This document shows, piece by piece, positions 1 to 44,200 of a DNA stretch of 44,200 bases (the first letter of the stretch is position 1; each line of letters starts with the position of its first letter). The stretch spans positions 1 to 44,200 of the forward strand of contig CAIWKO010000017.1 of assembly GCA_903913285.1 (NCBI GenBank), written 5' to 3'. Made by a program: the position numbers and the translations under genes. The notes under the pieces were generated by a model that was given only the letters and a program-made list of their open reading frames with translations, ran no database searches and was not told the DNA's origin. This stretch comes from an uncultured Bacteroidales bacterium (GTDB lineage Bacteria > Bacteroidota > Bacteroidia > Bacteroidales > CAIWKO01).

Positions 1-131
1 AGACCATAGACCATAGACCATAGACCATAGACCATAGACCATAGACCATAGACCATAGACCATAGACCATAGACCATAGACCATAGACCATAGACCATAG
101 ACCATAGACCATAGACCATAGACCATAGACC
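1..131. repeat. Heptanucleotide tandem repeat (AGACCAT)n
   Basis: A perfect 7-bp unit, AGACCAT, is repeated about 18.7 times from the first base of the window to about 131, where it breaks into a T-rich stretch. The array probably starts before the window. No reading frame of this region is part of a recognisable gene. It lies beyond the 3' end of the HAD gene. Confidence 0.95.
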
Positions 132-315
132 TTTTTAAACAACAGAGAACACAACGAAAAACAGAGGAACACAGAGAAAATCTTCCGGCTTCGGTCTTTC
201 GTCTTCTAACTTCCGAACTAAAAAGTCCCGCCAACTCAAACAAAAACCCTCCCTCACCTTTCAACTTTAGGCACTTTAGCTCACTTTAGACACTTTAGGC
301 ACTTCCAACTCGTAA
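132..315. other. Low-complexity intergenic DNA
   Basis: This stretch has no supportable gene. It holds a purine-rich part with repeated ACAGAG words (about 142-178) and, near 265-305, four imperfect copies of ACTTTAGGC / ACTTTAGCTC with a 9-10 bp step. A related pattern (ACTCTAGTC / ACTCTAGCTC) recurs at about 826-875. I see no clear terminator for the HAD gene here. Confidence 0.6.
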
Positions 316-804
316 TTAGTAACTGGTAACTATCCCCTCAAGTTCTTCCATCCCGCAGATAACCTTATCGGCCAAAGGGTAGTCGCCTTCCGTTTGTTTT
401 TCGTTGAACAGCACGGTAAACATGCCGCATTGTTTGGCTCCGGTGATATCTTTTTCATACAGGTTGCCGATCATGGCGCAGTGTTCAGGCTTAACACCTA
501 TTTTGTTGGCTATCGTTTCGAAAAAACGTACATCGGGTTTCTCGTAGCCCAGATCTTTCGAAGAAAAGAAATAGCGAAAATAGCGCTCTGCTCCCACCCG
601 TTCCAGTGCGCGTATCATGGCCTGCGTATCCGACTGTCCTGCATTGGTAGCTATCACAATGATGTATTTGTTGTAGAGTTGCTGCAAGGCAAGCTCTGCA
701 TTGGGTATCCATCCTACGCGGTCCCACAGATACATGGGGCCTTCCTTCTCCGGAAAATCCCGCATCACCGTGTCGCCCCAATCGAATATTAATGCTTTTA
801 TCAT
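316..804 (-). CDS. HAD-superfamily hydrolase
   Basis: This is a 162-residue protein of the haloacid dehalogenase superfamily, most likely a small phosphatase or phosphomonoester hydrolase of unknown substrate. Motif I is FDWGDTV (residues 7-13), with the nucleophile Asp8. The position normally held by the second, acid/base Asp is Gly10, a variant seen in some HAD proteins that may lower or change phosphatase activity. Motif II is the IATNAG segment, motif III is the Lys of YEKPD, and motif IV is the GNLYEKD segment near residue 115. The short length leaves room only for a small cap. It is last in a minus-strand run after the alpha/beta hydrolase, with a 58-bp gap containing short repeats. Confidence 0.85.
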   Translation of the reverse strand: MIKALIFDWGDTVMRDFPEKEGPMYLWDRVGWIPNAELALQQLYNKYIIVIATNAGQSDTQAMIRALERVGAERYFRYFFSSKDLGYEKPDVRFFETIANKIGVKPEHCAMIGNLYEKDITGAKQCGMFTVLFNEKQTEGDYPLADKVICGMEELEGIVTSY

Positions 805-825
805 CTTATGATTTGAACCTTTTAA

Positions 826-875
826 CTCTTAACTCTAGTCACTCTAGCTCACTCTAGTCACTCTAGCTCACTTTC
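826..875. repeat. Short degenerate tandem repeat between two genes
   Basis: The gap between the HAD start and the alpha/beta hydrolase stop is made of ACTCTAGTC and ACTCTAGCTC words alternating with a 19-bp super-period. It resembles the ACTTTAG repeats near 265-305 on the other side of the HAD gene, so this gene is flanked by related simple repeats. Confidence 0.7.
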
Positions 876-1795
876 CTTGCCAACCATCGTGTCAGCTCTT
901 CCCACACCTCTATTTTATTGATCTCGTTAAGCATTTCGTGACGGCCTCCGTCGTAGAGTTGCATCGTAACATTGGTGAACCATTTCTTTTTCAGATAGGT
1001 TTCAACTTGCTTCGGGCCTTCACCCTTTTCGCCCACCGGATCGAACTTGCCCGAGAGTATCAGTATCGGAAAATCGTTGTTGAGGTTTTCATACAGGTCT
1101 TTCCGCTGCACGTACATCAGCAGGCGGAAAAGTTCGCGATAGAACGACGAAGTGCACACAAAACCGCAATACGGGTCGGCTGTATAAAGCCTGCACACGT
1201 TCTCGTCGCGGCTCAGCCAGTCGAAAGGTGTTTTGTTGGGTTTGAAAGGTGTGTTATACGAACCGAACGAAAGCGTATCGAGCAGTTTGCTGTGGTTGCG
1301 TTTGCCCAGAAGCATACATTGAAACTTAGCCACTTCCAGTCCGAAACTCAGCAGCGAAGATCCATACCATGCCGTTCCCGATATGATCACGCCTGAAATG
1401 GTCGAAGCAAATATATCCAGATAGGCCCGTGCGTAGAACGAACCCATGCTATGTCCCAGCAGTACGATCTTATTACCCGGCAACAGGGCTTTAATGTATT
1501 TATTGAGCAGATGCATATCGCCCAGCACGGTTCTCCAGCTGTTGCCACCGCCTATATAACCTGCGTTTATCATGGCACCTGCCGTCTTTCCGTGTCCGCG
1601 ATGATCGTTGGCAAAAACAGCATAACCATGCTTCACCATGTAAACAGCAAAGGCTTCGTAACGCGCTGCGTGTTCGGCCATTCCGTGAGCTATCTGAACA
1701 ATGCCTTTAACCGTGCTTTTATCATCAGGCATCCACGAATACACCGTGAGCCTGACATCATCATCGGCCTCTATTGTAAATATATCTGTTTCCAT
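863..1795 (-). CDS. Alpha/beta hydrolase, monoacylglycerol lipase-like
   Basis: This is a 310-residue serine hydrolase of the Hydrolase_4 (S33-like, monoacylglycerol lipase) group, expected to cleave acylglycerol or lysophospholipid esters. The oxyanion/HG region is QIAHGMAEHAARY (near 34-46). The nucleophile elbow is GHSMG with Ser116. The acid is Asp252 in SGKFDP and the base is His286 in GGRHEML, so the full triad is present. No signal peptide is visible, so it is probably cytoplasmic. It starts only 3 bp after the lysoplasmalogenase stop, so the two are very likely co-transcribed. Together they suggest turnover of lyso-ether and lyso-acyl lipids (inference). The exact substrate cannot be read from the sequence. 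Confidence 0.88.
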   Translation of the reverse strand: METDIFTIEADDDVRLTVYSWMPDDKSTVKGIVQIAHGMAEHAARYEAFAVYMVKHGYAVFANDHRGHGKTAGAMINAGYIGGGNSWRTVLGDMHLLNKYIKALLPGNKIVLLGHSMGSFYARAYLDIFASTISGVIISGTAWYGSSLLSFGLEVAKFQCMLLGKRNHSKLLDTLSFGSYNTPFKPNKTPFDWLSRDENVCRLYTADPYCGFVCTSSFYRELFRLLMYVQRKDLYENLNNDFPILILSGKFDPVGEKGEGPKQVETYLKKKWFTNVTMQLYDGGRHEMLNEINKIEVWEELTRWLARKVS

Positions 1796-1798
1796 ATT

Positions 1799-2464
1799 CT
1801 ACCAATTCATAAATCCAACAAGTATGAACAATTGGGCTGTCGCGTATGTACCAAGTATCCATCCACCGCTTTTCCTCACATGTTTCCTGAACGTATCGAA
1901 AGCCATTATGGTGTCGGATACCAGAAACAACAACGAACCCAACAATTGTACAGTAGATACATCGGTCATCTGATCGGCCCAATGCACGAAACAAAGGTAC
2001 GAAAAACAGAGTTCTGCGAAAATATATATTAGTACAGCTATTTTAAGTTCTTTCCAATACTTATAAAGTCGCTTGTAAATATATATGCCAGCAAACAGAA
2101 ACACCACAACGAATATGATCGAGAACGTTGAAAAACTATTTGCATCCACCTGGTGGCGGAACATAAAAACAATATACAACAACTGAACCACCAAAAACGA
2201 ATGCATGCCTGCTATCAACCATTTTCTGGTTTTATACCACAACAAAAGGATATCTCCTGTCCAGGCAAAGAACAAAGCAGCAATAATAACTGGCTGCAGA
2301 AACATATAGCTTACCAGATAAAACAACAGCAAACATGGCATCATCAGCGGTTTTGAAACATACAAGAGCGTCCGCTTATGATACACTCGTGCAAAAACAG
2401 TCATCAACGACACAGAGATATATAGAAACAACACAACCATATTACGCACTATCTCGTTTTCCAT
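1799..2464 (-). CDS. Lysoplasmalogenase (YhhN family)
   Basis: This is an integral membrane protein of 221 residues in the YhhN/TMEM86 family, which hydrolyses the vinyl-ether bond of lysoplasmalogens. It is a run of hydrophobic helices with the family's FFAWTGDILLLW segment in the first half and a C-terminal block (GTYATAQLFILVGFMNW) typical of the family. An upstream TTG at 2536 would add 24 residues. I prefer ATG 2464 because a perfect -7 box on this strand (2485-2492) puts the transcript start near 2478, downstream of the TTG. It heads the run with the alpha/beta hydrolase 3 bp downstream. Plasmalogens occur mainly in anaerobes, which fits the other genes here. Confidence 0.82.
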   Translation of the reverse strand: MENEIVRNMVVLFLYISVSLMTVFARVYHKRTLLYVSKPLMMPCLLLFYLVSYMFLQPVIIAALFFAWTGDILLLWYKTRKWLIAGMHSFLVVQLLYIVFMFRHQVDANSFSTFSIIFVVVFLFAGIYIYKRLYKYWKELKIAVLIYIFAELCFSYLCFVHWADQMTDVSTVQLLGSLLFLVSDTIMAFDTFRKHVRKSGGWILGTYATAQLFILVGFMNW

Positions 2465-2484
2465 AGCTTTTCTGATTAGAAAAA

Positions 2485-2492
2485 CAAACCTA
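2485..2492 (-). promoter_or_regulatory. -7 promoter box TAGGTTTG (lysoplasmalogenase)
   Basis: This is a perfect match to the Bacteroidota -7 consensus TAnnTTTG on the minus strand. It lies about 20 bp before the ATG at 2464 and supports that start. Confidence 0.65.
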
Positions 2493-2567
2493 CAGCTATT
2501 TATTCGAACAGAAAAACAAAACCAAAAGAATAACAAAAAATTAAATCGAATTTAGTCCGACTATGTA

Positions 2568-2575
2568 TAATTTTG
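2568..2575 (+). promoter_or_regulatory. -7 promoter box TAATTTTG (T9SS cargo gene)
   Basis: This is a perfect TAnnTTTG match 22 bp before the ATG at 2598, divergent from the lysoplasmalogenase promoter. Confidence 0.6.
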
Positions 2576-2597
2576 TACCATAATTTGTTTCCTAACA

Positions 2598-4814
2598 ATG
2601 AAGCACAAACTCACTGTTCTGCTTACTGTATTTCTATTTGGATTTACGGCAATAGCACCCGCTTATGGTCAGGCGGTGGTGATAAACGAATTATGTGTCA
2701 GTCCTCCCGATCCTGCCGGCGCTACCAACGCCAACTCTTTGTATAATATGACCGAACAACCACCCGATAACAAAGAATGGATAGAACTATACAACACTAC
2801 ATGTGCACCTGTTGATATAAGCTGTTATACACTGGGAAGCAATGCACAAAGAATAACCTCGCTCGGCACAGAAGAAAACTGGGGTGCTTTCACTTTTCCT
2901 TCCGGAACAATAATTCCTCCGTTCGGGTTTCTAATAATTGGAGGCAACCATGCTCAGGTGCCTGTTCTTAATTTTGATATGAACGCATATCGTAACTCCA
3001 CCTTTGGAGTTCAATATCTTGACGGATATTCCGACAGATGGTTTCTGCGCAACGAATACGGCTGGCTTGCCTTTTACGATCCTAACGGTGTTCCGGTTGA
3101 TGCAGTGTATTGGGATGCTTATGGCAACCCTGCCAATTTGGGTGCACAGAACGAATATCAGCATGCTATTGTCACTACTACAACCTGCCATGGCATAGAA
3201 ACCCTTGCAGCTGCAGCCAGCATACCCGGTATAGAATATGTGGGGGCTTGTTTGGCAAATACATACACATCGTTTCAGCGGGTTACAGACGGTTCGCTGG
3301 TATGGAGCAGCACCCCCATAACAGCTACTCCCGCGGCCTGCAACGGGCCTTGTGTTATAGCGCCCCTGCTGAATATCACTCCCCACAGTGCCAGTTGTGC
3401 CGGCAACGACGGCAGCCTTACGCTAACTATAACCGACGGACACACGGGACCATACACCATCAATTGGCTCAATCCTGCAGGACTTCACGCTTCAATCCTG
3501 AACAACCTTACTCCCGGCACCTACATTGTTCAGGTGGTGGATGCTACCTCTTGTTTTACGGTTTACGATACAGTTACTATCAATGAATTGCCTCAGCCTA
3601 CAGTTGCATTTTCGAACGTGCATAACGAAACCTGCACAGCATCAAACGGTACTATAACTGCAATGGTTACCAACGGTAACCTGCCCATAAACTATAACTG
3701 GAGCACCACGCCACCTGCTGTTTCTCAAACAGTCAGCAATTTGCCTGCCGGAACCTATCAGGTAACCATCACCGACCATCTGGGCTGTACGGCAACAAAT
3801 ACCATTACACTTATCAATTCTCCCGGACCGCAAATAAATATCGACAGCGTTAAGAACGAAATGTGCAGCGCAGCAGATGCAGCGATATACTCTAGTCCGA
3901 ACGGGGGAACTTTGCCATATACCTATGCCTGGAATTCGTCGCCTGTGCAGTATACACAAAACCTTACGGGGGTTCATGCAGGCAATTACACCATAACAGT
4001 TACCGACAGCAATGGCTGCATGGCTCAAACCGACACTACCCTCACCGATACTCCTCCTCCCCACGTGGCCTTCATCAATATACAATACGACACCTGCAAC
4101 AAAGGCACAGGGGCTGCCGAAGTGTTGGCATCGGGCGGACATCCGCCCTACGCCTATAATTGGAATAACAATATTTCGACCAACGATTTCATATCCCATA
4201 TGGGCGAAGGCACTTATACGGTTTCTGTAACCGACAGTTTTTGCACCACCGTTGCATCGGTGCTTATTCCGAACATACCCGGCCCTCAGGCCGACTATTC
4301 GTTCTACCCACCAGTTGCAACTATTGAAGATCCCGTGTTTCGTTTTCAGGACGCTTCGGTCGGTCAGATAGATCATTGGTTCTGGGATTTCGGAGATAAT
4401 ACCTATTCTGATGAACAGTCGCCTTTCCACACCTATACGGATGTCGGCACCTATCATGTGTTGCTGGTGATAACAAACGATTACGGTTGCAGAGATTCTA
4501 TTTTTAAGACCATCATTGTAATTACACCCATCACCCTCTTCGTGCCCAACTGTTTCACTCCGAACGGCGACGGAAAGAACGACAGGTTCAGGGTTTACAG
4601 CGAGAACATCTGCGACTTCGATCTGTATCTTTACGATCGCTGGGGCGAAATGATCTACCATTCAAATGATCCTGAAGCCGAATGGAACGGAAACTATAAG
4701 GGAGTTCCCGCTGCAGAAGGAGTTTACAGCTGGGTGATATTCTATTCGGAAGATTGGGCAGAGATACTAAAGATACCTAAAAGCCTTAAAGGTTCGCTGA
4801 CCATTATAAGATAA
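2598..4814 (+). CDS. T9SS type B (CHU_C) cargo protein with SprB and PKD repeats
   Basis: This is a 738-residue exported surface or secreted protein. Residues 1-25 form a Sec signal peptide ending in AYGQ. Residues about 26-165 look like a lamin-tail (LTD) domain (VVINEL, EWIELYN, DISCYTL). From about 254 to 560 there are four SprB-like repeats, each beginning with a Cys/Asn-rich GS-type strand and ending in a GTY-x-V-x-V-x-D-x2-C block. A PKD domain follows (about 561-642, with FWDFGDN). The last ~95 residues are a gliding-motility-type C-terminal domain (FVPNCFTPNGDGKND, YDRWGEMIY), the type B sorting signal of the type IX secretion system. It is monocistronic with its own promoter. The function is probably adhesion or an extracellular matrix role (inference); no catalytic domain is visible. 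Confidence 0.9.
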   Translation: MKHKLTVLLTVFLFGFTAIAPAYGQAVVINELCVSPPDPAGATNANSLYNMTEQPPDNKEWIELYNTTCAPVDISCYTLGSNAQRITSLGTEENWGAFTFPSGTIIPPFGFLIIGGNHAQVPVLNFDMNAYRNSTFGVQYLDGYSDRWFLRNEYGWLAFYDPNGVPVDAVYWDAYGNPANLGAQNEYQHAIVTTTTCHGIETLAAAASIPGIEYVGACLANTYTSFQRVTDGSLVWSSTPITATPAACNGPCVIAPLLNITPHSASCAGNDGSLTLTITDGHTGPYTINWLNPAGLHASILNNLTPGTYIVQVVDATSCFTVYDTVTINELPQPTVAFSNVHNETCTASNGTITAMVTNGNLPINYNWSTTPPAVSQTVSNLPAGTYQVTITDHLGCTATNTITLINSPGPQINIDSVKNEMCSAADAAIYSSPNGGTLPYTYAWNSSPVQYTQNLTGVHAGNYTITVTDSNGCMAQTDTTLTDTPPPHVAFINIQYDTCNKGTGAAEVLASGGHPPYAYNWNNNISTNDFISHMGEGTYTVSVTDSFCTTVASVLIPNIPGPQADYSFYPPVATIEDPVFRFQDASVGQIDHWFWDFGDNTYSDEQSPFHTYTDVGTYHVLLVITNDYGCRDSIFKTIIVITPITLFVPNCFTPNGDGKNDRFRVYSENICDFDLYLYDRWGEMIYHSNDPEAEWNGNYKGVPAAEGVYSWVIFYSEDWAEILKIPKSLKGSLTIIR

Positions 4815-4846
4815 TATTATTCAATAAACTAAACCGTTTCCAAAGG

Positions 4847-4872
4847 TTTTTACGAATTCTTTTCCGTAAAAA
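4847..4872. terminator. A/T-rich hairpin after the T9SS cargo gene
   Basis: TTTTTACG (4847-4854) and CGTAAAAA (4865-4872) form a perfect 8-bp stem with a 10-nt loop, 32 bp after the stop. A third copy of the TTTTTTACG word follows near 4889. It may terminate transcription, but there is no strong GC stem, so an operator is an alternative. Confidence 0.4.
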
Positions 4873-4961
4873 ACGCAGCTCTTTCGCTATTTTTTACGAT
4901 ATTTGCCCCCGTTTGAATAAGCACCAAACCATATCGAAATTCTATTCTAAACTATTAAGTC

Positions 4962-6521
4962 ATGATAACATTAGGTTCACACGATCTTACACTTGAAGAA
5001 ATCTATTCCATTCTATTTCAAAGAGAAGAAATAACACTTAGCCCCGAATCCTTCGAGAGAGTAAAGAAATGCCACGAATTTCTCCGCGATTTCAGCGAAG
5101 ATAAGGTCATATACGGTATCAATACCGGCCTCGGCCCTATGGCTCCCTATAAAATTGATAAAGAAAACCGCAAACAACTTCAGTTGAATGCCATTCGCAG
5201 CCATTGTTCGGGTTTAGGTGAACCCCTGCCCGATAAATATGCCAAAGCTGCCATGCTTTCACGCCTGAACACGCAACTCAGAGGATATTCCGGAATACAT
5301 ACAGAAGTTATCGACCTATTAGTAAAACTGATCAACTCGAACATTTCAGCAGTAATACCCGAACACGGCGGCGTGGGTGCTAGTGGAGATCTGGTGCAGC
5401 TTGCTCATCTGGCTCTCGTATTAATTGGCGAAGGAGAAGTCTGGCAAAATGGCGAAATAAAACAAACCAAAGAAGTTTTTGCTCAAAACAACATCACTCC
5501 TATTTCTATTCATATCCGCGAAGGATTGTCGCTCATCAACGGTACTTCCGTTATGACAGGCATTGGCGTCATCAACCTGATGAATGCCTACAACCTGATG
5601 AATTGGTCAGTTATAGCCTCCAGTATTATTAATGAGATCGTTGGTTCTTTTGATGATCATTTTTCGCACGAACTTAACATCGTGAAACGCCATAAAGGTC
5701 AGGAAGTCATTGCCGGCTATATGCGCAATGTACTTTCAACAAGTTCGCTGATACGCAAGCGTCAGGAACATCTCTACGGCCGCGAATTCAAAGAAGATAT
5801 CATTGCCGACAAGGTTCAGGAATATTATTCGCTGCGTTGCGTTCCTCAGATACTTGGACCAATTTTCGACACGCTTGTCAACTCCGAACAAATACTCATT
5901 TCCGAATTCAATTCGGTGAACGACAATCCTATCATCGATGTTGAAAACCAAAACATTTTCCACGGAGGCAACTTTCACGGCGATTATGTTTCGTTGGAAA
6001 TGGACAAGATAAAAACAGCCATCACACGTCTTTCAATGCTGTCGGAGCGCCAATTGAACTATCTGCTAAACCCGCGTTTGAACGATCTGCTTCCGCCATT
6101 TGTAAATCTGGGTACCCTCGGATTGAATTTCGGTATGCAGGGCGTACAGTTCACAGCCACTTCAACCGTTGCCGAAAACCAAACCTTATGCTTCCCCAAT
6201 TATGTTCACAGTATTTCATGCAACAACGACAACCAGGACATCGTAAGTATGGGAACCAATTCAGCATTGTTCACCAAAAAAGTGATCAGCAACACTTATG
6301 ATGTACTGGCTATCGAACTGATGACACTGCTGCAGGCTATCGATTATCTGAAATATCAGGATCGTTTGTCAGATTACACTAAGGAAGTGTACACAAAACT
6401 ACGCGAGATCGTTCCTGCATTTTCGGAAGACACCACAAAATCAGCCGACATCAAACGTATCAGAAAATACATGGAAAAGAACAGGATACAGGCAGATAAA
6501 AAACTCCCGAACCTGATATAA
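4962..6521 (+). CDS. Aromatic amino acid ammonia-lyase (TAL/HAL family)
   Basis: This 519-residue enzyme belongs to the MIO-dependent ammonia-lyases (histidine, phenylalanine and tyrosine ammonia-lyase), which remove ammonia from an amino acid to give a cinnamate- or urocanate-type product. Ala140-Ser141-Gly142 in HGGVGASGDL form the MIO cofactor. The catalytic Tyr51 lies in YGINTGLGPM, and the NDNPIID and QDIVSMG segments are present. The selectivity pair is His81-Cys82 in RSHCSGLGEP. From memory, the sequence resembles the Flavobacterium johnsoniae tyrosine ammonia-lyase through most of its length, which also has RSH at this place, so tyrosine is my best guess and histidine the alternative. 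No hut genes or flexirubin/aryl-polyene genes lie nearby. RNase Z follows after 13 bp. A weak -7 box (GATATTTG) lies near 4908. Confidence 0.88.
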   Translation: MITLGSHDLTLEEIYSILFQREEITLSPESFERVKKCHEFLRDFSEDKVIYGINTGLGPMAPYKIDKENRKQLQLNAIRSHCSGLGEPLPDKYAKAAMLSRLNTQLRGYSGIHTEVIDLLVKLINSNISAVIPEHGGVGASGDLVQLAHLALVLIGEGEVWQNGEIKQTKEVFAQNNITPISIHIREGLSLINGTSVMTGIGVINLMNAYNLMNWSVIASSIINEIVGSFDDHFSHELNIVKRHKGQEVIAGYMRNVLSTSSLIRKRQEHLYGREFKEDIIADKVQEYYSLRCVPQILGPIFDTLVNSEQILISEFNSVNDNPIIDVENQNIFHGGNFHGDYVSLEMDKIKTAITRLSMLSERQLNYLLNPRLNDLLPPFVNLGTLGLNFGMQGVQFTATSTVAENQTLCFPNYVHSISCNNDNQDIVSMGTNSALFTKKVISNTYDVLAIELMTLLQAIDYLKYQDRLSDYTKEVYTKLREIVPAFSEDTTKSADIKRIRKYMEKNRIQADKKLPNLI

Positions 6522-6534
6522 ACCAAATGAACTG

Positions 6535-7446
6535 ATGAAATTTGAACTCACCGTTTTGGGTTGTAGTTCGGCCACACCGACAAAAGAACGCCATCCAAGC
6601 GCTCAGGTGTTGAATATCTCAGATAAACTTTTTTTGATAGATTGCGGCGAAGGCACTCAGATGCAACTGATGCATTATAAAATTAAATTTCAGCGCATCG
6701 ACCATATCTTTATTTCCCATCTCCACGGAGACCATTATCTGGGATTGGTGGGTTTGTTATTCACGCTGCATTTATTTGGACGTACCAAAGAGATGCACAT
6801 TTATGCCAACCATGATCTGTTGGAAATAATCAATCTGCAGTTCAAAGCTTCAGCAACAAATTTGCTATACCCACTAATTTTTCATCCGCTCACCGAAAAT
6901 ATATCAGAAACACTGTATGAAGATGAAAAAATACGGGTCAATTCCTTTCCGCTTATACACAGAGTTCCAACACATGGGTTTTTATTCGTTCAGAAGAATG
7001 CGCTTTTGCATTTAGACAAAGAAAAAATTAAAGAACTGAATATCCCTTTCAAATATCTCAACAAAATAAAACAGGGCGAAGACTATATCGACGGAAACGG
7101 CAAAAAATATATGAATTCAGAATTAACATTGCCGCCCCAGTCTTCCAAATCATACGCTTATTGTTCCGATACAGCATATAGTTCTGAAATAATTCCGCAT
7201 ATTAATAATGCAGACCTCCTGTATCATGAGGCAACTTTTATGCACGATATGGAAAGCAATGCCATCGAAAAACAGCATTCCACTACCCTGCATGCTGCTA
7301 GGACAGCAAAAGAAGCCAATGCAAAACGGTTGCTTGTCGGACATTTTTCAGCGCGTTATGATGATCTGAGCAGACTTTTGGAAGAAACCAGAGGTGCATT
7401 TCCATATACGGAACTGGCACAGGAGGGTGTTACGTATATAGTGTAG
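6535..7446 (+). CDS. rnz: Ribonuclease Z
   Basis: This is a 303-residue metallo-beta-lactamase-fold endonuclease that matures tRNA 3' ends. The zinc ligands are in SHLHGDHYLG (His62, His64, Asp66, His67). Further ligands are in the HRVPTHGF, YCSDTAYS and GHFSARY segments. The length and the N-terminal LTVLGCSSATPT are typical of the short bacterial RNase Z. It starts 13 bp after the ammonia-lyase and its stop lies 1 bp from the convergent recR stop, so there is no room for a separate terminator between the two. Confidence 0.95.
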   Translation: MKFELTVLGCSSATPTKERHPSAQVLNISDKLFLIDCGEGTQMQLMHYKIKFQRIDHIFISHLHGDHYLGLVGLLFTLHLFGRTKEMHIYANHDLLEIINLQFKASATNLLYPLIFHPLTENISETLYEDEKIRVNSFPLIHRVPTHGFLFVQKNALLHLDKEKIKELNIPFKYLNKIKQGEDYIDGNGKKYMNSELTLPPQSSKSYAYCSDTAYSSEIIPHINNADLLYHEATFMHDMESNAIEKQHSTTLHAARTAKEANAKRLLVGHFSARYDDLSRLLEETRGAFPYTELAQEGVTYIV

Positions 7447-7447
7447 A

Positions 7448-8071
7448 TTACCGCATTTGATAGTTGGCCTGATACGGTGTTCTATTGATAATAGAACGGC
7501 CCAATGTCACTTCATCGGCATATTCCAGTTCATCTCCAAACGAAATACCGCGGGCAATTGAACTGACATCAATATCAAAATTACTCAGTTTTTTATACAG
7601 GAAGAAACATGTGGTATCACCTTCGATGGTGGCTGGCAATGCCATGATCACTTCTTTGCATATACCTGTGGCTATTCGGTTCAGCAAGGGTTCTATATTC
7701 AGATCGTTCGGGCCGATGCCGTCAATAGGCGAAATGATACCTCCAAGAACATGGTACACTCCGTTATACTGGCTTGTGTTTTCCACAGCAATAATATCAC
7801 GTATATCTTCCACAACACAGATGATTGATTTATCGCGTTTGATACTCGCACAAATTTCGCAGCATTCATCTTCGGTAATATTATAGCAATGCTTGCAATA
7901 GCGTATCTCCTGACGCAACTTCACTATCGTATTTCCCAGCAAAGATGCTATCTCTTCTTCTTCCCTCAAAAGATATAATACCATACGCACAGCAGATTTT
8001 CGTCCAATACCAGGCAGTTTGGCAAATTCATTAACGGCTTGTTCGAATAGTTTGGATGGATAGTTTGCCAC
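7448..8071 (-). CDS. recR: Recombination protein RecR
   Basis: This 207-residue protein acts with RecO/RecF in loading RecA at gaps. It shows the N-terminal helix-hairpin-helix (KLPGIGRKSAVRMVLYLL, about 18-35), the four-Cys zinc finger (Cys59, Cys62, Cys71, Cys74), and a Toprim domain starting at ICVVEDIRD with the Walker-like GIGPNDL segment. Length and order are standard. A perfect -7 box 17-24 bp upstream gives a very short leader. It is convergent with rnz, with one base between the stops. Confidence 0.96.
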   Translation of the reverse strand: MANYPSKLFEQAVNEFAKLPGIGRKSAVRMVLYLLREEEEIASLLGNTIVKLRQEIRYCKHCYNITEDECCEICASIKRDKSIICVVEDIRDIIAVENTSQYNGVYHVLGGIISPIDGIGPNDLNIEPLLNRIATGICKEVIMALPATIEGDTTCFFLYKKLSNFDIDVSSIARGISFGDELEYADEVTLGRSIINRTPYQANYQMR

Positions 8072-8087
8072 TCGGAATAATTTTATG

Positions 8088-8095
8088 CAAATTTA
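8088..8095 (-). promoter_or_regulatory. -7 promoter box TAAATTTG (recR)
   Basis: This is a perfect TAnnTTTG match on the minus strand, about 17 bp before the recR ATG, in the divergent gap with the symporter gene. Confidence 0.6.
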
Positions 8096-8158
8096 TGAAA
8101 TATAGCCACAGATTTGCAGGTTTAAGCAAATCAATTGCAACTTTTTTAATTTAAATAC

Positions 8159-8166
8159 TATTTTTG
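8159..8166 (+). promoter_or_regulatory. -7 promoter box TATTTTTG (symporter)
   Basis: This is a perfect TAnnTTTG match. It overlaps a possible TTG start at 8164, so that codon would lie inside the promoter. This supports GTG 8182 as the symporter start, with a very short leader. Confidence 0.6.
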
Positions 8167-8181
8167 TGTAAAATAAACGAC

Positions 8182-9633
8182 GTGAAACCTGTTGTACTTT
8201 TAAGCTGCTTTTTAGGATATACTTTACTGTTGTTTCTTGTTACATTTATAACGGCAAGAAGATCAACAAACGCAGGTTTTTATATTGGCAATAAATCTTC
8301 GCCATGGTTTGTGGTTGCTTATGGAATGATCGGCGCTTCGCTGTCGGGAGTTACTTTTATGTCGGTTCCGGGTTTAGTGGGAACGCAACAATTTACTTAT
8401 TTTGGACTTGTTGCAGGTTTTCTGATCGGTTATACCGTTATCGCCACTGTTTTGCTTCCGCTTTATTACAGGCTTAATCTGACATCCATCTATTCATACC
8501 TGAATCAGCGATTCGGATTCTGGTCATACAAAACGGGAGCTTTTTATTTCCTGTTATCCAGAATTATCGGCGCTTCGTTCAGGATGTTTTTAGTGGTAAA
8601 TGTGCTGCAAATATTCGTTTTCGATCCGTGGGGAGTACCTTTTGGTTTGGTAGTCGCAGTTTTCATTATCCTTATCATTCTCTATACTTTTGAAGGAGGT
8701 GTAAAGACTATAATTTGGACCGATACTCTGCAAACCACCTTTATGTTGCTGGGTGTGGTACTTTCCATTTATTTTATTTCAAAAGAACTCGGGTTTGGAA
8801 TCGGAGATATATTTTCGAAAATACACGCTGCCGGATATACAAGAATGGTAGAAACCGACTGGCACAGCAAGAATTTTTTCCTTAAGCAGTTTTTTAGCGG
8901 TGCTTTTATCGCGATTGTGATGACCGGACTCGACCAGGAGATGATGCAAAAGAACATCAGTTGCCGCAACCTGAAGGAAGCACAAAAAAATATGTTTGTG
9001 TTCAGTGGTATACTTGTTGTGGTAAATCTTTTGTTCCTCACATTGGGTGCTGTACTATACTTGTATGCTTCAACAAAAGGAATTGCAATTCCAGCAAAAA
9101 CCGATGATCTTTTTCCAACCATAGCTTTCCGGTATTTAAGTCCGCTGGCAGGATTGGTGTTTATGGTCGGACTTGTATCGGCAGCTTATCCCAGCGCCGA
9201 TGGAGCTCTTACTGCGCTTACAACTTCGTTTTGCGTGGATTTCTTGGGATTTAAAGATAAAAGCAAGCTGGATGAAAATAAGAAAAAGAAAGTACGGTAC
9301 ATGGTCCACATCGGCTTTGCCATAATTCTGTTCGCTGTTATCCTTATTTTTCGTGCACTGAATAACGAGGCCGTGATCAATGCCATATACAAAGCCGCGG
9401 GTTATACCTACGGGCCTCTGCTGGGTTTATTTTCATTCGGATTGTTTACCAACTTTGCGGTAAAGGACCGCTATGTATGGATAGTGGCTCTCATCTCCCC
9501 TGTGGCGTGTTATGTGTTAAATAACTTCTCGAAAACCCTTTTCAATGGTTATGAGTTCGGGTTCGAATTGCTAATCCTTAACGGTTTTCTTACCTTTATC
9601 GGTTTGATGATTTTGCGAAAACGAAATGCATGA
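8182..9633 (+). CDS. Sodium:solute symporter (SSS family)
   Basis: This is a polytopic inner-membrane transporter of about 483 residues in the sodium/solute symporter family, with around 13 predicted helices. Family marks include the N-terminal RRSTNAGFYIGNKSSPWFVVAYGMIGASLSGVTF region (split helix 1), the YSYLNQRFG loop, and GLVSAAYPSADGALTALTTS in the later Na+-binding helix. The substrate cannot be told from sequence. I chose GTG 8182 because the -7 box covers the upstream TTG. Its stop overlaps the start of the next gene (ATGA), so the pair is translationally coupled. Confidence 0.88.
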   Translation: MKPVVLLSCFLGYTLLLFLVTFITARRSTNAGFYIGNKSSPWFVVAYGMIGASLSGVTFMSVPGLVGTQQFTYFGLVAGFLIGYTVIATVLLPLYYRLNLTSIYSYLNQRFGFWSYKTGAFYFLLSRIIGASFRMFLVVNVLQIFVFDPWGVPFGLVVAVFIILIILYTFEGGVKTIIWTDTLQTTFMLLGVVLSIYFISKELGFGIGDIFSKIHAAGYTRMVETDWHSKNFFLKQFFSGAFIAIVMTGLDQEMMQKNISCRNLKEAQKNMFVFSGILVVVNLLFLTLGAVLYLYASTKGIAIPAKTDDLFPTIAFRYLSPLAGLVFMVGLVSAAYPSADGALTALTTSFCVDFLGFKDKSKLDENKKKKVRYMVHIGFAIILFAVILIFRALNNEAVINAIYKAAGYTYGPLLGLFSFGLFTNFAVKDRYVWIVALISPVACYVLNNFSKTLFNGYEFGFELLILNGFLTFIGLMILRKRNA

Positions 9634-10265
9634 TCCCGAAAAAATCACATATCCAAAGCCTGATAGAGCAAGGTGAAAATCAGCGCCTTGATTTTAAATT
9701 CGAGATCTCGGATTCGCGCAAAATTGCCCGCACTATATCTGCATTCAGCAATACTGATGGAGGCACTTTGCTTATAGGTGTTAAAGATAATGGCATCGTT
9801 TCAGGCGTTCGCTCAGAAGAGGAAATATACATGGCCGAAGCGTCGGCAAAAATGTATTGTAAGCCTGAAGCAAACTTCAGGGTTAAACAATGGAACGAAG
9901 CAGGCAAAACAGTATTGGAAATACAGATTCCGAAAATGAACGATGCTATTTGCTATGCACAAAATCAAGATGAAAAATGGCTGGCTTATGTGCGTGTAAA
10001 TGATAATAATTATTTGGCCAATGCCGTGCTGATGCGTGTTTGGAAACGAAAGCTGAGTGCCTATCCAACCCATATGCAATATACAGAACGTGAGAAACTC
10101 CTTCTTGATTATCTTACGCAGAATCCGCACATATCGTTAAGTATTTTCTGTTCTCTGGCTGTCATTTCAAGAAACACGGCCGAAACCATACTTGTGAATC
10201 TAATAATGCTTGATGTTGTTGAATTGTTCTATACAGAAAAAAATGTGCTCTACCGGATTAAATAA
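9630..10265 (+). CDS. AlbA_2-domain ATP-binding/DNA-binding family protein
   Basis: This 211-residue protein has the AlbA_2 (AAA_4/Schlafen-like) domain in its first ~120 residues: LIEQGENQRLDFKFEISD, then ISAFSNTDGGTLLIGVKDNG. The C-terminal ~70 residues look like a winged helix (EREKLLLDYLTQNP to ISRNTAETILVNLIMLDVVEL). Such proteins are usually called transcriptional regulators or ATP-binding proteins, but the precise function is unknown. Its start overlaps the symporter stop by 4 bp, so it may regulate or serve the transporter (inference). Confidence 0.8.
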   Translation: MIPKKSHIQSLIEQGENQRLDFKFEISDSRKIARTISAFSNTDGGTLLIGVKDNGIVSGVRSEEEIYMAEASAKMYCKPEANFRVKQWNEAGKTVLEIQIPKMNDAICYAQNQDEKWLAYVRVNDNNYLANAVLMRVWKRKLSAYPTHMQYTEREKLLLDYLTQNPHISLSIFCSLAVISRNTAETILVNLIMLDVVELFYTEKNVLYRIK

Positions 10266-10276
10266 ACTGCTTTTCG

Positions 10277-10284
10277 TACCTTTG
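10277..10284 (+). promoter_or_regulatory. -7 promoter box TACCTTTG (thiol cluster)
   Basis: This is a perfect TAnnTTTG followed by C, 43 bp before the ATG at 10327. It separates the four-gene thiol cluster from the symporter pair. Confidence 0.65.
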
Positions 10285-10326
10285 CAATCTTGTAAATGAG
10301 TAACAAATTTATCCTTTCCTAAAAAA

Positions 10327-11367
10327 ATGAAAAAAAACATACCCACATTAATATACTTGACCCTTGCATTTTTCTTATCCGCAAACTTGCTTCATGCGCA
10401 ACAAAAAGAACCTGAAGATTTAGGTTTGGTGAAGTGGCTTGATTTAAAAACCGCCCAGGAACTGAGTAAAAAACAACCCAAACCCATACTGATCGACGTG
10501 TACACAGATTGGTGCGGATGGTGCAAACACATGATGAAAACCACTTACTCAAATCCCGGATTGGCCAACTATATCAATGCCTTCTTCTACCCTGTCAGAT
10601 TCAATGCTGAAACACCGGATACTGTCGAGTTTCAGGATAAAAGGTATATCAATAAAAAACTCGGGAACCGTTCTCCAAACGATTTTGCTGTAATTCTTCT
10701 TGAAGAAAAACTATCCTATCCAACCACGGTATTTTATAACAACGATTATAAATTTAAAATGCTTGCCCCTGGCTATTTAGCAGTTAAAGATATCGAGCCG
10801 ATCTTGGTCTATACGGTGGAGTATATTTTTAATACCACTTCAGTGCAGGATTTTCAGAAATACTATTATAAAGCATTTTATCCCGATTCAACCTTTGTGA
10901 ATAAAGACACTGTTCAGTGGCTGAATAGCTTCAACGAAGCCGCTAAGAAAAATGCTGTAAACAAACGTAAAACGATGCTGTTTGTGAATACCGACTGGTG
11001 TAATGGCGGTAAAACCATGTTGAAAAGTACGTTTAACAACAGCGAGGTAACCGATTTTGTCAATACAAAGTTCTACCCCGTTTATATGAACGGGCAATCG
11101 TTGGATACTATTAATTACGATGGTAAAGTTTATGCAAACACTGCACAAAACAAAAGTTTTCATCCGTTCTTACACCAGATACTCGGCGACCACATCGTGT
11201 TGCCAAGCATTTTGTTTTTTGATGAGGACATGAAATACATTTCGCTGACAAGCCAATATCTCACCCCCGAAAATATGAATGTCATTCTGCACTATTTTGC
11301 CGATGATATTTACAAAACCAAAACCTGGGATGTTTATTTGAAAGAAAAGCAGGAAAAAAAGAACTGA
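10327..11367 (+). CDS. Exported protein with two thioredoxin-fold domains, the second lacking CxxC
   Basis: This 346-residue protein has a Sec signal peptide (1-24, ending LLHAQ) and two homologous thioredoxin-like domains. The first has DVYTDWCGWCKHMM with Cys63 and Cys66 and a cis-Pro-type YPTTVFY near 131-137. The second repeats the pattern (VNTDWCNGGKTMLKSTF) with Cys225 but Gly228 in place of the second Cys, and a matching LPSILFF segment. The first domain resembles DUF255/thioredoxin_7 proteins. It probably works in the periplasm on protein thiols. The degenerate second domain may bind substrate or act as a single-Cys site (inference). It is first in a four-gene run with gaps of 45, 40 and 19 bp. 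Confidence 0.83.
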   Translation: MKKNIPTLIYLTLAFFLSANLLHAQQKEPEDLGLVKWLDLKTAQELSKKQPKPILIDVYTDWCGWCKHMMKTTYSNPGLANYINAFFYPVRFNAETPDTVEFQDKRYINKKLGNRSPNDFAVILLEEKLSYPTTVFYNNDYKFKMLAPGYLAVKDIEPILVYTVEYIFNTTSVQDFQKYYYKAFYPDSTFVNKDTVQWLNSFNEAAKKNAVNKRKTMLFVNTDWCNGGKTMLKSTFNNSEVTDFVNTKFYPVYMNGQSLDTINYDGKVYANTAQNKSFHPFLHQILGDHIVLPSILFFDEDMKYISLTSQYLTPENMNVILHYFADDIYKTKTWDVYLKEKQEKKN

Positions 11368-11412
11368 TTTCTAAAATTAAGAATATCTTTATCCGCAAAA
11401 AAACACATAAGG

Positions 11413-12126
11413 ATGAAGTATAAAATTACGCTGCTTATCGCTTTCTTATTAATTTCGATTATAGGCAGATGTCAGGATGTTATTACAAAAACGAATGGGG
11501 AGAAGATTACTGTTAAGGTAATAAAAGCAGGATTCGATACGGTAACATACAAATTGTATGACGACCCGGATGTCATAACAACCTATTCTCTCAATAATAA
11601 AATATATTCTATTGCCACCTCGGACATTTCCTGGATCATATACAAGAACGGAAACAAGCAAACATTTAAAAAAAGGGAGACCGTATTTGACATCAACAGC
11701 AATCCGTTGGAAAAAAAGACCTATAATTCAAATCAAATATTCATTTCGGGACACACATATCTTTATCACGAAAAACAATTGGGAACTTTCGGCCTTGTTA
11801 AAATGATGAAGGAAATTACCACTCCTCACATTCGCAAGGTTTTTATTAGTGGAACAGCAATTCGTTATTCAGCCAATTTTGCGTTATGTTCGGGAGCTAC
11901 GCTGGCAATTGCCGGAACAATTATTTATGAATCAAACGATGCAGGTATTGCCATGGCATATATTGGTGCCGCAATGTGTTTGTCGGCGATACCATTGCAT
12001 ATCATCGGCAAATCAATTCAGCGGAAAATGATCGATAAATATAATCAGTCAGTGACCACAGCCAATGCCGTTAGATTTGATTTCGGTATTACAAAAAATG
12101 GACCCGGAATAATTTTGAGTTTCTAA
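11413..12126 (+). CDS. Exported protein of unknown function
   Basis: This 237-residue protein starts with a signal peptide (1-20, ending IIGRCQ). After it comes a beta-rich segment common in Bacteroidota hypothetical proteins (DVITKTNGEKITVKVIKAG, then an ISWIIYKNG ending). The C-terminal half has two hydrophobic stretches (ALCSGATLAIAGTIIY and IAMAYIGAAMCLSAIPLHIIG) that could be a helical pair in the inner membrane. I do not recognise a family with a known role. Position 2 in the thiol cluster, between two thioredoxin-fold proteins, suggests envelope function. The only Cys residues are in the signal peptide end and the helices. Confidence 0.7.
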   Translation: MKYKITLLIAFLLISIIGRCQDVITKTNGEKITVKVIKAGFDTVTYKLYDDPDVITTYSLNNKIYSIATSDISWIIYKNGNKQTFKKRETVFDINSNPLEKKTYNSNQIFISGHTYLYHEKQLGTFGLVKMMKEITTPHIRKVFISGTAIRYSANFALCSGATLAIAGTIIYESNDAGIAMAYIGAAMCLSAIPLHIIGKSIQRKMIDKYNQSVTTANAVRFDFGITKNGPGIILSF

Positions 12127-12166
12127 GTGCATTAAATAGTCCTTAATAAATGCTTTTAAAAATAAA

Positions 12167-13084
12167 ATGATGTTCGAAAAAAAGGTTCTTAATGTTTATT
12201 CTATAATACTTGGAATCTTTTTTCTGGTTTCGGGATTCGGAAAGGTGATTGATACTACAGCTTTCGGCAGTCTGATAGCTCAATACGGATTTCATTGGGT
12301 TATGATTGCGTCTCCCATGATCGTTGTTTTGGAGATATTACTCGGTGTACTATTGGTGTTAGTTATAGCCCCAAAACGCACGGCTTTTGTTTCTTTTATT
12401 TTACTCATCATCTTCACTGCCGCTTTTGCTTACGGACATTTCCGAAACGGAATTGACGATTGCGGATGTTTCGGAACTATACGTCAGGCAAGCACCCCAC
12501 CATGGTTATCGTTTTTGCGAAATATCATCCTTATAGCAATCGCGCTGGTTGTTTGGCTCAAATATCCGCAACAAACGACGGACATCGCGCGCTGGAAAAA
12601 GTTTGTCATCGTGGTTGTAATGATCGTTTCGATATTCGAAGCAGGCTATAGTTTCAGGATGCCTTCGTTTTATTCGTATAAAAAACCCGTTCATGCTTAC
12701 CAAAATCAATTGGTAAAGAACACTGAACTGGCAAAATATGCCAGAGTTTCGCCGGACAGCACCTATCTATTTTTCTGTTTTTCATACACCTGTCCGCATT
12801 GCTGGAATTCGATCGAAAACCTACGCTTGTTTAAAAGGAGCGGCACCATTGACAGGTTTGTAGCTCTTGCAAGCGGAAAGGATGCCGACAAATTGTTGTT
12901 TGAACAGAATTTTCAACCTGATTTCCCAATAACCAATTTGCCGAAAGAAGAAATGGACAAAATGGTTAATGCCTATCCTACGGCTTTCTATATAAAACAC
13001 GACTCTATTAAAATAATTATTCAATCGGAATTACCTTCGCCCATGACTTTTAAGAAACAATATAATATTCGCCCCAACAATTAA
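12167..13084 (+). CDS. MauE/DoxX-like membrane domain fused to thioredoxin-like domain
   Basis: This 305-residue protein has an N-terminal four-helix MauE/DoxX-type domain (about 8-133) with the Cys pair DCGCFG (Cys99, Cys101). A fifth hydrophobic helix follows (about 145-160), and then a periplasmic thioredoxin-like domain with FSYTCPHCW (Cys209, Cys212). MauE-type domains are thought to pass electrons or disulfides across the membrane in cofactor protein maturation, and the fusion resembles a compact VKOR/DsbB-like relay feeding a thioredoxin. ATG at 12167 is followed by a second ATG that could be the real start. Nineteen bp separate it from the Cys-rich lipoprotein gene, a natural candidate client (inference). 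Confidence 0.8.
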   Translation: MMFEKKVLNVYSIILGIFFLVSGFGKVIDTTAFGSLIAQYGFHWVMIASPMIVVLEILLGVLLVLVIAPKRTAFVSFILLIIFTAAFAYGHFRNGIDDCGCFGTIRQASTPPWLSFLRNIILIAIALVVWLKYPQQTTDIARWKKFVIVVVMIVSIFEAGYSFRMPSFYSYKKPVHAYQNQLVKNTELAKYARVSPDSTYLFFCFSYTCPHCWNSIENLRLFKRSGTIDRFVALASGKDADKLLFEQNFQPDFPITNLPKEEMDKMVNAYPTAFYIKHDSIKIIIQSELPSPMTFKKQYNIRPNN

Positions 13085-13103
13085 TTCATCAAAACCAAAC
13101 CTC

Positions 13104-13361
13104 ATGAAAGAAACTATCAAAAAATTCGGACTACCAATTAGTATTGGGCTTATGTTATGTGTGATCACCATTTTTGGTTTGGTTACTAGCTGTTTAAAGA
13201 CAAAAATGTGTACCGATCCAAATTACCCGCTTTCATGCAGTTCAGCAAAATCATGCTGTCCAACCGATAAACCATGGAATGATGAACATGGAACATGTTG
13301 GGTTGATTTAGGCAGTTGCAGATATACCGGGAATGCTTGTGAAGAATGTTGGCCCGAGTGA
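13104..13361 (+). CDS. Small cysteine-rich lipoprotein
   Basis: This 85-residue protein has an N-terminal hydrophobic signal and a likely lipobox LVTSC, so lipidation would be at Cys30. The mature part has eight further Cys (36, 45, 51, 52, 65, 72, 79, 82), an even number that could form four disulfides, with an SCCP pair and two Trp. I do not recognise the family. It is the last gene of the run with the MauE-thioredoxin fusion and the tandem thioredoxin protein, so it may be their dedicated oxidation substrate. It looks like a genuine gene because of its position, signal and composition. Confidence 0.75.
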   Translation: MKETIKKFGLPISIGLMLCVITIFGLVTSCLKTKMCTDPNYPLSCSSAKSCCPTDKPWNDEHGTCWVDLGSCRYTGNACEECWPE

Positions 13362-13709
13362 GGAGAAAGATAAAAGCAATAAGTAACAAGTTTATAGTGG
13401 AATAATTTATTAATTTTATTAGAGGCCTGATTTCAATTACAATTAATTGGTACCTATCATTAATAAGCATTATTACAACTATAGTCTCCTAGTACCTGTT
13501 AATTATATGTCTTTTGACCACTATAGATTCCAGGTACCTATTAACTATAAGCACGACTGCACTTATATATTCCAGGTACTAATTGTTTATAGTTAAAATA
13601 ATGACTATTGCTTTCAGGTACCTTCCATCCATAATCATTATTACCATTATGGATTACTGGTACTAATAAACACTAATTAACATCTGGTGAAACTATAAAA
13701 TAAAAATAC
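13362..13709. other. Gene-free region between convergent genes, mostly a 42-bp array
   Basis: This is AT-rich DNA between the stops of the Cys-rich lipoprotein and the HTH gene. Positions 13449-13700 are the 42-bp array listed separately. The 87 bp before it hold no clear hairpin or gene. Short reading frames through the array are broken by stops in all frames. Confidence 0.8.
13449..13700. repeat. 42-bp tandem array, six units marked by GGTAC
   Basis: Six units start at 13449, 13491, 13533, 13575, 13617 and 13659, exactly 42 bp apart. Each starts with GGTACC or a near match (AGTACC, GGTACT), often preceded by CCA or TCA. Only this word and a few A/T positions are conserved. Unit positions 14-19 and 30-35 pair with a 10-nt loop: TATAAG/CTTATA in unit 3, TATAGT/ACTATT (5 of 6) in unit 4, CATAAT/ATTATG in unit 5 (7 bp with flanking C/G). 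Pairing is weak in units 1 and 2 and absent in unit 6. It lies between convergent genes. Confidence 0.88.
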
Positions 13710-14135
13710 TCAGGTAGTGGGAGAAATAGGAAATGTATATTTTTTTTGGTTTTGAGTATGTTTAATTTTTATCTTATCTGCTTCGCTTCGTAAAATAAAA
13801 ACCACGTTGCCTGCAACCACTGATTTTATTTTATCCATGGCAGCCAATCCATAAAACGTGTCGGGGCGTATCTTTTTCCTGTATGCATAAGAAAAAACCG
13901 ATACCAAATCTTTAGGATCTATATTGTCGGGTAAAATGATATGTTGATTCTTTTTGTGAACATACCGATGAATAAGCTTTTGCGGAGGCGACAAGGTAGT
14001 ATCGACAAAAACCCAACCGTCAATATCAATCGAGGAAATATTGCCTTTATGATGACGATAATAAACCGTTGTTACTGCCACTCCACACATTGCGGCATAT
14101 TCTTCAACCGTTGCTAAATTGTGTAGAACATACAT
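13710..14135 (-). CDS. Small helix-turn-helix protein of unknown function
   Basis: This 141-residue protein has an N-terminal MerR/excisionase-like helix-turn-helix (about 6-30: NLATVEEYAAMCGVAVTTVYYRHHKG) followed by a short strand pair (IDIDGWVFVDT). The rest is Lys/Ile-rich and unrecognised. An upstream start at 14198 would read through a 16-A homopolymer into the neighbouring terminator, so ATG 14135 is preferred; a near-match -7 box (TTATTTTG, 14156-14163) supports it. It may be a DNA-binding regulator or a remnant of a mobile element, but no integrase or phage genes are nearby. Confidence 0.65.
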   Translation of the reverse strand: MYVLHNLATVEEYAAMCGVAVTTVYYRHHKGNISSIDIDGWVFVDTTLSPPQKLIHRYVHKKNQHIILPDNIDPKDLVSVFSYAYRKKIRPDTFYGLAAMDKIKSVVAGNVVFILRSEADKIKIKHTQNQKKYTFPISPTT

Positions 14136-14174
14136 AGATGCGCATTTTTGTGAAACAAAATAAATTTCACGACT

Positions 14175-14212
14175 AAAAAAAAAAAAAAAACCGGACAAAT
14201 TGCCCGGTTTTT
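14175..14212 (-). terminator. Rho-independent terminator of the DUF6580 gene
   Basis: On the minus strand, AAAACCGG pairs with CCGGTTTT (8-bp stem, extended inside one mismatch) and is followed by a 16-T tract (A-run 14175-14190 on the plus strand). It starts about 20 bp after the stop at 14232. Confidence 0.88.
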
Positions 14213-14231
14213 ATAAAATATATTGAGGTAA

Positions 14232-14786
14232 TTAACTTCTTGCCAAAACCGGAAAACGCAGACGTGCCAAATAGAACACTCCAAAGAAAACCGTATTGTA
14301 GAACAAATCGCCAACCAAACTGTTCATAAAAAACGAAATGCCGTTAGCTCCATTGTTGAAGAAAACTAAACCTGCTGCATACGATTCCATCAAACCGGCG
14401 AAAGATTGCGGATAGAACGGACTTCCCAACCATGCTGCAAAATTGGTAACCACGAAAAACAAAATAGTAGAACCTAAAGAAGCACCTAATATCCCTAATA
14501 CACTCGGTTTGCGCGATAACCACAACCCTATACCCACTGTAGCCACAAAACTTATGTAAACTGCAAACATCGTCGTGTGGAAACCCAATAATATATCGCT
14601 TAAAAACATGGCAGCAATTGGAACCAGAAATGCCAGATATTTTCTGTTCAGATACGTTCCACCGAACAATGCAATAGCTGCTATCGGGGTAAAATTAGGC
14701 CAGTGAGGGATCAATCGCATCGAAGCACCGGTAAGAATAACGGTTAATACAAACCAAAAGCGTGAAGTAAATAGTTTTTTATCCAT
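14232..14786 (-). CDS. DUF6580 family integral membrane protein
   Basis: This 184-residue membrane protein has five or six hydrophobic helices. The N-terminal MRLIPHWPNFTPIAAIALFGGTYL block is typical of the DUF6580 family, which resembles the small substrate-binding (S) components of ECF transporters; the substrate is unknown. ATG 14786 is chosen because a perfect -7 box at 14813-14820 lies between it and the more upstream possible start at 14828. It is monocistronic, with its own terminator. Confidence 0.78.
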   Translation of the reverse strand: MDKKLFTSRFWFVLTVILTGASMRLIPHWPNFTPIAAIALFGGTYLNRKYLAFLVPIAAMFLSDILLGFHTTMFAVYISFVATVGIGLWLSRKPSVLGILGASLGSTILFFVVTNFAAWLGSPFYPQSFAGLMESYAAGLVFFNNGANGISFFMNSLVGDLFYNTVFFGVFYLARLRFPVLARS

Positions 14787-14812
14787 GTTGACTTTAATTA
14801 ATTTTCTGACCA

Positions 14813-14820
14813 CAAAAATA
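14813..14820 (-). promoter_or_regulatory. -7 promoter box TATTTTTG (DUF6580 gene)
   Basis: This is a perfect TAnnTTTG on the minus strand, 27 bp before the ATG at 14786. It rules against the 14828 start. Confidence 0.6.
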
Positions 14821-15045
14821 AAAAACATTTTCCATTTTCAGGTTTTTATTTTTTTTATTATTAACAGACAGCCTGTTTAAAAAAAATCTAAAAACTGTTA
14901 TTTTATTTGTTTCTGCATTCAAAAATCTAAGAAACAGCATTTTTTTAATTAACCAATTAAAGATTATGTAACGAATTTTATACTAAAAAACTTGTCATAT
15001 CGTTTTTTTAGCTGAATTTTGCATAAGCAAATAAAAATTTTGCAA

Positions 15046-15080
15046 ATCACTAATCACTATTCGCTAATCGCTAATCACTA
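15046..15080 (+). repeat. Five heptamer repeats directly upstream of lepB
   Basis: Five 7-bp units (ATCACTA twice, TTCGCTA, ATCGCTA, ATCACTA) run without gaps and end 5 bp before the ATG at 15086. They occupy the place where a ribosome binding site would lie; no purine-rich Shine-Dalgarno motif is present. A change in copy number would alter the 5' leader by 7-nt steps. Confidence 0.85.
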
Positions 15081-15085
15081 ATAAA

Positions 15086-16618
15086 ATGAGCATTTATTCC
15101 ATTCTCACCCTTCTGTTTTTTATTTTTGCAATAATTGGCCTATGGGGGCTTTTCGCCAAAGCAGGTTATAAAGGATGGTACATTCTTATACCCTTCTATA
15201 ATTTTTATATCTGGCTAAAGATTATCAAAAAACCCATGTGGTGGTTTATTTTCATTCTGGTTCCTTTCATCAATGTTTTCACCATAATGCTGATGATAGT
15301 CGAAATCTTAAAATGTTTTAACAAAAACGGTTTGGGCGCTCAGGCATTAAGTATTATTGCACCATTTTTCTATTTACCCTATCTGGCATTTGTTTCCAAA
15401 GAAAAATATATTGACCCCGATAAACGTAAAATTGTAAAAAAATCAGCATATCGCGAATGGGCCGATGCTATTATCTTTGCTGTTATAGCAGCTACTATTA
15501 TCCGCACTTTTTTTATTGAAGCATACACCATCCCCACTTCTTCTATGGAAAAGACCTTGCTGGTAGGTGATTATCTTTTTGTAGATAAGATTAGTTTTGG
15601 TCCGCGTATCCCGATGACACCACTGTCGTTTCCGTTTGCACATCATACCTTACCCATGACCGAGAACACCAAATCATATCTGGAATGGATAAAACTCAAC
15701 TATTACCGTTTTCCTGGTTTAACAACCATCAAGAATAACGATGTGGTTGTTTTCAATTATCCTGATGGTGATACAGTGGCTCTGAACATGCAAAACCGGA
15801 GCTATTATTCTATTGTTCGCGAAGTAGGACACAATGAAGTATGGCGCAACAAACGTCAGTTCGGTGATATCATTGCACGTCCGGTTGATAAACGTGAAAA
15901 TTATATCAAACGGTGCATTGGCATTCCGGGAGACACCTTGCAGATCAAAAATCAAATCGTTTATATCAATGGGAAACCTTTACCTGAGGTTGGAGATAAA
16001 GAATTCAAGTATATAGTTCAAACGTCCGACTCTGCTCCGGTTGCTCAAAAAATGCTTGATAAGTTTGACGTAACCGAGGATGTAACGCAGATCGATTACG
16101 ACAAATATGTTATCACCCTTACCAAAGAAACTGCCGAGAGTGTAAAACTTCTCAGAAATGTGGTTAAGGTCGAAAAAGTAATTTATCCAAAAGGCGAATG
16201 GGCAAACTACACTTTTCCTTTCGATTCGAATTATCGCTGGAACGAAGATAACTACGGACCTATATACATACCCAAAGCAGGTGTAACCATTCCTATTAGC
16301 ATCAAAAACATAAGCATCTACAGACGTTGCATTGAGATCTATGAACACAACGATGTTAAAGTAACCAACGGAAAGATATTCATCAATGGGAAAGAAGCAA
16401 CTACCTATACATTTAAACTTGGCTACTACTGGATGATGGGCGATAACCGTCACAATTCTGCCGATTCACGTTTCTGGGGTTTTGTTCCCATCGACCATAT
16501 TGTGGGTAAAGCAAAATTCGTTTGGCTATCGATAGCTCAACCAAACCCGAAATCACCCACACAAAAAAGCTTCTTCCAACGATTACGCTGGAACAAAATG
16601 TTCCGTTTGATTCGTTAG
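15086..16618 (+). CDS. lepB: Signal peptidase I, with long membrane N-terminus
   Basis: This 510-residue S26 family peptidase removes signal peptides from secreted proteins at the inner membrane. The catalytic Ser153 is in IPTSSMEKTLLVGD and the Lys275 base is in NYIKRCIGIPGD. The C-terminal box is GDNRHNSADSRFWGFVP. Before the usual anchor helix (about 126-143) there is a ~110-residue N-terminal part with three hydrophobic helices (DUF5684-like), and the catalytic part has a large insertion, which is common in Bacteroidota. A good hairpin terminator follows. Several signal-peptide and lipoprotein products in this window are possible clients. Confidence 0.94.
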   Translation: MSIYSILTLLFFIFAIIGLWGLFAKAGYKGWYILIPFYNFYIWLKIIKKPMWWFIFILVPFINVFTIMLMIVEILKCFNKNGLGAQALSIIAPFFYLPYLAFVSKEKYIDPDKRKIVKKSAYREWADAIIFAVIAATIIRTFFIEAYTIPTSSMEKTLLVGDYLFVDKISFGPRIPMTPLSFPFAHHTLPMTENTKSYLEWIKLNYYRFPGLTTIKNNDVVVFNYPDGDTVALNMQNRSYYSIVREVGHNEVWRNKRQFGDIIARPVDKRENYIKRCIGIPGDTLQIKNQIVYINGKPLPEVGDKEFKYIVQTSDSAPVAQKMLDKFDVTEDVTQIDYDKYVITLTKETAESVKLLRNVVKVEKVIYPKGEWANYTFPFDSNYRWNEDNYGPIYIPKAGVTIPISIKNISIYRRCIEIYEHNDVKVTNGKIFINGKEATTYTFKLGYYWMMGDNRHNSADSRFWGFVPIDHIVGKAKFVWLSIAQPNPKSPTQKSFFQRLRWNKMFRLIR

Positions 16619-16640
16619 GTGAACGGTAAAATTATTAGCG

Positions 16641-16675
16641 AAGGCTTGGACGAAAGTTCAGGCCTTTTTCTTTTT
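16641..16675 (+). terminator. Rho-independent terminator after lepB
   Basis: AAGGCTTGGA (16641-16650) pairs with TTCAGGCCTT (16657-16666) over 10 bp with two G-U pairs and a CGAAAG loop, followed by T5-C-T5. It lies between convergent lepB and the EamA gene and could serve both. Confidence 0.88.
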
Positions 16676-16693
16676 ACTTTAATGAACTCGCTG

Positions 16694-17548
16694 CTAAAAT
16701 CCGATTCCTGAAATCAAAACGATTGAAATTACAGCCAGCAATATCCCCAGAATATTAATAGTTGATAGTTTTTCCCGGTAAAACAAAAAGCCAATAAGGG
16801 CAGCAATTACAACAATGCTCATATTAAACAAAGGCACAAAAACAGAAACATCGAAATATCGCATTCCTACCAGAAAAAAATAGGTTGAATACCAATTCAG
16901 CAGCCCAAGAATTATTCCTGCTATGATGCTTCTTAACATTACTTTTTTCTTTTTGACCAATATCTGCATCGCAACAATAATTAAACCCAAAACAAGCGAA
17001 ATAAAAAAAGCAATTGTCAGATAGTTGGTATAATCATCCTTAACAAAATGGCCTTGCACAATCTTGAATAAACTATCGTTACATCCGTTTCCGATAAAGA
17101 GCAACAAGGGTAAAATAAAATAGCGCATCTGAGCTTTTTGCGCTGTTGTTCGCATCAGAGTCATATAAAAAGCTGCCAACGCCAATACAATACCTGTAAT
17201 ACGCATCCAGGTGGCTACTTCGTGAAACATCAAAAAACCAAACAACACAGGAATAACAACCGACATCTTGCCCGAAACACTGGTGATAGCTATCCCTACC
17301 TTTTGGGTGGAGACAGCATATACAATAAACGTTACCAGCAATAATACCCCCGAAATAACAGCATATAATATCCAGGGTTTATCGAGAGTCTGGTGAAAGC
17401 CGATAGGAGCCGAAAAATATCCAGCCAGTGTTGCAACGAGATAATTCACGGTGATGGCCTGTGCAATATCGATGCGAAAATGCCCGAAGAACTTAAAAAG
17501 GACAAAAATAATAGTCGACGTGATTATGGCAAGAATCAGGTATTCCAT
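16694..17548 (-). CDS. EamA/DMT-family transporter
   Basis: This 284-residue protein has about ten transmembrane helices arranged as two EamA halves (about 1-135 and 145-284), the pattern of the drug/metabolite transporter superfamily. The first half ends with the AFYMTLMRTT loop and the second with the YREKLSTINILGILLAVISIVLI block typical of the family. The substrate is unknown. A perfect -7 box at 17575-17582 is 27 bp upstream of the ATG. It is monocistronic and convergent with lepB. Confidence 0.85.
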   Translation of the reverse strand: MEYLILAIITSTIIFVLFKFFGHFRIDIAQAITVNYLVATLAGYFSAPIGFHQTLDKPWILYAVISGVLLLVTFIVYAVSTQKVGIAITSVSGKMSVVIPVLFGFLMFHEVATWMRITGIVLALAAFYMTLMRTTAQKAQMRYFILPLLLFIGNGCNDSLFKIVQGHFVKDDYTNYLTIAFFISLVLGLIIVAMQILVKKKKVMLRSIIAGIILGLLNWYSTYFFLVGMRYFDVSVFVPLFNMSIVVIAALIGFLFYREKLSTINILGILLAVISIVLISGIGF

Positions 17549-17574
17549 CGAAAAAGATTTAACGCAAAAGTAAA

Positions 17575-17582
17575 GTTTTATA
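17575..17582 (-). promoter_or_regulatory. -7 promoter box TACTTTTG (EamA transporter)
   Basis: This is a perfect TAnnTTTG on the minus strand, 27 bp before the start codon. Confidence 0.6.
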
Positions 17583-17637
17583 AACGTTTAACTGCTATGA
17601 TTTTTTATGAATAGGCTTGGATAATTACAAATTATCG

Positions 17638-17645
17638 TATCTTTG
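17638..17645 (+). promoter_or_regulatory. -7 promoter box TATCTTTG (tRNA-Leu)
   Basis: This is a perfect TAnnTTTG with a TTGG at 17617-17620 at -33-like spacing. It puts the transcript start a few bases before the tRNA 5' end at 17656. Confidence 0.75.
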
Positions 17646-17655
17646 CACCCGCATT

Positions 17656-17737
17656 GCGGATGTGGCGTAATTGGTAGCCGCGCCAGACTTAGGATCTGGT
17701 GCCGAGAGGCGTGGGGGTTCGAGTCCCTTCATCCGCA
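17656..17737 (+). tRNA. tRNA-Leu (anticodon UAG)
   Basis: This is an 82-nt class II tRNA. The acceptor stem GCGGATG pairs with CATCCGC, with discriminator A. The D arm includes AATTGGTAG. The anticodon stem CAGA/TCTG holds the loop CTTAGGA with anticodon TAG, which reads CUA-type Leu codons. A long variable arm (TGCCGAGAGGCGT) and a T loop GTTCGAGTC follow. The CCA end is not encoded. Confidence 0.97.
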
Positions 17738-17753
17738 CAAATTAGGATGAATT

Positions 17754-17818
17754 TGACAGAATGATAATTTTTACGAGTCAAGAAAGGGGAATTTATCCTG
17801 TTAGCTGTCATTCTGTTC
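17754..17818. promoter_or_regulatory. Inverted repeat upstream of tig
   Basis: TGACAGAATGA-like and TCATTCTGTTCA-like arms (perfect core CAGAATGA at 17757-17764, TCATTCTG at 17808-17815) face each other across about 43 bp between the tRNA and trigger factor genes. Terminator, operator or leader structure are all possible; there is no clear T tract. Confidence 0.35.
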
Positions 17819-17901
17819 ATACTATCCATCCATAACTATTACTAACAAAATCTGAAGCTCACACGATAAAGGTGAACGATATTTATTAAAAAAGAACTAA
17901 A

Positions 17902-19299
17902 ATGATTATTACAAAAGAAAGCACCGGAGATTTAACGGCAACTATAAAGATTGAAATTGAACCGGTTGATTACCAGGACAAGGTTGATACACAATTAAAA
18001 GATTATCAGCGTAAAGCTAACATACCTGGATTTCGTCCGGGCAAAGTTCCTTTTGGCATGGTGAAAAAGATGTACGGCAAAGCCATGTTATATGAAGAAG
18101 TAAATAAAGCGTACAGCGAAGGATTGCATAAGTATATGATGGAAAGCCAAAGCGAAATTCTGGCTTCGCCCCTGCCTAATCACGAAAAGAATGAAGCTAT
18201 TGATCTGGACACTCAGACCACTTTTTCTTTTTATTTTGATATAGCATTAGCTCCAGAATTCACAGTGGACATCAGCGATAGAATTGAAGTGCCCTTGTAT
18301 AAAATTGCTGTCACCGAAGACATCATTGATAAATACCTGAACGATATCCGCAAAAGATACGGCAAACTGGAAAATGTTGAAACAATTGAAGACCACGACA
18401 TGGTTACGGGAACTTTCGAAGAGCTTGACGAAAAAGGCAATGTGAAAGAAAACGGTATCAAAAAAGACGATGCTTACCTTTACATGGAGTTTATTCAGGA
18501 TGAAACAAGCAAGAAAAAACTAATAGGACTTAAAGTTGAAGATTCAATTGAATTGGATCCTAAAAAAATTGCCCGCAGCGAACATGAAGAAGCCTATTTT
18601 TTAGGATTAAAAAAAGAACAACTGGCTGAAGTAAGTTCGAAGTTCAAATTTACCGTAAAACAGATCAACCGCTCAACCATTGCTGAAATGGATGAAGAGT
18701 TCTTTAAAAAAGTATATCCAGATAACAGCATAACCACAGTTGAACAAATGCGCGAACTCATCCGCAAACAGGCTGCCGATGGTTACCAACATGAATGTGA
18801 ACATAAATTTAAAAGCGACGTTGCCGAGTTGATACGCACAAAAACCGATATCGACTTTCCCGAAGAATTCATGAAACGCTATCTGCTCGAAACCACCGAA
18901 GATAAAAAGATCACCAAAGAACAGATCGATGCGGAATGGGACGAAACAAAAAAAGCCTTCCAATGGCAATTAATCGAAAACAAAATCGTTAAAGATAATA
19001 AGCTTGCTGTTACTCAAAATGAGGTTAAGGAATTTATTAAAAGTTACTTTATCAAAGCACAGGTTCATGAACATGAACACGATCACGAACATGAACACGA
19101 ACATCACCACGAAGAAGATGATGCCCGTTTTGATAAGATAGCCGAAACGATCATGGAAAATGAAGAAGAAACCAAGAAAATAACCGAAAAACTGTTTGAC
19201 GACAAACTCTTTGATTTTTTCAAAACAAAGCTCAATGTGAAAGAAAAAGAAGTTACCTACGATGATTTCGTAAAATTAATATCAATTCAAAAACAATAA
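17902..19299 (+). CDS. tig: Trigger factor, with His-rich tail segment
   Basis: This 465-residue ribosome-associated chaperone has the ribosome-binding motif region GFRPGKVP (residues 43-50) in the N-terminal domain. The middle domain lies where the FKBP-type prolyl isomerase sits but lacks its usual aromatic/GxG residues, so isomerase activity is doubtful. The C-terminal helical domain carries an unusual His/Glu/Asp-rich segment at 389-407 with nine His, which could bind metal or be an unstructured linker. It is followed 3 bp later by clpP, the usual tig-clpP-clpX order. The clear promoter was not found; an inverted repeat lies upstream. Confidence 0.93.
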   Translation: MIITKESTGDLTATIKIEIEPVDYQDKVDTQLKDYQRKANIPGFRPGKVPFGMVKKMYGKAMLYEEVNKAYSEGLHKYMMESQSEILASPLPNHEKNEAIDLDTQTTFSFYFDIALAPEFTVDISDRIEVPLYKIAVTEDIIDKYLNDIRKRYGKLENVETIEDHDMVTGTFEELDEKGNVKENGIKKDDAYLYMEFIQDETSKKKLIGLKVEDSIELDPKKIARSEHEEAYFLGLKKEQLAEVSSKFKFTVKQINRSTIAEMDEEFFKKVYPDNSITTVEQMRELIRKQAADGYQHECEHKFKSDVAELIRTKTDIDFPEEFMKRYLLETTEDKKITKEQIDAEWDETKKAFQWQLIENKIVKDNKLAVTQNEVKEFIKSYFIKAQVHEHEHDHEHEHEHHHEEDDARFDKIAETIMENEEETKKITEKLFDDKLFDFFKTKLNVKEKEVTYDDFVKLISIQKQ

Positions 19300-19302
19300 A
19301 CC

Positions 19303-19974
19303 ATGAACTCCAGTAAAGAATTTCGCAATTATGCCACACACCATTTGGGCATTTCGAGTTCGCGCCTCGATAAATTCAGCGCTGCACAAGACATGACACG
19401 AACCATTATCGAGGAACGTCAGGTGAACTTCCGCGAAGTTGACGTGTTTTCGCGTTTGATGATGGATCGTATCATTTTTCTGGGTACTCCGATTGATGAT
19501 TATATAGCCAACATTATTCAGGCGCAGTTGCTGTTTCTGGAGTCGGTTGATGCTAAAAAAGATATACAGATATACCTGAACACCCCCGGAGGTTCGGTTT
19601 ATGCCGGTTTGGGTATTTATGATACCATGCAGTACATTACTTCTGATGTTGCCACTATCTGTACAGGAATGGCCGCTTCGATGGGCGCTATACTTTTATG
19701 TGCAGGCGTTAACGGAAAACGTACAGCATTGAAACATTCTCGGGTTTTAATTCATCAGCCTATGGGAGGCGCTGAAGGACAGGCTTCGGATATCGAGATC
19801 ACCGCCCGCGAAATTCAAAAGCTAAAAAAAGAACTTTACGATATTATAGCTCATCATTCCGGACAAACTTACGAGAAAGTTTGGAAAGATGCCGACCGCG
19901 ATTACTGGATGACAGCGGAAGAAGCAAAAAAATACGGCATGATTGACGAAGTGCTGCAGAAACCAAAAAAATAA
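19303..19974 (+). CDS. clpP: ATP-dependent Clp protease, proteolytic subunit
   Basis: This 223-residue serine peptidase forms the tetradecameric Clp chamber. The catalytic Ser126 is in GMAASMGAILL, His151 is in HSRVLIHQPMGG, and the Asp lies in the DADRDYWMTAEEA region near 200. The N-terminus is about 30 residues longer than E. coli ClpP, so an internal start such as Met31 (MTRTIIEERQ) or processing is possible. It lies between tig and clpX with gaps of 3 and 6 bp, so the three are an operon. Confidence 0.96.
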   Translation: MNSSKEFRNYATHHLGISSSRLDKFSAAQDMTRTIIEERQVNFREVDVFSRLMMDRIIFLGTPIDDYIANIIQAQLLFLESVDAKKDIQIYLNTPGGSVYAGLGIYDTMQYITSDVATICTGMAASMGAILLCAGVNGKRTALKHSRVLIHQPMGGAEGQASDIEITAREIQKLKKELYDIIAHHSGQTYEKVWKDADRDYWMTAEEAKKYGMIDEVLQKPKK

Positions 19975-19980
19975 ACAACA

Positions 19981-21222
19981 ATGGCTAAAGATCAGGAAAA
20001 ATGTTCGTTTTGCGGTAAAAAGAAATCAGACGTAACCCTGCTTATTGCCGGGCTCGATGCTCATATTTGCGATGCCTGCGTTGAACAGGCCGAAACAATT
20101 CTGAAAGAAGAGCTTGGTGCACTCAGAAAAAACGTTGATACCAGCATATTCGAACTACTGAAACCTGTCGACATTAAAAAACATTTAGACCAATACGTTA
20201 TCGGGCAGGACGACGCCAAAAAAGTGCTGGCCGTTGCGGTGTATAACCACTACAAACGCATCAGCCAAAAGCCTGCAAAAAAAAACAGCGATGATGTGGA
20301 GATCGAAAAATCGAACATCATACTGGTGGGCGAAACCGGCACGGGAAAAACCCTGCTGGCACGAACCATTGCCAGATTGCTGCATGTTCCGTTCTGCATT
20401 GCCGATGCCACTGTGTTGACCGAAGCCGGCTATGTGGGCGAAGATGTGGAAAGCGTTTTAACCCGCCTGCTGCAGGTGGCCGACTATAACGTGGAAGCCG
20501 CCGAAAAAGGCATCGTCTTTATCGACGAGATCGATAAGATAGCCCGCAAAAGCGACAACCCTTCTATCACACGCGATGTTTCGGGCGAAGGTGTTCAGCA
20601 GGCCATGCTGAAACTGCTGGAAGGCTCAATAGTGAACGTGGCGCCTCAGGGCGGACGAAAACATCCCGAGCAACGCATGATACAGATCAACACTGAAAAC
20701 ATTCTTTTTATTTGCGGTGGCGCCTTCGACGGGATCGAGAAGATCATCGGCTCGCGTTTGAAAACAAATATGATAGGCTACACTTCGGCCAACGAACGTG
20801 AAAATCTGGATCAGGACAATATGGTGCAGTATGTGGCGCCGCAAGATCTGAAATCTTTCGGTCTGATACCCGAACTGGTTGGGCGTTTGCCCATCATCAC
20901 CCACCTGAAACCGCTCAACAGCGAAACACTGAAACGCATACTCACCGAGCCGAAGAACGCCCTCACTAAGCAATACATCAAGCTGTTCGAAATGGACCAC
21001 ATCGCGCTCACTTTCGACGAGGAAGTGTTCGACCTTATCGTGAGCAAATCGATAGAATATAAACTCGGGGCACGCGGTTTGCGCACCATCATGGAAGTGA
21101 TCATGACCGATGCCATGTTCGAAATGCCCTCGGTTTTGGAAGATCAGCAACTCCACATCACCCTGAAACTGGCCGAAGAAAAAATAAACAAGATCGATCG
21201 ATCGTTGCTGATGGTGGCCTAA
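19981..21222 (+). CDS. clpX: ATP-dependent Clp protease, ATPase subunit
   Basis: This 413-residue AAA+ unfoldase selects substrates for ClpP. The N-terminal zinc domain has Cys8, Cys11, Cys30 and Cys33. Walker A is GETGTGKT (117-124), Walker B is VFIDEIDKI, and the sensor 2 box is the [14 protein letters not shown] segment. The ClpP-docking loop IGF is seen as [10 protein letters not shown]-adjacent sequence in its usual place, but I could not confirm the tripeptide. It is in the tig-clpP-clpX operon. Confidence 0.97.
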
Positions 21223-21233
21223 AGCTTCACGTT

Positions 21234-21872
21234 ATGAAAAAAACGTCTTTCTTTCTGCTTCTCGCTTCTCTGCTCCTTCTGGCTTCGTGCCGCGATATCC
21301 GTAAAGAATATTACCCGAATGGTGTATTGAAACAGGAAATTCCTTACAAGAACGGTAAGATGAACGGTCTTGCCACCTGGTATTTTCTGAACGAGCGAAA
21401 GATGATGGAATGCACTTACGTGAACGGTAGCATAGAAGGAAAGATCACGCGATGGAACGTGGGCGGATTGATAGAAAGCGAAGATATCTACAAGAACAAC
21501 CTGCGCAACGGCAAATGTATTTCGTATTACGACAACGGCAAAATTTTTATTGAAGACGAGTATGTGAACGATAAATTGAACGGCACACACATCGAGCGCC
21601 ACCAAAACGGCCTGGTAAAAGCAAAAGGACATTATAAGAACGGTTTGTACGACGGAAAATGGGAATATTACGACGACCGCGGCATTCAGGTGGGCGAAGG
21701 CAATTTTGTGAACGGCACAGGCAGCCTGAAAGGTTTCTATTGGAACGGACGCCTGAAACGCATCGAAAACTTTGTGGACAATAAAAAAGAAGGCGACGAA
21801 ATTTGGTATAAAGAAAACGGCGAAGTGGAAAAAGTGGTGAAGTATAAACAAGACAGGATAGTGGTAAATTAG
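21234..21872 (+). CDS. MORN/YwqK-repeat lipoprotein
   Basis: This 212-residue protein has a lipoprotein signal (lipobox LLASC, Cys19) and about seven repeats of the MORN-like type YYPNGVLKQE, YKNGKMNGLATWYF, YDNGKIFIEDEY. Databases often name such repeats YwqK-family antitoxin, but there is no toxin partner here and the lipobox places it in the envelope, so I do not read it as part of a toxin-antitoxin pair. It begins 11 bp after clpX and may be read through from the clp operon. Confidence 0.82.
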   Translation: MKKTSFFLLLASLLLLASCRDIRKEYYPNGVLKQEIPYKNGKMNGLATWYFLNERKMMECTYVNGSIEGKITRWNVGGLIESEDIYKNNLRNGKCISYYDNGKIFIEDEYVNDKLNGTHIERHQNGLVKAKGHYKNGLYDGKWEYYDDRGIQVGEGNFVNGTGSLKGFYWNGRLKRIENFVDNKKEGDEIWYKENGEVEKVVKYKQDRIVVN

Positions 21873-21914
21873 GCTGTGAGGTTGTGAGGCAATTAGAAAC
21901 TTAAAACAGAAAGT

Positions 21915-22442
21915 ATGATACGCGAAGACCAGATCAAAGATGAAGTGCTGAAACAAGTGGTTGGCCACATGCTGATAGCAGCCCGCACGGCTCCGAAAGG
22001 CAGGGGAATCGACAACCTGATACTAACTATTGCCGAAAAACCCGATCTGAAACGTATTGCCGACAAAATGACCGAAATAGGCGAGCGCCTGAGTGCACCC
22101 TTTTTTATGCGCGATGCGGCCAACATCATGCAGTCGGCCTATATGCTTATCTTCGCTGCCAAAATAAATTCGATAGGGATGGATTGCGGCTGGTGCGGTT
22201 TGAGCGATTGCAAACAAAAAGATATAAGCCCTAAAACACCCTGCGTTTTCAACATCACCGACCTGGGCATAGCCGTGGGTTCGGCTGTGAGCGTGGCTGC
22301 CGATCTGAAAGTTGATTGCCGCGTGTTGTATTCGGCAGGCAGGGCCGTGAAAGAAATGAATTTGCTGGGCGACGAAGCCATGGTTATACTCTGCGTTCCG
22401 CTTTCAGCTACCTCTAAAAGCCCCTTTTTCGACAGAGTTTAG
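21915..22442 (+). CDS. DUF2148 ferredoxin-like domain protein
   Basis: This 175-residue protein has the DUF2148 pattern: Cys91, Cys94, Cys99 and Cys110 (CGWCGLSDC then PC) could bind an iron-sulfur cluster. The N-terminal RTAPKGRGIDNLILTIAEKPD resembles the nitroreductase-like segment found in this family. The role is unknown; it is common in anaerobes. It follows the MORN lipoprotein by 42 bp. Downstream is the 43-bp repeat array. Confidence 0.83.
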   Translation: MIREDQIKDEVLKQVVGHMLIAARTAPKGRGIDNLILTIAEKPDLKRIADKMTEIGERLSAPFFMRDAANIMQSAYMLIFAAKINSIGMDCGWCGLSDCKQKDISPKTPCVFNITDLGIAVGSAVSVAADLKVDCRVLYSAGRAVKEMNLLGDEAMVILCVPLSATSKSPFFDRV

Positions 22443-22893
22443 AGGAAGTGAGCTAAATGTAAAAGATAAGAGTTAACTATTGCCTATTATCTTTTTGCAA
22501 GCCCGGAAACCTATCACCAAACCTTCTTTACCCTATCATAGATATCTATGAGCCTATCACCAAACCTTGTTTATCCTATCATAGATATCTATGAGCCTAT
22601 CACCAAACCTTGTTTATCCATACATAGATATCTATGAGCCTATAACCAAACCTTAGTTATTCAATTTTAGATATCGAAGAGCCTATCACCAAACCTTGTT
22701 TATCCTATCATAGAAATCTATGAGCCTATCACCAAACCTTGTTTACCCTATCATAGATATCTATGAGCCTATAACCAAACCTAATTTACCCTATTTTGGA
22801 TATCATGGCCTTTTTCAAACAACTTATTTTCAATAGAGTCAATAAACAAAAAGCCAATTATGTTAAAATAAAATAAGCAAACTATCCCTGCCC
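22443..22893. other. Gene-free region between convergent genes, mostly a 43-bp array
   Basis: The 451 bp between the DUF2148 stop and the BadF-type kinase stop hold the 43-bp tandem array (22508-22807) and about 85 bp of AT-rich DNA after it. I see no gene and no strong terminator with a T tract. Confidence 0.85.
22508..22807. repeat. 43-bp tandem array with palindromic core, seven units
   Basis: A partial first unit (22508-22549) and six full units start at 22550, 22593, 22636, 22679, 22722 and 22765, exactly 43 bp apart. Unlike the 42-bp array, nearly the whole unit is conserved. The word CCTATCACCAAACCTT(G) begins the unit, and the junction carries a perfect 16-bp palindrome TCATAGATATCTATGA in most copies. 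The centre GATATC is kept in all but the fifth full-length position (GAAATC at 22714). Units 4 and 7 are the most diverged. It is not a CRISPR, because the parts between palindromes are also repeated. Confidence 0.95.
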
Positions 22894-23730
22894 TCACTTC
22901 CCCCTGTGAAACCCCACCAAGGCTCCTATTGGTTCTTTCTGGATATCGTATATTTTCATGCCGTGCTTGGAGGCAGCGTCGGTCAAAATATCTCTAAAAT
23001 AAAAAGCCACCGAACCTGCAAAAGCCGAAGGTAGATTCTTATTGGTGAAAATAAGTTGGCTGTGGCAGGCAAAAAAGCGGTCGAAACACTTGAAAACCAT
23101 CGCGGCCATGGTTTCATCGTGCAGATTGGCTTTCAGAAACGGAACAAAAGAAGCCAGATAGGCATTGGGGCGGGCCTGATGATATAAATTGCGGAGCACA
23201 TCGTCGCGTTGCAGATTATAGTTTTCGGCAAAAGCCTTCGTGAGTTTTTCGGGCAACAAATTATAGAAATAGGCTTTCAGCAGTTCCTTTCCCAGTTGCG
23301 CACCGCTGCCTTCGTCGTCAACCATATAGCCCAGCGAGGGCGATATCCGCGTGAGGTGCCGTCCGTTATAATGCGCACACACCGAGCCTGTGCCCACGAT
23401 GCTGATATAGCCTTCTGCTTCGCCCAGCAAAGCTCTGGCAGCAGCCACCACGTCGTTCTCAACTTCAACAGCGGCTGCAGCAAAATAGTCGTGCAGACAT
23501 CGGTTCACAAAAGCAGTCTGTGCAGTTGCCGAGCATCCCGAACCGTAGAAGAAAACCTTAGTCACCGTGTCTTTACAAAACCCGAAAGTTTCGGTAAGCA
23601 CATCGCGAAACATCTTTTCGTCGCAATGATGCGGATTGAGGCCGGGGGTAGTGAACATCACCACAGTATTGTCGGGCCGGAGCAATGCCCAGTGCGTTTT
23701 GGTCGAACCGCTGTCGGCTATCAATATCAT
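22894..23730 (-). CDS. BadF/BadG-type ATPase, N-acetylglucosamine kinase-like
   Basis: This 278-residue protein of the ASKHA superfamily has an N-terminal phosphate-1 motif (ADSGSTKTHWALL, 4-16), a mid-protein GTGSVCAHY adenine/phosphate-2 segment, and GYMVDDEGSGAQLGKELL, which is typical of BadF-type and N-acetylglucosamine kinase-like members. In Bacteroidota such proteins are often annotated as GlcNAc kinases, so sugar salvage is likely but unproven. It is monocistronic and divergent from the histidine kinase gene. A near-match -7 box (TAATTTAG) lies at 23753-23760. Confidence 0.82.
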   Translation of the reverse strand: MILIADSGSTKTHWALLRPDNTVVMFTTPGLNPHHCDEKMFRDVLTETFGFCKDTVTKVFFYGSGCSATAQTAFVNRCLHDYFAAAAVEVENDVVAAARALLGEAEGYISIVGTGSVCAHYNGRHLTRISPSLGYMVDDEGSGAQLGKELLKAYFYNLLPEKLTKAFAENYNLQRDDVLRNLYHQARPNAYLASFVPFLKANLHDETMAAMVFKCFDRFFACHSQLIFTNKNLPSAFAGSVAFYFRDILTDAASKHGMKIYDIQKEPIGALVGFHRGK

Positions 23731-23814
23731 GAAACGTGTTTATTAGCGTTGGCTAAATTATAAAACAGTTTTGGTTTTTTTAGCTTCGCGGGCTTGTTTT
23801 TCTAAAAAAAATTG

Positions 23815-23822
23815 TAGGTTTG
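23815..23822 (+). promoter_or_regulatory. -7 promoter box TAGGTTTG (two-component pair)
   Basis: This is a perfect TAnnTTTG 17 bp before the histidine kinase ATG, with TTG at 23794-23796 at -33-like spacing (18 bp between). The leader is very short. Confidence 0.7.
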
Positions 23823-23838
23823 TTTCAAATATCGTTTT

Positions 23839-25083
23839 ATGGAACTGTTCGTCTATGCCTGTGGTTGTTTGTTGCTGTCGCTGATGCTGTCGTTAGCAGT
23901 TTATTTCATTATTACCCGTCGCGTAAAGAACAACATACGCCAGTTGATAGATTCGCTTGACCATTTCGACGAAAACAACGATAACAATAAGATCAACATC
24001 CGCTCGAAAGATGATATCGGAGCTTTGACAGCAACCTTCCGAAAAACAGGCGAACGACTCAAAAAACAAACCGACGAACTGAAAGAACGTGAAAAACGCC
24101 TCGAACATCTGAACAAAGCTACCTTCGATGGCATTGTTCTGCACGAGAACGGCATACCGATACTCACCAATCAGGTTTTGCTGAGCATGACCGGCTACAC
24201 CGAAAAAGAGATCATGAAAATGAACGTCTACAACATCTTTCAGGAGCGGCATTCGGGCTCCGGCTTTAAAATACCCCTGAAACCCTACACTTACGAAACA
24301 CAGGCCATAAAACGCGACGGCACCAAAATGTATGTTGAAATACAGGAAAATGCCGTTGAATACGAAGGTAAAATGATAAAAGCTTCGGTGGTGAGAGATA
24401 TCACGAAGCGGGTGAATGTTGAAAAACAACTGCGCGAAGAACGTTTGATGCGCCTCTCGTGGGTGATAGACGGGCAGGAAATTGAGCGGCAGCGTTTGGC
24501 CCGCGAACTGCACGACGGTTTGGGACAATCGTTGATAGCTCTCAAGTTGAAACTCGAAAGCGTTGAAGTTGACGACGAAAAAAATCAGAAAAAACTCGAC
24601 GACCTGCGCAAACTATTCAACAAAACCATCGACGAGATACGCCGCATATCCTACGATCTGATGCCTGCAGGCTTATATGATTTCGGCATCATCAACGCTT
24701 TACGGAATTTATGCAACGACACAGCCGAACATACCAGCAAAACCATTGAATTTGATGCCGACGCGAGCATCAGCAACGAAAAGCTCAGTGAGAAGTGTTG
24801 CATGTACCTTTATCGCATCACTCAGGAAGCCATAAACAATTCCGTAAAACACGCAGAAGCATCGGTAATATCTGTAAATATTCTAAAAATCGAGAATTTT
24901 ATTGTATTATCAATTGCAGATAACGGAAAAGGATTTAAATTTGAAGCTACGTATAAATATGTCGGCAACGGACTTTACAATATGCGCGAACGCGTTAACA
25001 TGCTCAGCGGCACATTTGAAGTAAACTCCGAGCCGGGAAACGGTACGGAAGTAATAGTTAAATTACCAATCAACTGCTCATAA
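23839..25083 (+). CDS. Sensor histidine kinase (NarL-system type, with PAS)
   Basis: This 414-residue membrane kinase has one N-terminal transmembrane helix (about 4-27), a HAMP-like linker (about 28-80), a coiled segment, a PAS domain (about 95-190, with a PAC-like ending VVRDITKR), a HisKA_3 dimerisation domain with the phosphorylated His225 in RQRLARELHDGLGQ, and a HATPase_c domain (NSVKHAEAS, SIADNGKGF, GNGLYNMRERV). There is almost no periplasmic part, so it probably senses a membrane or cytoplasmic signal through PAS. It is followed 9 bp later by its likely partner response regulator. Confidence 0.93.
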   Translation: MELFVYACGCLLLSLMLSLAVYFIITRRVKNNIRQLIDSLDHFDENNDNNKINIRSKDDIGALTATFRKTGERLKKQTDELKEREKRLEHLNKATFDGIVLHENGIPILTNQVLLSMTGYTEKEIMKMNVYNIFQERHSGSGFKIPLKPYTYETQAIKRDGTKMYVEIQENAVEYEGKMIKASVVRDITKRVNVEKQLREERLMRLSWVIDGQEIERQRLARELHDGLGQSLIALKLKLESVEVDDEKNQKKLDDLRKLFNKTIDEIRRISYDLMPAGLYDFGIINALRNLCNDTAEHTSKTIEFDADASISNEKLSEKCCMYLYRITQEAINNSVKHAEASVISVNILKIENFIVLSIADNGKGFKFEATYKYVGNGLYNMRERVNMLSGTFEVNSEPGNGTEVIVKLPINCS

Positions 25084-25092
25084 AACAGGTCA

Positions 25093-25752
25093 ATGGAAAA
25101 GATAAAGATCATACTGGTTGACGACCATCAGATAGTGCGCGACGGTATCAAAGCCCTGCTCACCGATGTTGAAGATATAGACGTAATAAGCGAAGCCGCC
25201 AGCTATAACGAACTGAAAGAAAAACTAAAGCTGCAAAATCCTGATATCATTGTGATGGATATTTCGCTTCCCGAAGTTTCGGGATTGGAGATCACCAAGC
25301 AACTCAGCGAAACTCACCCGAATTTGAAAGTAATGATACTTTCGATGTACACGGCCGAAGATTATATTTTTAATGCGATAAAGTCGGGTGCTAAAGGATA
25401 TCTGCCCAAGAACACCACCCGCAAAGAGATCATCGATGCAATAAGAGCCATCTATAATAACAACGAATATTACAGCGAATCTATCTCGAGCGTGATATTA
25501 AAAAGTTATGTTCAGAAAGCAAAAACCGCCGACAATCAGCCCGAACGCATGGAAGATAAGCTCACCATACGCGAAATTGAAATATTGAAACATTTTGCCA
25601 GTGGATTGAGCAACCAGGAAATTGCCGATAAATTATTTATCAGTATACGAACGGTTGAGTCGCACAAAAACCATATTATGCAGAAGCTGGAGCTTAAAAG
25701 CACAGTCGACCTGATAAAGATAGCCATCAAGAACAATATTGTGGATATTTAA
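25093..25752 (+). CDS. NarL/FixJ-type response regulator
   Basis: This 219-residue regulator has an N-terminal receiver domain with the acidic pair DDH (10-12), the phosphoacceptor Asp56 in VMDISLPE, and the Lys of KSGAKGYLPKN. The C-terminal LuxR-type helix-turn-helix runs from LTIREIEILKHFASG to HKNHIMQKL. It is cognate to the kinase just upstream, with which it shares an operon. Targets cannot be seen from the sequence. Confidence 0.95.
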   Translation: MEKIKIILVDDHQIVRDGIKALLTDVEDIDVISEAASYNELKEKLKLQNPDIIVMDISLPEVSGLEITKQLSETHPNLKVMILSMYTAEDYIFNAIKSGAKGYLPKNTTRKEIIDAIRAIYNNNEYYSESISSVILKSYVQKAKTADNQPERMEDKLTIREIEILKHFASGLSNQEIADKLFISIRTVESHKNHIMQKLELKSTVDLIKIAIKNNIVDI

Positions 25753-25860
25753 GAGAACTCTGCCGGGTTGGATATTCCACAACATCTTCCCTAAATCTTA
25801 AGCTTCGATACTTATTTTCCGATAAACTCGTTTATCTTTATAGTGATTAAACTTCCAAGT

Positions 25861-26595
25861 ATGAAAACCCTATATCGTTATCCCCTGTTGATCATCTTTT
25901 GTTTTTGCCTGTTTTCAGGCATGCAATTAAAAGCGCAAATTATAAACGACCTGTTGCAAACAGCCACCAATGTCATCAGCAAATCGTCGCTCTCGAACGA
26001 TGAAATAGTGAAAGGATTGAAAGAAGCCCTGAATGTAGGCACCAATAATTCGGTTGCATCGGCATCAAAAACCGATGGCTTTCTGAAAAACGCGGCCATC
26101 AAGATAGTATTTCCGTCGGATGCCCGCGATATGGAAACCCAATTGCGCAACATCGGCATGGGCGAACAATGCGATAAGTTTGTAGAAACCCTCAACCGTG
26201 GCGCTGAAGAAGCCAGCAAATCGGCAGCCACCATATTTATCAATGCCGTTACAAACATGACGATAAGCGACGGGATAAAACTGCTTAACGGCGGAGACAA
26301 TGCCGCCACCCAGTACTTAAAAGATAATACCTCGTCTCAGTTGAAATCAGCCTTCACTCCTATTGTTAAAGCCGCTCTTGCAAAAGTGAAACTAACCGAA
26401 TACTGGAATCCCCTTGCTTCTACCTATAACAAACTGCCTTTCGTGAAAAAGGTCAACCCCGATCTGGATGCTTATGTAACCGACAAAACTATCGACGGCC
26501 TTTTCAAGCTTATTGCTAACGAAGAATATAAAATACGGAAAGACCCTGCTGCACGGGTGAGCGATATTTTGAAGAAAGTTTTTGGTGCGAAATAA
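25861..26595 (+). CDS. DUF4197 exported protein
   Basis: This 244-residue protein with a Sec signal peptide (1-24, ending LKAQ) matches DUF4197: LSNDEIVKGLKEALNVGTNNSV, IVFPSDARDMETQLRNIGMG and the C-terminal LDAYVTDKTIDGLFKLIANEE. It is mainly helical and of unknown function. I chose ATG 25861, not GTG 25843, because a near-match -7 box (TATCTTTA, 25833-25840) places the transcript start close to or after the GTG. It is monocistronic and convergent with the molybdenum hydroxylase gene (27 bp apart). Confidence 0.86.
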   Translation: MKTLYRYPLLIIFCFCLFSGMQLKAQIINDLLQTATNVISKSSLSNDEIVKGLKEALNVGTNNSVASASKTDGFLKNAAIKIVFPSDARDMETQLRNIGMGEQCDKFVETLNRGAEEASKSAATIFINAVTNMTISDGIKLLNGGDNAATQYLKDNTSSQLKSAFTPIVKAALAKVKLTEYWNPLASTYNKLPFVKKVNPDLDAYVTDKTIDGLFKLIANEEYKIRKDPAARVSDILKKVFGAK

Positions 26596-26622
26596 TTTAT
26601 AGAAGTAACCGATTCCTTTACT

Positions 26623-29175
26623 TTATTTTATCGGTAATTTATATCTTCTGATCTTATCGAACTGATAACAGGCATTGGCTACAGCGGCGGCGGTAGGTAC
26701 GAGTCCTATTTCACCCACTCCTTTGGCTCCGTATGGCCCGAAGCTATCCTCCACTTCCACTCCGATGACTTTGATCTCTGGAACATCCTTGGCTTTCAGC
26801 AAACGGCAATCTTTTAGCTTTGTGCTTTTCAGGAAACCGTTCTCCATGGGCAACTCCTCTTTTAAGGCATATCCGATACCCATCACAACACCACCTTCAA
26901 TTTGTCCTTCGAAAAGCGTTCTGTTCATGATCTTGCCTGCATCGTGGGCTGCCACAACTTTTTGGATTGCGCCATTGTCATCGAGTATCACCAATTGGGT
27001 TGCATAACCATACGAAAAATGGGTTACTATTTTCTCGACATCGGCACCGGGCTTTGTGGTCCAGTTGCATTCCGAATAGCCTACAAATGTTTTGCCCGAT
27101 AATTGTCCAAGCATATTGTTCTTAAGTTCTGCATTCAGTTTATTGCAGGCATCTATCACGGCATTTCCCAGCAATACGGTTGCTCTCGACGAGGTGGTCA
27201 TACCGGTTTCCAGACCGGCTTCCGTATCAATTTCTACTGTAATAAAATCGGGCGATATACCGGTTCTTTCAGCAATTATCTGGCTTACTACATTATTGAT
27301 GCCCTGCCCCATATCGGTCCAGCCGTGTTTCACCACGATCTGTTTTTTATTCTTAATAACAATGGCAACATGACTGTAATCAATCATACCGTTACCGACT
27401 CCGCAATTTTTGATACCGCATGCCAGACCCGAATATTTTGCTTTATAGAAATCTTCTTTAACCGCTAGCAATGTGGCTCTAACGCCAATACCCTGTTCCA
27501 GTATTTGTCCGGTTGCGGTCATTTTGCCTTCGGTTAAGGCATTGTTATAACGGAATTGCCAACGGTCGAAACCGCCTTTTTCGCACAGATCATCTATGCA
27601 ACTTTCCAGCGCGAACGCCACCTGGTTGGCTCCGAAACCCCGCATAGCACCGCTCGGGATGTTATTGGTATAAACGGTCTTTGCTTCAATATCCACCACA
27701 GGCACATAATAGGCACCACTGGCATGACCTGCCACCCGTTCCATCACTTTATTGCCCACCGAAGCATAGGCTCCCGAATCGCCGACGGCACGAAGTTTCA
27801 AAGCCGTAAGCATACCATTATCGTCACAGGCAAGTTCTATATTCATAAAGACTGGGTGACGCTTGGGATGCATGCGGATGGATTCTTCGCGCGACAAGGT
27901 TACTTTCACAGGCTTTTGTATTAGTTGTGCAAACAAAGCAGCATGTCCCTGCACGGTCAGGTCTTCTTTACCGCCAAAGCCGCCGCCACAGGGTACCAGC
28001 GTTACCCGTAACTTATCAGATGCAATATTCAGCAGTTTCGCGATCTGGCTTCTGTCTACATAAATTCCCTGCCCCTGACTGTATAAGTGTATACCGTCAT
28101 CATCAGGTATACCAATGGCCGATTCGGTCTCGAGAAATGCATGTTCAACCCGCTGTGTTTGATAATAACCTTTCGAACTGTAGACAGAATTCTTTAATGC
28201 TTGGTTGTAGTCTCCGTCTCTGCGTATCACACAATTATCAAGCAGGTTCGGTTTATCGGGTTGAACCTGTGCAGAATCCTCTGTTAAAGCATCGTAAGGA
28301 TCAACCACAGGAGTTAATACTTCATAGTGTATCCTGATCTTTTCAACAGCTATGCGTGCCGTATTTTCGTCGATTGCCACCACTGCACACAGCACATCGC
28401 CAATGTATCGGGTGATCTCGCCTTCGGCTATCATCAGCGGCCAGTCGTTAAATATCAATCCTGTGAAGCGCTCGCCCGGAATATCTTTTGAGGTAACAAC
28501 CCCGATAACTCCTTCCATTTTCTCAGCTTCTTCCATTTCTATCTTTACTACTTTTGCCCTCGGATGATCGCTGAATTTCAATGCTCCGAAAAGCATACCG
28601 TCGAATTTCATATCGTTCACAAACCGTCGCGAAGCTATGGCAGTTTCATACGCCTGATATTTCGGATAACGGCTTCCTACAAAAGCTTTCGGTTCTGAAT
28701 ACTCCACTATAGAAGCAGAATTTAGTGTCTGCAAAGCAAGCTCAATTGCGTCTATGATCTTCACATAACCCGTGCAGCGACATAAGTTGATGTTCAGCGC
28801 TTTCACGATATCATCCCTGTTGGGGCTCGGATTGGCTTGAAACAACACTTTAGTGCGCATGATAAAACCGGGTGTGCAGAAACCGCATTGCACTGCTCCT
28901 TTTTCGACAAAGGCTTTCGCAATAACATCTCTTACTGCAGCAGGAATTCCTTCAAGTGTTGTTACTTCTGCCTGCTGAAGCTGTTTCATTTTTGTGATAC
29001 ACGACAGTTTTGCTTCACCGTTAATCTCGAGCATACAGGCACCGCAATAGGCCTGACACGAACAACCGTCCTTTACGGAAATAAGGTCTTTTTCTTCGCG
29101 CAGATAGTGCAGCAATGGCCTTTCTGGGTCGCCGCTGTAGTTGATCTGCTCACCATTCAGTTTGAATGATATCAT
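26623..29175 (-). CDS. Mo/Fe-S hydroxylase, xanthine dehydrogenase-like (single chain, no FAD domain)
   Basis: This 850-residue enzyme of the xanthine oxidase family has an N-terminal plant-type [2Fe-2S] domain (CSCQAYCGACML...C, about 38-60), a second [2Fe-2S] domain (QCGFCTPGF and NLCRCTGY, up to ~145), and the molybdopterin part from about 165 on (RGFGANQVAFALE; active-site Glu in GVGEIGLVP). An FAD domain is absent. Length and order match what I recall of the selenium-dependent xanthine dehydrogenase/XdhD group. The partner gene for diaminopropionate ammonia-lyase also appears next to XdhD-type enzymes in purine clusters. It is the last gene of a three-gene minus-strand operon (8-bp gap to the preceding gene). 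The substrate may be a purine or another N-heterocycle. Confidence 0.86.
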   Translation of the reverse strand: MISFKLNGEQINYSGDPERPLLHYLREEKDLISVKDGCSCQAYCGACMLEINGEAKLSCITKMKQLQQAEVTTLEGIPAAVRDVIAKAFVEKGAVQCGFCTPGFIMRTKVLFQANPSPNRDDIVKALNINLCRCTGYVKIIDAIELALQTLNSASIVEYSEPKAFVGSRYPKYQAYETAIASRRFVNDMKFDGMLFGALKFSDHPRAKVVKIEMEEAEKMEGVIGVVTSKDIPGERFTGLIFNDWPLMIAEGEITRYIGDVLCAVVAIDENTARIAVEKIRIHYEVLTPVVDPYDALTEDSAQVQPDKPNLLDNCVIRRDGDYNQALKNSVYSSKGYYQTQRVEHAFLETESAIGIPDDDGIHLYSQGQGIYVDRSQIAKLLNIASDKLRVTLVPCGGGFGGKEDLTVQGHAALFAQLIQKPVKVTLSREESIRMHPKRHPVFMNIELACDDNGMLTALKLRAVGDSGAYASVGNKVMERVAGHASGAYYVPVVDIEAKTVYTNNIPSGAMRGFGANQVAFALESCIDDLCEKGGFDRWQFRYNNALTEGKMTATGQILEQGIGVRATLLAVKEDFYKAKYSGLACGIKNCGVGNGMIDYSHVAIVIKNKKQIVVKHGWTDMGQGINNVVSQIIAERTGISPDFITVEIDTEAGLETGMTTSSRATVLLGNAVIDACNKLNAELKNNMLGQLSGKTFVGYSECNWTTKPGADVEKIVTHFSYGYATQLVILDDNGAIQKVVAAHDAGKIMNRTLFEGQIEGGVVMGIGYALKEELPMENGFLKSTKLKDCRLLKAKDVPEIKVIGVEVEDSFGPYGAKGVGEIGLVPTAAAVANACYQFDKIRRYKLPIK

Positions 29176-29183
29176 GCCGGGGT

Positions 29184-30359
29184 TTATTTAACTACTTTCT
29201 TAAAATTATCAGGGTCGGTATCGCCTTCCGAATTGATGAGCAGCACCGATGATTTTGAGTTGAGACCGATCTCCTCTCTGTATTTTGCCATATCGTTGTT
29301 TTCCATCAGGGCAAGCAATCCGGCCAAACCCGATGCACCCGATTCTCCCGAAATGATCTGCGGGTCGTTGCCAATGGGGTGATAATATTGCCGCATTGCT
29401 TTTTCGGCATAGTCGTCGCTCACGGTCATCATATAATTCACGCCTTCGCAAATATAATCCCAGGCCAAAAGCGATACACCGCAATTTAAACCGGCCATGA
29501 TCGAGTCAAAGTTCTGTTTCGATTCGGTAGGTTTGCCGTTCTTGACCGATTCCATAAAAGCATCAGCTTTGACAGGCTCCAGACAGATAAGCTTTGGCCG
29601 GTTCTTACCGTATTTCTTTGTATAATACCAGGTGGCAGCAGCAGCAAGTCCGCCCACTCCTGCCTGCAATATCACAACATCGGCCTTGCAGTGGAACTGA
29701 TTGTTGATGCTGTTGTCCATCTCACGAAAAATGGTGGAATATCCTGCCATGATGTATTGCGGATAATACATATAACCCCTGTAGGCCGTATCGGAGATAA
29801 CGATCCAGCCATTGGCCCTTGCATCGGCATCCACCCGTTTCACGCAATCGTCGAATGTACCGTCGATCAAAACAACTTCGGCGCCTTCGTTTTTAATATT
29901 GTTGATACGCGATTTCACCGTAGCTTTCGGCATATATATGACCGCTTTCTGGTTGAGCATACGGGCCGTCCAGGCAACTGCCCTGCCGTGATTTCCATCT
30001 GTAGCAGCACAAAAGGTAAACATACCCAGCTCACTCATCTTCAAAGGTTTTTTAAAATCAAAAACCGAGAACTCAGTTTTGAATTCTTTCTCCCATCGCT
30101 CTTTCAAAAATCGATAAATGGTGTATGATGCACCCAAAGGTTTGAAAGATTTCACGCCAAAACGTGTCGACTCATCTTTCACGTATATAGACTTCAATCC
30201 CAGTTTCTTTGCCAGTCCGTCCAGAGTGTGAACCTTAGTGGCCTCGTAACCATCGAGCGAGCGATGGAATTTTAATATGTCGTCGTTTTGAAAAGCATTA
30301 CCCTGATTCATCCAGTCGGGTAAGGCCTTATAATAAGGGTTTACAATAAATTCGCACAT
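29184..30359 (-). CDS. ygeX: Diaminopropionate ammonia-lyase
   Basis: This 391-residue PLP enzyme of fold type II converts 2,3-diaminopropionate to pyruvate and two ammonia. The PLP Lys73 is in RFGVKSFKPLGASY, equivalent to Lys77 of the E. coli enzyme, and TDGNHGRAVAW and VGGLAAAATWYY segments are present. The length and N-terminal segment (NPYYKALPDW) fit the YgeX/DpaL family. It lies 4 bp after the upstream PLP enzyme and 8 bp before the molybdenum hydroxylase, so the three are co-transcribed. In E. coli and gut anaerobes ygeX belongs to purine-degradation-type clusters, which suits this context. Confidence 0.92.
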   Translation of the reverse strand: MCEFIVNPYYKALPDWMNQGNAFQNDDILKFHRSLDGYEATKVHTLDGLAKKLGLKSIYVKDESTRFGVKSFKPLGASYTIYRFLKERWEKEFKTEFSVFDFKKPLKMSELGMFTFCAATDGNHGRAVAWTARMLNQKAVIYMPKATVKSRINNIKNEGAEVVLIDGTFDDCVKRVDADARANGWIVISDTAYRGYMYYPQYIMAGYSTIFREMDNSINNQFHCKADVVILQAGVGGLAAAATWYYTKKYGKNRPKLICLEPVKADAFMESVKNGKPTESKQNFDSIMAGLNCGVSLLAWDYICEGVNYMMTVSDDYAEKAMRQYYHPIGNDPQIISGESGASGLAGLLALMENNDMAKYREEIGLNSKSSVLLINSEGDTDPDNFKKVVK

Positions 30360-30363
30360 AGTT

Positions 30364-31848
30364 TTACAATTTTTTCAGCACTCCCGTTCGTTCGTTAAAA
30401 TCTTCGATCATATCATCCCAATAGCTCACCTGAGAAAAGGTTTGTTGCCAGAAATTTTCGTCGTACCAAAGCTGGTTGATCTCGTCTACCGTCTTGCCCT
30501 GTTGTTCAACCCAGGTAAAATATTTCAGGTTGTGTATGGCTTTTTTATCGGTATAGCTCAATTCCTTCATGGTGTCGGTTCCTGTGCCCATCAGGCATTT
30601 TTCCAGATCTTTGGCAGCCTGGAGGGTGGTGTATTTTCCTTTTTGTTCTTCGAGTTCGGTCAACCTAGATCGATACATATCGGCCGAATCGGTTGCCAGC
30701 GAAATGATGATATCATCAGAGGTCATTTCGAAGTATTTAGCGGTTTTTATGGCCGACAATATGTTGCCGATGCCCGATATACCGATGGTGTGTAGCTGCG
30801 CAATCAGTTCGGGAGCGATGCCTTCGGCGGCGAGCAGTTTATGGCCTTCGGGTTCGTTGAACAAACGCAAAATGCGCATGCAATCTTCGTCGTCGATGGC
30901 TGTTACCACGTCGGTGTTCTTTACATTATGCACCCAGGGTACATGTTTGTCGCCTATGCCTTCGATGCGGTGCGCACCAAAACCGTTCATCAGCAGGGTT
31001 GGACATTGCAAGGCTTCGGAAGCTACTACCTTGATGTGAGGATGATGTTTGCGGAGGTAATCGCCGGCGGCAATAGTGCCTGCCGAACCGGTTGCACTCA
31101 CGTAGGCTGCCAAACGTCCGTTAAGCGAAGCAGCCAGTTCTTCGGCAGCTTTTCCGGTGACCTTATAATGCCAGCATGGGTTGCCGAATTCTTCGAACTG
31201 ATTGAATATGATACAGTCTTTGCGGTTGCGTTTTATGTCCCAGCAGGCGTCGTAGATCTCCTTCACGTTCGATTCGCAGCCCGGAGTGGCTATTACTTCT
31301 GCACCGATTTCTTTCAGCCAAACGAAACGTTCTTTGCTCATCTGTTCGGGCAAAATGGCCACGGCAGTTACGCCGAGCAGATACGAGTCGAATGCGCCCC
31401 CGCGGCAGTAGTTGCCTGTTGACGGCCACACGGCTTTATGATAGGTGGGGTCGAACTGACCCGATATGATGCGGGGCACCAAACACCCATAAGCGGCACC
31501 CACTTTATGCGCACCGGTCGGGAACCATTTGCCCAGCATCAGCACAATACGGGCATCAACTCCGGTGATGGCTTTGGGCAGTTCGATATAATTTACACCG
31601 CCATAGTTTCCTCCGAATTCTTTCGGCTCGTTCTTCCAGGTGATTCGGAACAGGTTTAAGGGATGCAGATCCCACAGCCCTATGTTCTTCAGTTTATCTT
31701 TTATTACTTCCGGAATTTGCTCCGGATCTTGCATTTCATCGAAGGTAGGCAGTACAATACCCCTTTCTTTTGCTCGTTGAACAGCTTTTTCGAGAAAAGT
31801 TTCGTTCACAACTTCAGTCAGCATAATGTCATTTTTTTGAATCATCAT
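30364..31848 (-). CDS. Fold-type II PLP enzyme of unknown substrate
   Basis: This 494-residue enzyme is in the cysteine synthase/tryptophan synthase-beta superfamily, with a PLP Lys in WFPTGAHKVGAAYG, a phosphate/ring segment ATGSAGTIAAGDYL, and the WPSTGNYCRGGAFDSYLLG region. It is larger than cysteine synthases (about 300-330). Its C-terminal extension (about 430-494) has several aromatic residues. I do not recognise the reaction. It starts the operon with diaminopropionate ammonia-lyase and the Mo hydroxylase, so it likely makes or breaks a related amino acid. The start is uncertain: ATG 31848, 31845 or 31824 (M9), since the -7 box at 31853-31860 lies very close. Confidence 0.82.
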   Translation of the reverse strand: MMIQKNDIMLTEVVNETFLEKAVQRAKERGIVLPTFDEMQDPEQIPEVIKDKLKNIGLWDLHPLNLFRITWKNEPKEFGGNYGGVNYIELPKAITGVDARIVLMLGKWFPTGAHKVGAAYGCLVPRIISGQFDPTYHKAVWPSTGNYCRGGAFDSYLLGVTAVAILPEQMSKERFVWLKEIGAEVIATPGCESNVKEIYDACWDIKRNRKDCIIFNQFEEFGNPCWHYKVTGKAAEELAASLNGRLAAYVSATGSAGTIAAGDYLRKHHPHIKVVASEALQCPTLLMNGFGAHRIEGIGDKHVPWVHNVKNTDVVTAIDDEDCMRILRLFNEPEGHKLLAAEGIAPELIAQLHTIGISGIGNILSAIKTAKYFEMTSDDIIISLATDSADMYRSRLTELEEQKGKYTTLQAAKDLEKCLMGTGTDTMKELSYTDKKAIHNLKYFTWVEQQGKTVDEINQLWYDENFWQQTFSQVSYWDDMIEDFNERTGVLKKL

Positions 31849-31852
31849 TAAA

Positions 31853-31860
31853 CAAAAATA
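31853..31860 (-). promoter_or_regulatory. -7 promoter box TATTTTTG (PLP/ygeX/Mo operon)
   Basis: This is a perfect TAnnTTTG on the minus strand just before the first ATG at 31848, with TTTG on the same strand at 31876-31879. It implies a leaderless transcript or a start at 31824. Confidence 0.6.
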
Positions 31861-32035
31861 TAGAAATTAATTGTTCAAAGCAAGCAATGTTTCTTTATTA
31901 ATTAACAAAGTTTTCGATTTCTTTGGGTTTTAGCCGGTTAATTGCTGAAATATTTTTAATGGCACTGCATAATATCTTCACCAGCATTTCTCCACTTTTT
32001 TTTGACGGTTTTATGAATTTATTGGGTTAAATCGA

Positions 32036-32043
32036 CATCTTTG
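32036..32043 (+). promoter_or_regulatory. Near-match -7 box CATCTTTG (Gate-domain gene)
   Basis: This is one mismatch from TAnnTTTG and is followed by C, 14 bp before the ATG at 32058, with TTGG at 32022-32025 upstream. Confidence 0.4.
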
Positions 32044-32057
32044 CAAAAAAATAATTG

Positions 32058-33038
32058 ATGAAGGCCGCCCTGAAATCGGTTTATGTGTTTTTTGCTTCGT
32101 TGCTGAAAGATGTGCTGCGCACTGTTGTGATACTTTTTAAGATCATGATACCCGTTTCGATAGTGGTGAAGGTATTGCAGATGCTGGGGTTTATTTCGGT
32201 GATCGGCAATTTGCTGTATCCGGTGATGAAGTTCGTGGGGTTGCCCGGCGAAATGGGCCTGGTATGGGCAAGCGGCATGATTACGAATTTGTTTGGCGGG
32301 GTTATTGCTTTTTTGAATATTTCGGGCGGTATGCATTTGAGTATCGCACAGGTGACCACCATCAGTATTATGATGCTGGTGGCGCACACGTTTCCGATAG
32401 AGTTGCAGATAGCGCGCAAAACGGGCGTGCGATTGATGGCGATGTTTGTTATTAGGTTTGGTTTCGGGTTTTTGTTTGGTTTTATTATTTTTCATCTTTA
32501 TAGGGTTTTCGGGTGGTATAGTGAGCCGGCGCAAATTGTGTGGAAACCCGCCACGATGCCTGACGGTTCGCTTGCTTCGTGGGCCATAGGCGAGTTGAAG
32601 AACTACGGGGTGATCGTGTGTTTTATTTTTAGTTTGATGTTGTTGCTGAGGATACTGAAAATGATAGGGGTTTTAGACCTGATAACGCGTTTGCTGAACC
32701 CGTTTTTGAGGTTGATGGGCATCGGCAAGGAGGTGACCACCATTGCGTTGGTTGGGCTGACGCTGGGAGTGGTGTATGGGGGCGCGCTTATTATTGATGA
32801 GGCCAAAAGCAATCCCAAATTGACACGGAAAGATATTTTTTACGCGATGGCGCTGATGGGTTTGTGCCACAGCGTGATTGAAGATACGGTGCTGATGTGC
32901 TCGCTGGGGGCCTCGTTCGTGGGGGTGTTTGTGATACGGTTTTTGTTGAGTATTGCTATTATTTTTTGCCTGGTGCGCATTACCGAGGCTTTGCCCGACA
33001 GGATAATATACAGGTTTTTGCTGAGGAGGAAAATCTAG
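32058..33038 (+). CDS. Nucleoside recognition (Gate) domain membrane protein
   Basis: This 326-residue integral membrane protein has two Gate-type halves, the pattern of SpmA/SpmB/YjiH-like nucleoside-recognition proteins: VLRTVVILFKIMIPVSIVVKVL and GMITNLFGGVIAFLNISGGM in the first, and DLITRLLNPFLRLMGIGKE with YAMALMGLCHSVIEDTVLM in the second. It may transport nucleosides or purines, which would fit the neighbouring xanthine dehydrogenase-like operon, but this is inference. I chose ATG 32058 over TTG 32055. It is convergent with the MBL gene, with the 21-bp array between. Confidence 0.83.
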   Translation: MKAALKSVYVFFASLLKDVLRTVVILFKIMIPVSIVVKVLQMLGFISVIGNLLYPVMKFVGLPGEMGLVWASGMITNLFGGVIAFLNISGGMHLSIAQVTTISIMMLVAHTFPIELQIARKTGVRLMAMFVIRFGFGFLFGFIIFHLYRVFGWYSEPAQIVWKPATMPDGSLASWAIGELKNYGVIVCFIFSLMLLLRILKMIGVLDLITRLLNPFLRLMGIGKEVTTIALVGLTLGVVYGGALIIDEAKSNPKLTRKDIFYAMALMGLCHSVIEDTVLMCSLGASFVGVFVIRFLLSIAIIFCLVRITEALPDRIIYRFLLRRKI

Positions 33039-33064
33039 TTAGGTTATTCTCTCTGAATAATTTA

Positions 33065-33184
33065 AAGAACACTTCAACTATTTTTAGCCCACTTAAAATA
33101 CTTCCAAGCCGGCTAAGGACATTTTTTAGCCGACTAAGGGTATTTTATAGCTGGCTAAGGATATTTTCTAACTAGTATACATTT
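33065..33184. repeat. 21-bp tandem array with dyad core, about five units
   Basis: Units start at about 33065, 33086, 33107, 33128, 33149 and 33170 (partial), exactly 21 bp apart. The best three (33107-33169) share the pattern (T)AGCCGGCTAAGG-n-TATTTT; the core TTAGCCGGCTAA is a 12-bp palindrome in consensus. Outer units are more diverged. An overlapping open frame with 7-residue repeats (SRLR-type) exists but it begins inside the preceding gene and is unlikely to be a gene. The array lies between convergent stops. Confidence 0.88.
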
Positions 33185-33272
33185 TTCCTATTATGAATTA
33201 AAATTCTTTCAGAAAGTTGAAAAGAAAAATATCTTATAGTCGATCTATTTGTTCGTCTTCCAAACAATATCG

Positions 33273-33953
33273 CTAATCACCCCAAAGTTCTGCATCTTCC
33301 ATACGGAAAGGTTGGCCATGGCCGGGATATACTTTTTTGATGTGCAGGTCTTTTATTATCTGGAGGCTGGCATCGAGGGCGGTTTGGTTTTGGATTATGT
33401 GGGCGGTGGTGGGTTTTTTATGGTTGAGGAGGGTGTCGCCCGAAAAGAAGTCGTCGTCGGTGGTATAAAGCCCAATGGAACCCATGGTATGCCCCGGGAT
33501 GTGAATGGCGACGGCATCTAAGCCGATGTCGGTGAAGTTGTGTCCGTCGTCGAGAATGATGTCGGGCTCGAAAGGTTCGAGGGGGAATTTTTTCATCATG
33601 GGTTTGTAGAGCAGGGCCACAACAAGCGGACGCATGAGTTTTGACAGCCAGGATGCTTTGCGTTGGCGGTCCATATCGGTTTTGCCGGTGCGGCACATAT
33701 CGGCATCGCCCTGATGGACGGCTATTTTGACCCCGTGTTGTTTTTGCAGGTAGGCGCAGTTGCCGATGTGGTCGATATCGGCGTGGGTGACGATGAGGAG
33801 TTTGATATCGGCGGGCGCTATGCCATACATCGAAAGCTGCTGTTCAAGTTTGGCACGGCTGAAGGCCATTCCGCAGTCGACCAGAAAGGGTCCCGCAGGG
33901 GTTTTTATGAGAAAGGCGTTTACAAAGCCGAGTTCGAGATGTTTGATTTCCAT
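33273..33953 (-). CDS. MBL-fold metallo-hydrolase
   Basis: This 226-residue metallo-beta-lactamase-fold hydrolase has the metal motif THADIDHIGN (His57, Asp59, Asp61, His62), the GHTMGSIGLY His, the Asp of SGDTLLNHK and the C-terminal His of GHGQPF. No signal peptide is seen. It is of the general glyoxalase II/lactonase-like type and the substrate is unknown. It starts 12 bp after the MFS gene, so the two probably share an operon. Confidence 0.9.
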   Translation of the reverse strand: MEIKHLELGFVNAFLIKTPAGPFLVDCGMAFSRAKLEQQLSMYGIAPADIKLLIVTHADIDHIGNCAYLQKQHGVKIAVHQGDADMCRTGKTDMDRQRKASWLSKLMRPLVVALLYKPMMKKFPLEPFEPDIILDDGHNFTDIGLDAVAIHIPGHTMGSIGLYTTDDDFFSGDTLLNHKKPTTAHIIQNQTALDASLQIIKDLHIKKVYPGHGQPFRMEDAELWGD

Positions 33954-33965
33954 ATTGGGGGGAGT

Positions 33966-35237
33966 TTAATTGTTGTTGATGGTTACGGTGGGGTCTTCGG
34001 ATTCGACGAGTTTTATTTCGTCTTTTTTGTTTAAAAATTCTTTGCGGAAGAAGGGCAGAAATATAAGAGCAATGACAACTGCCGCGAGGCCTTCGGCCAA
34101 AATGGTGTATGGAGCCCCGATGCTTTGCGACACGGCACCTATCAATAATCCGCCCAAAGGCTGCATGCCAAAAAAAGCCATGGCAAAATAGCTGATAATG
34201 CGCCCGCGCATTTCGAGCGAGACATTGGTTTGAATGATGGTGTTGCTGATGGTTGATTGCGACATCATGCCAAACCCGGCCAGCATGGCAAATAGTAAAG
34301 CCAGCGGCAGGTTGGTGATGTGTGAGAACAATATCAGCGCCCCGCCAAATATCAACAGACTGATGAATAAGAACTTTTTCAGGTTAACTCCAGCTTTCAT
34401 GGAGGCCAGGAAAAAGGCCCCTCCTATTGCACCCAAACCGATGGCGCTGTTGAGATAGCCGAAGGTTGAGGCGTTTCCGTTAAATATCACCTTGGCATAG
34501 ACCGGCAAAAGAGTGATGAACGGAACTACCAGCAGGCTGACCAGAGCAATGAGTATGATGACATAAGCAAGGGACGGCGTCCGTTTTAAATATTTCCATC
34601 CTTCGCGGAATTCACCAACAACTTTGCCGGGATGCTGACGCGGAACGAATTTCGGATACCGCATTAATAAAAGCGACAGGATGACCGCCAGGAAACTGAA
34701 TGCGTTTATCAGGAAACAGGTTCCCGCGCCAAGTTTTTCCAATATGATACCCGAAAGTGCAGGACCTATGAGCCGGGCCAGATTGACCATAGAAGAATTG
34801 AGCGCAATAGCATTGGGCAGGTCTTCCTTATAATCGACCATCTCATACACCATCGACTGGCGGGCAGGCACATCGACCGCATTGATGATGCCCAGCAAAA
34901 TGCTGAGCGCGAATATTTCCCATATCTGATATTGCGTAAAAACCACTACCATCACAAGCAGCGAGGCCTGAATAAGCGATGCAATTTGTGTAACGAGCAA
35001 TACCTTATAGCGGTTGTAGCGGTCGGAGATAACGCCACCTAAGGGTGATAGCAAAAAAGAAGGAAATTGTGTGGCAAAAAGCACCAGTCCCAACATAAAG
35101 GCCGAATGGGTTTGCATATACACCAACCAATACACAGCCGTGCGCTGCATCCAGGTTCCGATGAGCGAAACGGATTGCCCCGTAAAATACAAACTATAGT
35201 TGCGACTGCGAAAGGCTTTAAAAGTGCTGATGTTCAT
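33966..35237 (-). CDS. MFS transporter (EntS/MFS_3-like exporter)
   Basis: This 423-residue major facilitator has about twelve helices. The N-terminus FRSRNYSLYFTGQSVSLIGTWMQRTAVYWLVY and the loop GGVISDRYNRYKVLL are typical of the MFS_3/EntS-like exporters. The exported compound is unknown. A perfect -7 box is 51 bp upstream of the ATG. The MBL hydrolase gene follows by 12 bp, a hint of an export-plus-hydrolysis detoxification pair (inference). Confidence 0.9.
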   Translation of the reverse strand: MNISTFKAFRSRNYSLYFTGQSVSLIGTWMQRTAVYWLVYMQTHSAFMLGLVLFATQFPSFLLSPLGGVISDRYNRYKVLLVTQIASLIQASLLVMVVVFTQYQIWEIFALSILLGIINAVDVPARQSMVYEMVDYKEDLPNAIALNSSMVNLARLIGPALSGIILEKLGAGTCFLINAFSFLAVILSLLLMRYPKFVPRQHPGKVVGEFREGWKYLKRTPSLAYVIILIALVSLLVVPFITLLPVYAKVIFNGNASTFGYLNSAIGLGAIGGAFFLASMKAGVNLKKFLFISLLIFGGALILFSHITNLPLALLFAMLAGFGMMSQSTISNTIIQTNVSLEMRGRIISYFAMAFFGMQPLGGLLIGAVSQSIGAPYTILAEGLAAVVIALIFLPFFRKEFLNKKDEIKLVESEDPTVTINNN

Positions 35238-35288
35238 TTATTACAGATCAATTCATGAAACTATTTGAACCTATTGCAAATTAAAGTG

Positions 35289-35296
35289 CAAAGTTA
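35289..35296 (-). promoter_or_regulatory. -7 promoter box TAACTTTG (MFS/MBL operon)
   Basis: This is a perfect TAnnTTTG on the minus strand, 51 bp before the MFS start, inside the 260-bp divergent region with the aminotransferase gene. The rest of that region shows no gene. For the plus direction, TTTATTTG (35457-35464) with TTTG at 35434-35437 is a weaker candidate. Confidence 0.6.
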
Positions 35297-35497
35297 GTTT
35301 TATTGCCATTAATAGACAAAAAACAAACTGATGTTAATCGCAGAAAAAAGCAGCACGACAAAATGGCGAATAACTGATAGCAAATTACAAAGCCTTAATG
35401 TCCAACCACAATAAAATAAATTTGACGTAAAAGTTTGTCAGTTTTAAAATTAGTTATTTATTTGCATTACGGTAACAAATCATCCAAACGAGAAGTT

Positions 35498-36811
35498 ATG
35501 AAAGAAACACCTATAAACTACGAAGTAGTCACCCGTTGCATAGCCGAGAGTCATGTACCGAGCATCGGCAAGGCCACTATACGCGAAATAAAAAAACTCA
35601 TCAACACCATAGAGGACGAAACCGGCGAACGCTTTATCCGCATGGAAATGGGTGTGCCCGGCATCCCTCCTGCCTCTGTGGGCGTTGAAGCCGAAATAGC
35701 TGCACTGCGCAAGGGCGTAGCTGCCATTTATCCCGAAATTGACGGGCTTCCGCAGTTGAAGACCGAAATGGCACGTTTTGTAAAACTGTTTCTGGATATA
35801 GACATTACACCCGAAAACTGCATACCCACGGTGGGTTCGATGCAGGGCGGATATGCCGCTTTTATGACGGTGAACCGCATGTATATAGAAAAAGACACCA
35901 CGCTGTTTTTAGATCCTTGTTTTCCGGTTCACAAACAGCAACACAAAGTGATAGGCACCAACTACGAAGCTTTTGATGTGTATGACTATCGTGGTGAAAA
36001 ATTGCGCGACAAACTGGAATCGTATCTAAAAAAAGGCAACATCGCCAGCATTATTTATTCGAACCCAAACAATCCATCGTGGATATGTTTCACGGATAAA
36101 GAACTGCGCATCATTGCCGAACTTGCCAATAAATACAATGTAGTGGTGATGGAAGATCTGGCCTATTTCGGTATGGATTTCCGAAAAGATTATTCGCAGC
36201 CAGGCAAACCGCCTTACCAACCCACTGTTGCAAAATATACCGATAATTATATCCTTTTTGTTTCGAGTTCGAAAGCATTCAGCTATGCAGGGCAACGTAT
36301 CGGTATGATGGTGATCTCGCCGAAACTTTTCAACACTACTGCTCCCGACCTGAAACGCTATTATTCGAGCGACCAGTTTGGCAGAGCCATGATATACGGC
36401 ACAATATATTCGTTAAGTTCGGGTACCTCGCACAGCGCACAATACGCTCTGGCTGCCATGCTGAAAGGCGCCAACGACGGAACTTTTAATTTTGTGGCAG
36501 ATGTGAAACAATACGGAGAGAAAGCCAAGATCATGAAGAAGATGTTCATTGACAATGGTTTTACAATTGTTTACGATATGGACGAAAACGAACCTCTTGC
36601 CGACGGATTCTACTTCACATTTGCTTATCCCGGTTTCACCGGCGAACAATTGCTCGAAGAACTTTTATACTATGGTATCAGTGCCATTTCGTTGGCCATA
36701 ACCGGCAGCAGCCGTATAGAAGGTATGCGTGCCTGTGTATCGCTGGTGCACCGCGATCAATTTCCGGATCTGGAAAAACGCCTGAAAAAATTTCATGAAA
36801 ATCATCCTTAA
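35498..36811 (+). CDS. Aminotransferase class I/II
   Basis: This 437-residue PLP enzyme of fold type I has the PLP Lys259 in SSSKAFSYAGQRIGMM, NPNNPSW near 200 and the Asp/Tyr pair in VMEDLAYFG. It probably transfers the amino group of a hydrophobic or aromatic amino acid to 2-oxoglutarate. ATG 35498 is preferred; a TTG at 35435 would overlap the likely promoter. It directly precedes the 2-oxoacid:ferredoxin oxidoreductase operon, so it may supply the 2-oxoacid for that complex (inference). The N-terminal part (IAESHVPSIGKATIREIKKLINTIEDETG) is distinctive of this Bacteroidota group. Confidence 0.88.
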   Translation: MKETPINYEVVTRCIAESHVPSIGKATIREIKKLINTIEDETGERFIRMEMGVPGIPPASVGVEAEIAALRKGVAAIYPEIDGLPQLKTEMARFVKLFLDIDITPENCIPTVGSMQGGYAAFMTVNRMYIEKDTTLFLDPCFPVHKQQHKVIGTNYEAFDVYDYRGEKLRDKLESYLKKGNIASIIYSNPNNPSWICFTDKELRIIAELANKYNVVVMEDLAYFGMDFRKDYSQPGKPPYQPTVAKYTDNYILFVSSSKAFSYAGQRIGMMVISPKLFNTTAPDLKRYYSSDQFGRAMIYGTIYSLSSGTSHSAQYALAAMLKGANDGTFNFVADVKQYGEKAKIMKKMFIDNGFTIVYDMDENEPLADGFYFTFAYPGFTGEQLLEELLYYGISAISLAITGSSRIEGMRACVSLVHRDQFPDLEKRLKKFHENHP

Positions 36812-36829
36812 ATTCTGAGTAAATTTATT

Positions 36830-36837
36830 TACTTTCG
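36830..36837 (+). promoter_or_regulatory. Near-match -7 box TACTTTCG (oxidoreductase operon)
   Basis: This is one mismatch from TAnnTTTG, 55 bp before the ferredoxin ATG. It may give the oxidoreductase operon its own transcript. Confidence 0.35.
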
Positions 36838-36891
36838 CTAATTCAAAATAAGGCAAATTCAAAAATAATAATATCTAATCATACATAAAAA

Positions 36892-37125
36892 ATGGCTAAA
36901 GTTAAAGGAGCAATAGTAATAAACATTGAACGATGCAAAGGTTGCGAAGTATGCATTGATGCATGCCCCGAATCTGTTATCGCAATGAATAAGAACGTGA
37001 ATGCCAAAGGCTATCATTTTGCCATGGTTACGAACGAAAATTGTACAGGCTGCACCAATTGCGCAGTTGTATGCCCTGATGGAGTAATTACAGTGTACAG
37101 GGTAAAAGTACCAACAGAAGTATAA
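36892..37125 (+). CDS. 2-oxoacid:ferredoxin oxidoreductase, ferredoxin-like (delta) subunit
   Basis: This 77-residue protein has two [4Fe-4S] motifs, CKGCEVCIDACPE and CTGCTNCAVVCPD, each CxxCxxCxxxCP. It is the electron-carrying subunit of the four-subunit enzyme encoded by the next three genes and passes electrons to ferredoxin. The gap to the next gene is 26 bp. Confidence 0.92.
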   Translation: MAKVKGAIVINIERCKGCEVCIDACPESVIAMNKNVNAKGYHFAMVTNENCTGCTNCAVVCPDGVITVYRVKVPTEV

Positions 37126-37151
37126 TTAATTTAAAATAAAAGTATATCGTA

Positions 37152-38234
37152 ATGAAAGAACTTAGATTAATGAAAGGTAATGAAGCGATAGCAGAAGCTG
37201 CAATTCGGGCAGGTGCTGACGGATATTTCGGCTATCCCATTACTCCGCAATCAGAAATACTTGAATATCTGATGGTTCAAAAACCATACGAAACAACCGG
37301 AATGGTAGTACTTCAGGCAGAAAGTGAAGTAGCAGCTATCAACATGGTTTATGGTGGCGCTTCGTGCGGAAAAAAATGCTGGACTTCATCATCGAGCCCC
37401 GGTATCAGTTTGAAACAAGAAGGCATATCGTATATGGCAGGAGCTGAATTGCCAGCTTTGATCGTGAATGTAGTAAGAGGCGGTCCCGGATTGGGAACCA
37501 TTCAACCATCACAGTCGGATTATTTTCAGGCAACAAAAGGCGGCGGACACGGCGATTATCGTTTATTGGTTTTAGCTCCGGCTTCTGTTCAGGAAATGGC
37601 TGATTTTGTTCCTCTCGCTTTCGAATTAGCTTTTAAATATCGCAATCCTGCCATGATACTTACAGATGGTGTTATTGGTCAGATGATGGAAAAAGTGGAG
37701 CTTCAGGAATTCGTTCCGAGATGGACACAGGAAGAGATCAATAAAATTTCGCCCTGGGCCACTACAGGAAAAACCCGCGATCGCGAACGTAATATCATTA
37801 CGTCTTTAGATCTTGATTCGAATAAGCAGGAAAGACATGTACTAAGCCTGGAACGCAAATACAAAGCAATGGAAGACAATGAAGTTCGTTTTGAAAAAAT
37901 ACAATGCGACGATGCTGAGTATTTGCTTGTAGCATTCGGTTCCAGTGCACGTATTTGTCAGAAAGCTGTTGATCTGGCCAGAGCAAAAGGAATAAAAGTA
38001 GGCTTACTTCGTCCGATCACCTTATTCCCGTTCCCAAAAATTCCATTATACAAATTAGCGCATCAAGTTAAAGGTATGCTGACAGTTGAAATGAACCTTG
38101 GACAAATGGTTGAAGATGTCCGTCTGGCAGTGAACGGTAAAGTAAAAGTTGAACATTTCGGTCGTTATGGTGGAATTATTCCAAACCCGGAAGAAGTTGT
38201 AAACATTTTAGAAACTAAAATTATAGGAGCATAA
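37152..38234 (+). CDS. vorB: 2-oxoacid:ferredoxin oxidoreductase, alpha subunit (VorB-like)
   Basis: This 360-residue subunit oxidises a 2-oxoacid (probably branched-chain, from VorB-type family naming) with CoA and ferredoxin to an acyl-CoA. The N-terminus GNEAIAEAAIRAGADGYFGYPITPQSE is the conserved alpha-subunit opening that binds the substrate and TPP side, and the C-terminal domain II (VGLLRPITLFPFP) is typical. The exact oxoacid, 3-methyl-2-oxobutanoate, 2-oxoglutarate or other, cannot be settled by sequence alone. Confidence 0.9.
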   Translation: MKELRLMKGNEAIAEAAIRAGADGYFGYPITPQSEILEYLMVQKPYETTGMVVLQAESEVAAINMVYGGASCGKKCWTSSSSPGISLKQEGISYMAGAELPALIVNVVRGGPGLGTIQPSQSDYFQATKGGGHGDYRLLVLAPASVQEMADFVPLAFELAFKYRNPAMILTDGVIGQMMEKVELQEFVPRWTQEEINKISPWATTGKTRDRERNIITSLDLDSNKQERHVLSLERKYKAMEDNEVRFEKIQCDDAEYLLVAFGSSARICQKAVDLARAKGIKVGLLRPITLFPFPKIPLYKLAHQVKGMLTVEMNLGQMVEDVRLAVNGKVKVEHFGRYGGIIPNPEEVVNILETKIIGA

Positions 38235-38237
38235 GTC

Positions 38238-39014
38238 ATGGCTGAAATTACAAGAGAAGAAATTATAAAACCGGAAAATCTGGTTTATAAAAAAACAGAC
38301 CTCCTTGTCGACCGTGCATTAAGCTATTGCCCGGGATGCGGTCACGGTACCGTGCATCGTATGCTTATGGAAGTTATTGAAGAAATGGACATACAGTCGC
38401 AAACCATCGGTATAGCTCCAGTTGGATGTTCTGTATTAGCTTACGAATTTCTTGACATCGACATGCAACAGGCAGCCCATGGACGTGCTCCTGCGTTAGC
38501 AACCGCTATCAAACGATTGATGCCTGAAAAATATGTTTTCACTTATCAAGGCGACGGCGATTTGGCTGCTATTGGCACTGCAGAAACGATACATGCATGT
38601 AACCGCGGAGAAAACATAGTTATCATTTTTATCAATAATGGTATCTATGGAATGACCGGCGGCCAAATGGCACCCACAACGCTTCCCGGAATGAAAGCTT
38701 CAACCTGCCCTTATGGCCGCGATACTCAGATCATGGGAAATCCTTTAAAGATAACAGAATTGGTTGCTACCCTACCCGGAACTTGTTATGTAACCCGTCA
38801 TTCGGTTCATACTCCTGCAAATGTTCGTAAAACAAAAAGAGCCATTCGTAAAGCTTTTGAACTTTCGTATGCAAATAAAGGCGTATCTTTTGTTGAAGTG
38901 GTTTCGAACTGCAATTCAGGTTGGAAAATGACACCGGTTCAATCGAATAAGTGGATGGAAGAAAACATGTTCCCGTATTATCCGCTTGGAGATATAAAAG
39001 TTCCTACTGTATAA
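38238..39014 (+). CDS. 2-oxoacid:ferredoxin oxidoreductase, TPP-binding beta subunit
   Basis: This 258-residue thiamine diphosphate subunit has the [Fe-S]/TPP opening SYCPGCGHGTVHRML, the TPP/Mg motif GDGDLAAIGTAETIHACNRGENIVIIFINNGIYGMTGGQMAPTT (split here only for orientation by its GDG...NN ends), and the C-terminal NCNSGWKM segment. It starts 3 bp after the alpha subunit. Confidence 0.93.
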   Translation: MAEITREEIIKPENLVYKKTDLLVDRALSYCPGCGHGTVHRMLMEVIEEMDIQSQTIGIAPVGCSVLAYEFLDIDMQQAAHGRAPALATAIKRLMPEKYVFTYQGDGDLAAIGTAETIHACNRGENIVIIFINNGIYGMTGGQMAPTTLPGMKASTCPYGRDTQIMGNPLKITELVATLPGTCYVTRHSVHTPANVRKTKRAIRKAFELSYANKGVSFVEVVSNCNSGWKMTPVQSNKWMEENMFPYYPLGDIKVPTV

Positions 39015-39043
39015 TTTGAATGTTAATAGAAAAAAGTAAAAAA

Positions 39044-39595
39044 ATGACAGAAGAAATAATCATAGCCGGTTTTGGAGGACAAGGTGTTTTATCAATGGGT
39101 AAAATTCTTGCTTATTCCGGTATTATGCAAAATAAAGAAGTTAGCTGGATGCCTTCTTATGGTCCTGAAATGCGCGGTGGAACAGCAAATGTTACTGTGA
39201 TCGTCAGCGACGAACGTATAAGTTCTCCCGTTCTTAATTTATTTGATACCGCAATTATCCTGAACCAACAATCGATGGATAAATTCGAGAATACAGTAAA
39301 AAAAGGGGGATATCTTATTTATGACGGGAATGGTATAACACGCCATCCTGTTCGCAAAGACATCAATATTTATCGTATTGACGCTGCTGACGAAGCATCT
39401 AAAATAGGGCTCACCAAAGTATTCAATATGATGGTTCTTGGCGGATACCTAAAACTTAAACCTATTGTTTCAGATGAATATATCAGAAAAGGTCTGGAAA
39501 AATCATTGCCCATGCGCCATCATAGCTTGATACCTGAAAACGAAAAAGCTATTGAGATCGGTAAAAAATTGATCAAGCCGGTTCAAGTGCTTTAA
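39044..39595 (+). CDS. 2-oxoacid:ferredoxin oxidoreductase, gamma subunit
   Basis: This 183-residue subunit opens with MTEEIIIAGFGGQGVLSMGK and has SWMPSYGPEMRGGTANV, both diagnostic of the gamma/POR domain. I chose ATG 39044 because it gives the canonical N-terminus and has a purine-rich leader; ATG 39020, 5 bp after the beta stop, would add eight residues. It is last in the operon, which ends at the hairpin 39615-39641. Confidence 0.9.
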   Translation: MTEEIIIAGFGGQGVLSMGKILAYSGIMQNKEVSWMPSYGPEMRGGTANVTVIVSDERISSPVLNLFDTAIILNQQSMDKFENTVKKGGYLIYDGNGITRHPVRKDINIYRIDAADEASKIGLTKVFNMMVLGGYLKLKPIVSDEYIRKGLEKSLPMRHHSLIPENEKAIEIGKKLIKPVQVL

Positions 39596-39614
39596 AATAT
39601 TATTTTTATTATTG

Positions 39615-39651
39615 CGAGCCCGAAACTTTGTTTCGGGCTCGTGTGTTTTAA
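39615..39651 (+). terminator. Rho-independent terminator after the oxidoreductase operon
   Basis: CGAGCCCGAAA (39615-39625) pairs perfectly with TTTCGGGCTCG (39631-39641) around a CTTTG loop and is followed by a T-rich tail. Confidence 0.9.
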
Positions 39652-39669
39652 CCCTGTTATCAAAAATCT

Positions 39670-40614
39670 ATGAAAGTTCCTGATAAGGAAAGCATTTTGC
39701 AAGCTGCTGAACGGATATTGCCCTATATTAATCGTACGTCTGTTCTAACTTGCGAAACCCTGAACAACATGTTTCAAGCGCAATTGTACTTCAAATGCGA
39801 GAACTTTCAAAAAGCAGGTGCTTTCAAATCGAGGGGAGCCTGCAATGCTGTTTTTTCGCTGAATGAAAACCAACTTAAAAACGGGGTTGCAACCCATTCT
39901 TCAGGCAATCATGCACAGGCATTGGCACGTGCAGCAAAACTGCGAAACACTAAAGCATATATCGTGATGCCCGACAACTCATCAAAAGTAAAAATTGATG
40001 CAGTAAGGTCTTATGGAGGCATTATCACTTTTTGCATTCCAACTCTGGAAGCCCGTGAAACTACCTTGCAAAAAGTAATCGCAGAAACTCATGCTACCGA
40101 GATACATCCTTACAACAATTATACTATTATAGCCGGTCAAGCTACGGCTGCCAAAGAACTGATAGAAGATATTCCCTCTCTTGATTATATTATTGCCCCA
40201 GTTGGTGGCGGTGGTTTATTGAGCGGAACTGCTCTGGCGACTCATTATTTTTCTCCTGCCACAAAAGTTATTGCTGCTGAACCCGAACAAGCCAACGATG
40301 CTTTTCAGTCGTTCTATTCAAAGAAATTCATCCCTTCTGTAAATCCTAATACTATAGCTGATGGCTTGCGAACTTCGCTCGGAGATAAAACATTTCCGAT
40401 AATAGTGGAACATGTTCAGGATATTTTCACTGTCTCTGAAACTGATATTGTTGAATGCATGAAACTCATCTGGGAACGCATGAAGATCATTATTGAAACT
40501 TCATCAGCCGTTACTTTGGCAGCTGTGAGAAACAATTCGCGACTGTTCAAAGATAAAAAAGTCGGGATTATTATTTCTGGGGGTAATGTTGATCTTAAAA
40601 ATTTACCTTGGTAG
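39670..40614 (+). CDS. Serine/threonine dehydratase family PLP enzyme
   Basis: This 314-residue fold-type II PLP enzyme is near the catabolic threonine dehydratase, threo-3-hydroxyaspartate dehydratase and serine racemase group. The PLP Lys53 is in KAGAFKSRGA, the phosphate loop is PVGGGGLLSG, and THSSGNHAQALA contacts the substrate. No ACT regulatory domain is present, so it is a short catabolic or racemase-type form. It could convert Thr or Ser to 2-oxoacid and ammonia, feeding the oxidoreductase upstream (inference). It is separated from that operon by a strong terminator and is convergent with the exosortase gene. Confidence 0.88.
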   Translation: MKVPDKESILQAAERILPYINRTSVLTCETLNNMFQAQLYFKCENFQKAGAFKSRGACNAVFSLNENQLKNGVATHSSGNHAQALARAAKLRNTKAYIVMPDNSSKVKIDAVRSYGGIITFCIPTLEARETTLQKVIAETHATEIHPYNNYTIIAGQATAAKELIEDIPSLDYIIAPVGGGGLLSGTALATHYFSPATKVIAAEPEQANDAFQSFYSKKFIPSVNPNTIADGLRTSLGDKTFPIIVEHVQDIFTVSETDIVECMKLIWERMKIIIETSSAVTLAAVRNNSRLFKDKKVGIIISGGNVDLKNLPW

Positions 40615-40664
40615 GGCAACGCTTTTTTATACTAAGATTAACAATTAATTCAAGATATAGAGTA

Positions 40665-41255
40665 TTAAGCATTAATTTTCTTTCTATCGTTTCTTCTGAC
40701 TACCCAAACCCACATACCAAAAGTAAAAATATAAACGACTACATTAAAAATGTAATCGTGATTGAATTGCATATGTTTTGGAAAAGCATGAAAAGCAAAA
40801 ATAAGAAGTACTATCCTAATGATATTTAATATATTAATAATAATCACACCAAGGATAGAATAAAACAATTTTCTTTTCCATTTACCAGGATAAGAACATA
40901 TTAATGCAACAAAAAATATCCAGAGTTGGATTCCCAGGCAGTAATCACCAATGCCCACCCAAGCCAAGCCTGGAACTAATAATTTATTATTTGAAATAAT
41001 TTGACCCGAATATCCCAAAATCGAAAAAACAAATTTGGAAGAATATAATAGCCCAATCCTTATCCAATCGTTAAAATGTTCCCATCCAGCTGAAAGCCAA
41101 GGCCAATGTCGGTCAGTTATAGGAATTTTCTCCTCACCCAAGAACCAGCTTAACAACTTCCAGGCAATATAAATAATTGCAACTCTTAGGATAAAAAAAA
41201 TCGTTTGCCTATTCTCAGCAATTAATGATCTGCATTTTTTAATTATCCCTTTCAT
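40665..41255 (-). CDS. Exosortase/archaeosortase family protein
   Basis: This 196-residue membrane transpeptidase has several helices and the family triad: Cys106 in GDYCLGIQLWIFF, Arg147 in NILNIIRI and His166 in FNHDYIF. Exosortases process proteins carrying a C-terminal motif-helix-basic tail at the outer face of the inner membrane. The likely substrate is the next gene upstream (33 bp), which carries a VPLDNG-helix-KKRK tail. No PEP-CTERM-type polysaccharide cluster lies in view. The family in Bacteroidota is called XrtF or XrtN by some annotators; I cannot assign the subtype. Confidence 0.85.
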   Translation of the reverse strand: MKGIIKKCRSLIAENRQTIFFILRVAIIYIAWKLLSWFLGEEKIPITDRHWPWLSAGWEHFNDWIRIGLLYSSKFVFSILGYSGQIISNNKLLVPGLAWVGIGDYCLGIQLWIFFVALICSYPGKWKRKLFYSILGVIIINILNIIRIVLLIFAFHAFPKHMQFNHDYIFNVVVYIFTFGMWVWVVRRNDRKKINA

Positions 41256-41288
41256 CAGAGCTTTTCAGCTTAAATATGATTTTGGGAA

Positions 41289-41534
41289 TTATTTTTCTGC
41301 AGAATAATTATTTGGCTTTTTCAACTTTCTTTTCTTTACTACTAGTATTGTTGCGCCAAATGCAACACCTGCAATTAAAAGAAAGATGTCTCCATTATCA
41401 AGAGGAACTCCATATCCGACAGGTAGTCCTGTTGGTCCTGGATCACCGCCAGGACCTCCTGGATCATCTGCTAAAGTATAACCAATATTTAATGTAAAAA
41501 GCAAAAAAACTATAAATAAAAATTTTCGTATCAT
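41289..41534 (-). CDS. Tiny exosortase-substrate-like protein (VPLDNG tail)
   Basis: This 81-residue protein has a Sec signal peptide (1-22, ending TLA), a short Asp/Gly/Pro stretch (23-42), the tripartite tail VPLDNG (43-48), a transmembrane helix (49-66) and basic KKRKLKK (67-73). This is the layout of an exosortase sorting signal and resembles the Bacteroidota PID-CTERM type (P-I/L-D-G/N-G). After cleavage only about 20 residues would remain. An AAAAGGA ribosome site lies 8 bases before the ATG. The gap is 33 bp to the exosortase and 58 bp to the T9SS adhesin upstream, so the three may form an operon. Confidence 0.82.
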   Translation of the reverse strand: MIRKFLFIVFLLFTLNIGYTLADDPGGPGGDPGPTGLPVGYGVPLDNGDIFLLIAGVAFGATILVVKKRKLKKPNNYSAEK

Positions 41535-41592
41535 AGTATTATCCTTTTATATTAATGCTATTAATTCCTTTGATAGCAAGAAAATATTTATT

Positions 41593-44200
41593 TTATTGAA
41601 TAATTATCTTTCTAATGGTATTCACACCATTATCATCTATTGTTTCAACAAAATATGTTCCGACTGCAAAATTAGTATTAATTTCTATTCTATTAACAGA
41701 TTTAGGAGAATTTATTACTTTAACCATCTGCCCGAAACTATTGTAAACAATTATTTGGACAATATTAATCAAAGTTGGATTATCTATAAAAATCTTATGA
41801 TCATAGGCATAGATATTCAGATCACCGTTATGTTCAGCAATTCCTGTTAAATTCTCGCCAAAAATCAAATTAAAGCGAGGAGTCGTAACAGACGGATTAT
41901 AAACATGATTAAATTGATAGACTTGTTGTTGACGAAGATCTATTGTTTGATTGGCAACTAAATCCTGTAAACTGATAGGTAAATCAATATTAAATGATGA
42001 AGCTCCGTTAGCTGTTAGCGTATATGTACCGGATGCTGTACATTTAAAGATCATAGGCATAATTGAATATTCACTAATTTCAGGAATTTCATTGACTGAG
42101 AGAGTATCTCCATTCCAAATAGTTGCTATCTGAGGAGCTTCTGGTAATCCATACATTTTTTCAATATCATAATCCGGGTCATAAAAGTTGGTCGCATCAC
42201 TATTAAAACTTACTACCAATCCATCAGAATATGTATTGCCAGCTACATTAATTGAAAGTGTATTATCAGTTGCATCCTTATAATAAGCAACCGCACTTTG
42301 AACACGCTTACTTTGCATAATGGTGATACTTGCACCAGAATTATTCGCTTTAACCAAAAACCCCTGACTCGCAGGAATAATTCCACCTCCTGAAAGAGTT
42401 CCTGTTGTACCATTCCAGGTTTGATAGTTACCAATCGACGGATTCCATACCCACAAAGAGTTGTCAACATTGGTTTTTGTCCAATTGTTAATATCGGCTG
42501 TTATTGCCGATGTGAACATATTTCCAATAAGATTATTCCCTCGTGTTGACCCACTCCATTGTAATGGTAAAATATGATCACCTTCATTCAGGTTGCCTGT
42601 ATAGGTGCGGGTAACATTACCTGTAGTTGATGTACTAGACCATAATGCAAATCCTTTCCCAACAGTTAAAGGAACTGTAACAGAAGTTATTAATGGGTTA
42701 AAGGTATTTATTGCTTCATTATAATCTTTCAAGTATAAATCTGTCCACATTCCAGATAATGCACCTTGAACAGGAGATGTAATATAATGCCATGCATTTT
42801 GTGAAATATACCGTTCAACCATTGGAGTCAATGAATAATTTACATTTCCATTATTAATATAAGATCCTGTTCCTATTGCACTTGATTTAATTGTAAATTG
42901 TCCATTTACTGTAAGTGCTTGACCTGAGTTAACTGTCAAGTATCCATTAGGATTGATAGTTAGGTTTTTACAAGTACCAGTCGTAGTAAGTGTGCAATTA
43001 CCAGCGATGAATGCATTAGTAGTTGAGGCAGGAACACCATGATCCCAATATGTAGATACATTCCAGTTTCCGGTTCCGGTAAATGTTGTGGTTGTGGGAA
43101 CAGTTGTAATAATCACCTGAGTTGTTGCAATAACAGTCGGACATCCACCAGATGCTGCAATTGTATATGTAACGGTATAAGTTCCCAATGTACTTGAACT
43201 AGGAGTAATATCTCCAGTTAATGAGTTTATGCTTAACCCAACAGGAGAAGCAGTGTATGTTCCGCCTGTAGTACCACTAAAAGTAACAGACTGTGGAGTA
43301 CTAACAGATGTGTAGAAAGGTGAACTAGGATAGCTTATGGAAGCAGTAGGTAATGGTGTAATTATTACCGTTACGTCCAACCTTGTTGAACTTTCGCATC
43401 CTAATACACTTGATTGGCTTGCATAATAATGATTACCATTTACCAATGATGTTGAGGACGCTAATAAACTTCCACCTGTAGATGCATCATACCATTTTAT
43501 ATTATTACCAACAGCAGTCAAGTTTGATACTGTAGAAGATGCATTTGAACAAAACGATTGAGGCGTAGTGCCTGTTGGCGCGCTGGGATTATTTACCGTT
43601 ACTGTCCATGTTCCCAATGAAACGGTTGGAGATGTATTACAGGTTCCGTCATTTGCATAACGCTGATAACTTGTGGTAGTTATTAAACCTGCCGGAGGTG
43701 TGTATGTTGCCGATGTTGCTCCGCTGATGGCTGCAGTATAAGAATCTGCTGACGACCTCCATGAATAGGTTATGCTTCCATCTCCTCCGCTTGCTGCAGT
43801 TGTACTGCCTATTACTGATGGGGTTCCTGCATAACAAATGGTTTGACCAGCTGAGGCAATAGTGCCCGCTGAGAATGCTCCGAGAACTGTGATTACTTGT
43901 CGGTCGCCGTTCCAAACATCGAAACAGGTTGTTCCTCCGGCATCGGTAACTCTCAGAGCAAAGGTATAAGTACCGGTTGTAAGAGCACCTATAGTAGATC
44001 CTGCTAAAGTAACGCTGGTGCCTCCGCTTACCGCAGTCCAGAAACCTAAAGACCATGTACCGGTTGGAGCAGCAATTGTACCTGTTTGTTTATACCATTG
44101 ATAGGTAGGTGTAGAACCGCCACTGGGAGCAGTGGTATAAGTAATATTTGCCGGTTGGGTATTATTACAAATAGTTTGTGTTGAACTGGCAATAGTGCCC
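41593..44200 (-). CDS. Large T9SS type A adhesin-like protein (5' end outside window)
   Basis: The frame is open from the stop at 41593 to the right edge, giving at least 869 residues with the N-terminus missing. The true start lies outside; the TTG at 43617 is internal. The outermost part has repeated Ig-like modules with IAS-x-Q-TIC, TYQW and YTPP words. A CHU/Ig-like domain follows with [18 protein letters not shown], then an autotransporter-like G8/beta-helix region ([34 protein letters not shown]). The final ~80 residues ([28 protein letters not shown] ... GTYFVETID) are the type A T9SS sorting domain. It is a surface or secreted adhesin, monocistronic or the lead gene of the exosortase run. 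Confidence 0.88.

Follow-up and report, generated by a model that had tools for sequence, protein, structure and literature searches.

Exosortases cleave near a short sorting motif and transfer the newly formed C-terminus to an acceptor. The described kind closest to the locus analysed here is the little-described PID-CTERM type, a miniature pre-protein (hereafter, mini) encoded beside the exosortase XrtX. The term PID-CTERM was not found among the open-licence papers listed, and subscription journals lay mostly outside this coverage. With regard to type IX secretion (T9SS), passages of one article state that type B substrate genes are often directly followed by the gene for a cognate SprF-like shuttle, and that RemA is partly anchored and partly released (PMC12618676). 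Excerpts of two other articles report that SprF and PorG carry twin-cysteine motifs (PMC12635249), and that the sorting tail alone is well resolved in the RemZ-bound translocon (PMC10994853). According to a passage on Flavobacterium johnsoniae, deletion of xrtF leads to the loss of zorbs and a much reduced biofilm, as do deletions of porV, porU and porZ (PMC10936215), and a passage of one further paper speculates that PEP-CTERM and T9SS anchoring might have a linking sugar in common. The passages of these last two papers, which treat both exosortases and type IX secretion, do not describe the three-gene arrangement presented below, and the link of the mini to a Rem-like T9SS cargo seems to be unreported within the open-licence literature searched.

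The window, namely, the whole stretch of DNA analysed, is the entire contig C17 (44,200 nt). In order of transcription on the minus strand, it carries a gene with a T9SS sorting tail, a mini gene and an exosortase gene, separated by gaps of 58 nt and then 33 nt. The features of this trio are as follows:

41593-44199, minus strand: gene of a T9SS type A cargo, truncated at its 5' side by the contig end, with 868 aa visible (TIGR04183, 24.3 bits)
41821-42948, minus strand: Rem-like module ahead of the T9SS sorting tail; 71% identity to the second copy; member of profile A5, which matches RemZ and RemA
41596-41787, minus strand: T9SS type A C-terminal sorting domain, residues 805-868 (TIGR04183)
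41289-41534, minus strand: mini substrate-like gene, 81 aa; second copy at L003 5288-5554; dN/dS approximately 0.28
41469-41534, minus strand: putative signal peptide of the mini, residues 1-22, assigned by eye from the translation
41406-41468, minus strand: predicted mature Asp/Gly/Pro-rich stretch, residues 23-43, from the translation aligned with the second copy
41388-41408, minus strand: VPLDNGD motif, residues 43-49, the same in both copies
41337-41387, minus strand: hydrophobic segment of the mini tail, residues 50-66, from the translation
41292-41336, minus strand: basic C-terminal tail of the mini, residues 67-81, from the translation
40665-41255, minus strand: exosortase family gene, 196 aa; XrtX is the nearest NCBIfam subfamily, below its cut-off; AlphaFold mean pLDDT 87.9
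40938-40940, minus strand: codon of C106, the proposed catalytic Cys, invariant in the 12- and 40-sequence alignments
40815-40817, minus strand: codon of R147, the proposed catalytic Arg, invariant in the 12- and 40-sequence alignments
40758-40760, minus strand: codon of H166, the proposed catalytic His, invariant in 40 sequences and at least 90% conserved in the 12-sequence set

A promoter scan yielded no excess over shuffles, and the single terminator-like site, 40759-40735 (minus strand), falls within the exosortase gene. A phage origin of the mini and the exosortase was rejected, given that neither protein had a PHROGs match at E up to 0.01. Outside the trio, and named by inspection only, a threonine dehydratase-like gene (39670-40614) is convergent with the exosortase gene, and the segment 36892-39595 holds a ferredoxin-like gene together with three subunits resembling 2-oxoacid:ferredoxin oxidoreductase.

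An earlier note on this DNA had recognized the last gene as an exosortase with a Cys/Arg/His triad, and the present searches agree. The window exosortase scored 58.1 bits and the second copy in this genome 52.2 bits against the exosortase/archaeosortase superfamily model TIGR04178 (cut-off 23), while the Pfam model PF09721 gave 23.4 bits for the window protein, just under its cut-off of 25.7. Cys106 and Arg147 were invariant and His166 at least 90% conserved among 12 aligned sequences, and all three were invariant among 40; we take the conserved Cys, Arg and His of TIGR04178 members to be the catalytic residues. XrtX was the nearest subfamily model, and no listed subfamily cut-off was reached: membership of XrtX (NF046081) was rejected at 101.5 and 92.3 bits for the two copies (cut-off 170), and that of XrtY (NF046083) at 81.8 and 77.9 bits (cut-off 160). 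The genome has just two exosortases (TIGR04178, E up to 0.01). A search of the named genome contigs with the window exosortase confirmed no close relative, and its AlphaFold model, although good (87.9), returned no PDB match in Foldseek at E up to 0.001.

The small gene 33 nt upstream of the exosortase had been described as coding for a signal peptide, an Asp/Gly/Pro-rich stretch, a VPLDNG motif, a helix and a basic end, and all of these parts are present in the 81-aa ORF: the putative signal peptide (residues 1-22) is followed by 21 residues (DDPGGPGGDPGPTGLPVGYGV), PLDNGD, 17 hydrophobic residues and KKRKLKKPNNYSAEK. The signal peptide cut was placed by eye between YTLA and DD, and a crude script put it at 29 instead. 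The pattern P-x-D-x-G, a motif form derived from relatives that match PID_CTERM, is present with the hydrophobic helix and the basic C-terminal end in both copies of the mini (as PLDNGD), and the mature stretch of both lacks Cys. Strict PID_CTERM membership of the window mini was rejected, as it scored 12 bits in the genome search against a curated cut-off of 26 (NF046080), and neither copy was matched by hmmscan with PID_CTERM at E up to 1. A third candidate mini, C18:42342-42503 on the plus strand (E 0.16), was discarded as an antisense frame inside a thioredoxin-like ORF.

A second trio was found on contig C10 in the same order, encoding a T9SS-tail protein of 1099 aa, a mini of 88 aa (79 aa if started at an internal Met) and an exosortase of 192 aa. 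Between the copies, the identity was 80-81% for the exosortase, 57-59% for the mini and 71% for the module that precedes the sorting tail, and VPLDNGD was unchanged in the C10 mini. The differences between the copies were third-position-biased, with dN/dS values, computable for the mini and the exosortase but not for the module, of approximately 0.28 and 0.10, respectively (dS near saturation). The presence of a second, diverged exosortase–mini pair in the genome indicates that the pair is not due to chance. Approximately 20 nt past the exosortase gene of the C10 copy (L003:4407-4640), we observed a tandem repeat of approximately 21 nt, with NDQNESV units on the minus strand.

At L009, L011 and L015, loci from the same taxonomic order, minis adjoining homologous exosortases scored 47.7, 44.6 and 32.3 bits against PID_CTERM (cut-off 26), in support of the earlier proposal of PID-CTERM as the nearest signal. 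Conservation of the tail beside the exosortase, on which that note had staked its case, held in part: among 49 exosortase loci of this taxonomic order, a P[IL]DGG mini was found at nine and a PVGSG-type mini at L010, but none was seen at 37 (two loci were left out because the exosortase was not recognized by the regular expression). Among 20 XrtX-like loci in genomes without a PID_CTERM match at E up to 0.001, variant minis lay just upstream at five, with the motifs PLDSN, PVNGG, PVDGG, PVNGG and PADNG, and four of the five stood in full trios. Given the variants PLDSN, PVNGG, PVDGG and PADNG at XrtX-like loci, the PLDNGD tail of the window fits a range of variants and is not a separate invention. 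The exosortase and mini of the window are thus diverged kin of the PID-CTERM and XrtX pairing, which is known although little described.

Two further expectations concerned the size of the cargo and the pairing. The mini is not unusually small cargo as had been supposed, for small size is normal in the family: 141 of the 150 listed PID_CTERM matches lay in frames of at most 130 aa. Just one of the 150 was found in a frame of more than 200 aa, namely, the 35.5-bit match at L096 (G246 C1:2167132), which ends a 995-aa frame with a start that is hydrophobic as far as seen. A one-to-one pairing was observed in this genome, with two exosortases and two minis, but does not extend to the family in general, with five PID_CTERM matches against one XrtX match in G116.

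The proposal that the peptide stands alone overlooked the T9SS cargo gene 58 nt upstream, which is present in both copies and has counterparts upstream of 57 of 102 class-sampled minis. The sorting domain of the window cargo scored 24.3 bits and that of the second copy 25.8 bits against TIGR04183 (cut-off 23); with the Pfam T9SS model PF18962 the window cargo scored 19.7 bits, below the cut-off of 27. After removal of the last 90 aa, 57 of 59 upstream T9SS proteins, including both from this genome, fell into one single-linkage blastp cluster, and the part common to these cargoes is a module of approximately 370 aa directly before the sorting tail. No Pfam family covers this module; only PKD-type and SpaA matches were obtained, in four families with few members. 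The module profile, which was built from cargoes beside minis, matched residues 657-1031 of RemZ (E 3.8e-44) and residues 990-1351 of RemA (E 4.1e-40), both from F. johnsoniae, among the PDB sequences, with a weaker match to Mfa5 of P. gingivalis. As a single sequence, the window cargo had no phmmer match in PDB at E up to 1. The AlphaFold model of the module was poor (66.5), and its Foldseek matches were set aside.

We then counted neighbours in a class-wide sample of 295 genomes, in which PID_CTERM was matched at E up to 0.001 in 131 genomes and over its cut-off in 123. The 102 minis counted were taken from the best of the 150 listed PID_CTERM matches (more matches exist), and T9SS-tail genes were counted with our own HMM. 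A T9SS-tail gene lay directly upstream on the same strand for 57 minis and an exosortase directly downstream for 47, with both neighbours at 20 minis and neither at 18; the median gaps were 31 nt between cargo and mini and 21 nt between mini and exosortase. By curated models, 53 of 78 same-strand upstream neighbours matched TIGR04183 (E up to 0.01) and 49 of 78 matched PF18962, while 47 of 84 downstream neighbours matched TIGR04178. In 20 genomes, T9SS-tail matches numbered from 18 to at least 150 per genome, an estimated few per cent of genes; the adjacency of 57 of 102 is therefore far above chance, even allowing for kin genomes (binomial P of 1e-46 at a 5% background, with neighbours not fully independent). 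In G116, G246 and G297, each with several PID_CTERM minis, most minis were directly behind large T9SS-tail genes. Left out of the 102 were L046 (the same place as L097), a spurious minus-strand ORF in L039 and a truncated mini of 40 aa in L106, itself 173 nt downstream of a T9SS-tail gene; no mini was detected by regular expression at L096 and L124, nor at L100, a locus included for its exosortase. Other upstream genes were also observed: L118, L120, L130, L155 and L158 share one ending in FGPPGWSHDGS ahead of the mini–exosortase pair, and the fatty acid hydroxylase family PF04116 matched three of the 78 upstream neighbours.

The link was next viewed from the side of the module. Across the 295 genomes (at most seven candidates scored per genome, 150 modules listed), 38 of the 150 listed modules were followed on their own strand, within 2.5 kb, by a listed mini, two of these 38 being those of this genome, while a listed mini was on the upstream side of two and on the opposite strand of one. 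The remaining 112 had no listed mini beside them, although three of these (in G078, G201 and G169) have a variant mini. The module–mini link is thus directional but partial. When 20 genomes were examined more closely, a mini adjoined 33 of 64 modules (five of five in G297, four of 10 in G116, three of six in G246 and one of 13 in G187), including eight of eight where a genome had a single module and a single PID match, five of these eight genomes being outside the profile; both proportions overstate the link, because many of the 20 genomes were picked for a mini that follows a T9SS-tail gene. Where T9SS-tail matches in a genome numbered 72 to at least 150, its sole module could be the one beside the mini, and the genome of the window, with at least 150 such matches, has two modules, both beside minis. 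Inspection downstream of 20 further modules revealed a cryptic APLDP-type mini at two and a contig end at L323, with none visible at the rest; after the two cryptic minis are counted, 31 modules have no listed mini, of which 18 were inspected downstream and the other 13 are outside this count. Two of the minis seen in G196 (L333 and L335, 77-78 aa) carry an APLDPLSW tail in place of PIDGG, follow genes of Rem-like T9SS cargoes after 10-22 nt and are absent from the PID_CTERM matches listed. At L344 (G226), a T9SS gene with a Rem-like module was observed 88 nt before an exosortase gene, with no mini visible between them.

At the level of whole genomes, the module was present in 128 of 131 PID-positive and 56 of 164 PID-negative genomes, and in 164 of 172 genomes with an XrtX match (E up to 0.001) compared with 20 of 123 without; these are raw counts, uncorrected for phylogeny or T9SS presence, obtained with a profile from mini-adjacent cargoes. 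The XrtX cut-off was exceeded in 78 of the 295 genomes. Many flavobacterial-type minis (L038-L065 and others) carry CWPPPC just before PIDGG, a cysteine pair that could form a disulfide and that is absent from the minis of the window genome. In the 79 CWPPPC-PIDGG minis from named genome contigs (80 of 119 loci were used, and L198 yielded no mini), an exosortase was downstream of 68 and a module cargo directly upstream of 10; a module or T9SS tail was upstream of 12, and seven were full trios. L192, which comes from a metagenome-assembled genome titled Chitinophaga pinensis, carries the three genes together. The cargo linkage is lineage-dependent: the mini–exosortase pair is the steadier in the CWPPPC group, and the mini–cargo pair in other lineages.

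The trio is a real, duplicated and conserved unit, and it probably also functions as one. The observed basis is the order of the genes and their domains, the duplicated trio in the genome and, across the class, repeated finds of the whole trio or of one of its two-gene halves. Our best reading, to which we give about an even chance, is that the exosortase-processed peptide is a partner, and possibly a surface tether, of the Rem-like T9SS protein; on this reading, cargo and mini would both cross the inner membrane by Sec, and the exosortase would cut the mini at PLDNG and hand a Pro/Gly/Asp-rich peptide of approximately 20-25 residues to an envelope acceptor. The cargo would be exported through the T9SS with loss of its sorting tail, and peptide and cargo would meet at the outer membrane or cell surface, where the peptide would most likely partner the Rem-like cargo. 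Its most economical role would be to help hold the cargo at the surface, but this tether role by itself we regard as doubtful. Equally tentative is the general proposal that exosortases turn PID-CTERM minis into surface tethers, or covalent acceptors, that serve Rem-like T9SS adhesins specifically; XrtX-type enzymes would load the short Pro/Gly-rich peptide onto an envelope acceptor, and the peptide would then hold the co-encoded cargo. The absence of an upstream T9SS gene at 45 of the 102 minis counts against the cargo-partner reading.

The same counts bear on the idea that the peptide works by itself, in a structural, capping or signalling role, with a dedicated exosortase, the upstream T9SS gene being incidental. 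It would account for the 27 of 102 minis that have an exosortase neighbour and no upstream T9SS gene, and for the CWPPPC minis, 68 of 79 of which precede an exosortase while just 10 stand behind a module cargo; nevertheless, 37 of the 55 minis with no exosortase directly downstream are still behind a T9SS-tail gene, nearly all cargoes belong to one homologous family and the module occurs in nearly every PID-positive genome (128 of 131), and we consider a stand-alone unit unlikely. The linkage of 57 of 102 minis to a T9SS-tail gene, and of 38 of 150 listed modules to a downstream mini, would fit equally a mini that acts, uncleaved or transiently anchored, as an inner-membrane assembly factor, keeping the cargo export-competent or recruiting it to the T9SS until the exosortase releases or recycles the mini. 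A signal peptide and a C-terminal membrane segment would place the uncleaved mini in the inner membrane facing the periplasm, but the predicted mature stretch is very short (a crude median of 18 residues ahead of the motif, from the 98 of 104 minis for which a rule-based cut was obtained), Pro/Gly-rich and unlike a chaperone, which makes such a factor unlikely.

Adjacency could also reflect shared ancestry and not function, if the trio hitchhikes as an operon and moves as a block. In its favour, this genome acquired its two trios by duplication of a block, and the related genomes sampled are not independent; against it, mini–cargo adjacency persists without a neighbouring exosortase (37 of 102), the signal motif varies while the arrangement stays, and the adjacency is one-sided (38 downstream versus two upstream and one on the opposite strand among the 150 listed modules). 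We therefore regard hitchhiking as improbable. It appears highly improbable that the mini regulates or senses, signalling whether the cargo has been exported or lost; gene co-localization is what speaks for such a role, and no ORF recognizable by eye as a regulator was seen among the three genes or next to them in either copy. The recurrent mini–cargo link offers candidate answers on two points, the function of PID-CTERM minis and the means by which type A adhesins, RemA among them, stay at the cell surface. The tether role, if true, would connect two systems of envelope sorting hitherto considered apart.

Compared with known systems, the trio shares one or more elements with each of four. With type B T9SS substrates and their SprF-like shuttles, as portrayed in the passages concerned (PMC12618676), it shares a cargo gene followed by a dedicated partner gene; the difference is that PorP/SprF-like proteins are shuttles, whereas in the window a type A cargo is followed by the gene for a mini pre-protein. 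The placing of a mini right behind a type A cargo resembles the logic of the type B cargo–shuttle pairs. A disulfide formed by the cysteine pair in CWPPPC of the flavobacterial minis, comparable to the twin-cysteine motifs noted for SprF and PorG in excerpts of PMC12635249, was considered as a further parallel and set aside, since Cys is absent from the mature stretch of the window minis. The RemA and RemZ cargoes of F. johnsoniae have a homologous module before a type A sorting tail, as detected with the profile of the window family; the homology is through the profile, and the window protein itself has no PDB match by phmmer. The XrtF system of F. johnsoniae likewise involves a Bacteroidota exosortase, the deletion of which shares defects with T9SS mutants in the passage cited (PMC10936215), but the window exosortase scored 55 bits against the XrtF cut-off of 90; at L037, a PID-type mini lies 38 nt before an exosortase that does score as XrtF (106.8 bits). 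These parallels with the type B shuttles, RemA and XrtF are pointers and not proof towards a peptide that may hold the cargo. The nearest likeness is to PID-CTERM and XrtX (NF046080 and NF046081), in which a mini with P-x-D-x-G, a helix and a basic end is likewise encoded just upstream of a small exosortase. The window differs from it in the mini score (12 versus 26 bits) with PLDNGD as the motif, in the exosortase score (101.5 versus 170 bits) and in its tie to a T9SS cargo, of which the names of the two models make no mention.
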